DNA of 44,052 nucleotides, taken from positions 1 to 44,052 of IMG/VR virus record IMGVR_UViG_3300042463_000725. One strand, 5' to 3'. This stretch comes from a virus. This document shows, piece after piece, positions 1 to 44,052 of this stretch (position 1 is the stretch's first letter; the number at the start of each line of letters is the position of its first letter). The notes under the pieces were generated by a model. It ran no database searches. It had not been told where the DNA came from and saw nothing but the letters and a program-made list of their open reading frames with translations. The position numbers and the translations under genes are program-made.

Positions 1-2
1 TA

Positions 3-794
3 TGGAGGTCGGGTACAACGGTATATAGTGCCGCAACAACAGTGTGGGATAATAATGGGTTTGACCCAGTAGGAATAAATTGGTCTAACACTAATTTAAT
101 GTCGGTTGATTATCAATGGTTAGGTGTTGGTAGAATGAGATTCGGTTTGGATATCGCAGGACAATTATTTTATTTTACAGAACACAATTGTGCAAATAAT
201 GAACCAAATGTTTATATGTCATCACCAAATCAACCTATCAGGTACGAAATAAGACAGGTTGGGGTTGGTTCTGGATATTTTGATATGATATGTTCACAAG
301 TATCAACAGAAGGGGCATTAAACGGGTTGTACTCCACTGTAGGTATTCAAAACGCAACAAACGCAGATTTAAATTCGTCAGGTACAAAATACCCATATAT
401 TGGTTATAGACTTAAACAAGGTTATAAATCAGTGACATCACAATATAGTAGTTTGAGTATTTTAAACACCACAAATGATAATTACTTGGTGACTATTGAG
501 TTTAACCCCACATTGTCTGTAACCCCAAGTTGGACCGATATACCAAATTCACCATTCCAATATTCAATTTACAACGGAACTGTGACAGCAACAATAACAT
601 CACCAGGTCACATTATGTCATCCTTAATTGGTGAATTAGGAACATCAGCACTTACAACGATTAAAGTGGATGACAATCAAATTAGAGTTGGTTCTAATGT
701 TAATGGAACACTTGATGAAATGTGGGTATGTATAACACCACTAAGTGCGAGTGCGACATTTTTAGGAACTGCTGAAGTATTATATTATTTATAA
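3..794 (+). CDS. Phage structural / tail-fibre-associated protein (5' end outside window)
   Basis: The reading frame is open from base 3, so the gene is cut by the left edge; the GTG at 42 is only an internal codon. About 263 residues are visible. The segment DYQWLGVGRMRFGLDIAGQ, followed by NVYMSSPNQPIRYEI, resembles a beta-rich domain I recall from uncharacterised structural proteins of marine and freshwater tailed phages; no enzyme motif is visible. Composition is rich in N, S, T and G with few charges, as in fibre or receptor-binding proteins. It lies 29 nt upstream of a glycosyltransferase and ahead of two large virion-like genes. That it is a structural protein is an inference from composition and context; the exact role is unknown. 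Confidence 0.6.
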   Translation, partial: WRSGTTVYSAATTVWDNNGFDPVGINWSNTNLMSVDYQWLGVGRMRFGLDIAGQLFYFTEHNCANNEPNVYMSSPNQPIRYEIRQVGVGSGYFDMICSQVSTEGALNGLYSTVGIQNATNADLNSSGTKYPYIGYRLKQGYKSVTSQYSSLSILNTTNDNYLVTIEFNPTLSVTPSWTDIPNSPFQYSIYNGTVTATITSPGHIMSSLIGELGTSALTTIKVDDNQIRVGSNVNGTLDEMWVCITPLSASATFLGTAEVLYYL

Positions 795-823
795 AATAAA
801 ACAATCCTTTATACTTTTTTAGT

Positions 824-1804
824 ATGAAAGATATTGTATTTGTAACTGCACAACCAGACGTTCCATATTTTCATTGGCAAATTAAACTATATGTTCATAA
901 TTTCATAGAAAAAGGAATTAAACCAAAACAAATACACGTTTTATTAGCTCTTGTTCACGGAATTAAAGAACCAAGTAAAGGTGCTTTAGAGTTAAAGGAA
1001 TTAGGTGTTAATATACATTTTTATGAAGACAATAGAGATGTAAAATCTTACATACCTAGTATAAAACCATACCTTGTTTCACAATGGCTAAAAGAGTTCC
1101 CAAAACTGGGTAAAAAAATATTTTTACACGATGCTGATATTATTTTCAGAACACTACCAGACTTTAAAAGTTTAGTTAAAGATGATATAAGTTATTTGTC
1201 CGACACAATTGGATATATTGGTTATGATTATATTATGTATTGTTGTAACAACTACGAAACTAGACACCCAAATTCAGAAAAAGGACAACTAATAAAAGAA
1301 ATGGCCAGTGTTGTAGGAATAGATGTTGATGTAATAAAAGAAAATCAAAAAAATTCTGGTGGCGGTCAATATCTTATAAAAAATACAAATTCAGAGTTTT
1401 GGAAAAAAGTTTATGATGACTGTACACCACTATATAATCAAATGTTAGACTACCAAAGAAGATTTCCAATCAACCCTGGTCAGATACAATTTTGGACAGC
1501 TGAAATGTGGTCATTACTTTGGAATTTATGGTTATTTGATTATAAAACTGAAATTACAAATGAACTTGATTTTTCTTGGGCAACAGACAACATAGAAAAA
1601 TATGAAAAAATGCCTATTCTTCATATGGCGGGTGTAACCGATACCCTTAAATCCACAAAATTTTATAAAGGCGATTATATAAATGTTGACCCAATTGAAA
1701 AACTACGTGAAAATGAAAGCCACTTTAATTACATAGATTCTAATAGTACAACAATAAAATATATTGATGTTATGAAATCTTATATTGAAAAAACAAAAAA
1801 CTAA
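824..1804 (+). CDS. Putative glycosyltransferase (DxD motif)
   Basis: 326 aa. The N-terminus (DIVFVTAQPDVPYFHWQIKLY) gives a first beta strand and helix, and KKIFLHDADIIF (about residues 97-108) carries a DxD motif at D103/D105 typical of metal-dependent nucleotide-sugar transferases of the GT-A fold. A second conserved-looking block is NSGGGQYLIKN near residue 177. It is embedded in the virion surface block, which suggests glycosylation of a fibre or of host surface glycans during infection (inference). The sugar donor and acceptor cannot be read from sequence. No signal peptide or membrane segment is seen, so a cytoplasmic enzyme is expected. The start at ATG 824 has an A/T-rich leader and no Shine-Dalgarno sequence. 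Confidence 0.7.
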   Translation: MKDIVFVTAQPDVPYFHWQIKLYVHNFIEKGIKPKQIHVLLALVHGIKEPSKGALELKELGVNIHFYEDNRDVKSYIPSIKPYLVSQWLKEFPKLGKKIFLHDADIIFRTLPDFKSLVKDDISYLSDTIGYIGYDYIMYCCNNYETRHPNSEKGQLIKEMASVVGIDVDVIKENQKNSGGGQYLIKNTNSEFWKKVYDDCTPLYNQMLDYQRRFPINPGQIQFWTAEMWSLLWNLWLFDYKTEITNELDFSWATDNIEKYEKMPILHMAGVTDTLKSTKFYKGDYINVDPIEKLRENESHFNYIDSNSTTIKYIDVMKSYIEKTKN

Positions 1805-1805
1805 T

Positions 1806-1814
1806 TATTTATTA
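1806..1814 (+). promoter_or_regulatory. TATTTATTA late-type motif
   Basis: Variant of the TATTTATAA motif found before many virion-type genes here; it ends 2 nt before the ATG at 1817, so a transcript from it would be leaderless. Confidence 0.35.
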
Positions 1815-1816
1815 GT

Positions 1817-3880
1817 ATGGCTAAAGTTAGTTTTTCACCCCTTATTTTAAATTGTTTTACAACTTGTAAAGTGACTGGTATTGTTAATACTGGAACAACA
1901 ACTGAAACACTAACTTTTATTGATTGTTCTGGAAATACTGTTTTTGAAAGTTTTGAACCACAAGAAAGTGCTATAATAAATTTTTGTGGGTTATTCCCAA
2001 TAAGTGGAAATACAAATAATTTCCAACGTGATGAAGTTGTAACACCAAATTCAATTTATTTTTTAAGTTCTTGTTGTATTGATAACCAATACATTACAAT
2101 TTTAGCCAATGATGATTACTTAAATCTTGATGATTCGGTATATTGTGATAGTTATACACCTTCATTACTTAGCGGTGAAACATATGATGGGTGTTTTTAT
2201 GTTTACGATAAAAAATCAATAAAATTTGGCTTACAACCAAATTATTACCCAATTTTTAAAAACCCAGAAGTTTTTGGTGACTTGGGTTGTGTAAGTTGTG
2301 TTGAAAGTAACCCTTGTGATACAGATTGTTATGAGATATCCTCTTGTGATGGAACAGTACCAACATTTACTAGTGCAAGTCCAATTTTCTCTGGATATGT
2401 AAATAATTCATTATTAATTACTATAACAGATCCATTACCAATACCAGAAAAATGTTACGAAGTAAAATATATCGGAGTACAAAGCTGTGTTGAAACTTAT
2501 GGGTTTGAGATTAACCAAGAAGAAGGATGTTCTTGTTCTATACCAATTACAATAGAACCAAGAAATGAATGTGACGTATTAACAATATTTCCAATGGAAG
2601 TTGAATGTTTAGTAACACATCCGTCAACTTATAATTCATTTGATGGTGCCGCAACACTAATAATAACTGGTGGAACATCACCGTATACAATAATTTGGAG
2701 TACTGGAAGTATTACACCATTAATTTACAATCTTAATGTTGGAAATTACAATGCAACTGTTATTGATTTTTATGGTGATTTTACAGCCAACACAACCTGT
2801 GTCCTAACAGCTGAAACACCAACAACTACAACTACTACAACAACAAAACCAATTCCAGTATATGGTGATTTATGTATGACCATTAGAAAAAAAGGCCCTA
2901 CAAAATTACAATCTGTTATTTTTGAACAAATACAATTTGAACCATATAATATTACAAATGGAACCCAAAGTTGGTTATCAGATAATGATTTATATTTTAT
3001 GTATTTTAATACTGGAACGACAAATCAGTGGATTGTTTCAGGAAGTTCTGTGTTTGGTAGTATTATAAATAACAATCCAACACCGCCACCTTTAATTGGT
3101 TGGCAAGGACTTGGTGATCCTACTATTATCGATATTACAGTAACAACTGGTGATTGTGTTAACTATAAAGAAATTAGTTTAAATATAACAAAAAATGATT
3201 TAATTTGTGATACAAAAGGTAGTATCGCAATACAAGCATTTGGTGGTGTACCACCCTATCAATATTCGATTAATAATGGAACAACATTTAGTACATTATC
3301 AACTTTTTCTAATTTAAATGCTGGAAGTTATATAGTTGTTGTAAAAGACAGTTTAGGTTATCAATCAACACCTTCTTTAGTTACTTTAACACAAACTAAT
3401 CCAGAAACTTTTGTTTTAACATTAACATTAGACGATGTTTCTAATACATTCCAAATACAACCATCTATTAATTTAGACCCAACACAAATAATTACATTTA
3501 ATATTGAACAATATTCACAATTAAATTACTATCCACCAAACATTCTACCAACACCAAGTTTAGATAATACGGTAACATTTGATGGTGGATTAGGAGACAT
3601 GGGTGTACCAATAATAACAAATAGTCAAGTGGCTTTAAATATCAATTGTATAGTACCTGTACCAACACAAAACCAACAAATTAAAACTTATACAAAACAG
3701 TTAACAATAAGTGGTGGACAAACAATAACAGGCTCGTATACTGATATTATAAATAACTTACCTGTAGGTTTATGTCGTGGTGCAAATAGAGACTTTAATT
3801 TATATATTGTAGGTAAACCAACGGTTAATAATTGTGATTGTTGTGATGTGCAGGTTGTAAACCCAATAAAACCAAATTAA
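1817..3880 (+). CDS. Virion surface protein with SprB-like repeats and a poly-Thr linker
   Basis: 687 aa. The N-terminal part is Cys-rich. Two segments, about residues 275-316 and 463-515, match the SprB-repeat pattern (GG-x-PY-x(n)-W/Y-S-x(n)-L-x-AG-x-Y-x-V-x-V-x-D-x-G) known from the Flavobacterium gliding adhesin SprB and from Bacteroidota surface proteins. They are separated by a run of eight threonines near residue 340 that looks like a flexible linker. There is no signal peptide, so a virion protein is more likely than a secreted one. It lies between a glycosyltransferase and another Thr-linker protein, consistent with a tail fibre or decoration adhesin. The SprB assignment is from remembered pattern; the structural role is inferred. 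Confidence 0.7.
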   Translation: MAKVSFSPLILNCFTTCKVTGIVNTGTTTETLTFIDCSGNTVFESFEPQESAIINFCGLFPISGNTNNFQRDEVVTPNSIYFLSSCCIDNQYITILANDDYLNLDDSVYCDSYTPSLLSGETYDGCFYVYDKKSIKFGLQPNYYPIFKNPEVFGDLGCVSCVESNPCDTDCYEISSCDGTVPTFTSASPIFSGYVNNSLLITITDPLPIPEKCYEVKYIGVQSCVETYGFEINQEEGCSCSIPITIEPRNECDVLTIFPMEVECLVTHPSTYNSFDGAATLIITGGTSPYTIIWSTGSITPLIYNLNVGNYNATVIDFYGDFTANTTCVLTAETPTTTTTTTTKPIPVYGDLCMTIRKKGPTKLQSVIFEQIQFEPYNITNGTQSWLSDNDLYFMYFNTGTTNQWIVSGSSVFGSIINNNPTPPPLIGWQGLGDPTIIDITVTTGDCVNYKEISLNITKNDLICDTKGSIAIQAFGGVPPYQYSINNGTTFSTLSTFSNLNAGSYIVVVKDSLGYQSTPSLVTLTQTNPETFVLTLTLDDVSNTFQIQPSINLDPTQIITFNIEQYSQLNYYPPNILPTPSLDNTVTFDGGLGDMGVPIITNSQVALNINCIVPVPTQNQQIKTYTKQLTISGGQTITGSYTDIINNLPVGLCRGANRDFNLYIVGKPTVNNCDCCDVQVVNPIKPN

Positions 3881-3898
3881 AATTTTAAATTTAATTGT

Positions 3899-3913
3899 TA
3901 TAAATATTTATAA
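3899..3913 (+). promoter_or_regulatory. Late-type motif, palindromic TATAAATATTTATAA
   Basis: TATTTATAA occupies 3905-3913 and overlaps a reverse copy (TATAAATA at 3899-3906), forming a near-palindrome that ends 5 nt before the ATG at 3919. It is one of about a dozen such motifs in the window. Confidence 0.5.
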
Positions 3914-3918
3914 AATAG

Positions 3919-6624
3919 ATGGCATACATAATAAAAAATACATCAGGTCTAGTAAACACAAGAATCACAGACGTAGGTAGACAAAAATTATCACAAGGTA
4001 ATTTTAAAATATCTTATTTCCAAGTTGGAGATAGTGAAGTATCGTATGATAAATTACCCCAAACCTACAACCAATCTAATAGTTTTGTGTTAGAACCTGG
4101 ATTTAACAGTCAAAATACTGTTGGTGTTCCACAATCAAATAGACAGTATGTTAAATATCCTTATTATGCCGATACTAACCAAAGAAACACTTATGGTATT
4201 CCATTTATGGATTCTGTTATTGACTCTGTTTTTAATAGAGCACCATTAAGAGGATTTTTTGGTGGAATTACAACAGCATCTACAATAAATTGGGAAGTTT
4301 TAACTGGTAATCAATATGCTTTAAGTGGTAACTATGTTGTTGATATGTCGACATTAGATGGGTCAAATCAAATTACACTTATTTATTCTGGATGTAATAC
4401 ACCAAATACAGTAAAACCACAAATTGGTGATATTATAACAATTTTTTATGACGGACAAGCAGATTGTAATTGTCTATGTGTAAACTTACCTACACCGACA
4501 CCAACACCTACTGGAACAACGACAACAACATCGACTACAACAACTACAACCATTATACCTTGTTTATCACCAACCCCAACACCTACACCGTCAAAGACTC
4601 CTTGTTTAACACCAACACCTAGTCCACAATGTCCATTACCTCCACCACCACAATGTTTTATGCCAGTACAAAGTTGTACAATTATGTTAACTTACAAAAT
4701 TGTTGATATTTGTTTGGATACAATCACAGTTGATAGAAACGTACCAAATTATACTTGTTATCCTGTAAATTGTTATTCTAGAGCAATTTTATATCCTTCT
4801 AGTATGACTCAATTATATGATAGTATAACACCTATGCCACATTGGAGTGAACAAGTTATTGATTTTGAATCTATTTGTGATACAGACCAATTTGATGTTA
4901 AAGTATGGAATATGAACATTCCTTGGACAGAAAACCCAGCAGGGTTGATACCAAGTCAATTCAAAGACTATACGCAATTCGGTTCAATAGATTATATAGG
5001 TAGTAAAGAATATTTTGGTTATAATTCTAGTCTAGGACAAACAGACACAAGTTATACCTTTTATTATAATTCTTTTGGTGAAATTGTACAAGTAAAACCA
5101 GAAGAACAAAAGGCAATTGCAATAATTCATTATACAAATCAAACAATTGATTTCTTCTATGGTGAAAAATTTGCATTAGAACCATACGACCCAACCAATC
5201 CAGATGATACAACTGGACAAGCAAGAAACTTTAAGTTACATATTCCTTGGTTAATGTGGCATAAAAATCCAAATTGTTGTAATGGTCAAACTTTCTGGGT
5301 AGATCCTCCAGGATTTGACGATAAAGAATTATTTACACCGTATTATATTCAGTCCACAAAAAATGAAGGAATGAATCAACCTGGTATTAGGTATTATCAT
5401 TTGTGGGACACAAACCCTAATTCAGATGGATTACCAAATAGAATTGGTAAGGTATTTCCAGATAGTAAGTTAGTTATTATTGATGATGAAGAAATTATTG
5501 CAGCGATGTCGTATAAGTCAAATAGAAACTGGACATTACCGGCACCACAAGTTTCATTAATAACACCAAATACTTGTGATACAACAACATCATCACAAGG
5601 TATATTAACTGGTGATTCACAAACTTTATTTGTGACATATAGAATAAATAACACTTTCTGTTTTACAAATTCATTACATTGTAATTATTATTCATCGATT
5701 AAAGGTAACAATAACGAGTGTAGTCCAGACGTTTCAAAAAATGTCGCTGTAAGATTTGGTGGTGACTTTAATTGTTTAATACAACCATATAGTTTACAAC
5801 CTATTACTACGACAACAACAACTAATTCATTCTGTGGTAGATATCAAATTACAAATACAGAACTTACTGGAAGTACAAATGTTATATTTACACCTTGTTG
5901 TGATGAAACAAAAACATCACCACTCACATTACCAGGAAATACTGGAACTGTTGTTTGTTCAAGTTCTGGTATCCAATCAAAAGGTGATTTAATCATTGAT
6001 TTGGTTGATGATTGTAGTGGATGTACAACAACAACTACAACAATATTTCCAATAACAACAACTACAACTACAAATTATTTACCAAATTGTTCACCTTGTA
6101 TTACACCAAACGGTTTCTTTGGTGATGAATTTGAAATCCTTGTTCAAAAAGTACAAACAGGACAAAGACCGAATCCTGCGATGTGGAAAAAAGTAGATTT
6201 TACAACACAAATCCAAAATAGTTTTATAGATGGTTTTATTACTCAAAGTTCATTAACTGGAACAACGTTTATTATTTCTCCAGATAACTACGATTCAGCA
6301 CCATACTATAACTTAAATGACTACATTAATCTAACACCAGTTGGATATACTGGGCAATCATTAAATTTTGGTGATGAGTATTATTTCTATGGTGCATTTG
6401 AAACAGACATAATGGCAACAATTTATGAAATGAAATATAAGATAAATTTAAGTTCTAGTGAGTTTCAAGTATCAACAAACCCATCTTGGATTCCAGGTAC
6501 AAAATCATACGTAACTGAAATAGCATTACTTGATGATAACAAAGATATTCTTGTAATGTCTAAACTACAATCACCAACGTTAAGACAGGGCATTCAACAG
6601 TACGTGATTAAGATAGACATCTAA
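3919..6624 (+). CDS. Large tail/fibre structural protein with Thr and Pro-Thr linkers
   Basis: 901 aa. The N-terminus (AYIIKNTSGLVNTRITDVGR) has the look of a conserved anchor module. Residues about 195-240 form a low-complexity stretch of PT repeats and poly-T with cysteines; further poly-T linkers lie near residues 633-638 and 704-720. Between linkers are Tyr/Trp/Asn-rich beta-like domains. This modular architecture fits a long virion appendage with a fixed N-terminal attachment domain and exchangeable distal domains. It shares the poly-T linker style with the genes at 1817 and 7695. No enzymatic motif was seen. The virion assignment is inferred; the exact part (baseplate, fibre or whisker) is unknown. 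Confidence 0.65.
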   Translation: MAYIIKNTSGLVNTRITDVGRQKLSQGNFKISYFQVGDSEVSYDKLPQTYNQSNSFVLEPGFNSQNTVGVPQSNRQYVKYPYYADTNQRNTYGIPFMDSVIDSVFNRAPLRGFFGGITTASTINWEVLTGNQYALSGNYVVDMSTLDGSNQITLIYSGCNTPNTVKPQIGDIITIFYDGQADCNCLCVNLPTPTPTPTGTTTTTSTTTTTTIIPCLSPTPTPTPSKTPCLTPTPSPQCPLPPPPQCFMPVQSCTIMLTYKIVDICLDTITVDRNVPNYTCYPVNCYSRAILYPSSMTQLYDSITPMPHWSEQVIDFESICDTDQFDVKVWNMNIPWTENPAGLIPSQFKDYTQFGSIDYIGSKEYFGYNSSLGQTDTSYTFYYNSFGEIVQVKPEEQKAIAIIHYTNQTIDFFYGEKFALEPYDPTNPDDTTGQARNFKLHIPWLMWHKNPNCCNGQTFWVDPPGFDDKELFTPYYIQSTKNEGMNQPGIRYYHLWDTNPNSDGLPNRIGKVFPDSKLVIIDDEEIIAAMSYKSNRNWTLPAPQVSLITPNTCDTTTSSQGILTGDSQTLFVTYRINNTFCFTNSLHCNYYSSIKGNNNECSPDVSKNVAVRFGGDFNCLIQPYSLQPITTTTTTNSFCGRYQITNTELTGSTNVIFTPCCDETKTSPLTLPGNTGTVVCSSSGIQSKGDLIIDLVDDCSGCTTTTTTIFPITTTTTTNYLPNCSPCITPNGFFGDEFEILVQKVQTGQRPNPAMWKKVDFTTQIQNSFIDGFITQSSLTGTTFIISPDNYDSAPYYNLNDYINLTPVGYTGQSLNFGDEYYFYGAFETDIMATIYEMKYKINLSSSEFQVSTNPSWIPGTKSYVTEIALLDDNKDILVMSKLQSPTLRQGIQQYVIKIDI
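6029..6072 (+). repeat. ACA/ACT triplet run encoding poly-Thr linkers
   Basis: Near-perfect runs of ACA/ACT codons encoding Thr tracts. Similar runs are at about 2821-2848, 4515-4552 and 5808-5823 on +, and as TGT/TGG/AGT complements on the minus-strand gene at 7917-7975, 8281-8328, 8383-8439 and 8484-8505. Confidence 0.85.
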
Positions 6625-6673
6625 TTATTTAGTTTTATTCCTTTTAGTTTATAATCTTAATAAAAAGATTATT

Positions 6674-7282
6674 ATGGGAAAACAAATTAAAAATTCACCA
6701 AAAGTACTTGGTTTAGATATATCAACCAAAACAATTGGGTGGGCTTTATTTGAAGTCCAAAATCAAGAACTGTTGGAGTTAACACATATTTCACCAAGAC
6801 CAAAGATGGCTAAAGGTGATGATGATAAGTTAAAAGAGTTAATTTTAAAATCAGAAATTTTTGCTGAAAAATTAAAACAATATGTTAATTTGGGAATTGT
6901 TAAAGTAATAATTGAAGAACCACTACTAAATTCAAATAACGTATATACCATCCAAACCTTATTAAGATTTAATAGTTTTGTTTTTAAAGAAATATATAAT
7001 ATTTTAGGTATTATTCCAGAATTTGTATCAACATACAACTCAAGGAAATATGCTTGGCCAGAACTAGTACAAGAAAACGATAAAGGTAAATTTGTATTAT
7101 TTGGTGGTCTACCAAAAGACATTGATAAAAAAATGTTAATCTGGGAAAAGGTTGCAAAACGTGAACCACAAATAACTTGGGGTTATACAAAAAACAATAC
7201 ACTTAAAAAAGAAAATTTTGACCAGACAGATGCGTACACTTGTGTGTTAGGATATATGCGATTAAAAGAAATTTGGAAGTAA
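6674..7282 (+). CDS. RuvC-like Holliday junction resolvase / RNase H-fold nuclease
   Basis: 202 aa. The first strand KVLGLDISTKTIGWALF supplies the catalytic Asp (D15) of the RNase H fold. KVIIEEPLL gives the second acidic position (E81/E82), and the C-terminal helix FDQTDAYTCVLGY gives D183/D186. This D-E-DxxD layout is characteristic of RuvC-type resolvases. In a phage it would resolve branched replication and recombination intermediates before packaging. It stands apart from the replication block, directly after a structural gene, which fits late expression and a packaging-linked role (inference). The length is close to bacterial RuvC (about 170-190 aa). Confidence 0.85.
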   Translation: MGKQIKNSPKVLGLDISTKTIGWALFEVQNQELLELTHISPRPKMAKGDDDKLKELILKSEIFAEKLKQYVNLGIVKVIIEEPLLNSNNVYTIQTLLRFNSFVFKEIYNILGIIPEFVSTYNSRKYAWPELVQENDKGKFVLFGGLPKDIDKKMLIWEKVAKREPQITWGYTKNNTLKKENFDQTDAYTCVLGYMRLKEIWK

Positions 7283-7300
7283 CTTTTTTAAATATTGATA

Positions 7301-7309
7301 TATTTATAA
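7301..7309 (+). promoter_or_regulatory. TATTTATAA late-type motif
   Basis: Exact motif 11 nt upstream of the ATG at 7321, followed by an A-rich leader. Confidence 0.5.
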
Positions 7310-7320
7310 TAAAAAAAGTT

Positions 7321-7638
7321 ATGAAAAAAATAGTTAGGTTAACAGAAAGAGATTTATCAAGAATAATTAAAAGAACCATTTTTGAAATGGAAGATGAAAA
7401 AATGGAACAAAGAAGTGCTATGGACTTTGTAAGAAGTTTTTTAGAAGAAAGAGGTGGTACATTGGGTGCAAGAACACCAGATGAAATTATGTCTGACTTA
7501 AAAGAATTAGAATTTGCAATTAGAAGTGAAAGAAATGATATGGATGTTGCAAATCAAAGACCAAACCAAAATTGGGGTCAAGATAGGATGGATTCAGAAC
7601 AAATGACAGAATCAAGATATTTTAGAAGAAGAAGATAA
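7321..7638 (+). CDS. Small protein with amphipathic basic leader; candidate head-associated protein
   Basis: 105 aa from ATG 7321. I chose this start because it sits behind the TATTTATAA motif and matches the leader style of other genes; the frame is open further upstream. The N-terminus MKKIVRLTERDLSRIIKRTI forms a basic amphipathic helix, closely matching that of the 39061 gene (MKKVLKLTESNLIKLIKNII). The remainder is charged, helical and ends in an Arg-rich tail (RYFRRRR). No enzymatic motif is visible. By analogy with T4 internal head proteins, the leader may target the protein to the prohead, with the basic tail contacting DNA; that is inference. It is followed by a strong terminator. 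Confidence 0.7.
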   Translation: MKKIVRLTERDLSRIIKRTIFEMEDEKMEQRSAMDFVRSFLEERGGTLGARTPDEIMSDLKELEFAIRSERNDMDVANQRPNQNWGQDRMDSEQMTESRYFRRRR

Positions 7639-7663
7639 CATCGTTTAAAATACCGATAATTTT

Positions 7664-7696
7664 AAATATCGTCTTTTTAGACGATATTTTTTTTTT
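7664..7696 (+). terminator. Rho-independent terminator after the 7321 gene
   Basis: An 11-bp perfect stem (AAATATCGTCT / AGACGATATTT) with a TTTT loop is followed by a T run to 7696. It separates the + strand structural genes from the convergent gene ending at 7695. Confidence 0.85.
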
Positions 7697-8765
7697 AACA
7701 AATTGTTGCGGAATTACAAAAAGTTTGTGGTGTAACTGGATATACCAATACATTAGAATTAGGTAAAACAGTTGGTGGAGTACTTGAACATATATCCCTC
7801 GTTCCATACCCCGAAACAATACAATTTATAGTATTTCCATCACAATCAAAATATTTAAATTCTTGAACAGTAATTCCATTATTTTGTACACGATATTGGA
7901 TTATTTGGCAACCAACAGTCGTAGTTGTGGTCGTAGTTGGTGCCGCGGTAGTTGTGGTCGTAGTTGTTTGGTCCGGAACACACTCTAAACAAGCACCTTG
8001 TAATTCGGAACCTAAAGTTTCATTTATTATTATAACGTCAGAACCACTAATGTTATCTACCAGACCCATAAACGTAACACAAGTAGAAACACCATTAATT
8101 GTTGATTTATAAACCCAATTTTGAATTAATGTATCACCTGATTCATTGAATAATAAATCATTTGAAAAATATTCAATACCCGTTAAACAATCCCTAAATT
8201 TCTTACTATTACCACATCTCATATATTCATCAAATGTATTAAATGTTACAACACCATCAAAATTACAAGGTCTTATAACTTCTGTTGTTGTTGTAGTTGT
8301 AACTGGAATTGTTGTTGTAGTTGTTGTGTAAGCTGTTATTGAAGCATTTACCGATACACCAGTACAAGGATTAAAAGGAACCGTAGTTGTTGTAGTAGTT
8401 GTTGGTGCTAAAGTAGTCGTTGTAGTTGTTGTTGGGACCAAACAATCAAAAATCGCTTCAAAATTAAAAACATCACAAGGCGAGGTTGTTGTTGTGGTTG
8501 TAATACAAACACCAGTTATAAAAAAACTTTCATCAAAATCTGGACAATCACTACCAATACCAACTGGACCAAATTGTGAACAAGAACCACCCAAACTTGT
8601 GGATAAACACCATCTGTCTTGAGTTAATGAATAGTATATAAAAAATGGTACACTATCACCAGTGTAAGAAGTAAAACCATTATACAAACCACTATCTGTG
8701 GTATATTGACCATCATAAAGGTTACCACCAGAATCTACACAAAAATTTATTTCAGTACAAGCCAT
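7695..8765 (-). CDS. Modular Cys- and Thr-rich virion surface protein
   Basis: 356 aa on the minus strand. Short cysteine-containing domains are separated by at least five poly-Thr linkers of six to seven Thr, several joined by AP or VP (for example TLAPTTTTTTTV). No signal peptide is present. The organisation parallels the + strand genes at 1817 and 3919, so it is probably another fibre or decoration protein, perhaps with disulfide-stabilised modules. It overlaps the upstream 73-aa gene by 1 nt (TAATG), so the two are translated as a pair. A late-type motif precedes the pair. Function beyond structural is unknown; assignment rests on composition and company. Confidence 0.65.
   Translation of the reverse strand: MACTEINFCVDSGGNLYDGQYTTDSGLYNGFTSYTGDSVPFFIYYSLTQDRWCLSTSLGGSCSQFGPVGIGSDCPDFDESFFITGVCITTTTTTSPCDVFNFEAIFDCLVPTTTTTTTLAPTTTTTTTVPFNPCTGVSVNASITAYTTTTTTIPVTTTTTTEVIRPCNFDGVVTFNTFDEYMRCGNSKKFRDCLTGIEYFSNDLLFNESGDTLIQNWVYKSTINGVSTCVTFMGLVDNISGSDVIIINETLGSELQGACLECVPDQTTTTTTTAAPTTTTTTTVGCQIIQYRVQNNGITVQEFKYFDCDGNTINCIVSGYGTRDICSSTPPTVLPNSNVLVYPVTPQTFCNSATIC
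7917..8505 (-). repeat. Cluster of poly-Thr-encoding triplet repeats
   Basis: Minus-strand Thr codon runs at 7917-7975, 8281-8328, 8383-8439 and 8484-8505 within one gene. They are similar to each other and to the + strand runs, so they could serve as homology for domain shuffling. Confidence 0.8.
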
Positions 8766-8986
8766 TATATTATTAGTATTTCATTTATTTGGCAGTCATT
8801 ATCATCAATAATTCTTAAATTAACACCTTCAGAGTTCAAAAAAGGAATTGGAACTTCAAAAGTGTAAGGTAAGTCACCAGATGTTATTGTTGCCGAATAC
8901 ACACAATATGTCTGTCCGGTGTTACATACGTAAACATCAAATGGTGTTTGACCAGAAATATCGTTAATTGTTATGTCTATAGGCAT
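8765..8986 (-). CDS. Small hypothetical protein, partner of the 7695 gene
   Basis: 73 aa from ATG at 8986 (MPIDITINDISGQ). I prefer this start to one 24 nt further upstream because the latter would fall inside the ATATAAATA promoter-like sequence. The protein is acidic and beta-like with three cysteines (CNTGQTYCVY and NDCQ) and no signal peptide. The conserved-looking phrase PFDVYVCNTGQTYCVYSATI suggests a small beta-sandwich structural module. It is translationally coupled (TAATG) to the Thr-linker protein downstream, suggesting that they assemble together. I do not recognise a named family. Confidence 0.65.
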   Translation of the reverse strand: MPIDITINDISGQTPFDVYVCNTGQTYCVYSATITSGDLPYTFEVPIPFLNSEGVNLRIIDDNDCQINEILII

Positions 8987-8990
8987 ATAG

Positions 8991-8999
8991 ATATAAATA
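8991..8999 (-). promoter_or_regulatory. TATTTATAT late-type motif (minus strand)
   Basis: On the minus strand it reads TATTTATAT, 4 nt upstream of the ATG at 8986. It is divergent from the host-type promoter at 9024-9055. Confidence 0.4.
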
Positions 9000-9023
9000 T
9001 AGATAATCAAAAAATCTTGTGAA

Positions 9024-9055
9024 GTTGTCTAATTAAAATATTTTACTTATCTTTG
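9024..9055 (+). promoter_or_regulatory. Bacteroidota-type promoter (GTTG-N20-TATCTTTG)
   Basis: GTTG at 9024-9027, a 20-nt spacer and TATCTTTG at 9048-9055 match the Bacteroidota housekeeping consensus TTTG-N19/20-TAnnTTTG. It opens the replication and modification block. Confidence 0.8.
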
Positions 9056-9075
9056 TAGAATAATATAATTTCAGT

Positions 9076-9600
9076 ATGGGTATAGACGTAAAAAAATATT
9101 TCAATGAGTTCAGAAGAGACCACTATTGGAATGAAAATAAAGAAAAATACCAAAGGTATTTCTACAGAAAACTAATAGATTTAAAAAATGCAATAAATTT
9201 AAATACACCAGAAGGTGATTTGAAACTTGACTCATACCGTGGTTTAGGTTATATGGGTATTGGAACACAAGGTGGTCTTAGTCTTGCAATTAGAACCGAA
9301 AAATCTATTGAAAAAAGAGAAAAACTTGGTGACCACGTAATTGGTACTGTCGAAATCGGAAGACATATCCATAAAGAATGTGAAAAAAATAATTGGGATT
9401 ATGATTATATGGTTAATACCTGGTTATATGAAAATTTATGGATTTGGTCCACAATCCAGGTTTCAAAGTGTGAACACAAAAATGAAAATATTAAAATCGA
9501 CGCAAATTCAATTGACGAAAAAAGATTTCTAAAACACTATATCAACGTTTCCGATTTATATGAGTCAAAAAGAAACGGAAAAAAATTAATATTTGATTAA
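9076..9600 (+). CDS. Hypothetical protein, first gene of the replication block
   Basis: 174 aa. I do not recognise the family. It is charged and aromatic-rich, with a Gly-rich phrase GYMGIGTQGGLSLAIRTE near residue 58 and then GDHVIGTVEIGRHIHKE near residue 95. The latter has closely placed histidines (H97, H107, H109) that could bind metal, but no complete nuclease signature is evident. A tryptophan-rich helix follows (YENLWIWSTIQV). As the first gene after a strong host-type promoter and just before the primase, early expression and a DNA-metabolism or host-takeover role are plausible inferences. No membrane segment. Confidence 0.6.
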   Translation: MGIDVKKYFNEFRRDHYWNENKEKYQRYFYRKLIDLKNAINLNTPEGDLKLDSYRGLGYMGIGTQGGLSLAIRTEKSIEKREKLGDHVIGTVEIGRHIHKECEKNNWDYDYMVNTWLYENLWIWSTIQVSKCEHKNENIKIDANSIDEKRFLKHYINVSDLYESKRNGKKLIFD

Positions 9601-9628
9601 GTTAAAAAATTCATTTATATTATAGTGA

Positions 9629-10531
9629 ATGGATGAACAAGAAGCAATCGTAGAATTATTAGAAGAGGTTTTGGGTGACCACGGATTACACTATCCTAAT
9701 CGTGGTCAAATTTCTTTTAATTGTCCTGTATGTGATGATGATAGAAATAAACATAATCTTGAAGTAAATTACTTTGATGGTGTTTATAAATGTTGGGCTT
9801 GTGGTGATAGTGAAGGAACCCACGGTAATTTAGGAAAACTTTTTGATAAGTTTGGTAATAGAAAGTTAAAAAAACTTTATAATATTTTAAGACCAGATGA
9901 AACTGAAAAAGTTGTAAAAGTAAAAAAACCAAAAGTTGTACTTCCTGATAGTTTTACATTATTCAAAGACTCACACCCAATATATCCAGTAAGAAAACAA
10001 GCTTATAACTATCTTAAAAATCGTGGAATAACCGATGAAATAATCGAAAGGTTTGGAATTGGTTTTTGTGATAAAGGAAGTCATATGGGTAGAATTATTA
10101 TACCATCATACAACACAAAAGGTGATTTAAACTATTATGTCGGTAGAAGTTGGGACCCAAACAGTAGAGCAAAATACAGAAATCCGGAAGCAGAAAAAGA
10201 ACAGATTATATTTTGGGAAAATCTAATTGATTGGAATAAAGACATCTACCTTGTTGAGGGTGCGTTTGATGGAATGTTTTTAGATAATCCAGTTGTGATG
10301 CTTGGAAAACACATGTCAGAACTTCTTTTTGAAACAATCTACAATAACGCAAAAGGTGATGTTATAATTTGTTTGGATGGTGATGCTTGGAATAATGCTG
10401 TAAGATTATATCACGAATTAAATGGTGGTGAATTGTGGGGTAGGGTTAAAATTGTAAGATTACCAGACGATAGAGATGTCTGCGATTTAAAGGGACAAAT
10501 AAATGAATATTATATTGAAATAAGAGACTAA
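9629..10531 (+). CDS. DNA primase (CHC2 zinc finger + TOPRIM)
   Basis: 300 aa. The N-terminal zinc finger has the paired CxxC pattern CPVC (C32, C35) and CWAC (C55, C58). A primase core follows with GRIIIPSYN near residue 154. The TOPRIM motifs are YLVEGAFDG (E210) and IICLDGDAW (D250, D252). It would synthesise RNA primers for the phage replication fork. It is shorter than bacterial DnaG (about 600 aa), lacking the C-terminal helicase-interaction region, as is common in phages; no helicase is fused. The stop overlaps the next start by 1 nt (TAATG), indicating coupled translation with the RecB-like nuclease. Confidence 0.9.
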   Translation: MDEQEAIVELLEEVLGDHGLHYPNRGQISFNCPVCDDDRNKHNLEVNYFDGVYKCWACGDSEGTHGNLGKLFDKFGNRKLKKLYNILRPDETEKVVKVKKPKVVLPDSFTLFKDSHPIYPVRKQAYNYLKNRGITDEIIERFGIGFCDKGSHMGRIIIPSYNTKGDLNYYVGRSWDPNSRAKYRNPEAEKEQIIFWENLIDWNKDIYLVEGAFDGMFLDNPVVMLGKHMSELLFETIYNNAKGDVIICLDGDAWNNAVRLYHELNGGELWGRVKIVRLPDDRDVCDLKGQINEYYIEIRD

Positions 10532-11394
10532 TGGATTTATATAAAGTAGCACAAGAAATAAGAGATATCTTATCTAAAAGACAAAAAGAGTTCCAATTAA
10601 CTTTTGAAGAAGATACACACAAATACACAATGCTTGATTTGGACGGTAATTTACATTCCAAATTTCCTTCTGTATCAAAGGTAATGAAACTTTTTTATGA
10701 TGAATTTCCATCAGAAAAAAAAGCATTTGAAATGTCTGGAGGAGACCCAGATGAAACAGAAAAGTTACTTGCCGAATGGGCCGAAAAAGGGACAAGATCA
10801 ACAAATATGGGGTCCAGAGTTCATTACTTTTTGGAGGAACATACACTAAAAGAATTTAACGTAATAAAACAGGTTAGACAACCAATCTTTGAGTGTGATG
10901 CCGAACAAATAACAACGAGTGATGCAATGATTGTTGCTGGTAAAAACTACGTTGAATTATTAAAAAAAAGAGGTTGTGTTTTAATTGATACTGAAATTGT
11001 TTTGGGACATCCAGAACTTGGATATACCGGACAACCAGATAAGGTGTGGTTAGTTATCGGAACAAGTGGTGAAATTGGATTATTAATAACAGACTGGAAA
11101 AGCAACAAAGAGAAAAACTTTATAATACAAAAGTATATTAAACCAATGAAACCACCATTTGAATACCTACCAAACAACGCTTTAGGTCATTACAAGACAC
11201 AATTACCTTTATATGGTAAACTAATTCTTAAAATGCTTGAGGGGTCCAAATACGAAAACATAAAATTGTTGGGTTGTATTATTGTAAGACTAACAGATGA
11301 CCGTGAATATGTGGAATACAGAGTTGATAAATCCACAATAAATACTATACTTGATATGGATATAAAACCAATGTTGAATAAACTTAAAAAATAA
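10531..11394 (+). CDS. RecB/Cas4-like PD-(D/E)XK exonuclease
   Basis: 287 aa. Motifs follow the RecB-family order: a His in GSRVHYFLEE (H98), an acidic residue in DTEIVLGHPELGYTGQPDK (E155, D170), the D-W-K signature ITDWKSNK (D188, K190) and the QxxxY motif TQLPLYG (Q224, Y228). I see no four-cysteine iron-sulfur cluster as in canonical Cas4. The likely role is end-processing of DNA during recombination-dependent replication, or degradation of host DNA. It is translationally coupled to the primase and followed by a zinc-ribbon gene. The nuclease family assignment is good; the biological substrate is inferred. Confidence 0.85.
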   Translation: MDLYKVAQEIRDILSKRQKEFQLTFEEDTHKYTMLDLDGNLHSKFPSVSKVMKLFYDEFPSEKKAFEMSGGDPDETEKLLAEWAEKGTRSTNMGSRVHYFLEEHTLKEFNVIKQVRQPIFECDAEQITTSDAMIVAGKNYVELLKKRGCVLIDTEIVLGHPELGYTGQPDKVWLVIGTSGEIGLLITDWKSNKEKNFIIQKYIKPMKPPFEYLPNNALGHYKTQLPLYGKLILKMLEGSKYENIKLLGCIIVRLTDDREYVEYRVDKSTINTILDMDIKPMLNKLKK

Positions 11395-11400
11395 TATAAA

Positions 11401-11616
11401 ATGGAAGACATTATTAAACCAAGAATTGACTTAAAACAACAGGAAACTGTTAAATGTGAAAAGTGTGAATCAAAATTCTTTAAAGAAGTCACAATGATTA
11501 AAAAAGTACCAAAACTTTTGACCGGCAGTCCTGAAGATACATTAGTACCATTCCCAACATACAAGTGTGATGATTGCGGACACGTAAATAAGGACTTTGA
11601 ACTTTTTATTGATTAA
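11401..11616 (+). CDS. Small zinc-ribbon protein
   Basis: 71 aa. Two CxxC pairs, CEKCES (residues 20-25) and CDDCGH (about 58-63), form a zinc ribbon; the intervening segment is basic and includes FKEVTMIKKVPKLL. Such small ribbons often bind nucleic acid or a polymerase subunit. It sits 6 nt after the RecB-like nuclease and just ahead of a 48-aa peptide gene, within the replication operon. The precise role is unknown. The start has an AT-rich context (taaaATGG), typical of this genome. Confidence 0.75.
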   Translation: MEDIIKPRIDLKQQETVKCEKCESKFFKEVTMIKKVPKLLTGSPEDTLVPFPTYKCDDCGHVNKDFELFID

Positions 11617-11617
11617 A

Positions 11618-11764
11618 ATGGAAATAGGAAAAATGACTATAAGTGAGGCTTATCCACATCTTAAAACTGTGGCACTTGCTTATGGATTAAAATTAAATAA
11701 AGCAAAAGATTTTAGATTCGCAAGAATTATTTTAGTAAATCTTTATAATCGTGAATTAATATAA
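11618..11764 (+). CDS. Small basic peptide (48 aa)
   Basis: A short frame from ATG 11618 to TAA 11764, one base after the preceding stop. The product begins MEIGKMTISEAYPHLK and is basic and helical, with no membrane segment. Its tight fit between two genes and the same strand and codon style support it being real, but I recognise no family. It has a homeodomain-like helical feel without a clear helix-turn-helix. Function unknown. Confidence 0.55.
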   Translation: MEIGKMTISEAYPHLKTVALAYGLKLNKAKDFRFARIILVNLYNRELI

Positions 11765-11770
11765 ATAAAA

Positions 11771-12388
11771 ATGGTAGAATTAAAAGAAGTTTTCACAAAC
11801 ATATACGAAAGTAATTTATGGACTAGTGAAGAAAGCAGATCCGGCCTTGGTTCAGAATTAAAAAGTACCGAAGTTATAAGGAAAGAATTACCAGAACTGT
11901 TCAAGAAATTTAAAATAGAAAGTGTTTTAGATATCCCATGTGGTGATTTTAACTGGATGCAACACGTTGATATGAATAATGTTAATTACATTGGGGCTGA
12001 TATTGTTGATAAAATGATTGAGTCAAATAATATCACTTTTCCTAATATGGATTTTAGAGTCTTAGATTTAACCGAAAGTGAATTACCAAAAGTTGATTTA
12101 ATTTTTGTTAGAGATTTATTAGGGCATTTTAATTATCAAAATGTAAATAAAGCATTACAAAACATAATAAGAAGTGGTAGCAAATATCTACTTACAACAT
12201 CATTTACCAGATGGCATTACAATGTAGATATTGAAAATGGAGGTTGGAGACCTATTAATTTAATGTTACAACCGTTCAGTTTAAAACCTATCTACTTAAT
12301 AAATGAAGATTGTTTTGAAGGTGATGGACAATATAATGATAAATGTTTACTCTTATTTGAAATAAAAAGATTGTTCTGTGGAATTTAA
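11771..12388 (+). CDS. Class I SAM-dependent methyltransferase
   Basis: 205 aa. Motif I is VLDIPCGDFNW (residues 52-62), followed by YIGADIVD (73-80; acidic end of strand 2), FRVLDLTES and the motif IV-like strand DLIFVRDLLGHF. This is a Rossmann-fold methyltransferase. The absence of a DPPY or PCQ motif argues against DNA base methylation; the GDFNWMQ and TRWHYNVDIENGGWRPINL features resemble small-molecule or glycan methyltransferases. The substrate is unknown. It sits in the replication operon with A-rich leaders on both sides; a role in DNA hypermodification or surface glycan modification is possible but speculative. Confidence 0.75.
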   Translation: MVELKEVFTNIYESNLWTSEESRSGLGSELKSTEVIRKELPELFKKFKIESVLDIPCGDFNWMQHVDMNNVNYIGADIVDKMIESNNITFPNMDFRVLDLTESELPKVDLIFVRDLLGHFNYQNVNKALQNIIRSGSKYLLTTSFTRWHYNVDIENGGWRPINLMLQPFSLKPIYLINEDCFEGDGQYNDKCLLLFEIKRLFCGI

Positions 12389-12415
12389 ATTAGTATAAAC
12401 AAAAAATATAATAAA

Positions 12416-12616
12416 ATGGGTAAAAAATTAGTATGGTTTGAGTCGTATACAACAATTTGTAAATACTCAACAGAATTGACAGATGAAGAAGCAAAACTTT
12501 TTGAAGAAGATGAAGAAAAGTTTTATGAAGAAGTGGATTTTAGAGGAGACCAAGAGTTGGAGTGGGACAAAATCCAAGACGAAGATGAATATGATTTTAG
12601 TATTGAGGAGGATTAA
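12416..12616 (+). CDS. Small acidic hypothetical protein
   Basis: 66 aa, strongly acidic in the second half (runs of E and D, for example FEEDEEKFYEE). It starts GKKLVWFESYTTICKY, predicted as a beta hairpin. Phages often encode small acidic proteins that mimic nucleic acid or bind host enzymes, but nothing here proves that. It is followed 2 nt later by another small gene. No recognised family. Confidence 0.6.
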   Translation: MGKKLVWFESYTTICKYSTELTDEEAKLFEEDEEKFYEEVDFRGDQELEWDKIQDEDEYDFSIEED

Positions 12617-12618
12617 GT

Positions 12619-12852
12619 ATGTTAAATTATAAAGAATTTTATTTTTGGTTAGAAGGTTATTTACACGGTAAATCGGAAGATAATATATCACCTATTATTG
12701 AAAAAATGGGTGAAGTAAAAGATATTGACCCCTTCTTTCCAAATCCATCAACAATAGTTCCACATAGATTTGAACCAGTACCAGTACCATCAAATCCATT
12801 TAAAAATGATGGATATGATGATTTAGGTGCACCACCAAAAATTGTAATGTAA
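12619..12852 (+). CDS. Small hypothetical protein with Pro-rich C-terminus
   Basis: 77 aa. The N-terminal helix (NYKEFYFWLEGYLHGK) resembles a motif I recall in many small phage hypotheticals (YxxFxxWLEGYL). The C-terminal half is proline-rich and probably disordered. It overlaps the downstream gp47-like nuclease gene by 1 nt (TAATG), so it is co-translated with the recombination complex. Function unknown; a peptide partner of a nearby enzyme is a possibility. Confidence 0.6.
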   Translation: MLNYKEFYFWLEGYLHGKSEDNISPIIEKMGEVKDIDPFFPNPSTIVPHRFEPVPVPSNPFKNDGYDDLGAPPKIVM

Positions 12853-13631
12853 TGATAAAAAAACTAGTACACTTTTCGGATTTACATATCCGATTATTTA
12901 AAGACCACGACCTTTATAGGTCAATAATGGAAGATGCAATCAACCAATGGAAAGAAATTAAACCAGATAGAATCGTATTCACCGGAGATCTTGTCCATTC
13001 AAAAAATCAAATTACACCAGAACTTATTGAAATGGTAAGTTGGATTTTAAAAGAATGTTCTTATATTGCTAAAACAATAATCATTCCTGGTAATCACGAC
13101 TTTCTTGTGAATAATACAGATAGGTTAGACGCTTTATCTCCGATTATCGATTCATTAAATAACAAAAACATTGTTTATTATAAAGACCGTTGTGTTTATG
13201 AGGATGATAATGTTAGCTGGTGTGTTTATTCACAATATCAGGGAAACATTCCACCGGATTTAAATGCAGCAACAGGAATTAAAGTTGGTTTATTTCACGG
13301 GCCAATCCAAGGAATGAAAACAGATTTAGGATTTGACTTTGGCGAAGAAGCCTATGACGTAGAAAAATTCAACGGACTTGATATTGTATTATGTGGGGAT
13401 ATTCACAAAAGACAAGAGTTCAAATTTAAAACAGGTAAGGGATATATGATCGGATCACCAATTCAACAGAACATTGGGGAGAGCATCAGAAACCACGGTT
13501 TCGGAACTTATGATTTCGGAACTAAAGAATATACCTATACAGATCTTGAAAACCCAAAACCGTTTTTGAAGTTCTCAATAAAATCTTTTGAAGATATTGA
13601 AAATGGAACCGAAGTACTCAAAAATTTTTAA
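12852..13631 (+). CDS. SbcD/Mre11-like recombination endonuclease subunit (T4 gp47-like)
   Basis: 259 aa. All five metallophosphoesterase motifs are present: SDLH (D10, H12), FTGDLVHS (D46), PGNHDF (N81, H82, D83), LFHGP (H148) and CGDIHKR (D182, H184). It is the nuclease partner of the gp46/SbcC-like ATPase encoded at 15029. In T4 this pair resects double-strand ends to drive recombination-dependent replication. The gene is coupled to its upstream neighbour (1-nt overlap), and its 3' end overlaps the coiled-coil gene at 13603. It is shorter than bacterial SbcD (about 400 aa), as is usual for phage versions. Confidence 0.92.
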   Translation: MIKKLVHFSDLHIRLFKDHDLYRSIMEDAINQWKEIKPDRIVFTGDLVHSKNQITPELIEMVSWILKECSYIAKTIIIPGNHDFLVNNTDRLDALSPIIDSLNNKNIVYYKDRCVYEDDNVSWCVYSQYQGNIPPDLNAATGIKVGLFHGPIQGMKTDLGFDFGEEAYDVEKFNGLDIVLCGDIHKRQEFKFKTGKGYMIGSPIQQNIGESIRNHGFGTYDFGTKEYTYTDLENPKPFLKFSIKSFEDIENGTEVLKNF

Positions 13632-14283
13632 TAATAAACTTTTAGATTCTATAACATCTTATTGTAATGTAAACAAAATTGAAGATGTTGATGGTTTCAT
13701 TAAAAAATGTTTTGAATCTGGGTATAATATAGAGAAGTACGGATTATTGGAAAAAACACTTAATGTAGATGAAAAAGACTTAAAAACGGGTATTGTTGGT
13801 GAAAAACAGGTAGAAATTGAGGTAATCCGTGAAATACGGGTGGAAGTACCGGTTGAGGTTATCAAGGAGGTAGAAGTAATTAAGGAAGTTATCGTTGAAA
13901 AAGAAGTAATAAAAGAAGTTGAAAAAATTGTAACAATAACCAATAATGAAGAACTTGAAGAAAAAATTTTCCAGTTAAACAGTGATTTGGAGTCAGAACG
14001 GAAAATTTTTTCCACTAAGACCGAAGAAATGGAAAATTCTTTCCAAAAAGAAATGTCTAAAAAGGATGAAGAATTAGATGAACTTAGACGTAATTTAGAC
14101 GAAAAGTTAGACGACACAAACCAAAAAATGCTTCAGGAAACACTCCAGAAGTTAAGAAAAGAAATTTCAGATAAAAATGAAAAAATAAAAAATTTAGAAA
14201 AAATAAACCAGGACCTCCAAAATACAAAAAATCCATTAAAAGCAATTTTTATGAGGGGGTCAAATTTAAATGATAGAATATGA
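13603..14283 (+). CDS. Coiled-coil protein with Val/Glu/Ile/Lys repeats
   Basis: 226 aa from ATG 13603; an in-frame ATG at 13588 would extend it further into the nuclease gene. Residues about 66-110 hold repeats of the kind EVIKEVEVIKEVIVEKEV, with regular hydrophobic/charged alternation. Residues about 115-210 are a long coiled coil rich in E, K, L and N. No catalytic motif is seen. Its position between gp47-like and gp46-like genes and its long helices suggest a structural or scaffolding role in the recombination apparatus, but this is inference. It overlaps the nuclease gene by 29 nt and the downstream membrane-protein gene by 4 nt (ATGA). Confidence 0.65.
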   Translation: MEPKYSKIFNNKLLDSITSYCNVNKIEDVDGFIKKCFESGYNIEKYGLLEKTLNVDEKDLKTGIVGEKQVEIEVIREIRVEVPVEVIKEVEVIKEVIVEKEVIKEVEKIVTITNNEELEEKIFQLNSDLESERKIFSTKTEEMENSFQKEMSKKDEELDELRRNLDEKLDDTNQKMLQETLQKLRKEISDKNEKIKNLEKINQDLQNTKNPLKAIFMRGSNLNDRI

Positions 14284-14675
14284 TACAATTAGTAATTTTT
14301 ATGTTAGTGGCATATGGTATGACTACCATATTAGTTTATGGATCCATATTTAATGGATTAAGAAATGCAATCCATATTGCGGGAAGTGACGATAGCTCTA
14401 TTTTAATAAGACCGGTGTTTAAATTCATTTCGGAACTAATAAAGTGTATGTTATGTACCTCAACCTGGGTTGGGTTCTTTTTATCATTAACAATGTTTTC
14501 ACCGATTCACAATTTAATTGGACTTAACGAATATTTTTCAGTATTCTTTGATGGTATGTTATCCGCCGGTTCAGTATGGGCAATTAATGCAATAGTTGAA
14601 TGGTTTGAAGAAAATAGATTATCAAATCAAAAAGTTGAAACAACATATATTATTCCACAGGATGATGAAGAGTAA
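14280..14675 (+). CDS. Inner-membrane protein of unknown function
   Basis: 131 aa. An N-terminal hydrophobic segment (residues about 2-24) and a second region from about 55 to 85 containing CMLCTSTWVGFFLSL suggest two or three membrane spans; a third may lie near residue 95. The CxxC next to a Thr/Trp motif recalls small phage and bacterial DUF1360-like membrane proteins (memory-based, weak). The C-terminal tail is acidic and probably cytoplasmic. It overlaps the upstream gene by ATGA, so translation is coupled. It could tether the recombination machinery to the membrane or alter the host envelope; there is no direct evidence. Confidence 0.65.
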   Translation: MIQLVIFMLVAYGMTTILVYGSIFNGLRNAIHIAGSDDSSILIRPVFKFISELIKCMLCTSTWVGFFLSLTMFSPIHNLIGLNEYFSVFFDGMLSAGSVWAINAIVEWFEENRLSNQKVETTYIIPQDDEE

Positions 14676-14701
14676 ATTTTAAACGATTAATATAAATAAA
14701 A

Positions 14702-15025
14702 ATGGGAAAGAAAGCTAAAGAGCACCGAGCAAAGGTCGCACAAAGAAACAAAAGAATTGCACAAGAAAAATATGCAATGCAAAACGCACTTAACAAATTA
14801 ATGAAACAAATGGCCGAACAACAAGAAGCTGAAAGTCTTAATGTTTCAGTTGGAGAACAAGAAGTTCCATTTAGCGTTGTTAACGACGTAGAATTAAATT
14901 CTATCGTTGAGTTCAAAGAGGAAAATGGACAAATGTTTGAACCAGAATTTGATAGTACTGGGTTCTCTATTGAAGACAGAGAAGAACCGCAAGTTGAAGA
15001 CCAAATTTCAGAATTAGAAAAATAA
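14702..15025 (+). CDS. Small protein with basic helical N-terminus and acidic tail
   Basis: 107 aa. The first 45 residues are highly basic and helical (GKKAKEHRAKVAQRNKRIAQ), then the protein turns Gln-rich and finally very acidic from about residue 60. A bipolar charge pattern of this kind would suit binding DNA or RNA with one end and a protein with the other. I recall similar MGKK(A/S)K-starting proteins in other large phages, all uncharacterised. It is directly followed (3 nt) by the gp46-like ATPase gene. Confidence 0.6.
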   Translation: MGKKAKEHRAKVAQRNKRIAQEKYAMQNALNKLMKQMAEQQEAESLNVSVGEQEVPFSVVNDVELNSIVEFKEENGQMFEPEFDSTGFSIEDREEPQVEDQISELEK

Positions 15026-15028
15026 AAA

Positions 15029-17407
15029 ATGGATTTATTTAATCCACCAAAATTATACAATTACAATATTATGATAAAAGACTTGGATTTCTCAAAGTTT
15101 GAAAACCCATCTATCCAGGTGGTGTGGGAAGACCTACAAGAAAATTTTACACAAGACAAGATGAAGAGTGTTAAACATTACTTTCAAAAGAAGTATAACA
15201 CTACAAACGTTAATGTTGTTACAAAAGTAAAAAATGTTGATACTGAAACTATGCAAACAGTTGATGTATCGATGAATATTACAGACGTTAACTATCAACT
15301 TGACTTACTTAAAAAATTCTTGGAATCCAAAGGTTATGGAGAACATCTTACAAGTATTCTTGAACTGAATAAAACAGTTGAGAATAAAATGAAAGAAGAC
15401 GATTCTGAAACAACGCAATTCAAAAAGTGGTATATTAGAAACATCGAGTTCTCCAACTTTTTATCATATGGTGAAAACCAAAGATTAAACTTTGATAAGT
15501 TAAATGGTATTGTTGTTGTTGAGTCAGATCCACCAAACTTTGGAGGAAAGACAGTACTTACGGTGGATTTACTTATGTTTTTATTTTTTAATGAAACAAC
15601 AAAAACATCAAAAGCTGAAGAAGTGTTTAACCGATTTACCGATAAAGACTCGGTAGTTGTAAAAGGTGAAATTACAATAGATGGTGAAGATTACATTATT
15701 GTAAGAAACATTGAGAGGAAAAAATCAAAGAAAGGTGAATGGAATGTTAAAACGGAACTAGACTTTTTTAAGAAACTACACGATGGTTCACTACAAAATT
15801 TTACTGGTGAACAAAGAAGGGAGACTGAAGCATTCATTAAAAACTCTATTGGGACCAAAGAGGATTTCTTAATGACGATTCTTACAACGGCAACAAACCT
15901 AGAAGAATTGTTGGAATCAAAACCAACAGCCAGAGGACAGGTCCTTTCAAGGTTTATGGGTCTTGAGTTTTTAAAGAAAAAAGAAGAAGTTGCAAAAGAA
16001 ATTTATTCATCATTTAGTAAATCAAAATTATCAAATATCTATAATTCTGAAGAGTTAAAACAAGATATTGAATCTTTTGAAAATAAAATTACCGAATTAG
16101 AGGGACAAATTGAAACCTTTAAAGGTGAAGTAAAAGAAATTGAAGACGGTATTGCAAAAGGAAAAGATTATAGAGACTCAATGTTAAAGAAAAAACATTC
16201 TGACATTGATAAAGAGATTGCTTTACTTAATCCAGAAAAGACAAAAGAACAAATCGAAACTTTAAATAAAGAAAAACAATCTTATGTTGACCTACTTTCA
16301 ACATTAAAGGTTGTTGAACCAAAACAATTCTATGAAGAAGACAAACACGATAAAGTAAAAGAAGATTACAAAAATAAATTCCAATCAAAAATTGAACTTG
16401 AAACTAAAATTTCTGAAATAGAAAAATTAAAGTCAGAAGTTGATGGTGGTATTAAATGTGAACACTGTGGTATTGAACTTATGAATGCTGCAATTACACA
16501 ACAAAAAATATCTGAACTTGATGGATTTACACAACAAAAAAAGGTTATTGAAAAGTTAATGACGGGTTTATCCAACAAAGAAAAAGAGTTTGTTGAAACA
16601 AAAAGACAATTTGATGAGTATGAGAAAAACAAACTTATTAAAGAAAAATACGATTTGAGTGTTGAAAGTTGTGATTTGAAAATTTCTGGTCTGGAAGATA
16701 AATTAAAAAGGTGGGGTGATGTTCAGGATAAAATTAAGACCAACGACCAGATTGACTCAATGTTAATCAAAGCAGATTTAAAACTTGAAAGTTATGACAG
16801 ACTTTTAAAAGAAAAGAATAACCAGATTAGTTCAAATGAATATAGTATTAAATCAAACCAGGAAAAGATTACCAATAACAAGAACTTGATTGTAAAAATT
16901 AAAGAAGAAGAAAGTAAGGATAAGATCTATAAGATGTATCTTGAAAGTTATGGTAAAAATGGTGTTAGTAAAATCATTATGAAGACTATGATGCCACTTA
17001 TTAATTCTGAACTACAAAGATTGATGGAAGATTCTTGTTATTTTAAATTAGAAATTAGAATTAATGATAAATCCGAGGTTGAGTTTATCCAGGTAGACAA
17101 CAATAGCGGTATTGAGAAATTAATGACTTCCGGATCTGGTTACGAAAAAACAATAGCATCACTTGCATTAAGATCTGTTTTAAGTAAGGTATGTTCGCTA
17201 CCAAAACCGAATGTGGTAGTTTTTGATGAAGTATTTGGTAAAATAAGTAATGACAATTTAGAAATGATTTTTGAATTTTTTGTGAAAATTAAAGATTATT
17301 TTGATAAAATCTTCCTTATATCACACAACCCAATGATAAATCAATGTAGTGACACTATTGTAAAGATTTCAAAACAAAATAATATTTCAAAACTTTTGGT
17401 AAATTAA
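15029..17407 (+). CDS. SbcC/Rad50-like recombination ATPase (T4 gp46-like)
   Basis: 792 aa. After an unusual N-terminal extension of about 135 residues, the ABC/SMC core begins at IRNIEFSNFLSYGENQ. The P-loop is SDPPNFGGKTVL (166-177), keeping GKT but lacking the first Gly of the usual GxxxxGK[ST]. Long coiled coils flank a zinc hook CEHC (C477, C480). The signature motif is near residue 701 (SGSGYEKTIASL), Walker B is VVVFDEVFG near 727-735, and the switch His lies in LISHNP. It partners with the gp47-like nuclease at 12852. An internal Met at 15071 is an alternative start that would remove only 14 residues. Confidence 0.92.
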   Translation: MDLFNPPKLYNYNIMIKDLDFSKFENPSIQVVWEDLQENFTQDKMKSVKHYFQKKYNTTNVNVVTKVKNVDTETMQTVDVSMNITDVNYQLDLLKKFLESKGYGEHLTSILELNKTVENKMKEDDSETTQFKKWYIRNIEFSNFLSYGENQRLNFDKLNGIVVVESDPPNFGGKTVLTVDLLMFLFFNETTKTSKAEEVFNRFTDKDSVVVKGEITIDGEDYIIVRNIERKKSKKGEWNVKTELDFFKKLHDGSLQNFTGEQRRETEAFIKNSIGTKEDFLMTILTTATNLEELLESKPTARGQVLSRFMGLEFLKKKEEVAKEIYSSFSKSKLSNIYNSEELKQDIESFENKITELEGQIETFKGEVKEIEDGIAKGKDYRDSMLKKKHSDIDKEIALLNPEKTKEQIETLNKEKQSYVDLLSTLKVVEPKQFYEEDKHDKVKEDYKNKFQSKIELETKISEIEKLKSEVDGGIKCEHCGIELMNAAITQQKISELDGFTQQKKVIEKLMTGLSNKEKEFVETKRQFDEYEKNKLIKEKYDLSVESCDLKISGLEDKLKRWGDVQDKIKTNDQIDSMLIKADLKLESYDRLLKEKNNQISSNEYSIKSNQEKITNNKNLIVKIKEEESKDKIYKMYLESYGKNGVSKIIMKTMMPLINSELQRLMEDSCYFKLEIRINDKSEVEFIQVDNNSGIEKLMTSGSGYEKTIASLALRSVLSKVCSLPKPNVVVFDEVFGKISNDNLEMIFEFFVKIKDYFDKIFLISHNPMINQCSDTIVKISKQNNISKLLVN

Positions 17408-17426
17408 AATATTATTTGTAAATTTG
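17395..17426 (+). promoter_or_regulatory. Bacteroidota-type promoter (TTTG-N20-TAAATTTG)
   Basis: TTTG at 17395-17398, a 20-nt spacer and TAAATTTG at 17419-17426, with the ATG 23 nt further on. It would give the 17450 gene its own host-dependent transcript, independent of the upstream operon. Confidence 0.7.
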
Positions 17427-17449
17427 TATTTATTATATATTAAATTTTT

Positions 17450-19879
17450 ATGAAAAAACTAACAATAACAGGACAAACACTAAATCAATTATATGTCTCT
17501 GAAGTAGAAAAAGATGTTGAAAATAGTTATAGACAATTTTTATCAACCAAAATTCCAGATATGATTTTTACATCACCATATTTATGTGATGGGTATGGTG
17601 TTTCAAAAAAACACAAAATAAGAATATTATGTGAATTTAAAAAAGACTTTGATTTTAGAAAAAAAAGTGATATAGTTATTGTACTGTGTCAGGTGATTGT
17701 CTATATTAAAAAATTTGTTTTAGATGGTACAAAAATTCCAAATATAGTTTTAGTTGGTGATAAAAATGAATGGTTTGTTTTACATGTAAATGAATTATTT
17801 AAATATTTAGATTTAGATATTGATTGGTCAATATCACCGTCTAGTGCTCACACAAATAAGGTTTTATTTGATTTATTAATGAATGACAATGAAATTAATC
17901 CATTTGTTTTTGATGTAACTCAGATTGATGAAATTGTTAGTAAAATAAAAAATCTTGCTAAAAATGTTGTAAGACTTGTTCCGATTACCCCAAAAAACAT
18001 GGTAGACGTTTTTACTCATTTTGAAAAAAACGTATTAGCAAAAAATAGTTTAAACACAAACCAGTTAGCAAATCTTTTTACCCAAATACTAATCAATCCT
18101 GACGATAACTACTTACATCCTGTTAAAAAAAGAAAAACAATTGTAACAAAAGCTTTTAACGAAGTTCCTGTAAAATCAAAAGAAGCATTTGAATCATTTT
18201 TTAGTCATTTTTCTAGGGAATACACACCAAGACAAAAAGAAGATCTTACTGCTGTTGTTGATAGACTAATCCAAGATGTAACAAGACGTAAACAAGGGGA
18301 GTTTTTTACACCAACAATATGGGTCGATAAAGCTCATGAATATATTTCATCGGTTTATGGTGAAGATTGGAAAGAAAAATATGTGGTATGGGATCCAGCC
18401 TGGGGTACTGGGAATTTAACTCGTGATTATAAGTTCAAAGAGTTATATGTGTCAACACTTAATTATTCAGATATTCAAACAGCAGAACAGATGTGTTATA
18501 ACCCTGAAGCGGTAAAGTTTCAGTTTGATTTTTTAAATGATGATTATGACTTTTTACCAAAAGGGTTAATAGATGCGATTGAGAGTGGTCGTGATATAAT
18601 TGTCTTAATGAATTCACCTTATGGTAAACCAACACCAAATAATAGTTTGTTAATGGAAAACAAATCAACAACTAAAGGTATGACAAATACTATTGTTGGT
18701 AACGAAATGAATGTTGAAAAAATGGGTATCGCAGCTTCTCAATTGTATTTACAATTTATTTTTAAATTACAAAAAATAAAATCTAACATTTGCATGTTCT
18801 CAACACCAGGATTTTTAACTCAAATATCTAATAAAAATTTTAGAAATAAATTTTTGTCAGAATACTCATTAGTTGATGGGTTTATTATGGACTCAGGAGA
18901 ATTTGCTGACATTAAATCTTGGGGTTTGACTTTTTCTATTCTGAAACCAATTGAAATTGAAAACAAGTACTCTTTTACATATGATATTTTAGAAAAAAAT
19001 GAAAATTTTGAAATCGTTAAAATTGGTGAAAAAATTATTTATAATACTGATGATAAAATAAATCTTTCTGAATGGATGGAAGAAAGTCTACCAAAAAACA
19101 ATATTACATTTCCTGTTTTAGAATCTGCTTTGGGTGTCTCAAACATTTTAAAAAAAGGATATAGTGACGCTATTGGTTATATTAATAACGACTCAAATAA
19201 CGTTCAACAACAAAATGTGGTACATTTAATGTCTGGTGTTTGTAAGGCAAACGGAAACAAACCAATTACTTCTAAAAATTTTGAAAGAATGGTGGTAGGA
19301 TTTTCCGCAAGAAAAGTCATTAAGAGATTTTGGATTGACGACAAAGATGAATTTATCAAACCAAATTGTGATACAGAAATTTTTAATAACTTCAAAGTAG
19401 ATTCGGTTGTCTATTCTTTATTTCATATCCATTCTTTTCAAACCTCAATGAGAAATGTTGAGTATAATTCTGAATTATGGGACATTAAAAATGAATTCTT
19501 TTGGATGTCAAAAGAAGAAATGATGGAACTTGCAAACAATAGTAACTACAACGAGTTGTATAGTGATGTTAGAACAGACAACAACAGATATGTTCACAAT
19601 TTACTATTTGGTGAAGAAAACATATACGAACAATTATCACCTGACGCAAAGTTAGTTTTAGATAAGGCGACTGAATTAGTGAGAATGTCCATGACCACGA
19701 GAAGTCATTTTGCGGATGATAATAATCACCTTAACAGTTGGGATGCTGGTTACGCACAACTTAAATTAGTATGGAAAGAGTATTTTCCTGAAGAATTTAA
19801 AGAGTTTAGACAACTTTATAAAAACTTGGAAGACAGAATGCGACCTTTAGTTTATGAACTTGGATTTTTATTAAAATAA
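17450..19879 (+). CDS. Nuclease-N6-adenine methyltransferase fusion (type IIG restriction-modification-like)
   Basis: 809 aa. The N-terminal region has a PD-(D/E)XK-like arrangement: E25, D47, the strand with E62-x-K64 (ILCEFKKD) and QVIVYIKKF (Q81, Y85), as in type I/IIG restriction nuclease domains. A helical segment leads to a methyltransferase core: RKQGEFFTP (281-288; motif X), WDPAWGTGNLT (314-324; motif I, SAM binding) and LMNSPYGKP (386-394; motif IV, usually NPPY). The C-terminal 350 residues could hold target recognition. It may methylate phage DNA, cut unmodified DNA, or both; whether the nuclease is active cannot be told from sequence. NSPY instead of NPPY is unusual. It has its own host-type promoter and stands next to C5 methyltransferases. 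Confidence 0.8.
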   Translation: MKKLTITGQTLNQLYVSEVEKDVENSYRQFLSTKIPDMIFTSPYLCDGYGVSKKHKIRILCEFKKDFDFRKKSDIVIVLCQVIVYIKKFVLDGTKIPNIVLVGDKNEWFVLHVNELFKYLDLDIDWSISPSSAHTNKVLFDLLMNDNEINPFVFDVTQIDEIVSKIKNLAKNVVRLVPITPKNMVDVFTHFEKNVLAKNSLNTNQLANLFTQILINPDDNYLHPVKKRKTIVTKAFNEVPVKSKEAFESFFSHFSREYTPRQKEDLTAVVDRLIQDVTRRKQGEFFTPTIWVDKAHEYISSVYGEDWKEKYVVWDPAWGTGNLTRDYKFKELYVSTLNYSDIQTAEQMCYNPEAVKFQFDFLNDDYDFLPKGLIDAIESGRDIIVLMNSPYGKPTPNNSLLMENKSTTKGMTNTIVGNEMNVEKMGIAASQLYLQFIFKLQKIKSNICMFSTPGFLTQISNKNFRNKFLSEYSLVDGFIMDSGEFADIKSWGLTFSILKPIEIENKYSFTYDILEKNENFEIVKIGEKIIYNTDDKINLSEWMEESLPKNNITFPVLESALGVSNILKKGYSDAIGYINNDSNNVQQQNVVHLMSGVCKANGNKPITSKNFERMVVGFSARKVIKRFWIDDKDEFIKPNCDTEIFNNFKVDSVVYSLFHIHSFQTSMRNVEYNSELWDIKNEFFWMSKEEMMELANNSNYNELYSDVRTDNNRYVHNLLFGEENIYEQLSPDAKLVLDKATELVRMSMTTRSHFADDNNHLNSWDAGYAQLKLVWKEYFPEEFKEFRQLYKNLEDRMRPLVYELGFLLK

Positions 19880-19903
19880 TACAACCAGATTCAATATTTT
19901 TAC

Positions 19904-19911
19904 TATCTTTG
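19904..19911 (+). promoter_or_regulatory. Bacteroidota -7 box TATCTTTG before the 19933 gene
   Basis: Perfect TATCTTTG with the conserved following GTA; no good TTTG at the expected -33 position. It probably starts the transcript for the 19933 gene, the sigma factor and the methyltransferases. Confidence 0.6.
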
Positions 19912-19932
19912 TAGGACCAAAATTAAAAATCT

Positions 19933-20469
19933 ATGAAATACTTACTATTCGTCTATCCTTGTAACGATACTTGGGATAAAAAAGAAACCAACCTTAAAAT
20001 AGCAGAAGAACTATCAACAATTTCAAAATCTGATGATATTACTTTTGTTTATGGAGACAATCACACCATATTCCATTTTGATTCTGATATGTGCCAACCA
20101 GAACTTACAATCTATATTGATTTAATATACGATGAATCGCCAGATTTTATGTACGTACTTGTCCAGACCTCAAAGACAATCACATCAAATATGCTTCCAG
20201 CACATTTGGAACATTTAAAGAAATTAAATAAGAAAGGAAGGAAACCAAAAACACAAAATCGCGTTAAAGAAATATTTATAGATAAAAACCCAGCTTTCGA
20301 TATCAAGAAATTTATGGAAGAACACAACGCTCGTGTCGAAGAATTTGTAAAAAATCAAATATGTGATTTGACTCTTGACGAAATTTTAGATAAGATTTCA
20401 AGTCAAGGTATGGAATCACTCACAAGAGCTGAAAAAGACAAATTAGATGAATACTCAAAACAAATATAA
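19933..20469 (+). CDS. Hypothetical protein preceding the sigma factor
   Basis: 178 aa. The N-terminal half (KYLLFVYPCNDTWDKKETNLKI) looks like an alpha/beta fold. The last 33 residues (from LTLDEILDKISSQGMESLTR onward) match a C-terminal tail motif I recall from Bacteroidota rhomboid-family and other proteins (LDxILDKISxxGxxSLTxxEKxxL). In a phage this suggests a host-derived interaction tail. No membrane helices or catalytic residues are evident. The stop at 20469 is one base before the sigma ATG at 20471, so co-expression is very likely. Function unknown; a regulator or partner of the sigma factor is a speculation worth testing. Confidence 0.65.
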   Translation: MKYLLFVYPCNDTWDKKETNLKIAEELSTISKSDDITFVYGDNHTIFHFDSDMCQPELTIYIDLIYDESPDFMYVLVQTSKTITSNMLPAHLEHLKKLNKKGRKPKTQNRVKEIFIDKNPAFDIKKFMEEHNARVEEFVKNQICDLTLDEILDKISSQGMESLTRAEKDKLDEYSKQI

Positions 20470-20470
20470 T

Positions 20471-21271
20471 ATGAAGGAAAAAAACCAAGGAGCGCCTATT
20501 AACCAGGACGAAATTTATCACTATCTTAAAGATATTAGAAAGATTAAGGTTATGACACCTGATCGTGAAAAACAATTGGCGTTAAAAATGAAATCAGATG
20601 AAATTTCTGATAGAGAAAGAAAAAAAATAGAAGAAGAACTATTAGAAGGTAATTTACGATTTGTAATTACTGTTGCAAAACAATACCAAAATCAAGGTCT
20701 TGATTTACCAGACCTTATTGCTGAAGGAAACTTAGGTCTTATGAAAGCAATTAAAAACTTTGATTGGAATAAAGACTTGAGATTCATTTCATATGCAGTA
20801 TGGTGGGTTAAACAATCAATTATCCAATCATTAAATGATAACGCCAGAACAATTAGACTACCAGTTAATGTTGTCCAGGATTTACATAAAGCAAAAAAAG
20901 AAGTTGAGCAGACAGGTAAAAAACTTGATGATAAATTTGCTGGGTTACCTTCTATTATAAATCTTGATATGAATATCAACGAAGATGGTGATACTCTTAT
21001 TGACTTAATCGAAAACCACGATGCTGTTGCACCTGATGCTGGATTTAATACCAAAGACATTCTAAAGGACAAGTTGTTATCGTTACTTAATGTATTAGAC
21101 GACCGTGAAAAATCTATCATCGGAGACTACTTTGGTCTTACGGGCACACCAAGAACATTAGAAGATATTGGTTCTGACTTTAACCTTACAAAAGAAAGGG
21201 TAAGACAGATAAAAGAGAAAGCTCTTCGTAGACTTCGTAATGAATCATCTGAATTATTTGACTATCTATGA
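20471..21271 (+). CDS. Sigma-70 family RNA polymerase sigma factor (RpoD-like)
   Basis: 266 aa from ATG 20471 (an in-frame ATG at 20447 lies inside the previous gene). Region 1.2/2.1 begins near residue 11. Region 2 spans about 59-125 with NLRFVITVAKQYQNQGLDL, DLIAEGNLGLMKAI and FISYAVWWVKQSI, very close to Bacteroidota RpoD. Region 3 is shortened. Region 4 (208-258) ends in the helix-turn-helix LTKERVRQIKEKALRRLR. It would redirect host RNA polymerase, most plausibly to the TATTTATAA promoters in this window (inference, T4 gp55-like logic). The gene overlaps the C5 methyltransferase by 4 nt (ATGA). Clear resemblance to the host primary sigma suggests capture from a Bacteroidota bacterium. 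Confidence 0.9.
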   Translation: MKEKNQGAPINQDEIYHYLKDIRKIKVMTPDREKQLALKMKSDEISDRERKKIEEELLEGNLRFVITVAKQYQNQGLDLPDLIAEGNLGLMKAIKNFDWNKDLRFISYAVWWVKQSIIQSLNDNARTIRLPVNVVQDLHKAKKEVEQTGKKLDDKFAGLPSIINLDMNINEDGDTLIDLIENHDAVAPDAGFNTKDILKDKLLSLLNVLDDREKSIIGDYFGLTGTPRTLEDIGSDFNLTKERVRQIKEKALRRLRNESSELFDYL

Positions 21272-22086
21272 TGAATGTACTAAGTCTTTTTGATGGGATG
21301 TCCTGTGGACAGATTGCACTTAACAAAGCTGGTATTAAGTACGATAAATACTTTTCATCTGAAATAGATAAGTTTGCAATACAAGTAACCCAACATAACT
21401 ATCCGGAAACAATCCAGATTGGTGATGTAACACAAGTAAAAGGTTCTGACCTACCACAAATAGATTTACTTATTGGTGGTAGTCCTTGTCAGGGGTTTTC
21501 ATTTGCTGGTAAACAATTAAATTTTGACGATGAGCGAAGTAAATTGTTTTTTGAGTTTGTAAGGTTAATGGAAGAATGTAAACCAAAGTACTTTCTACTT
21601 GAGAATGTTGTAATGAAAAAAGAATATGAGGATGTTATAACAGAACATATGGGTGTAAAACCAATTCTTATAAATAGTAATCTTGTATCAGCACAAAATA
21701 GGAAAAGACTTTACTGGACCAACATACCAAACATAGAACAACCTGAAGATTCAAACATAACAATGTCTAACATACTTTTAAGTGGACAACACATAATTGT
21801 ATCAAAACAAAAAAAGGAACATAAACCTGGTGGTGATAAGTCAGCAACATTACTTGCAAGAGACTATAAAGGATTTGGTAATCAACAAATGAGTGGTGTT
21901 ATGGATAATGGTAATATTAGAATGTTAACACCAGTAGAATACGAGAGATTACAAAATGTTCCAGATAATTATTCTTCAGTTGCTTCAAACACTCAAAGAT
22001 ATAAAATGTTAGGAAATGGGTGGACCGTAGGTGTTATAGAACATATATTCAAAAATATGGAATATGAATGTATTGAGTCTATTTGA
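21268..22086 (+). CDS. DNA cytosine-5 methyltransferase (first of tandem pair)
   Basis: 272 aa. C5-MTase motifs in order: motif I LSLFDGMSCGQIAL (5-18), SEID (31-34), motif IV GGSPCQGFS with catalytic C74, motif VI LLENVV (E112), motif VIII QNRKRLYW (143-150), a short target-recognition region around residues 175-215, and motif X MLGNGWTVGVIEHIF. It methylates cytosine C5 in a sequence set by the short recognition region; this would protect phage DNA from host restriction. The compact form and DGMSCGQ sequence resemble Dnmt3-like phage enzymes. It overlaps the sigma gene by 4 nt upstream and its paralogue by 23 nt downstream. Confidence 0.93.
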   Translation: MMNVLSLFDGMSCGQIALNKAGIKYDKYFSSEIDKFAIQVTQHNYPETIQIGDVTQVKGSDLPQIDLLIGGSPCQGFSFAGKQLNFDDERSKLFFEFVRLMEECKPKYFLLENVVMKKEYEDVITEHMGVKPILINSNLVSAQNRKRLYWTNIPNIEQPEDSNITMSNILLSGQHIIVSKQKKEHKPGGDKSATLLARDYKGFGNQQMSGVMDNGNIRMLTPVEYERLQNVPDNYSSVASNTQRYKMLGNGWTVGVIEHIFKNMEYECIESI

Positions 22087-22966
22087 TGGGGTTTCCTGTG
22101 GCCAACTGGCATTACAAAGAGCTGGTGTCGAAGTAGAAAACTATTTTGCTTCTGAAATTGATAAACACGCAATACAGGTTACACAGCACCATTTCCCAAA
22201 CACAGTTCAGTTAGGAAGCGTAGTTGGTTTAGACACCTCAACATTACCAACGATTGATTTATTAATTGGGGGATCACCTTGTCAGTCTTTTAGTAGATCT
22301 GGTGATAATACAGGTTTTGACGGTAAGAGTGGTTTATTTTGGGAATATGTTAGAGTATTAAATGAAGTTAAACCAACCTATTTCTTACTTGAAAATGTTG
22401 TAATGAAAAAGGAATGGGAAAATATTATAACTGAAGCTATTGGTGTTGAACCAGTAATGATTGATAGTAAATTTTTTTCAGCACAAAAAAGACAAAGGCT
22501 TTATTGGACAAACATCCCACTAGATAAAAACATACAAGATAGAAATATAAACATATTAGACATCTTAATTCCAATCGGGGATGAAAAAATAATCAATGAC
22601 CATTTAGTTGTTTTAGATATTAACGATGGTGTATTTAAGATAAGGAATGGAACTAAAACTGGTTATCTGTATGCTAAACACGGTGACTGTGTTAATTTGG
22701 AAGTTCCAAAAAGTAAAACAAGAAGAGGTAGAGTAAGTAATGGTAAAACAAATACGTTAAATACCGCCTGTAACTATGGTGTTGTTGTTAATGGTAATCT
22801 GCGTGAGTTAAATATAACAGAATACGAAAGACTACAAACACTTCCAGATGGTTATACATCACTTATATCTTTAAACCAAAGAAAAAATGTTTTGGGTAAT
22901 GGTTGGACAGTTGATGTAATTTCTTATATATTTCAAAATATTTATCAAAAAAGTTTGGTAGATTAG
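22064..22966 (+). CDS. DNA cytosine-5 methyltransferase (second of tandem pair)
   Basis: 300 aa. The same motif set as its neighbour: LSLFDGVSCGQLAL, SEIDKHAIQVTQHHF, GGSPCQSFS (C73), LLENVVMKKEWE (E110), QKRQRLYW and VLGNGWTVDVISYIF. It starts inside the 3' end of the first methyltransferase (23-nt overlap), and the two starts are nearly the same sequence, indicating tandem duplication. The target-recognition region (about residues 155-255) is clearly different and about 30 residues longer, with the basic SKTRRGRVSNGK segment, so a different target site is expected (inference). It is followed by the host-type promoter for a structured RNA. Confidence 0.93.
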   Translation: MNVLSLFDGVSCGQLALQRAGVEVENYFASEIDKHAIQVTQHHFPNTVQLGSVVGLDTSTLPTIDLLIGGSPCQSFSRSGDNTGFDGKSGLFWEYVRVLNEVKPTYFLLENVVMKKEWENIITEAIGVEPVMIDSKFFSAQKRQRLYWTNIPLDKNIQDRNINILDILIPIGDEKIINDHLVVLDINDGVFKIRNGTKTGYLYAKHGDCVNLEVPKSKTRRGRVSNGKTNTLNTACNYGVVVNGNLRELNITEYERLQTLPDGYTSLISLNQRKNVLGNGWTVDVISYIFQNIYQKSLVD

Positions 22967-22985
22967 AAAAAACAACATATCTTTG
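22954..22985 (+). promoter_or_regulatory. Bacteroidota-type promoter (TTTG-N20-TATCTTTG) driving a non-coding region
   Basis: TTTG at 22954-22957, an exact 20-nt spacer and TATCTTTG at 22978-22985. It is the best promoter match in the window, yet no gene longer than 21 codons follows on this strand before 23543. Confidence 0.85.
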
Positions 22986-22990
22986 TATCA

Positions 22991-23130
22991 CAAACAACGA
23001 GGGTTAAAAGTCACTAACGAGCTCTAGGTGGTGGGTTAAGTAGAAGTGATTTAGGAATGAACAAGCCTAAGTCGATAGGAAGATGGAAGACGATTCAGAT
23101 ACTAATGTCCTATCCTACTTAATCAACCCA
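22991..23130 (+). ncRNA. Candidate structured RNA with three-way junction
   Basis: This gap has a dedicated promoter and higher G+C (about 41% over 23011-23120 by my count) than its surroundings. Pairings read from the sequence: P1, GGGTTAAGTAG (23033-23043) with CTACTT (23115-23120) and, after a 4-nt bulge, AACCC (23125-23129); P2, GATTTAGG (23048-23055) with CCTAAGTC (23066-23073), 10-nt loop; P3, GATAGG (23074-23079) with CCTATC (23109-23114). P2 abuts P3, and P3 abuts the P1 3' strand, giving a clean three-way junction. A second GGGTTAAAAGT at 23001-23011 could compete for the P1 3' strand. There is no recognised RNA family. The 3' end is uncertain: no T-run terminator follows, and P1 overlaps the 3' end of the convergent gene. 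Confidence 0.65.
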
Positions 23131-23502
23131 AATTGTTAATTGTGGTCTACCTTGACCTTCTTTTCTAATTACAGTTTTTGTTAACAAAACAAAATTATAA
23201 GGGTCTTCTTCGATTAATATTATTGGTATAAATAAATTACTACTTCTACTCCTAACAATAAATTCGTCCTGATGGTTTAATTCGTCTAAAATAATTTTAT
23301 TTGTAATTTCATCAACAGCCAAACCTAAAAGTAAATTAATATCACCCCTACTAACATTTCTTTCTACCTGTCTATCTTGGGTATGACCACCTTTATCTAA
23401 CCTAACTTCAAAAGTAACAGATATTTGGGACCTCAACGTTGCAATCCTTTTTTCTAACAATAAATGTTTTCTTATCGATTCCCTTAGTAATGAATTTTTC
23501 AT
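23119..23502 (-). CDS. Small protein with basic N-terminal leader, convergent to the RNA
   Basis: 127 aa. It begins MKNSLLRESIRKHLLLEKRI, one of the amphipathic basic leaders seen on several genes here. The body, from about residue 25 (QISVTFEVRLDKGGHTQDRQ), is a mixed alpha/beta domain: DKGGHTQDRQVERNVSRGDINLLL recalls the arrangement of a BrnT/RelE-like or phage colicin-D-like RNase fold (strand, H-x-R-x-x-x-R, acidic helix), but this is weak. A paired His/Arg and a C-terminal segment of alternating strands (NLFIPIILIEEDPYNFVLLTKT) are visible. It is divergent from 23543 and shares the 23511-23526 promoter region. Its 3' end lies under the candidate RNA on the other strand. Confidence 0.65.
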   Translation of the reverse strand: MKNSLLRESIRKHLLLEKRIATLRSQISVTFEVRLDKGGHTQDRQVERNVSRGDINLLLGLAVDEITNKIILDELNHQDEFIVRSRSSNLFIPIILIEEDPYNFVLLTKTVIRKEGQGRPQLTIWVD

Positions 23503-23510
23503 ATCCTTTA

Positions 23511-23526
23511 TTATAAGTATTTATAA
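23511..23526. promoter_or_regulatory. Bidirectional late-type motifs (TACTTATAA / TATTTATAA)
   Basis: TATTTATAA on + at 23518-23526 (for 23543) overlaps TACTTATAA on - at 23511-23519 (for the gene starting at 23502). Confidence 0.5.
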
Positions 23527-23542
23527 ACTATAATAATTTAAT

Positions 23543-24580
23543 ATGAAAGAAAAATTTTTACCCTGGTTTATGTTGTTTTGTGCTCTAGGATTATCTGGAA
23601 CTGCTGCCTATTACAGTGTTGTTGGATTATCCATAGTATTTGTTGGTGTTGCGATTCCAGTGATTATAATGGGATCCTTCTTAGAAATATCAAAAATTGC
23701 AATTGCCACATATCTTCACGACAAATGGAAAGAAACATATGGTGCTCTTAAAATTTATATGACTACAGCACTTATAACATTATCCATTATTACTTCTTTA
23801 GGTATTTACGGACTACTTAGTACCGGATTCCAGGGAAATATTGCAAAACTTGAAATAAGTGAAAAAAAAGTAAAGAATGTTGAAGTTAAGAAAAAAAGGT
23901 TTGAAGAAATAAAAAATGAATTAACAAAAGAAAAAACAACTCTTGATGGTGATATTACAAAATTAAGGGATGGTTTATCTAATAATACAACATTACAAAG
24001 TGTTGATAAAAAAAGTGGACAAGTTATAACAAAAGCAAATAACGAAAATAGAAAATCATTTGAAGGACAATTAAAGGAAGCTCAAACAAGAAGAGACACA
24101 ATTTCAAAAAAAATTGATAACTACAATGATAGTATAACAAAACTTGATGTTCAGATTTTAGATATGCAATCACAAGATATTAATAGTAGTGAGCTTGGTG
24201 CAATCAAATATGTTAGTGAATTACTTAATTGGGATGTAAAAAGAACTGCAAATCTTTTTATATTGATATTAATTTTTGTATTTGACCCACTGGCAATTAC
24301 TTTAGTTATTGCAACAAACCAAGCCTTTAAGGGGACTAAAAAAGATGAAGAAAGTTTTCTACCAACCGATGTACCAACCCCACAACCAACCCCCAACCAA
24401 CCCCCAACTACCCCACAAGTTACCATACAAGATACCATACAAGATACCATACAAGATACCGACCAAGAAGAACCTTTATTTGAAGACATTGATTACTGGA
24501 TTGATGTTCCAGTAGAAACAACCACAACAACAAGCGACATTGGTAACATAAAAAGATTAACTTACACTAAAAATGTCTGA
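23543..24580 (+). CDS. Membrane-anchored coiled-coil protein in the lysis cluster
   Basis: 345 aa. Three or four membrane segments occupy residues about 5-25, 28-55 and 72-95, followed by a coiled coil from about 100 to 215. A further hydrophobic segment (NLFILILIFVFDPLAITLVIA) lies near residue 235-258. The C-terminal tail is Pro/Thr-rich and ends with DTIQ repeats and an acidic stretch. I recall similar four-span coiled-coil proteins in other large tailed phages, uncharacterised. The position directly before the amidase (8-nt overlap) suggests a holin-like or envelope-spanning role in lysis, though it is longer than typical holins. Confidence 0.65.
   Translation: MKEKFLPWFMLFCALGLSGTAAYYSVVGLSIVFVGVAIPVIIMGSFLEISKIAIATYLHDKWKETYGALKIYMTTALITLSIITSLGIYGLLSTGFQGNIAKLEISEKKVKNVEVKKKRFEEIKNELTKEKTTLDGDITKLRDGLSNNTTLQSVDKKSGQVITKANNENRKSFEGQLKEAQTRRDTISKKIDNYNDSITKLDVQILDMQSQDINSSELGAIKYVSELLNWDVKRTANLFILILIFVFDPLAITLVIATNQAFKGTKKDEESFLPTDVPTPQPTPNQPPTTPQVTIQDTIQDTIQDTDQEEPLFEDIDYWIDVPVETTTTTSDIGNIKRLTYTKNV
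24421..24468 (+). repeat. 12-bp tandem repeat (TACCATACAAGA x3 plus a degenerate copy)
   Basis: Three perfect 12-bp copies at 24421-24456 and a diverged fourth (TACCGACCAAGA, 24457-24468). In frame it encodes repeated T-I-Q-D in the cytoplasmic tail, so copy number can change without a frameshift. Confidence 0.9.
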
Positions 24581-25169
24581 AATTTTAGATAAAAAAATTA
24601 ATAATCATTTAGGAGTTGAAAAAAACAAAATTCAAATTGTTTTAACACATACATCTAGAAATGCTGATGAATATTTAACATCACTACGAAACAGATATAA
24701 TAAAAAATATAACAAATTACCACACTATATTATAACAAGAGAAGGCATCATTTTACAAACAATGGATGATGAAAACTATGGTAAAATGTTAAACAATTTT
24801 ATATATGATAAACAATCAATTATCATTTCCTTAGAAAATCTTGGATGGTTGGAAAAACAACCATTAAAAAATCATCACATTAACTGGTTGGGAAGTATTT
24901 ATAAAGAGAAAGTGTTCAGTAAGAAATGGAGGGATTATTTTTTTTGGGAACCATATACACAAATACAACTGGATAAGACAGCTGAATTGTGTATTAAGTT
25001 ATCTGAAAAATTTAACATTGAACCAATTTGTATTGGACATAACACAAAAACAAATAGACTGGAAACATTTAGTGGTATCATTACAAAATCAAATATTGAT
25101 GAAGAATCCACAGACTTGAGCCCGGCTTTTGATTTTGAATATTTTATAAAACAATTAGACAATGAATAA
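24573..25169 (+). CDS. N-acetylmuramoyl-L-alanine amidase (endolysin)
   Basis: 198 aa. The amidase_2/PGRP pattern is visible: IVLTHTS with H26, then the HYIITREGIILQTMDD segment (H51), SLENLGWL with E88, GHNTKTNR with H155, and STDLSPAF with D181 before the final helix. H26, H155 and D181 are the likely zinc ligands. It would cleave the bond between the glycan strand and the stem peptide at the end of infection. No signal peptide is present, so it needs a holin or another export route. It overlaps the upstream membrane protein by 8 nt and the downstream gene by 8 nt, and it is followed by spanin-like genes. Confidence 0.8.
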   Translation: MSEILDKKINNHLGVEKNKIQIVLTHTSRNADEYLTSLRNRYNKKYNKLPHYIITREGIILQTMDDENYGKMLNNFIYDKQSIIISLENLGWLEKQPLKNHHINWLGSIYKEKVFSKKWRDYFFWEPYTQIQLDKTAELCIKLSEKFNIEPICIGHNTKTNRLETFSGIITKSNIDEESTDLSPAFDFEYFIKQLDNE

Positions 25170-25803
25170 TTACGAAGAAATTAGAAATTTACTTAAAGCC
25201 TCAAGAACAATGCTTGGTGGTGAAAAAATGGTTAAAGAATCTTTTGAAATTAAAAAAAGATATGGTCTCATTTTGGAACAACCAGAAACCGAAGCTGGAA
25301 AAATAGATGAACCAAATAATATTACCAAAAGAGATAACCCAATGGATAGTATTAAAAGAGATATTGAATATGAAACCGCTGATGAAGGTGAACCTGGTGA
25401 TGATAAAGAAGAAAAAAAAACAGATAAGAAAAAAGGTTATAGAATTTCTGGTGGTATTCTGTATATCCACGGGGCAAGTGAAAAAGATTTACAACTTACA
25501 ACAGATGATAAAACCGCGTTCCAGGAAAGTATGGACGAGTTTGTAAATGAAGTTGCAGAAATTGTTGATTTTAATAAACTTAATTTATATCCAAATAATG
25601 TGGAATGGTCTGGAAAGATTACAGAATATGATTTGGAATTTTTCTTTTCAATTGGTGAAAACAATGGAGTTTACATCAACGGAACAATGATGCAAGTTGA
25701 TGAAGAATTTTTGAAAATGATGAATAAATTAAAACAATATTACGAAAAGTTCAAAACCAAATGGTCTAAAGTAATTGCGGTAAGAAAGAAAACAAAAGAA
25801 TAA
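25162..25803 (+). CDS. Conserved phage protein of unknown function with helical leader
   Basis: 213 aa. The N-terminus (MNNYEEIRNLLKASRTML) is a helical leader, followed by ESFEIKKRYGLILEQPE and an acidic, disordered region rich in D, E and K (residues 40-90). A folded domain starts at YRISGGILYIHGASEKDLQL and runs to the C-terminus. I recall this second half from uncharacterised proteins of environmental tailed phages. The leader-linker-domain layout resembles proteins processed during head maturation; that is inference. It lies between the amidase and the spanin-like gene and overlaps both (8 nt and 1 nt). Confidence 0.65.
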   Translation: MNNYEEIRNLLKASRTMLGGEKMVKESFEIKKRYGLILEQPETEAGKIDEPNNITKRDNPMDSIKRDIEYETADEGEPGDDKEEKKTDKKKGYRISGGILYIHGASEKDLQLTTDDKTAFQESMDEFVNEVAEIVDFNKLNLYPNNVEWSGKITEYDLEFFFSIGENNGVYINGTMMQVDEEFLKMMNKLKQYYEKFKTKWSKVIAVRKKTKE

Positions 25804-26072
25804 TGAACGGATTTATTAAAAAATATTTTAGAGAAATTTTAATGGTAGTATTAATTACTACTGTTATTTTTTTGTTGGTTAGAATATTCACACCAGCACC
25901 AGATAAATCAGAACTATTAAAATATAAGTTAGAACAATTGGATCAGAACATTAATAAAATGAAACAATTACAATTACAATTAAACGATTCTATTTCGTCG
26001 TATAAAAACGAAATTAAAAAAATAGATGAGAACATATCAATAATTTCTACGAAGAAAAGAAAGAAAAAATAG
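25803..26072 (+). CDS. i-spanin / Rz-like protein (frame interrupted at the 3' end)
   Basis: 89 aa as read. An N-terminal membrane anchor (ILMVVLITTVIFLLVRIF, about residues 12-29) is followed by a periplasmic coiled coil with regular L/I/K spacing, the layout of inner-membrane spanins (Rz). The frame stops at TAG 26070 just after an A6 run (26064-26069). The -1 frame continues without a stop for another 19 residues, ending SKKEIDSSFKQRYKY at 26128, which looks like the typical conserved end of such proteins. Either programmed -1 slippage or a one-base indel (natural or assembly) explains this. The neighbouring amidase and second spanin-like gene support a lysis role. Confidence 0.7.
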   Translation: MNGFIKKYFREILMVVLITTVIFLLVRIFTPAPDKSELLKYKLEQLDQNINKMKQLQLQLNDSISSYKNEIKKIDENISIISTKKRKKK

Positions 26073-26128
26073 AAGGTATGTCTAAAAAAGAGATTGATAG
26101 TTCATTTAAACAAAGATATAAATATTAA
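26070..26128 (+). other. Out-of-frame continuation of the spanin-like gene (-1 frame)
   Basis: The -1 frame after the A6 run reads IEGMSKKEIDSSFKQRYKY to TAA 26126-26128. This composition fits a coiled-coil C-terminal cap; alternatively the ATG at 26078 would start a 16-aa peptide, which seems less likely. Confidence 0.55.
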
Positions 26129-26130
26129 TT

Positions 26131-26547
26131 ATGAAAAAAACAATATTAATAACATTTTTATTTTGTTCGTTTTTAGCGTTCGGACAGACAAAACCACAAA
26201 AAGAAGATACAACAAAAATTTGTTTTCCTATTAGTGTTGGAAAGCAGATAATGTTAGATTTAAATGAACTTGACAGATTAAAAAAACAATCAGAACTGGA
26301 CGGTAAAGAAATTATAGAACTTGAAAATAAAGTTGTGAAAGAAGAAGGTGTGATTAAATTTTTAGAACAAAAAGATAGTACAAGTCAAGTTATAATTAAA
26401 GACAGTGAGGAAAAAGTTAAACTACTTGAAGAAGATAATAAAGATTTAAGAAAAGATATAAAAACAATTAAAAATAAGAATACGATAATTGAAATCGTGT
26501 CTGGTTCTATTGTCGGAGCATTAACATATATTTTAGTATTTAAATAA
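26131..26547 (+). CDS. Secreted coiled-coil protein with C-terminal membrane anchor; spanin-like
   Basis: 138 aa. A clear signal peptide (KKTILITFLFCSFLAFGQ) is cleaved near residue 19; no lipobox Cys is present. The mature part is a coiled coil (residues about 40-110), and the last 20 residues (IVSGSIVGALTYILVFK) form a membrane anchor. Similar proteins are common next to Rz-like genes in Bacteroidota phages. It could act with the 25803 product to fuse or disrupt membranes at lysis, or be a stand-alone spanin. It is tightly packed between neighbours, overlapping the next gene by 1 nt. Confidence 0.65.
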   Translation: MKKTILITFLFCSFLAFGQTKPQKEDTTKICFPISVGKQIMLDLNELDRLKKQSELDGKEIIELENKVVKEEGVIKFLEQKDSTSQVIIKDSEEKVKLLEEDNKDLRKDIKTIKNKNTIIEIVSGSIVGALTYILVFK

Positions 26548-26795
26548 TGGCATTAAGTCAAGCAGATAAAAGAGAAGTAGAATCTTTAATTAAGAAAGAA
26601 ATAAAAGACTTTCTAGGGTCAAATACTGCAAAACAGTTTGAAGACAAGTTGGTTGAAAGGATTACCAAAGAAATGAAAAAAAATGGTAAATTAAATGGTG
26701 AAGTTAAAGACTTAATAATAAAATCTTTCAGAGAGTTCTATACAATTATGTATCAACAAAGAAGTTTCTGGGAATCTAAATTCAAAGGGTTATGA
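26547..26795 (+). CDS. Small conserved phage protein
   Basis: 82 aa, helical and charged. It starts ALSQADKREVESLIKKEIK and ends FREFYTIMYQQRSFWESKFKGL; the last segment, aromatic and basic, is reminiscent of small tail or head-completion hypotheticals in environmental phages. No membrane segment or metal site. It overlaps the upstream gene by 1 nt and the downstream one by 4 nt (ATGA), so it is translated with the lysis and virion group. Function unknown. Confidence 0.6.
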   Translation: MALSQADKREVESLIKKEIKDFLGSNTAKQFEDKLVERITKEMKKNGKLNGEVKDLIIKSFREFYTIMYQQRSFWESKFKGL

Positions 26796-27487
26796 GTGAT
26801 TCACTTAGAGATATGTTTATGTCTGAACTTGGAAGACAAGCTAATGACCTTGGGTTAAGAGGATCTGATGTTTCTAGTATGAAAAAAGAATTTACTGAAG
26901 AAGAAACTGAAAGAAATTCACCAAAAGATTATTTAAATCATCCAGATGATATGAAAAAAATTTATTTATTAGCAAAAAATAAAAAACTTTCTGCAAATAA
27001 AATTAAAGAAAAAATCAAAGATTATCTAAAAGAACCAGAAGAATTAAAAACATTCCTAAATTCAATATTACACAGTAAAGGTAAAAAAAGTGAAAACAAA
27101 GAAGCTATGGGAACTGGTGGTGGATATGCTGCATTAGACAACACACCGCTATTCTCAAAAGTGGAAACTAAAGAAGCAACATCTTCTAGTTCTGCCGGAC
27201 AATACGATGCGAATAGCTTTCAAGACGTTAAAATGCAAGGTAGTACACCAAAAGGAAAAGGTAGATCTTGGCGTAAAACACAATTACCAGGAGGCAAATT
27301 TGTCCAGGTTAAAAAAAAATGTAAAAGATTTCCTTATTGTAATCAAGGAGACATTAAAGCACTTAATATCTGGAATGAATCGAATGTTGAAAGGGTTATT
27401 GAAAATATGTCGAAAAAATACGGATTGACTGAAAACCAGATTAAAGAAATTATATCCAAGGAATTTAACTCAAATCCAAAGTACTAA
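26792..27487 (+). CDS. Hypothetical protein, likely virion-associated
   Basis: 231 aa. The N-terminus SDSLRDMFMSELGRQANDLG is helical; residues 60-100 are a Lys-rich helix; the centre holds ATSSSSAGQYDAN, a Ser/Gly linker motif I associate with structural proteins of environmental phages. The C-terminal module (GRSWRKTQLPGGKFVQVKKK followed by CKRFPYCNQGDIKALN) is basic with a Cys pair six residues apart, then a helical domain ending near YGLTENQIKEIISKEF. It may be an internal head or DNA-binding protein (inference). It lies between the lysis cluster and the EF-hand protein. Confidence 0.6.
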   Translation: MSDSLRDMFMSELGRQANDLGLRGSDVSSMKKEFTEEETERNSPKDYLNHPDDMKKIYLLAKNKKLSANKIKEKIKDYLKEPEELKTFLNSILHSKGKKSENKEAMGTGGGYAALDNTPLFSKVETKEATSSSSAGQYDANSFQDVKMQGSTPKGKGRSWRKTQLPGGKFVQVKKKCKRFPYCNQGDIKALNIWNESNVERVIENMSKKYGLTENQIKEIISKEFNSNPKY

Positions 27488-27488
27488 A

Positions 27489-27497
27489 TATTTATAA
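27489..27497 (+). promoter_or_regulatory. TATTTATAA late-type motif
   Basis: Exact motif 12 nt before the ATG at 27510. It has the same spacing and A-rich spacer as the motif before 32766. Confidence 0.5.
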
Positions 27498-27509
27498 TAA
27501 AAAAACAAA

Positions 27510-29105
27510 ATGAGAAACTCTAAAGAATATTTGAAAAGACTAGCAAATAAAATAATTCTTGAAACCTTAGAAGGTAAGGCAAATGAAGTTATGGGAAAAA
27601 TAAAGTCAAATTCATTTGATTATGTTGCTGAAGGTAATGTTTGTGAGTGTGGTAGTAAAGAATTTTACGAAGGAGAATGTGTTGAATGTGGCACTATGAA
27701 AGGCGGTGCTGAAATGTTTGAAAAACTTCACGGAGGACAACGTAAACTTGATAAGAATAAAAACGGAAGATTAGACCGACAAGATTTTAAAATGTTGAGA
27801 GGTGACATGCAAGAAAAAGATTGTATGGAATGCGGTAGTAATATGAAAGGTGACTTTATGGAAGGTAATGTTTGCGAATGTGGTGGCGATATGAGAGAAG
27901 GTATGTGTATGGAGTGTGGAAAAATGAAAGATGAAATTTTAGAGTTTGGAACTGGTGAAAGTGATTTTACCGCTGGTATGTCTGAAAATGAATTGCGTGA
28001 AAAGTGGAAAGGTGATGTTAAAGTTAAAAAAACAGGTGAATATTCTGATAAATCAATTTCAGATCTCGACTCAAGGATTAAAGCCCTTAAAGACTTGAGT
28101 GGAAAATACCAAGAAAAAGGCGAGAGAGTTCCAAAGAAATTAAAAGAAAAAATGTCTGAATTATATTTTGCTAAAAGATCTAAAAAAGGTTGGCCAGGTA
28201 AAGGTAAAGTTGATATTGATGAAGAAATGGAAAACGAATCTTCAGACCAAGAAAAAGCCGAACACTTAATGTATATGATAGGAATACCTTATGATGAGGC
28301 CCTTATGATTGTTAGAGGTGAAAACATAGAATTACCAGAAGGAAACACATTTACAGGTAAGTTAGCACATACACCAAAAGGTGGTAAATTTAAGTTAGGT
28401 AATAAAGAATATACTGATAATTCTAACCTAGAAGAAACGTTATATCGATTAGTTGACGGTGATGAAAGCGCATTGTTCACTGAAAATGAAATTATTGATA
28501 TTATTGAAAACATTGTTAAAGAAGAAAAAGATAATATTAAAAAAGGTGCCACACCTAAAGGACTTGGTAAGTACGAAAAAATTCATAAAGAATCTGGAAA
28601 AGAAAATAAAGACCATTTGGATAAGACCGCACAAAAAATGATTAGTTATTTAAAATCTGGATCTAAAGGTAAATATGAAACAAACCCAAAACATTTCCCA
28701 AAAGGAAACGGTCAATTAGCTAAAATGGATAAAAAAGCATATGAAATTGATGAGGAAGGTATAGATTATAATATGGAAGTATCAGGTTTAAATATACCTG
28801 ATTATGATGAAGTAAAACCTAGCAAAGAAACTATTGAAAACCAAATTAAAGGAAGTTCAACTAATGGTAATAACCAAGATTGGGCAAATGCAGAAAACAC
28901 AGGTGTTAATGATAAATTTGCAAAATACTTTGAAAATGACCAATTAGCAAAATGGAAAGATGAATCATATGGAAGAGTACCATCTCCAGTTTACGATGAG
29001 TTACCAGAAGGAAAAAAATCTAAAAAATCTAAAACAGGTAAAACAGTAAAAGAAGAATTTGATAGAATTAAATCTTTAATGGGTTATAACCAAAAGACTC
29101 AATAA
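27510..29105 (+). CDS. Multidomain protein with amphipathic leader, zinc ribbons and EF-hand
   Basis: 531 aa. Leader: MRNSKEYLKRLANKIILETL. Two related Cys clusters follow: C45/C47/C57/C60, and C105/C108/C122/C124/C133/C136, each with the phrase EGNVCECG then ECGxMK. Between them is an EF-hand-like calcium loop at D81-D92 (DKNKNGRLDRQD), dockerin-like in spacing. The rest is charged and low in complexity, with TPKG-type motifs, and the C-terminus EEFDRIKSLMGYN is a helix I recall from other Bacteroidota phage structural proteins. Likely roles are scaffold, head-internal or processed structural protein; none is proven. A TATTTATAA motif precedes the gene and a terminator follows. Confidence 0.7.
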   Translation: MRNSKEYLKRLANKIILETLEGKANEVMGKIKSNSFDYVAEGNVCECGSKEFYEGECVECGTMKGGAEMFEKLHGGQRKLDKNKNGRLDRQDFKMLRGDMQEKDCMECGSNMKGDFMEGNVCECGGDMREGMCMECGKMKDEILEFGTGESDFTAGMSENELREKWKGDVKVKKTGEYSDKSISDLDSRIKALKDLSGKYQEKGERVPKKLKEKMSELYFAKRSKKGWPGKGKVDIDEEMENESSDQEKAEHLMYMIGIPYDEALMIVRGENIELPEGNTFTGKLAHTPKGGKFKLGNKEYTDNSNLEETLYRLVDGDESALFTENEIIDIIENIVKEEKDNIKKGATPKGLGKYEKIHKESGKENKDHLDKTAQKMISYLKSGSKGKYETNPKHFPKGNGQLAKMDKKAYEIDEEGIDYNMEVSGLNIPDYDEVKPSKETIENQIKGSSTNGNNQDWANAENTGVNDKFAKYFENDQLAKWKDESYGRVPSPVYDELPEGKKSKKSKTGKTVKEEFDRIKSLMGYNQKTQ

Positions 29106-29132
29106 TTTACAAAATACATAATTAAACTTATT

Positions 29133-29169
29133 ATTCTCCATAAGAACCAATCTTATGGAGAATTTTTTT
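29133..29169 (+). terminator. Strong terminator overlapping the start of the next gene
   Basis: A 13-bp perfect stem (ATTCTCCATAAGA / TCTTATGGAGAAT), a 5-nt loop ACCAA and seven T. The 3' arm contains the ATG at 29155, so the hairpin both ends the 27510 transcript and would hide that start codon. Confidence 0.85.
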
Positions 29170-29628
29170 AATTACCTAACACAACCATTAGAATATAGTG
29201 AAGTTGATATCTGGTTTAAAACAAATAATATTGTTTTTGAAAAGATGGATTTATTTTACGATTTCACATTTACACTTGTTACAATACTTTACGATACTTA
29301 CTTAGGTGGTAGTAATGAAGAAAAAGAAAGTAAAATAGAAATGTCTGATGAAGATAACCTTAACCATTTTAATTGGTGTTGGAAACAAACAATCGAAACT
29401 TTTGAGAAAGAAAACATTTTAATTAATAAAAGTGGTGAACACTATGAGTACTTTAGAGATTTCTTCAAAGAGATATTTTATGACCATCCAGAAGAAAAAG
29501 TAAAAAAGTCAATACCCGAATTTTTTGTTGATATGTTTGATAGGAAAAAACCATTCACAAAATCAGATTTAGATGTTATACTGACTATATATCGGTCTAT
29601 AGATAGTAATATGGTCATTATCTATTGA
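29155..29628 (+). CDS. Hypothetical protein starting inside a terminator hairpin
   Basis: 157 aa if it starts at ATG 29155 (MENFFNYLTQPLEYSEVDIW); an alternative start at 29245 (MDLFYDF) would give 127 aa. It is acidic, aromatic-rich and helical, with a hydrophobic segment FDFTFTLVTILYDTYL-like around residues 33-47 that is probably buried rather than membrane-spanning. The N-terminal sequence looks like a genuine folded start, so I favour 29155 despite the hairpin. I recall relatives in other large phages without assigned function. It ends with TGA. The hairpin may restrict its translation to read-through transcripts. Confidence 0.6.
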   Translation: MENFFNYLTQPLEYSEVDIWFKTNNIVFEKMDLFYDFTFTLVTILYDTYLGGSNEEKESKIEMSDEDNLNHFNWCWKQTIETFEKENILINKSGEHYEYFRDFFKEIFYDHPEEKVKKSIPEFFVDMFDRKKPFTKSDLDVILTIYRSIDSNMVIIY

Positions 29629-29683
29629 CATACCATAAAAAAATATTAAATTATATTAATAATAAACTTTTATAATAAAAAAA

Positions 29684-29860
29684 ATGGAAGAGACAACAAT
29701 TCAAAAAGTTAAAAATCTTGTAGAATCATTAAGTTTTGATTATGACAAATTTGAAAAAGGAAATAAAACTGCAGGTACAAGAGTTAGAAAGACAGCACAA
29801 GAGTTAAAAGACTTAATGCAAGTTTTGAGAAAAGAAGTTCTAGAAACTAGAAAAAATTAA
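29684..29860 (+). CDS. Hc1 histone H1-like DNA-binding protein
   Basis: 58 aa from ATG 29684 to TAA 29860. The segment FDYDKFEKGNKTAGTRVRKT and the following AQELKDLMQVLRKEVLE match the Hc1 histone-like family (known from Chlamydia and widespread in Bacteroidota), whose members carry a KGNKxAGxRxRKxxQxxK core. It would bind DNA non-specifically and condense or protect the phage or host chromosome. A gene of this type in a phage could pack DNA in the head or shut off host transcription; both are inference. It has an A-rich leader and lies 2 nt before a small membrane-protein gene. Confidence 0.8.
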   Translation: MEETTIQKVKNLVESLSFDYDKFEKGNKTAGTRVRKTAQELKDLMQVLRKEVLETRKN

Positions 29861-29862
29861 TT

Positions 29863-30048
29863 ATGTTTGGAATAGATAGTATTTTTTTATTCTTCTTCGT
29901 GTTTTCAACATTAGGTGTGTTAAGAGTGGGTCTTATGTTTGTTTTATCACTATTTAATGACCCACCAACCGTATTAACATTTTCTAAGACTGAAATTATT
30001 ACTCTTGGTATTTTTCTTTCTTATATAATAACTTATCTATTAAAATAA
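29863..30048 (+). CDS. Small membrane protein (two spans)
   Basis: 61 aa with two hydrophobic segments, residues about 5-30 (SIFLFFFVFSTLGVLRVGLM) and 45-60 (IITLGIFLSYIITYLL). It is holin-sized, but it lies 4 kb from the amidase and next to an Hc1 gene, so a holin role is only one possibility. It begins 2 nt after the Hc1 stop. No family recognised. Confidence 0.6.
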   Translation: MFGIDSIFLFFFVFSTLGVLRVGLMFVLSLFNDPPTVLTFSKTEIITLGIFLSYIITYLLK

Positions 30049-30053
30049 AAATT

Positions 30054-30482
30054 ATGACATTTTTTAAAGAATTAGAAAAAATATTTCCATACCTTAAATC
30101 AATCAGAAAGTTAAAAGGTTATTTGTCTATTGATGTGGAAATTTCACAAAACTGGAAAATACCTAAAAAATTTACAATAGAAGGTAAAGTTGTTGAACAA
30201 GAAAATCCACAACCTAATATGAGACTTATCTCTTTTGTTTCTGAGTTTGACGAAAAAGAATTATCAACTACTGTAAACAACATAAAGTCGATTATCGATT
30301 ACAACAAAGAACTGGAAGAAAAAGAAGTTTTATTTGTAAATAAAGTAGAGGAGTTAAAAAAGATTTTCGAAAAACAAAATTTAGATAAATTACAAACCTT
30401 GAAGTTTGATATAAAAGAATTTAATTTAAAATTGGAAGATGAAGACCAAACAGGAAAACCAGATGGAGTGGTTACAGAATGA
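30054..30482 (+). CDS. Hypothetical protein with coiled-coil tail
   Basis: 142 aa. The first half (LKSIRKLKGYLSIDVEISQN, then KFTIEGKVVEQENPQPNMRL) is beta-rich. The second half, from about residue 80, is a coiled coil (DYNKELEEKEVLFVNKVEEL). It overlaps the next small gene by 20 nt. It belongs to a run of four short genes (29863-30926) that probably share a transcript. No recognised family; function unknown. Confidence 0.6.
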   Translation: MTFFKELEKIFPYLKSIRKLKGYLSIDVEISQNWKIPKKFTIEGKVVEQENPQPNMRLISFVSEFDEKELSTTVNNIKSIIDYNKELEEKEVLFVNKVEELKKIFEKQNLDKLQTLKFDIKEFNLKLEDEDQTGKPDGVVTE

Positions 30483-30630
30483 AGTTAAAAAAGACCAAGA
30501 AAATTTGGAAAGAGAAAAACTAAATTTCATTCAACAGATTAAAAAATTAAAAAAAGAAGAACTACTACCAATCAAAAAAGAAAAAATTTCATTATGGCAG
30601 AGAATAAAAACAGTTTTGAAGATTCGTTAA
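30463..30630 (+). CDS. Small coiled-coil protein
   Basis: 55 aa from ATG 30463 (MEWLQNEVKKDQENLEREK); an upstream in-frame ATG at 30439 would give 63 aa. Almost entirely helical and Lys/Glu-rich, with a basic C-terminus (SLWQRIKTVLKIR) that is amphipathic and may touch membrane. It overlaps both neighbours (20 and 37 nt). Function unknown. Confidence 0.5.
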   Translation: MEWLQNEVKKDQENLEREKLNFIQQIKKLKKEELLPIKKEKISLWQRIKTVLKIR

Positions 30631-30926
30631 CAAATTTAGCACTAATTGTAGATGGAGCACAAAAACTATTTCCAAGGAGTAAATCGGTTTTAATATACGA
30701 ACTTAATCAAGACGATTTTAATTATGTAAAATCAAATTTTAGAAATTTAAAAATTGACGATACCCAAATTAAAATTGATATATCTGGAACTGAAATTGTT
30801 TTTATATTAGAAAACTCATACAAAGAAGAACCTATAGTTGTTGAAGAAGAAACGGAAGAAGAAGAAATTAAAGAAACTTTTTTTTCTAAACTAAAAAACT
30901 TACTCACCAGTAAAAAAAGTAGTTGA
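30594..30926 (+). CDS. Hypothetical acidic protein
   Basis: 110 aa. An alpha/beta N-terminal domain (residues 10-80, with KSVLIYELNQDDFNYVKSNF and IKIDISGTEIVFIL) is followed by a highly acidic run (VVEEETEEEEIKE) and a basic amphipathic end (FSKLKNLLTSKKSS). The end resembles that of the preceding 55-aa product (W/F-x-x-L/I-K), suggesting a shared binding partner. It overlaps the convergent gene 30900-31538 by 27 nt; its terminator lies inside that gene. Function unknown. Confidence 0.6.
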   Translation: MAENKNSFEDSLTNLALIVDGAQKLFPRSKSVLIYELNQDDFNYVKSNFRNLKIDDTQIKIDISGTEIVFILENSYKEEPIVVEEETEEEEIKETFFSKLKNLLTSKKSS

Positions 30927-31538
30927 TTTTTTATACAGAATTGATTTTGAAATACCTCTAGATTCCAAAAGAGAATAGAGGTATTTTTTTTGTGGTAACG
31001 AAGAGTCCAAAACAATAATACAATCAATCCTATTTTTTTCTACTAAATACTTCTGTAAAACTTGTGTAAAACGAAAACAATCATCGTCACTTTTTAATGA
31101 AAATAAACTAAATTTATCATCATCCTGGACAACAATTTTATTATTTAATTTTGAAATTAATTTAATTGAACCCCGTTTTAAGTATTCAGAAATAAATTTA
31201 TCGATAGATATTTTTTTATTTTTTGAAATGTCGTATATAAATTCTTCTACTGAATAGTTTGAAATTTGAAGGACTTTATAATCTGGATCATCAATATCAA
31301 CCTTTACTTGTCTACCTAGACTATCTTTAATAAAGTAAGAATCAAAATTAGTTGAATCCCTTTCTAGTAAACCAATCTCAAAACTACAAGACTTTCCGTT
31401 TTCAACACCTTTTTCAAAAACCACTTTGTTGTTTTTAATTTGATTATCAAAAAATTCTTTTGCTCTTTGATGAGTTTTAAATTTCTTGATTATTTTTTTC
31501 CTTTCTTTATTTTTAAATAGAACTATTAGATATTTCAT
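30900..31538 (-). CDS. Hypothetical protein (minus strand)
   Basis: 212 aa from ATG 31538 (MKYLIVLFKNKERKKIIKKF); a possible earlier start at 31571 would add 11 residues. The opening is a beta strand plus a very basic helix that includes FKTHQRAKEFFDNQI, as in small ssDNA or RNA-binding folds. I recall uncharacterised relatives in other aquatic phages, all with the same IVLFKNKERKKIIKKFK opening. The middle holds LGRQVKVDIDDPDYKVLQIS. Its 3' end carries an 11-bp hairpin that acts as terminator for the opposite strand. It is divergent from the DnaJ gene. Function unknown. Confidence 0.6.
   Translation of the reverse strand: MKYLIVLFKNKERKKIIKKFKTHQRAKEFFDNQIKNNKVVFEKGVENGKSCSFEIGLLERDSTNFDSYFIKDSLGRQVKVDIDDPDYKVLQISNYSVEEFIYDISKNKKISIDKFISEYLKRGSIKLISKLNNKIVVQDDDKFSLFSLKSDDDCFRFTQVLQKYLVEKNRIDCIIVLDSSLPQKKYLYSLLESRGISKSILYKKSTTFFTGE
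30950..30991 (+). terminator. Terminator for the 29863-30926 group, inside a convergent gene
   Basis: An 11-bp stem AAATACCTCTA (30950-30960) / TAGAGGTATTT (30976-30986) followed by T's to 30991. It lies within the coding sequence of the minus-strand gene, so both functions constrain these bases. Confidence 0.8.
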
Positions 31539-31549
31539 AAAATATTTTT

Positions 31550-31557
31550 TATCTTTA
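31550..31557 (+). promoter_or_regulatory. Possible host-type -7 box (TATCTTTA) before dnaJ
   Basis: TATCTTTA differs from TAnnTTTG at the last base and has no clear -33 partner. Confidence 0.35.
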
Positions 31558-31584
31558 TATAAAAATATCAAAAAGAAACAATAA

Positions 31585-32514
31585 ATGAATACTGACTATT
31601 ATTCGATACTAGGTGTTGAAGAAACCGCAACACAAGATGAAATAAAAAAAGCTTATAGAACGCTAGCAAAAGAAAATCACCCAGATAAAGGTGGTGATGA
31701 AGAATTATTTAAACAAATCTCAGTTGCCTATGATGTTGTTGGTGATGAAGAAAAAAGACAAAGGTATGATGTACAAAGAAAGAATCCTTTTGCTGGTATG
31801 GGTGGTGAAATGGGTGCTTCTTTTCAGGAAATGTTTAACAGTATGTTTAACCAACAAAGACAACAACCTAGAGCACACACAACTAACGTAACAATAAAAC
31901 TTGGAACCTTGGAATCATACAAGGGTGATAAGAAAAATATATCATTTAAACGAAAAGCAAGTTGTGATACTTGTACTGGAACAGGCGGGGATAAAAGAGT
32001 TTGTCCAACATGCAATGGTGCTGGTCAAATACTAAGACAAATGGGTAATGGGATGTTTATCCAGATGGTATCAATACAATGTAATGGTTGCGGTGGTGCT
32101 GGGTCAATATTAGTTAACCCTTGTTTTGTTTGCGCTGGTACAGGTACTAAAGATGAAATTAAAAGTGTTGAAATAAAAATTCCACATGGATTGGATGACG
32201 GACAATTTTTAAGACTTCAATCTATGGGTGATTTTAGAAATGGAATTTATGGTGACTTGATTTTAAGGATTCAGCTAGATAAAGAAGATAACTTTATTAA
32301 ATATGGTAACAATTTAGTTTACGATGCCTTCTTTGATTTGGATGATTTGAAAAGAGAATCATTTGAAATCCAACACCCAGACGGACCTTTAACTGTTAAG
32401 TTTCCAAAACAGTTTGACTCTTCAAAACCTTTAAGGGTAAAGTCAAAAGGGTTTAAATTAGACACAATTGGCGACCTATTAATTAACCAATTTGTAAAAT
32501 TTCATAGGGATTAG
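31585..32514 (+). CDS. dnaJ: DnaJ-like co-chaperone
   Basis: 309 aa. The J domain (residues 1-60) has the HPD motif (H32-P33-D34). After a short Gly/Phe/Met region come four zinc-binding repeats, [24 protein letters not shown] and CFVCAGTG, and then the C-terminal substrate-binding domain. All parts needed to stimulate host DnaK are present; it is shorter than bacterial DnaJ (about 375 aa). A phage DnaJ probably recruits host DnaK for virion folding or replication-complex remodelling. No DnaK or GrpE is nearby. It is divergent from 30900-31538 and converges, with a 4-nt overlap, on a 53-aa membrane protein. Confidence 0.93.
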
Positions 32515-32672
32515 AACAAAGAAGATATATCGTTAACTAATCTTATTCCACCGTAAACGGCTAATAATGTTATGATAGTTCCTAAAGTGAAAACTAATCT
32601 TTGTGTTCTTATAACACCTTTATTTGATTTACAAGCTTGGCAGCCTACTTTTGTTGCTTCTTTATTTTCCAT
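32511..32672 (-). CDS. Small single-span membrane protein with CxxC
   Basis: 53 aa from ATG 32672 to TAA 32511. The N-terminus has [10 protein letters not shown] (C11, C14), then one membrane span ([18 protein letters not shown], about residues 26-43). It converges on dnaJ with a 4-nt overlap. The CxxC may bind metal or form a disulfide on one side of the membrane. The region would otherwise be a 250-nt gap; the clean start, span and stop support it being real. Function unknown. Confidence 0.6.
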
Positions 32673-32744
32673 TTTTTATTTTAAAAATAATTAATGTGAT
32701 TTGACATATAAACAATAAATACTTAATTTTTTAATGTTTTATAA

Positions 32745-32753
32745 TATTTATAA
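32745..32753 (+). promoter_or_regulatory. TATTTATAA late-type motif
   Basis: Exact motif 12 nt before the ATG at 32766, within TATTTATAAATAAAA. Confidence 0.5.
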
Positions 32754-32765
32754 ATAAAATAATCT

Positions 32766-34748
32766 ATGGAATTACTTGGCCTTTTATCTAAAGTTGTAAA
32801 AGAAAGCATAACAACAAAAAAAATACTTTTAGAATACCCAGAATCAACGGTTAAAAAACTTGTGGATAAGTTTTCTAAACAGACAGATGAAACTGAAGAT
32901 GTGATTAGAAAAACAATTGCAGATTTTGAAAGATTTAAAGCCGCATTTGATAATGAAGATAAAGACATTTTCAAGCACGACTATAATAAAATTAAAACTT
33001 TAATTGCAGATAAGTCAACAAAACAAAAAAGTAAAAAAGACCTTGAAGGTATGGTTCAAGACTATATCAATAAATGGAGAGGAACAGTACAAGTTGATTT
33101 ACAATTAACAAAACTTAATATCAAAAAGTTTTTTGAAGTAAAAACACATTTTCCACAAGCTAAAGAATTTAAAAGAGATGTGTTATTACTTAATCCTACT
33201 GAACTTAATGAATTGGTTGGTAAATATTTCTCAAGATTTAATAATCAAGGGATTAATGAACTTGTAGCTGCAATCACACAAAAATTCCACGAAGAAAATC
33301 CAGACGAAGATCCGATGACAACTTTCTTACCGAGAGCTAAAAGATTTGTTAGACACTTTGAGCTTATTCCAATTAATTCAAAGTTGAGTAAGTTTATGAA
33401 TTTTGAAGAATTTGAGCATATTGTTGATGGTTATACACCAATGGAAGAAAGTGAATATACAGTTCCAGAAATTGATTTAAGTGATGTTGATATTCCATAT
33501 GAAGATGATAATATTTTAATTTTTGCGCCAGACCAAAAACATAAGTGTATTAATATTAGAAAAAAACACGCTCCAGATAGAAGATGGTGTACGTCCTGGG
33601 AAGGATCCTCAAATTATTATTACAACTATAGATTGAACCAAAACCTTACTTTATATTATATTATTAATAAAAATTTACCATCATCTGATTTGAATTACGC
33701 ATCAGTAGTTCTAGTTGATAGATATGGCGATATGAGACTTGCTGATGGCTCTAACTCTGGAAGATACGCCGGATCAACTGTAATACCTTGGTCTGAAATT
33801 ACGAAAAAAGTTCCGGTATTAGACGGTAAAAAACAATACTTAGAACCAAAACCTTATACAGATGAAGATCAAACTAAATTACAAAGATATAAAAGTTATA
33901 ATTTAACAACTACTGATCCTATTGCTGAATTAGGAAGTGAAGAAGAAGTTGAGTTGTGGATGGAACTTAGAAGTCCGGATTTCAGAAATATGAGTAGTGG
34001 TGATGAAATATTTACTAATCTACCAGAAGAATTACAAAAGAAATACATTGGTTTAGGTAATGAATTAAGCGCTGGTATGGTTAGAGGTTTAACACCATCT
34101 GGAATGTCTTATTATGTCTCTAAGAAAAAAGAAAAACTATTACAAAAATCTTTGAAAGACCTTTCAGAAAATGATATGGAAGTTGTTTTAAGTAAAGAAA
34201 TGAAACCATATTTGAGAAGTCTAAAAGAAAAATATAGAAACGAACTTTCAACAGACTTTAAACCTAACTTTGTTGGTATCGCATATCCAAGTGATGCAAA
34301 TGCTAAATATGCTAGAATGTTTGGTTTAGAAGAACTATTTGATTTAATACCAGCTGATACGAGATTTTTACAAATTGAAAATAAATCTAAAGATAAAGTA
34401 ATTTTAAAAATACCAGCAAGTATTAGTAAATTTACAAATGTAAGGACTTTAGTGTTTGAAAATATTGTAAATGAAATCCCAGAAGAAATTGGTAGTTTAA
34501 AAAGATTATCATTCCTTAATTTGACAAATAACGAAGAATTAACTACTCTTCCTGAGTCAATTACTGAAATTTATTGTTTGGACTTTATTTCTGTTTTAGG
34601 TTCTACTCAATTAATTGATGGTACAGAAAACTTACCAGAAAAGGTTAAAAACTTTTTTGATATTTCACCTAAAGCAACACTTTGGGACACTAATAGACCT
34701 GACGAATATTTTGATTTATGTGACGAAGCGGAACAAACAGCACCATAA
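32766..34748 (+). CDS. Large protein with leader, WCTS module and C-terminal leucine-rich repeats
   Basis: 660 aa. The leader is a helical stretch, GLLSKVVKESITTKKILLE, followed by a helical domain (to about residue 210). The centre (about 250-345) has ILIFAPDQKHKCINI, DRRWCTSWEGSSNYYYNY and YASVVLVDRYGDMRLADGS, a module I recall in large uncharacterised phage proteins; its chemistry is unknown. From about residue 555 are two or three leucine-rich repeats (VRTLVFENIVNEIPEEIGSL, LSFLNLTN, LTTLPESI). The LRRs suggest protein binding. Placed behind a TATTTATAA motif, it may be a virion or injected effector protein (inference). No catalytic site can be assigned. Confidence 0.65.
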   Translation: MELLGLLSKVVKESITTKKILLEYPESTVKKLVDKFSKQTDETEDVIRKTIADFERFKAAFDNEDKDIFKHDYNKIKTLIADKSTKQKSKKDLEGMVQDYINKWRGTVQVDLQLTKLNIKKFFEVKTHFPQAKEFKRDVLLLNPTELNELVGKYFSRFNNQGINELVAAITQKFHEENPDEDPMTTFLPRAKRFVRHFELIPINSKLSKFMNFEEFEHIVDGYTPMEESEYTVPEIDLSDVDIPYEDDNILIFAPDQKHKCINIRKKHAPDRRWCTSWEGSSNYYYNYRLNQNLTLYYIINKNLPSSDLNYASVVLVDRYGDMRLADGSNSGRYAGSTVIPWSEITKKVPVLDGKKQYLEPKPYTDEDQTKLQRYKSYNLTTTDPIAELGSEEEVELWMELRSPDFRNMSSGDEIFTNLPEELQKKYIGLGNELSAGMVRGLTPSGMSYYVSKKKEKLLQKSLKDLSENDMEVVLSKEMKPYLRSLKEKYRNELSTDFKPNFVGIAYPSDANAKYARMFGLEELFDLIPADTRFLQIENKSKDKVILKIPASISKFTNVRTLVFENIVNEIPEEIGSLKRLSFLNLTNNEELTTLPESITEIYCLDFISVLGSTQLIDGTENLPEKVKNFFDISPKATLWDTNRPDEYFDLCDEAEQTAP

Positions 34749-34764
34749 AATTAATTCAAAAGAT

Positions 34765-35055
34765 ATGAAAAATGTAGATGTTGAGATTTATCTAACCCAA
34801 CTGATAAATTTCTTTGAGAATAACCCAAATGATTTGATGATTTTGATTGGTGATTTACAAAAAGACGACTTCTACAAAAAGTTAAGAGAACGGTGTGAAA
34901 AAAACCTTGAAGAAGGAAAAGATATTGTTTTATCAAAGGATCAAATTGTAAGTGTTGTTGTTGAGTTAAAAATTCCTGAGATTACAAAACAAAAACAAAA
35001 ATATCTAGACAAGGTAATTCAAAAAACAAGTTTTGGTGATATTATTTTAAATTAA
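34765..35055 (+). CDS. Small hypothetical phage protein
   Basis: 96 aa from ATG 34765, chosen because the longer frame lies wholly inside the preceding gene. Helical and charged, with the phrase YLTQLINFFENNPNDLMILIG that I recall in short phage hypotheticals, and a Lys/Gln-rich end. It follows the LRR protein by 16 nt and is the last gene before the host-type promoter at 35068. Function unknown. Confidence 0.65.
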   Translation: MKNVDVEIYLTQLINFFENNPNDLMILIGDLQKDDFYKKLRERCEKNLEEGKDIVLSKDQIVSVVVELKIPEITKQKQKYLDKVIQKTSFGDIILN

Positions 35056-35067
35056 TTTCAGATAAAG

Positions 35068-35098
35068 TTTGGTAATTAAAAAAAAATTACTAATTTTG
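35068..35098 (+). promoter_or_regulatory. Bacteroidota-type promoter (TTTG-N19-TAATTTTG)
   Basis: TTTG at 35068-35071, a 19-nt spacer and TAATTTTG at 35091-35098, 23 nt before the ATG at 35122. Confidence 0.75.
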
Positions 35099-35121
35099 TT
35101 CTGTAATTAAAACTCTAAAAT

Positions 35122-35877
35122 ATGATATACACACCAGAATTAATCAAATCAGCAGCTCCATCAGTATTTGCAACTTCACCGTCACCAAAAATGACTGGCA
35201 AATACACATTTGTACCAACAGAACAAGTAATCGAATTTTTCGACCGTGAAGGTTGGCAGGTATCATCAGTAAAACAAACAGGTAAAGGTATTCACAGTCT
35301 TCACGAAATTAAATTCCGTAATGGTGAATTACCAAATGTTGGTGATACTTTGGTTGAGGCCGTTGTTAGAAATTCACACAATGGCACTGCTTCCTTTTCT
35401 ATGGGCGCTGGCCTTTTCAGATTGGTATGTTCCAATGGTCTAACAGTACCTACAGCTGTAGCTGAGAAATTCTCAATGAGACATAACCAATTTCAATTAG
35501 ACGATGTAAAACAATTAGCAGATTCATTTTCCAAAAAATTACCTATGATTGAACAATCAGTTGGTCGTATGATGGGTCGTGAATTAACAACTGATGAAAA
35601 AATTGATTTTGTTCGGGAGTCAGCTAAAATCAGATTCAATTCAGAAAAAACATTACACGATTTAGAAATACTTGGATTACTTACGCCAAACCGTAAAGAA
35701 GATGAAGGCGATGATATGTGGAAAGTTTTTAATGTCATTCAAGAAAAGTTTATCCGAGGTGGTGTAAAAGTCATAAACAATCGTGGTAAGGTTTCAAAAA
35801 TGAAAAGTATAGATAGTATTATATCCCAAAACAATATCAATACAAAACTTTGGGAATTGGCAGAAACAATGATTTGA
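35122..35877 (+). CDS. DUF932 family protein
   Basis: 251 aa. The features TPELIKSAAPSVFATSPSP, YTFVPTEQVIEFFDREGW and the LFRLVCSNGLTVP block are typical of DUF932 (phage/plasmid-like proteins of the TIGR03299 group), found on many phages and plasmids; biochemical function is not established. A later helical region contains IEQSVGRMMGRELTTDEKI. It has a strong host-type promoter and its own terminator (35881-35910), so it is a single-gene transcript probably made early. A role in replication or host takeover is an inference from promoter type and family distribution. Confidence 0.8.
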   Translation: MIYTPELIKSAAPSVFATSPSPKMTGKYTFVPTEQVIEFFDREGWQVSSVKQTGKGIHSLHEIKFRNGELPNVGDTLVEAVVRNSHNGTASFSMGAGLFRLVCSNGLTVPTAVAEKFSMRHNQFQLDDVKQLADSFSKKLPMIEQSVGRMMGRELTTDEKIDFVRESAKIRFNSEKTLHDLEILGLLTPNRKEDEGDDMWKVFNVIQEKFIRGGVKVINNRGKVSKMKSIDSIISQNNINTKLWELAETMI

Positions 35878-35880
35878 TAT

Positions 35881-35910
35881 TAAAGTGGTGACTTTTCACC
35901 ACTTTATTTT
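35881..35910 (+). terminator. Terminator after the DUF932 gene
   Basis: An 11-bp stem TAAAGTGGTGA / TCACCACTTTA with a 4-nt loop, then TTTT. Confidence 0.8.
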
Positions 35911-35921
35911 AATATTGAAAT

Positions 35922-36275
35922 ATGGAAACTAAAAAATTTTTTGAAAAGGAAGACGAATTTTTAAAATTACTTTACGATAAAGAAGGTAAGTTATATTCAA
36001 AAAGTCGTATATTTGCCAGAGTTAAAATATCACCAGAACTTCTTATGGATAAAAAATTTACTTTAGAATATTGTGATATTAATATGTACGAAGATGGTTT
36101 GGTATTTACAGACGCAATTTTAAAAAACAAATCTGGAATGTTTGTGTATTTATCAAGAAAGGATGTTATGGAAACATACTATCAGATTAAGGTTTATTTT
36201 GAACCAGATAAAATAGAAGAAACAAAGTTCTTCATAAAAAACTTATTAAAATTAAAAGAAAACGATGGAAATTAG
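35922..36275 (+). CDS. Hypothetical protein upstream of thioredoxin
   Basis: 117 aa. Charged alpha/beta protein with Lys- and Glu-rich first half, then LVFTDAILKNKSGMFVYLSR (strand-turn-strand) and YYQIKVYFEPDKIEETKFFIKNLL. No catalytic motif. It overlaps the thioredoxin gene by 11 nt, so the two are co-translated with the glutaredoxin as a three-gene unit. Function unknown; its position hints at redox or nucleotide metabolism. Confidence 0.6.
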   Translation: METKKFFEKEDEFLKLLYDKEGKLYSKSRIFARVKISPELLMDKKFTLEYCDINMYEDGLVFTDAILKNKSGMFVYLSRKDVMETYYQIKVYFEPDKIEETKFFIKNLLKLKENDGN

Positions 36276-36579
36276 TAGTGTAGATTTACAAAATGAAATT
36301 AATGCCGGACAAAAAATTATTGTTGAGTTCTGGGCTGAATGGTGTGGTCCTTGTCGAATGATGAAACCAGCATTTGAAAAAGTCGCAAATGAAAATACTT
36401 CGGATGTTAAAATGTATACAATGAATATTGAATTAAATAGAGAAGTTAGTGCTGCGCTTGGAATTAGAAGCATCCCAACCGTTAAAGTATTCAACTCAGG
36501 TCAAGTTATTGAAACAAAAGTTGGTATGTTAAGTGAGGGACAAATAAACGGATTAGTAACTGAATTAATAAATGGATAA
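36265..36579 (+). CDS. trx: Thioredoxin
   Basis: 104 aa. Active site WCGPC (W26-C27-G28-P29-C30) in the typical FWAEWCGPCRMMKP setting, the cis-proline loop RSIPTVKVF near residue 75 and a final helix. The length is that of classical thioredoxins. It would reduce disulfides, most importantly those of ribonucleotide reductase or of phage enzymes, supporting dNTP supply. No reductase gene is in the window, so host thioredoxin reductase would be needed. It overlaps the upstream gene by 11 nt and the glutaredoxin by 8 nt. Confidence 0.93.
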   Translation: MEISSVDLQNEINAGQKIIVEFWAEWCGPCRMMKPAFEKVANENTSDVKMYTMNIELNREVSAALGIRSIPTVKVFNSGQVIETKVGMLSEGQINGLVTELING

Positions 36580-36856
36580 GTTAGCTGTTTTATTTACAAT
36601 GAAAGGATGTCCTTTTTGTGTAGAACTAAAAGAAATGTTGGATAAAGAAAATATCCCATACGTTGATCGAGACATTCACGAATATGAAGAAGAGTATGAA
36701 TTATTTGTTGAAGTTACAGAAAATGAATATGTACCAGCCTTTATGTTAATTGAGTCTCCAGAAGACAACCCAAATACAGAACTATTTGCACCTGACAGAG
36801 ATTTTGATGATATCAATGAAGGTTTTGAATTAATAAAAGGATTTATAAACGGATAA
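36572..36856 (+). CDS. Glutaredoxin-like protein
   Basis: 94 aa. Active site CPFC (C13-P-F-C16) after strand LAVLFTMKG, with the cis-Pro YVPAFML loop near residue 66 and an acidic C-terminal half. The CPFC site resembles glutaredoxins and NrdH-like electron donors to ribonucleotide reductase. Acidic insertions (DRDIHEYEEEYELFVEVTEN) make it different from host glutaredoxins. It is coupled to thioredoxin by an 8-nt overlap and ends at a strong bidirectional terminator. Confidence 0.85.
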   Translation: MDKLAVLFTMKGCPFCVELKEMLDKENIPYVDRDIHEYEEEYELFVEVTENEYVPAFMLIESPEDNPNTELFAPDRDFDDINEGFELIKGFING

Positions 36857-36857
36857 T

Positions 36858-36891
36858 AAAAAACCCCACTCTCAAGGTGGGGTTTCTTTTT
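36858..36891. terminator. Bidirectional terminator between convergent genes
   Basis: A 9-bp G+C-rich stem AAACCCCAC (36861-36869) / GTGGGGTTT (36877-36885). A CTTTTT tail follows on +, and a T run on the minus strand, so it can end both the thioredoxin unit and the gene at 36890-37585. Confidence 0.88.
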
Positions 36892-37585
36892 AGAATACTA
36901 TTATGTGTTCTAACTTGTCTTGTTTTGTGTATGGTTTATCTTTACCAGGAAAGAGTATATCTTGTAAAAGGTCATAATCCTTAACATAGTCTCTAAAGTC
37001 TTCTAAATCAAAGGAAAATACGTCAAGTACTAGAGACTTAACAATATCTTTATTGTATCTAGATTCTGAAACAATCCTTATTTTTAAATCTTCATTCTCG
37101 TCTTCTTCTTTTGTGAAGTAAAACTTTAGACTATCAACACCCATAAGACTATACATATGATTAAAAACATAGTGTGAATAGTAAGTCATAAGTCTACCAC
37201 AGTTAAGACTGTAACCATAAGGAAATTCACTTGAAATAGAAAGTTGGTGTACTGGTTCTTCTTCTTCAATAAACACTTCTTTATTTACATTAACCCAACC
37301 TTTTTCAATATTAGTTATTTCTTCACCATAACGGATAATATCTAAAGTATTAATTTGTTTTATTCCAACCTCATCTAAAATATCCTTAAACCACTCAAAA
37401 AAGTCAGCTTTAACTTTATCTAGGTCCAATACGTCTTTTGATGTTGTTTGTCCATGGATAACCATAAATGATTCACAATCTGTTACCTGGATGATGGAGT
37501 TTTCTTTTTTATCTATTCTTGTAAGAATAAAATCGGCAAATAGGTTTACAATACCTCTTTTTGAATTTTTGTTAATTTTTCTCAT
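36890..37585 (-). CDS. Hypothetical protein (minus strand)
   Basis: 231 aa. The N-terminus (KRGIVNLFADFILTRIDKKE) is basic and helical, then ESFMVIHGQTTSKDVLDLDK, which superficially recalls the N-terminal strand and helix of SAM synthetase, although none of that enzyme's catalytic motifs is present. The centre has YGYSLNCGRLMTYYSHYVFN. The C-terminal half is acidic and Tyr-rich. A late-type motif lies 39 nt upstream of the start, the longest leader of that class, and the bidirectional terminator follows. Function unknown. Confidence 0.6.
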   Translation of the reverse strand: MRKINKNSKRGIVNLFADFILTRIDKKENSIIQVTDCESFMVIHGQTTSKDVLDLDKVKADFFEWFKDILDEVGIKQINTLDIIRYGEEITNIEKGWVNVNKEVFIEEEEPVHQLSISSEFPYGYSLNCGRLMTYYSHYVFNHMYSLMGVDSLKFYFTKEEDENEDLKIRIVSESRYNKDIVKSLVLDVFSFDLEDFRDYVKDYDLLQDILFPGKDKPYTKQDKLEHIIVF

Positions 37586-37624
37586 ATTCCATTTTTTTAT
37601 AATGGATACAAGTTTTAATTTAAT

Positions 37625-37633
37625 TTATAAATA
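37625..37633 (-). promoter_or_regulatory. TATTTATAA late-type motif (minus strand)
   Basis: Exact motif on the minus strand, 39 nt upstream of the ATG at 37585. The long spacing argues that this is a promoter rather than a translation signal. Confidence 0.5.
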
Positions 37634-37637
37634 GTTG

Positions 37638-38762
37638 TTAAATGTAGTCACCAAAGTAATCATTTATTGCTTTGTCAACTTCCCTATAATCTGGATAATC
37701 ATCGACTCTAAAATCAATTGGTTCATAAACCTCTTCTTGAAATAGTTGACCCATCATTCCAGTGTAGGAACCAAAATATTCTAAAATACTGTCACTATAC
37801 CCCATTCCCAAGTTATTTTCAATAAAAGCTAAGACATTAGAATAAAAGTCACGAATTTTAATATATGGTGTATATCTTGTTTTTTCACCTACTTGTTTTG
37901 CAACTTCATCAATTGGGGATGAAAAATATTCTTCAAGACCATCCATAACTTGGGTATAAATTGTATTTTCATAGGCACTATTATAAGCCTGATTATGTAT
38001 TGAATATAATTCACCCTCTAAATCAGATAAATCTTTTTGCATTAGTTCTTCCATAGATTCTTTATCTTTTATTAAAGACATCACATTATCCTGAGTAATT
38101 TGAAACACACCATCACGAGCCTGTACTTGTGCTAGTTCCTCAAAAAAATCAGAATCATAATCATTAGTACTTAAATCTCTATTTCCAATATTTTCTAAAA
38201 TGTAATTTGCAAGATGATGAAGATTTTGTTCATTTAAAACTTCAATAACATCTCTATAAACATCATCTGTTGTATCACTATACCAACCATAATCTAAACC
38301 ACCGTCACCTAATACTTGTTTTGCAATATCTTGTAAGTCATAGTCACTTCTTCTACTACTACTTCTGAAAAAATCTGCAAGCTCTTCTCTATCCCTTAAT
38401 CTTAACCAAAAACCATCATCTCTAATTACAACATCTGTTAAAATATCATCACATATATATTTTAATGCTGAGTTTGTATCTTTATTCATCATCCAAAGAA
38501 GATAATAGTTCTTTACAGTATCTTCCAAATCGTCATACCCAATACCTTCTAAAAAACCATTTTCGGCAATAAAATCAAATAATTCATTATCATTTTTCCA
38601 TTCTTTATCTGGAATATATGAAATATCTATTTCGTCCTTTTCACCATATTTTATTACTGCTTGTAAAAATCTACGAGTTGTTTGAAACACTTTTAATATT
38701 TTATCATATTCGGATTCCCTACCATCGTGGAACCATTCAAGAAATTGATCTAACTTTCCCAT
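37638..38762 (-). CDS. Large acidic hypothetical protein
   Basis: 374 aa, rich in D, E, Y and S. It begins MGKLDQFLEWFHDGRES and contains repeated short acidic helices such as DIAKQVLGDGGLDYG, LANYILENIGNRDL and PDYREVDKAINDYFGDYI. The style, many Asp/Tyr-rich helices, resembles that of the + strand gene at 39061, and I recall similar proteins in environmental phage genomes without assigned function. No catalytic motif or membrane segment. It has its own late-type motif 3 nt before the start, just downstream of a terminator. Confidence 0.6.
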   Translation of the reverse strand: MGKLDQFLEWFHDGRESEYDKILKVFQTTRRFLQAVIKYGEKDEIDISYIPDKEWKNDNELFDFIAENGFLEGIGYDDLEDTVKNYYLLWMMNKDTNSALKYICDDILTDVVIRDDGFWLRLRDREELADFFRSSSRRSDYDLQDIAKQVLGDGGLDYGWYSDTTDDVYRDVIEVLNEQNLHHLANYILENIGNRDLSTNDYDSDFFEELAQVQARDGVFQITQDNVMSLIKDKESMEELMQKDLSDLEGELYSIHNQAYNSAYENTIYTQVMDGLEEYFSSPIDEVAKQVGEKTRYTPYIKIRDFYSNVLAFIENNLGMGYSDSILEYFGSYTGMMGQLFQEEVYEPIDFRVDDYPDYREVDKAINDYFGDYI

Positions 38763-38765
38763 ATT

Positions 38766-38774
38766 TTATAAATA
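38766..38774 (-). promoter_or_regulatory. TATTTATAA late-type motif (minus strand)
   Basis: Exact motif on the minus strand, 3 nt before the ATG at 38762 and next to the T-run of the preceding terminator. Confidence 0.45.
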
Positions 38775-38775
38775 C

Positions 38776-38802
38776 AAAAAAAGGTGGAAAATTACTTCCA
38801 CC
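38776..38802 (-). terminator. Terminator after the 49-aa gene (minus strand)
   Basis: On the minus strand: a 7-bp stem GGTGGAA / TTCCACC, a 6-nt loop and a T7 tail, directly followed by the next gene's TATTTATAA motif. Confidence 0.8.
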
Positions 38803-38828
38803 CTTACTTTTTCTTTGGCCAAAGGAAA

Positions 38829-38978
38829 TTATTTTTTATTGTAATACTTTTCGATTACTTTTTTAACAGACTCTTGGACAGTTTGGTTCTGAACAGCTGG
38901 TCTTGGTGCTGCTTCAGTTCTTGCTGCTTGTTGAGGAGCTGCCGCTTGGTTTCCTTTGTTTTTGCATCCACATCCCAT
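38829..38978 (-). CDS. Small Cys-rich/Ala-rich protein (49 aa)
   Basis: 49 aa from ATG 38978 (MGCGCKNKGNQ). The frame is open 48 nt further upstream, but the late-type motif and A-rich leader place the start here. The CxC near the N-terminus could bind metal, followed by an Ala/Pro/Gln linker and a C-terminal helix (ESVKKVIEKYYNKK). I recall short MGCGCKNK-starting proteins in other Bacteroidota phages. It has its own promoter motif and terminator, so it is a single-gene transcript, unusual for so small a gene. Function unknown. Confidence 0.7.
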   Translation of the reverse strand: MGCGCKNKGNQAAAPQQAARTEAAPRPAVQNQTVQESVKKVIEKYYNKK

Positions 38979-39006
38979 AATAATTGGTTTTATTAGGTTT
39001 ATTTGA

Positions 39007-39015
39007 TTATAAATA
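39007..39015 (-). promoter_or_regulatory. TATTTATAA late-type motif (minus strand)
   Basis: Exact motif 28 nt before the ATG at 38978, leaving room for a real leader. Confidence 0.5.
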
Positions 39016-39047
39016 TCTTCAAACATTCATATTTGTAAAGTTTTGGG

Positions 39048-39056
39048 TATTTATTA
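39048..39056 (+). promoter_or_regulatory. TATTTATTA late-type motif
   Basis: Variant motif 4 nt before the ATG at 39061, divergent from the motif at 39007-39015. Confidence 0.35.
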
Positions 39057-39060
39057 TTGT

Positions 39061-40569
39061 ATGAAAAAGGTTTTAAAACTTACGGAATCAAATCTAATTA
39101 AGTTGATTAAAAATATTATAAAAGAACAAGGTGAAGAAGAAGTTGTAATCTCACCAGAAGAATACCTTACCCTATTAAAAAATGTTTATTACCAAGCACA
39201 CGCAATTCCAAAACTAAGACCATTTAGAGGAAAAAAACTTGTTATTGATGGTAGTTTAGATTTCAAACCCTTCAAAGATGAAATACACCTTACTGATTTA
39301 GGAAATATTAAAGTTAATGGATCTATTGATATTAGTTATACAAAAATTAAATCATTAGATGATGTTGAAGTTTCCGGAAGTAAAAGATTCTGGCAAACAC
39401 CTTATGAAAGAGTTATTCAGGCAAGAAAACAAAAAGAAAAACGAGATGTACAAGATAGTAAAAGAGAAGATAATGATTGGGATTTAAATAATACCGATGA
39501 AGAAGGTGAAAAAGCAAATGCTGCTTTTGAATATGCAACAGATAGGGGTGAACTAGAAACTTTGGATGATGAAGGAAAAGAAGAAATACAGGAATTAAAA
39601 AATCGAATAAAACAATTAGAAGAAGAACAAGAGAATCTGGATTCAAATGACGAAGACTACGATGAAAAATTTGATGAACTACAAGAACAGATAGATGAAA
39701 TTGAAGAAGAAATTGATTCGGCAACTCAAGATGCTGTTGATGTTTATGATTTATACCCATATGGAACTCATTATGATATGACTTCTTTTGAATCTTTATC
39801 AACAGGTTATGAATATGCTGTTGGGACAATATCTGAAGCTGATGAGTCAATGGAAAGTTACTACGAAGAAATGTTAGATAGACCAAAAGAATATTTTAGT
39901 AAAGAATATTTATCTGACTACATTGATGGTGATAAAGTTAAAGATTATTTTGAAGATGCTGTTGAAGATTGGGTTAGAGATTCTCCAGATTCTTATGGTG
40001 TTGAAAACCAATTAAGTGATGACCAAGAAGAAGAAATTTGGTTACTTGAAATGGAAAAGTGGGTTTATGAAAATGAAGGAGTTCGTGCACCAATTTCAGA
40101 CCCAACAAAAGAAGAAGGAAATGTTTTTGACTTTGAAGACGCAGAAGAAAATAGATTCCAATATAAAAAAGAAGCAAGTGGTTGGATTTTATATAAAGAA
40201 GGTGCCGTTGTTTCACCTCATCAGATATATGATGATGAAGACACAGATGAACACCAAGAAGCTAGAGATGAAAGAATATCAGATATTGAATATGAAATTC
40301 AAGAAATAAAAGATAATCCAGATGGTGACCCAAGTGATGAAGACATTCAAGACGCTGTTGAAAATTATTTAGAAGATGTAGAAAGAAACCCATTAAGTTT
40401 TTTAGAAGACATGGGTTATGAAGATTTTTCAGATTTTTTAAATTTAGATGAAATTAAAGATGATTTAATAAATCAAGCCGACTATGGTGAAACACTTAAT
40501 GGTTATGATGGTGGATACGATGAAATAACAATAAATGGTACTGATTATATTGTTATGAGGATTAACTAA
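39061..40569 (+). CDS. Large acidic protein with amphipathic leader
   Basis: 502 aa from ATG 39061; I prefer this start because it gives the leader MKKVLKLTESNLIKLIKNII, nearly the same as that of the 7321 gene. Residues about 50-110 look like a few beta-solenoid or LRR-like turns (LVIDGSLDFKPFKDEIHLTD, GNIKVNGSIDISYTKIKSL). From 115 on it is extremely acidic and helical with repeats of the EEIDSATQD kind, then a Tyr/Asp-rich domain. No catalytic motif. The acidic bulk could mimic DNA or fill the head before packaging (inference). It follows a late-type motif. Confidence 0.65.
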   Translation: MKKVLKLTESNLIKLIKNIIKEQGEEEVVISPEEYLTLLKNVYYQAHAIPKLRPFRGKKLVIDGSLDFKPFKDEIHLTDLGNIKVNGSIDISYTKIKSLDDVEVSGSKRFWQTPYERVIQARKQKEKRDVQDSKREDNDWDLNNTDEEGEKANAAFEYATDRGELETLDDEGKEEIQELKNRIKQLEEEQENLDSNDEDYDEKFDELQEQIDEIEEEIDSATQDAVDVYDLYPYGTHYDMTSFESLSTGYEYAVGTISEADESMESYYEEMLDRPKEYFSKEYLSDYIDGDKVKDYFEDAVEDWVRDSPDSYGVENQLSDDQEEEIWLLEMEKWVYENEGVRAPISDPTKEEGNVFDFEDAEENRFQYKKEASGWILYKEGAVVSPHQIYDDEDTDEHQEARDERISDIEYEIQEIKDNPDGDPSDEDIQDAVENYLEDVERNPLSFLEDMGYEDFSDFLNLDEIKDDLINQADYGETLNGYDGGYDEITINGTDYIVMRIN

Positions 40570-40607
40570 TATTTACAGGTAATATTAAATGACTATTATT
40601 ATGTCAA

Positions 40608-41384
40608 ATGGCAAGAAAAAAGAAAATAGAATTTTTAATGAACACCGACTGGATGTTTGAAAAACCAATTGACAGAGAACACAAAGAATACAAACTTTTA
40701 TCGTACTTTCAAAAAATGGGTGAAAAACTGGATAATATGGAATTATACCCAGGTTTTATTGAATTATCATTACACTTAGCAAACGTCCAAACTTTAGTTA
40801 AAGACAAGAAACTTTTATATACAAATAAGAAGTTTACATCTGTTGATGATGAACTACTTGTTAAGGATTTAAAAATTAAAGATGTGCCTGAAATGTCCCA
40901 CGATGAATATGAAGAATTTATAAAGATTCTATCCTATTCGGCGCCAAGAATCTATGAATACTTTGGTATGGCAAAATCGGTTTGGGAACTGGTTTATGAT
41001 AGTATCCACCTTAAAGTAAAAAAGAACACCAAAAATATTTTAGAAAATAAAGGATATTTTTATTTTGTAACTAGTGATATAATGAACATTTGGGAATATG
41101 AAAAAAAACCAGCAGCCAAAGGCTCGCCAGAAAGTAAGGTTGTTACAAATCTTATTTACTCCGAAGAAAAAAAGAATTTGACTATTCCAAAGATTATTGA
41201 TAATTTTAGTCAATGGACAACAGAAGATAAAAAGAAACTTCCAGTAATTGAAATGATAAGTAGAGGTGATTTTCCAATAGACCAAACACTACTACCAATG
41301 TTTAAAAGAAAGTTGATTGCTTATGTTGGACAGAAACAAATGATTGAAAATTATAAAAAATCAAAAGAAGAACAAAAAATTTAA
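40608..41384 (+). CDS. Conserved phage hypothetical protein
   Basis: 258 aa. Basic start (ARKKKIEFLMNTDWMFEKPI), mixed helical body with YIYEYFGMAKSVWELVYDSI-like helices, an antiparallel strand region (GYFYFVTSDIMNIWEYEKK) and a helical C-terminus. I recall relatives in other large tailed phages. No catalytic residues are apparent. Two nt separate it from the following 44-aa gene, so they are probably co-transcribed with the methyltransferase-DUF3310 gene. Function unknown. Confidence 0.65.
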   Translation: MARKKKIEFLMNTDWMFEKPIDREHKEYKLLSYFQKMGEKLDNMELYPGFIELSLHLANVQTLVKDKKLLYTNKKFTSVDDELLVKDLKIKDVPEMSHDEYEEFIKILSYSAPRIYEYFGMAKSVWELVYDSIHLKVKKNTKNILENKGYFYFVTSDIMNIWEYEKKPAAKGSPESKVVTNLIYSEEKKNLTIPKIIDNFSQWTTEDKKKLPVIEMISRGDFPIDQTLLPMFKRKLIAYVGQKQMIENYKKSKEEQKI

Positions 41385-41386
41385 TT

Positions 41387-41521
41387 ATGGGAACAATTTC
41401 AGTAGAAACAATTAAGGAGTTTATTAAAAAATCTCCAAACGATATGGACTTAGGAAGAAAAATCAGAAGTTTTGTAAACAAAATCCAAATAGAAAATAAA
41501 AAAGAAAAAGTTAAAAAATAA
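41387..41521 (+). CDS. Small basic peptide (44 aa)
   Basis: A short frame from ATG 41387 to TAA 41521, whose stop overlaps the next ATG by 1 nt (TAATG). The product begins MGTISVETIKEFIKKSPNDM and is basic, with a Lys-rich end. Tight coupling supports it being a gene. No family recognised. Confidence 0.55.
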   Translation: MGTISVETIKEFIKKSPNDMDLGRKIRSFVNKIQIENKKEKVKK

Positions 41522-42357
41522 TGGAATTATTAGAAGGAATGAGAAATGACTGTCAAGAAGGAAACATTAGTTGGTTTCCAGAAAGACAGAAAACATTGAG
41601 GGATTTAATTGGAAACTATAAACCACAGTCATTAATCCAAATAGGGTTTAATATGGGTCATTCAGCATTACTTATTTGTGATGCTATAGCTTCAATGAAA
41701 AATGTTGGACAATACCCAAATGAACCAGTTACAATTAATGTTTTTGATTTGTGTGAACACGAATGCACGGTACCTAATTTTGAGATACTTGCAGAAGAAG
41801 CAAAAAAACACGAGATATACCTTAATTTAATTCCTGGTTCTTCTTTAGAAACAGTACCTAGATTTATGCAATCAAATGAATTATTGTTTGATTTTATTGA
41901 GATAGATGGTTGCCATACTTTTGATTGTTTAGTACAAGATGCACAAAATACATTACCAAGATTAAAACCAGGTGGCGTTGTATACATTGACGATTATAAA
42001 TCTTCAAATGTTAATATTCCAGATGTTGATAATGGTGTTGATTCTTTAGATTGGAATAATTTTCAATCATTTTACATTGATGGTGCGTTCTGGGCAGAAA
42101 AAAAACAACCAAACATTTATACACTGGAAGATATTTTAAGACCATATGAAGTTGTTGACCACCCTTTACATTATGGTGGTGAAGAAAACCCGTATGAAGC
42201 TATTAAAGTTATTGATGCTTGGCAATTAGGTTTTGCTTTAGGTAACACCGTGAAATACATTTCAAGGGCTGGTAGAAAAGACCCAAGTAAAGAACTTGAA
42301 GATTTGAAAAAAGCTATGTGGTATTTACAACACCATATCAGTAAACTAGAAAATTAA
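41521..42357 (+). CDS. Fusion of a class I methyltransferase-like domain and DUF3310
   Basis: 278 aa. Residues about 35-160 are a Rossmann methyltransferase-like domain: SLIQIGFNMGHSALLI (motif I), INVFDLCEH (strand 2 acidic end), DFIEIDGCHTFDCLVQD and LKPGGVVYIDDYKS (motif IV region). Residues about 211-276 match DUF3310: DHPLHYGG, VIDAWQLGFALGNTVKYISR and ELEDLKKAMWYLQHHI, as in T7 gp1.7-like nucleotide kinases. A phage could use this fusion to make or modify a nucleotide. It overlaps the convergent DUF192 gene by 4 nt. The domain calls are good; the joint function is unknown. Confidence 0.8.
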   Translation: MELLEGMRNDCQEGNISWFPERQKTLRDLIGNYKPQSLIQIGFNMGHSALLICDAIASMKNVGQYPNEPVTINVFDLCEHECTVPNFEILAEEAKKHEIYLNLIPGSSLETVPRFMQSNELLFDFIEIDGCHTFDCLVQDAQNTLPRLKPGGVVYIDDYKSSNVNIPDVDNGVDSLDWNNFQSFYIDGAFWAEKKQPNIYTLEDILRPYEVVDHPLHYGGEENPYEAIKVIDAWQLGFALGNTVKYISRAGRKDPSKELEDLKKAMWYLQHHISKLEN

Positions 42358-42704
42358 GATTCAATATAGACTGTATCACCTTCTTTAATATCATACTTAT
42401 CACAATCACCACCAGCGATTTCTAAGATTAAATCACCTTCACCAGGGTAGTTAGGACATTTCTCATCCCTACAAGGTGGACAGTTTTTATGAATTACAGA
42501 GACTTTCATATCTTTAATAAAAATTATATCCAATGACACTTCGCAGTTTTTCATCCAAAAAGAATGTTGACCTGGTTCCATAACAAATAACATTCCATTG
42601 AACTTATCGTTAAATTTTTTACCCATCATACCCTCTTGGATGTCTTTTTCAGTTAAAACCGTAATTACATTAAACAAGTTATTATTTATTTTTACTTCAT
42701 TCAT
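42354..42704 (-). CDS. DUF192 family protein
   Basis: 116 aa. The DUF192 core is visible: GMLFVMEPGQHSFWMKNCEVSLDIIFI, then KVSVIHKNCPPC and a C-terminal GDCDKYDIKEGDTVYI strand pair. It lacks the signal peptide that most bacterial DUF192 proteins have, so it would be cytoplasmic. Two extra cysteine-containing loops (CPPCRDEKCPNY) could bind metal, an unusual insertion. Family function is unknown. It is divergent from the Nudix gene and shares a palindromic late-type motif with it. Confidence 0.85.
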   Translation of the reverse strand: MNEVKINNNLFNVITVLTEKDIQEGMMGKKFNDKFNGMLFVMEPGQHSFWMKNCEVSLDIIFIKDMKVSVIHKNCPPCRDEKCPNYPGEGDLILEIAGGDCDKYDIKEGDTVYIES

Positions 42705-42715
42705 ATTTATAAATA
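42704..42715. promoter_or_regulatory. Palindromic late-type motif serving both directions
   Basis: TATTTATAAATA reads TATTTATAA on + (42704-42712, 10 nt before ATG 42723) and on - (42707-42715, 2 nt before ATG 42704). Confidence 0.5.
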
Positions 42716-42722
42716 TAGTATT

Positions 42723-43142
42723 ATGAAAGAATTTAAAAGATATTCCGGGGTTATTTTAAAACATAAAGATGAGGTTTTACTTTGTAAAAGATCACCAGAA
42801 GAGTCGTTACCTAATCAGTGGTCTCTACCTTCAGGACATATTGAAGGAAAAGAATCTCCAATGGAAGCTGCTATCAGAGAATTTAAAGAAGAAACAAATA
42901 TTAAACTACCAAGTAAATTAGATTTGATTGGTTTTATAAACAAATATCAAAAAGATGGTGTTACAAAAAAGGGTATGATGTATGTGTTTTTTTATGAATC
43001 AAAAAAAGAATTAACACCAAATCTTGAAAAAGCTAAAGATGGTCACGAACATACAAAATGTCAGTACTTTTCTAAAAAAAATATAGATATCACTAAAGAA
43101 AACGACCAATTATTAAAATTAATTCAAAAAGTATTAAAATAA
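42723..43142 (+). CDS. Nudix hydrolase
   Basis: 139 aa. The Nudix box is intact from G38: GHIEGKE (G38 to E44), then seven residues to R52-E53 and EET (E56, E57), i.e. Gx5Ex7REUxEE, with N replacing G near its end. It would hydrolyse a nucleoside diphosphate linked to another moiety, for example an oxidised nucleotide, a capped RNA end or a nucleotide sugar; the substrate is not evident. Phage Nudix enzymes are known to act on nucleotide pools. It follows the palindromic late-type motif and ends at a short gap with another motif. Confidence 0.88.
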   Translation: MKEFKRYSGVILKHKDEVLLCKRSPEESLPNQWSLPSGHIEGKESPMEAAIREFKEETNIKLPSKLDLIGFINKYQKDGVTKKGMMYVFFYESKKELTPNLEKAKDGHEHTKCQYFSKKNIDITKENDQLLKLIQKVLK

Positions 43143-43166
43143 TTTGACTTTTTAATAAAATCAATA

Positions 43167-43175
43167 TATTTATAA
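43167..43175 (+). promoter_or_regulatory. TATTTATAA late-type motif in a gene-free gap
   Basis: Exact motif with no open frame behind it before the terminator at 43227-43267. Confidence 0.4.
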
Positions 43176-43267
43176 TTTACAAAAAACCTAATCCGCCTTC
43201 TTCTTAAAAAATAATGGTTTAGTTTTAAAACCCACAAAGTTTGTAAAAAAATATTTGTGGGTTTTTT
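43176..43267 (+). ncRNA. Possible short RNA between late-type motif and terminator
   Basis: The gap 43143-43300 holds a TATTTATAA motif at 43167 and a terminator ending at 43267, with no start codon leading to more than two codons between them. A transcript of about 85 nt is predicted, with little structure besides the terminator. Weak evidence; the terminator may simply end the Nudix transcript. Confidence 0.3.
43227..43267 (+). terminator. Terminator after the Nudix gene
   Basis: A 12-bp stem AAAACCCACAAA (43227-43238) / TTTGTGGGTTTT (43254-43265) with a 15-nt loop, ending in a T6 run. Confidence 0.8.
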
Positions 43268-43296
43268 GTTTATATTAGAATTTATTTATATATTTG
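43265..43296 (+). promoter_or_regulatory. Bacteroidota-type promoter (TTTG-N20-TATATTTG)
   Basis: TTTG at 43265-43268, overlapping the terminator tail, a 20-nt spacer and TATATTTG at 43289-43296, only 4 nt before the ATG at 43301. A leaderless mRNA is predicted. Confidence 0.75.
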
Positions 43297-43300
43297 TACT

Positions 43301-43576
43301 ATGAATAAACAAGGATACAATATTAGAATTACACACGAAAAAATGGGTGAACTAGTAAATGAAACTTTTATGGACCAAACCCAATTTAAATTGTTTTTGA
43401 AAATGGTTCACGGTTGTATTGAGTTAGAAAATAACTTATCATTTTTTGATGGTGATACTTTTTTAGTTCACATTCCGTCTAAAGTTTTGAACGAATCTGT
43501 TGTAATTACATCTATTAGAGAAATTACAATTACAGAACAAGTTAAAAGTAAAATTGAGGCATTAGTAACAAAGTAG
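43301..43576 (+). CDS. Hypothetical protein upstream of lipoprotein
   Basis: 91 aa, beta-rich: YNIRITHEKMGELVNETFM, then FLKMVHGCIELENNLSFFDGD and the strand pair FLVHIPSKVLNESVVITS. No signal peptide or catalytic motif. The start follows a host-type promoter so closely that the mRNA is probably leaderless. It is followed 1 nt later by the lipoprotein gene, so the two are expressed together early. Function unknown; I do not recognise the family. Confidence 0.65.
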   Translation: MNKQGYNIRITHEKMGELVNETFMDQTQFKLFLKMVHGCIELENNLSFFDGDTFLVHIPSKVLNESVVITSIREITITEQVKSKIEALVTK

Positions 43577-43577
43577 T

Positions 43578-44015
43578 ATGAAATACATTATAATATTATT
43601 ATCGTTTTTTAGTTTAATTTCTTGTGTTAAACAGGAAATTGGACCACCAAATCCACCAGAACCGATTGTAACCGATTCAACACAAATTGATACGGCATAT
43701 AGTTTGGTTGGACAAGTTTGGGTTATTAGTCAATATAGGGTTGGTGAATTTGGAAATTTAATTCCTTTGAGTGATACAATTGAGTTTTTGGATTTAAACA
43801 CATATACTTATAATGGAGTTGAAGGACCATATTCTTTTTACCCAACAGCCTCAGCGTTTAACCTAACACTTAATTTTACACCATTTGGTAATTTAAGTGG
43901 GACAATATACCAGGGTAATTTGAATATGGGTGTTATGAATGGTTTAAAATTTACAGACATAACAATGGGATCTGGTAATGGTACTAACTATTACTTTTGG
44001 ATGACAAGACAATGA
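43578..44015 (+). CDS. Phage-encoded lipoprotein, lipocalin-like
   Basis: 145 aa. An N-terminal lipoprotein signal (KYIIILLSFFSLISC) with lipobox L-I-S-C at C16; the +2 residue is Val, and the mature part begins Val-Lys-Gln-Glu before a Pro-rich tether. The remaining 100 residues are beta-rich, beginning LVGQVWVISQYRVGEFGNL and ending GTNYYFWMTRQ, the pattern of lipocalin-like Bacteroidota lipoproteins. It is expected in the outer membrane or exported to the surface. With a host-type promoter it would be made early, suggesting superinfection exclusion or another change of the host surface (inference); an outer-membrane spanin is less likely given the distance from lysis genes. Confidence 0.75.
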   Translation: MKYIIILLSFFSLISCVKQEIGPPNPPEPIVTDSTQIDTAYSLVGQVWVISQYRVGEFGNLIPLSDTIEFLDLNTYTYNGVEGPYSFYPTASAFNLTLNFTPFGNLSGTIYQGNLNMGVMNGLKFTDITMGSGNGTNYYFWMTRQ

Positions 44016-44021
44016 TTTTTC

Positions 44022-44041
44022 CTTGTTTAGTAAAACAAGGT
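44022..44041 (+). other. Hairpin at the right edge
   Basis: Stem CCTTGTTT / AAACAAGG with an AGTA loop after the lipoprotein stop. There is no T run within the window, so it may be a terminator-like or regulatory hairpin rather than a terminator. Confidence 0.45.
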
Positions 44042-44052
44042 GGTGGAGAGTT

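Follow-up and report, generated by a model that had tools for sequence, protein, structure and literature searches.

The gene, its neighbors and its predicted domains

The stretch of DNA analyzed here, hereafter the window, is a virus record of 44,052 bases with a G+C content of 29.7%. An open reading frame on the plus strand (17450-19879) starts with ATG and encodes an 809-aa protein, which family comparison, a structural model and a PDB match to BpuSI identify as a probable Type IIG-like restriction-modification protein. It is preceded by an SbcC/Rad50-like gene (15029-17407, plus strand; recognized by Pfam SbcC_Walker_B below the gathering score and by site comparison) and followed by a DUF6576 gene (19933-20469, plus strand; PF20216) and a conserved sigma-70 factor gene (20447-21271, plus strand; Pfam). 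Two tandem Dcm-like cytosine-C5 methyltransferase genes lie beside the sigma factor (21268-22966); related phages have two, three or other combinations of such genes, and one relative, L002, carries a GIY-YIG-like ORF upstream of its own (L002:11484-12107). A motif match places a promoter-like site, TTTG-N20-TAAATTTG (17395-17426, plus strand), 31 nt 5′ of the ATG, a consensus which we take to be of the Bacteroidota type. Of the 55 window genes, 4 have TAnnTTTG 26-34 nt 5′ of the start, where 0.33 would be expected (P 0.0005), while over the whole window neither this element alone (70 seen vs. 83) nor the general promoter pattern (10 seen, 5.96 expected) is enriched, so that the promoter signal in the window consists only in position before starts. 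Given this enrichment and the site before the ATG, the gene likely has its own promoter, as the original prediction had proposed.

The N-terminal residues 1-147 (17450-17890, plus strand) form a putative PD-(D/E)XK-type nuclease domain. Its residues D47, E62, K64, Q81 and Y85, noted earlier as a nuclease-like pattern, show no variation among the 38 non-redundant family members and are also invariant in an N-terminal alignment of 39 sequences, a conservation that, judged from these alignments, exceeds chance. Over ten pairs the dN/dS of the domain ranges from 0 to 0.24, consistent with purifying selection. Structure prediction of the N terminus, which had been suggested as a check, gave a mixed outcome: AF2 modeled the isolated domain with confidence (pLDDT 94.2, pTM 0.88) and in the expected order helix-strand-strand-strand-helix-strand, with D47 immediately preceding the second strand, E62 and K64 at the end of the third and Q81 and Y85 on the next helix, but the best Foldseek match in the PDB reached only E 0.028, and none was significant at E 0.001. 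The entries retrieved (bunyavirus endonucleases, RecU, Cas4-like, Hjc, MGME1 and FokI) are mostly nucleases that we assign to the PD-(D/E)XK type. Since this type dominates the list and no single match is significant, we regard the fold as strongly suggested by the model.

A helical connector, delimited approximately from the secondary structure of the model (about residues 148-285; 17891-18304, plus strand), leads to a predicted gamma-class adenine-N6 methyltransferase domain (about residues 286-500; 18305-18949, plus strand), and the protein ends in a conserved, mostly helical region (about residues 660-809; 19427-19876, plus strand) with dN/dS of 0.04-0.17. The SAM motif DPAWGTGN expected from the first reading of the gene is found at residues 315-322 (motif I; 18392-18415, plus strand) and recurs in 23 of the 38 relatives, with close variants in the others. 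As to METHYLTRANSFERASE and NSPY, the full-length model has a pLDDT of 87.7 and a pTM of 0.69. Its best PDB match is BpuSI (E 3e-9), followed by M.BseCI, CamA and M.EcoKI; as the TM-scores of these whole-protein matches on the query are low (0.17-0.27), the domain arrangement is tentative. Searched against a library of predicted viral proteins, the model comes closest to an “N-6 DNA Methylase” of an uncultured siphovirus (E 6e-24, TM 0.48-0.52), and 12 of 38 relatives match Pfam Eco57I (best E 1.2e-5). Together with the invariant motif and the predicted nuclease fold, the BpuSI match supports the proposed combination of nuclease and methyltransferase of the Type IIG kind.

Motif IV (residues 388-391; 18611-18622, plus strand) reads NSPY in the window protein. 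Across the family it reads NPPY in 35 members, NPPF in 1 and NSPY in 2, the second being L062, which lies far from the window protein in the tree and keeps the nuclease motif and an intact ORF. NSPY is one codon away from the family NPPY; only the first proline is altered and the essential asparagine is retained. The variant is real, but it was given too much weight in the original prediction; as a family-defining trait it is ruled out. No paper on NSPY methyltransferases was found among the open-access papers searched. In BpuSI, the motif IV asparagine is essential, as N406A abolished both methylation and cutting (PMC3817140), and we infer by analogy that an inactive NSPY enzyme would more probably be silent than a nuclease without its guard.

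Successive scans of viral contigs retrieved 12 and then 55 loci in overlapping sets, amounting to about 50 viral contigs, several of 270-540 kb. Full-length Type IIG proteins had been called rare in lytic phage; with this number of contigs, the family is not very rare. No member was found among 50,697 deposited phage records. One of the first 12 loci, L013, was dropped as a false relative, its match being short (25%) and its ORF looking like a DNA polymerase. Among bacterial genomes a single record matched, from Filobacillus milosensis (full-length alignment, 38% identity), where the gene is flanked by ORFs that read from their translations as HsdR, HsdS and HsdM to one side and as McrC- and McrB-like to the other. 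Fourteen plasmid records matched, 11 of them (25-33% identity) along most of the query; the plasmid relatives inspected stand alone and are annotated “hypothetical protein.” The window protein has no Pfam match, NCBIfam and PHROGs give chance-level scores, and PADLOC returns only weak SIR2-named hits (E 0.0004) that we judged spurious, as just 2 of 38 relatives share them and the model has no such domain. A single-sequence search of PDB chains gave noise only, and a profile search one weak Type I methyltransferase (E 0.037), while some relatives weakly match Eco57I or PADLOC MTase_II/IIG. The best reading is that of a divergent Type IIG-like enzyme unseen by the Pfam, NCBIfam and PHROG models. 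Two relatives have unusual reading frames. At L031:5965-8418, an in-frame TGA stands where relatives have Trp in motif I, and code 4 lengthens the ORFs of this locus greatly (to 895 and 817 aa), so that this phage may read TGA as tryptophan. At L053:5980-8441, the gene is broken around residue 160, between the nuclease domain and the remainder, which may reflect either a separate nuclease gene or a frameshift.

Exchange of a putative specificity cassette and the fused and split forms

L002/L014, the closest relative, lies in a nearly identical stretch of genome. Along the gene, DNA identity between the window and L002 starts at 98-100% (residues 1-200), drops to about 50% (residues 390-640) and recovers to 97% at the end. 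The same breakpoint pattern is seen in DNA of three more pairs (L018/L032, L024/L041 and L046/L062). Over all pairs, identity in the N-terminal region correlates with that in the C-terminal region at r=0.88, vs. r=0.34 with the middle. After removal of near-duplicate contigs, all 10 pairs with N-terminal regions more than 85% identical had middles of 28-47% identity, so that backbones 85-98% identical bear cassettes 28-47% identical; in L016/L020, the middle module is more alike than the backbone (68% vs. 61%). DNA identity and these correlations thus delimit an exchangeable cassette at about residues 388-650 (18611-19399, plus strand), made up of the C-terminal part of the methyltransferase and the putative target-recognition region. 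As judged from these sequence comparisons, residues ~390-650 are a hypervariable, exchangeable region and a putative specificity cassette, which would contact DNA.

In 13 relatives, the enzyme is split into two genes at the same point, directly after the last strand of the methyltransferase, corresponding to about residue 498-501 of the window protein (18943-18954, plus strand). The gap between the halves is mostly short, and several second genes have a TAnnTTTG site of their own. On one contig (L008:2252-3301, the same contig as L033), an opposite-strand ORF that reads from its translation as GIY-YIG-like lies between the two halves. Changes between the fused and split states number at least 8 on the backbone tree and 4 on the cassette tree, both of which are quick trees with several weak branches. 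In L018/L032 and L024/L041, the backbones are nearly identical and one member is fused, the other split. The lower number of changes on the cassette tree and these discordant pairs suggest that the fused or split state moves largely with the cassette.

Type IIG enzymes whose S part is fused at the C terminus or forms a separate subunit are known, with domain exchange shifting both activities together (PMC4081073). TRD exchange has likewise been described for the S gene of a Type IIG enzyme in Helicobacter pylori (PMC3077401). We found no description in the literature of fused and split forms interconverting by cassette exchange within one family. The two-gene relatives resemble Type IIG systems with a separate S subunit (BcgI, H. 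pylori Type IIG) in having an RM-like and a recognition-like gene. They differ in that the window family includes both fused and split forms, with the break between methyltransferase and recognition region, and in that the exchange extends into the C-terminal part of the methyltransferase; Methylase_S gave no match. RM.BpuSI (Type IIG/IIS/IIC, PDB 3s1s), the best fold match, likewise combines a nuclease and a gamma-class adenine methyltransferase in a single chain and has NPPY as its motif IV (PMC3817140), but it shares just 13% identity over the match, with a low TM-score, whereas the window protein is phage-borne and has NSPY. By description, the MmeI family (Type IIL) also joins nuclease, methyltransferase and recognition in one protein with widely diverged specificities (PMC4081073), yet MmeI is absent among the 50 best PDB matches listed for the window model, and its specificity diverged within one alignable family, whereas the window family replaces whole cassettes. 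The plasmid proteins of Ligilactobacillus, Lactobacillus, Virgibacillus and Fluviibacter are alike in being full-length relatives, but they stand alone on bacterial plasmids, and the Fluviibacter protein has no alignable D47. These comparisons of sequences and models lead us to regard the window family as a probable new form, at the family level, of Type IIG-like enzymes in large phages.

Probable restriction-modification cargo between sbcC and DUF6576

We compared 80 related loci fetched via the upstream sbcC, in 72 of which DUF6576 was recognized downstream. The junction between the two genes is in effect empty (42-98 bp) in 23 of these 72 loci and measures 0.5-4 kb in the others. The window enzyme family occupies 2 of the 80 loci, one of them the L002 contig, and further members found by protein search also follow sbcC; a constant link of the gene to sbcC was ruled out, as the family also adjoins other phage genes. 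Among 33 representative inserts inspected, 27 include a methyltransferase, recognized either from a family match or because it clusters with a member that has such a match. At L081:8431-10215, an EcoRI-like nuclease (phmmer to EcoRI, E 5.7e-108) lies beside an EcoRI-type methylase (2e-122) in the same junction. Other inserts pair a methyltransferase with REase_II (L107 and relatives; L098, E 1.7e-4) or with PDDEXK_11 (L087), and L091 contains a different Type IIG (PADLOC REase_MTase_IIG, E 6.6e-117). The latter (784 aa) shares with the window protein the junction and an order of nuclease-like N terminus, N6_Mtase and specificity domain, but belongs to another family, has a Methylase_S match and is 16% identical to it. 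Of all the evidence, this cargo context, as read from the genes at the junction, argues most strongly for a function of the window gene in restriction-modification. Neither the family nor a phage restriction cargo site was found described in the open-access papers searched. The cassette exchange, the natural two-gene forms and the apparent RM-rich cargo site go beyond the original prediction.

Some inserts are of other kinds. Those of L077, L095, L099, L111 and L144 are lone ORFs of 163-206 aa with no adjoining methyltransferase, two of which hit Type II nuclease models (L077, E 3e-6; L144, E 0.0019); a cognate methylase, if they have one, sits elsewhere. At L072:8646-9582, the cargo ORF at the same junction reads from its translation as TnpB/OrfB-type.

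The window is depleted of several short motifs, with 13 CATG seen vs. 98.9 expected, 38 GATC vs. 122.9 and 2 GAATTC vs. 13.7, and this avoidance suggests restriction pressure on the phage. The 17450-19879 gene, which makes up 5.5% of the window, holds both GAATTC sites (P 0.003) and 5 of the 13 CATG (P 0.0005), and the codon change to NSPY itself creates one of the two GAATTC; GATC shows no enrichment inside the gene. As CATG and GAATTC were chosen after their depletion had been seen, this distribution is supporting evidence only for a recent arrival of the gene.

Possible functions of the enzyme

We favor, with a probability of about 0.7, the reading that the product of this gene is a functional and self-contained restriction-modification enzyme of Type IIG-like kind, which a large phage carries as optional cargo, with its activity inferred from the comparisons above. 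In this model, the recognition module that follows motif IV would guide both methylation and cutting: the methyltransferase, with adenine as its presumed target base, would mark the phage's own DNA at N6, and the N-terminal nuclease would cut unmethylated DNA near the same site. Module exchange would then alter both activities together, so that the phage could change specificity safely in one step. The enzyme would act early after infection, methylating phage sites and cutting unmethylated competing DNA, and newly injected phage DNA would be spared if already methylated in the previous host cell. The most likely benefit would be that competing phages, plasmids or host DNA are destroyed while the carrier genome is protected. 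The self-protecting methylase and the weapon had been offered among the options; a role as protector and weapon together is supported as one option. Counted against it are the NSPY of this copy, the lack of a significant PDB match for the nuclease and the low TM-scores.

The enzyme might instead serve counter-defence, mainly marking phage DNA against host enzymes of the same site, with a nuclease that is secondary or silent. Phage methyltransferases are common, and those of gut phages are mostly orphan (PMC10477858). The depletion of CATG, GATC and GAATTC also suggests restriction pressure on the window phage. We nevertheless consider this reading unlikely, as the invariance of the nuclease residues in 38 of 38 members and the purifying selection would be unexpected for a silent domain, and nucleases occur at the same site in neighboring phages. 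Somewhat less probable still is that NSPY abolishes methylation and also cutting, for which AdoMet binding would be needed, leaving a copy that is dead or dying. The loss of both activities in BpuSI N406A (PMC3817140), the restriction of NSPY to 2 of 38 members and the GAATTC made by the codon change, which fits a recent event, would agree with such decay. On the other side, the essential asparagine is kept, the ORF is intact, and the distant L062 combines NSPY with an intact nuclease motif and ORF. The earlier suggestion of a degraded restriction enzyme is thus disfavored by the open frame, by the invariant catalytic residues and by a dN/dS of at most 0.25, a value that covers family pairs, the changes since the NSPY substitution being too few for an estimate of selection.

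The least probable reading, which we think improbable, is that of a selfish homing-type gene, whose nuclease would cut cargo-site alleles that do not have the gene and spread through repair without benefiting the phage. It would account for a site that is empty or filled depending on the phage, for the presence of the family at other genome places, for the GIY-YIG-like ORFs in some related loci and for the concentration of both GAATTC and 5 of 13 CATG in the gene, as in a recent arrival. However, a methyltransferase and a diversifying recognition region would be superfluous to such an element and would shift its target, and the site is occupied by unrelated RM families, not by one homing enzyme. 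A family search found no LAGLIDADG, GIY-YIG, HNH or related homing domain in the window protein.

Restriction-modification commonly figures as a defence of bacteria against phages, whereas the related large phages appear to carry complete systems as interchangeable cargo. We tentatively extend our preferred reading, at slightly below even odds, to an arsenal of swappable RM systems shared by large phages at one junction, in which the cassette would switch both specificity and the one-chain or two-subunit form, driven by conflict between co-infecting phages. The family is unannotated in the libraries searched, and its members therefore read “hypothetical protein.” It provides enzymes that are matched by nature but differ in their cassettes, both fused and split, and that would be useful for learning how specificity moves. 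Provided that the enzymes are active, these phages would use restriction and not only be its targets, and phage-phage exclusion by restriction would be directly testable.
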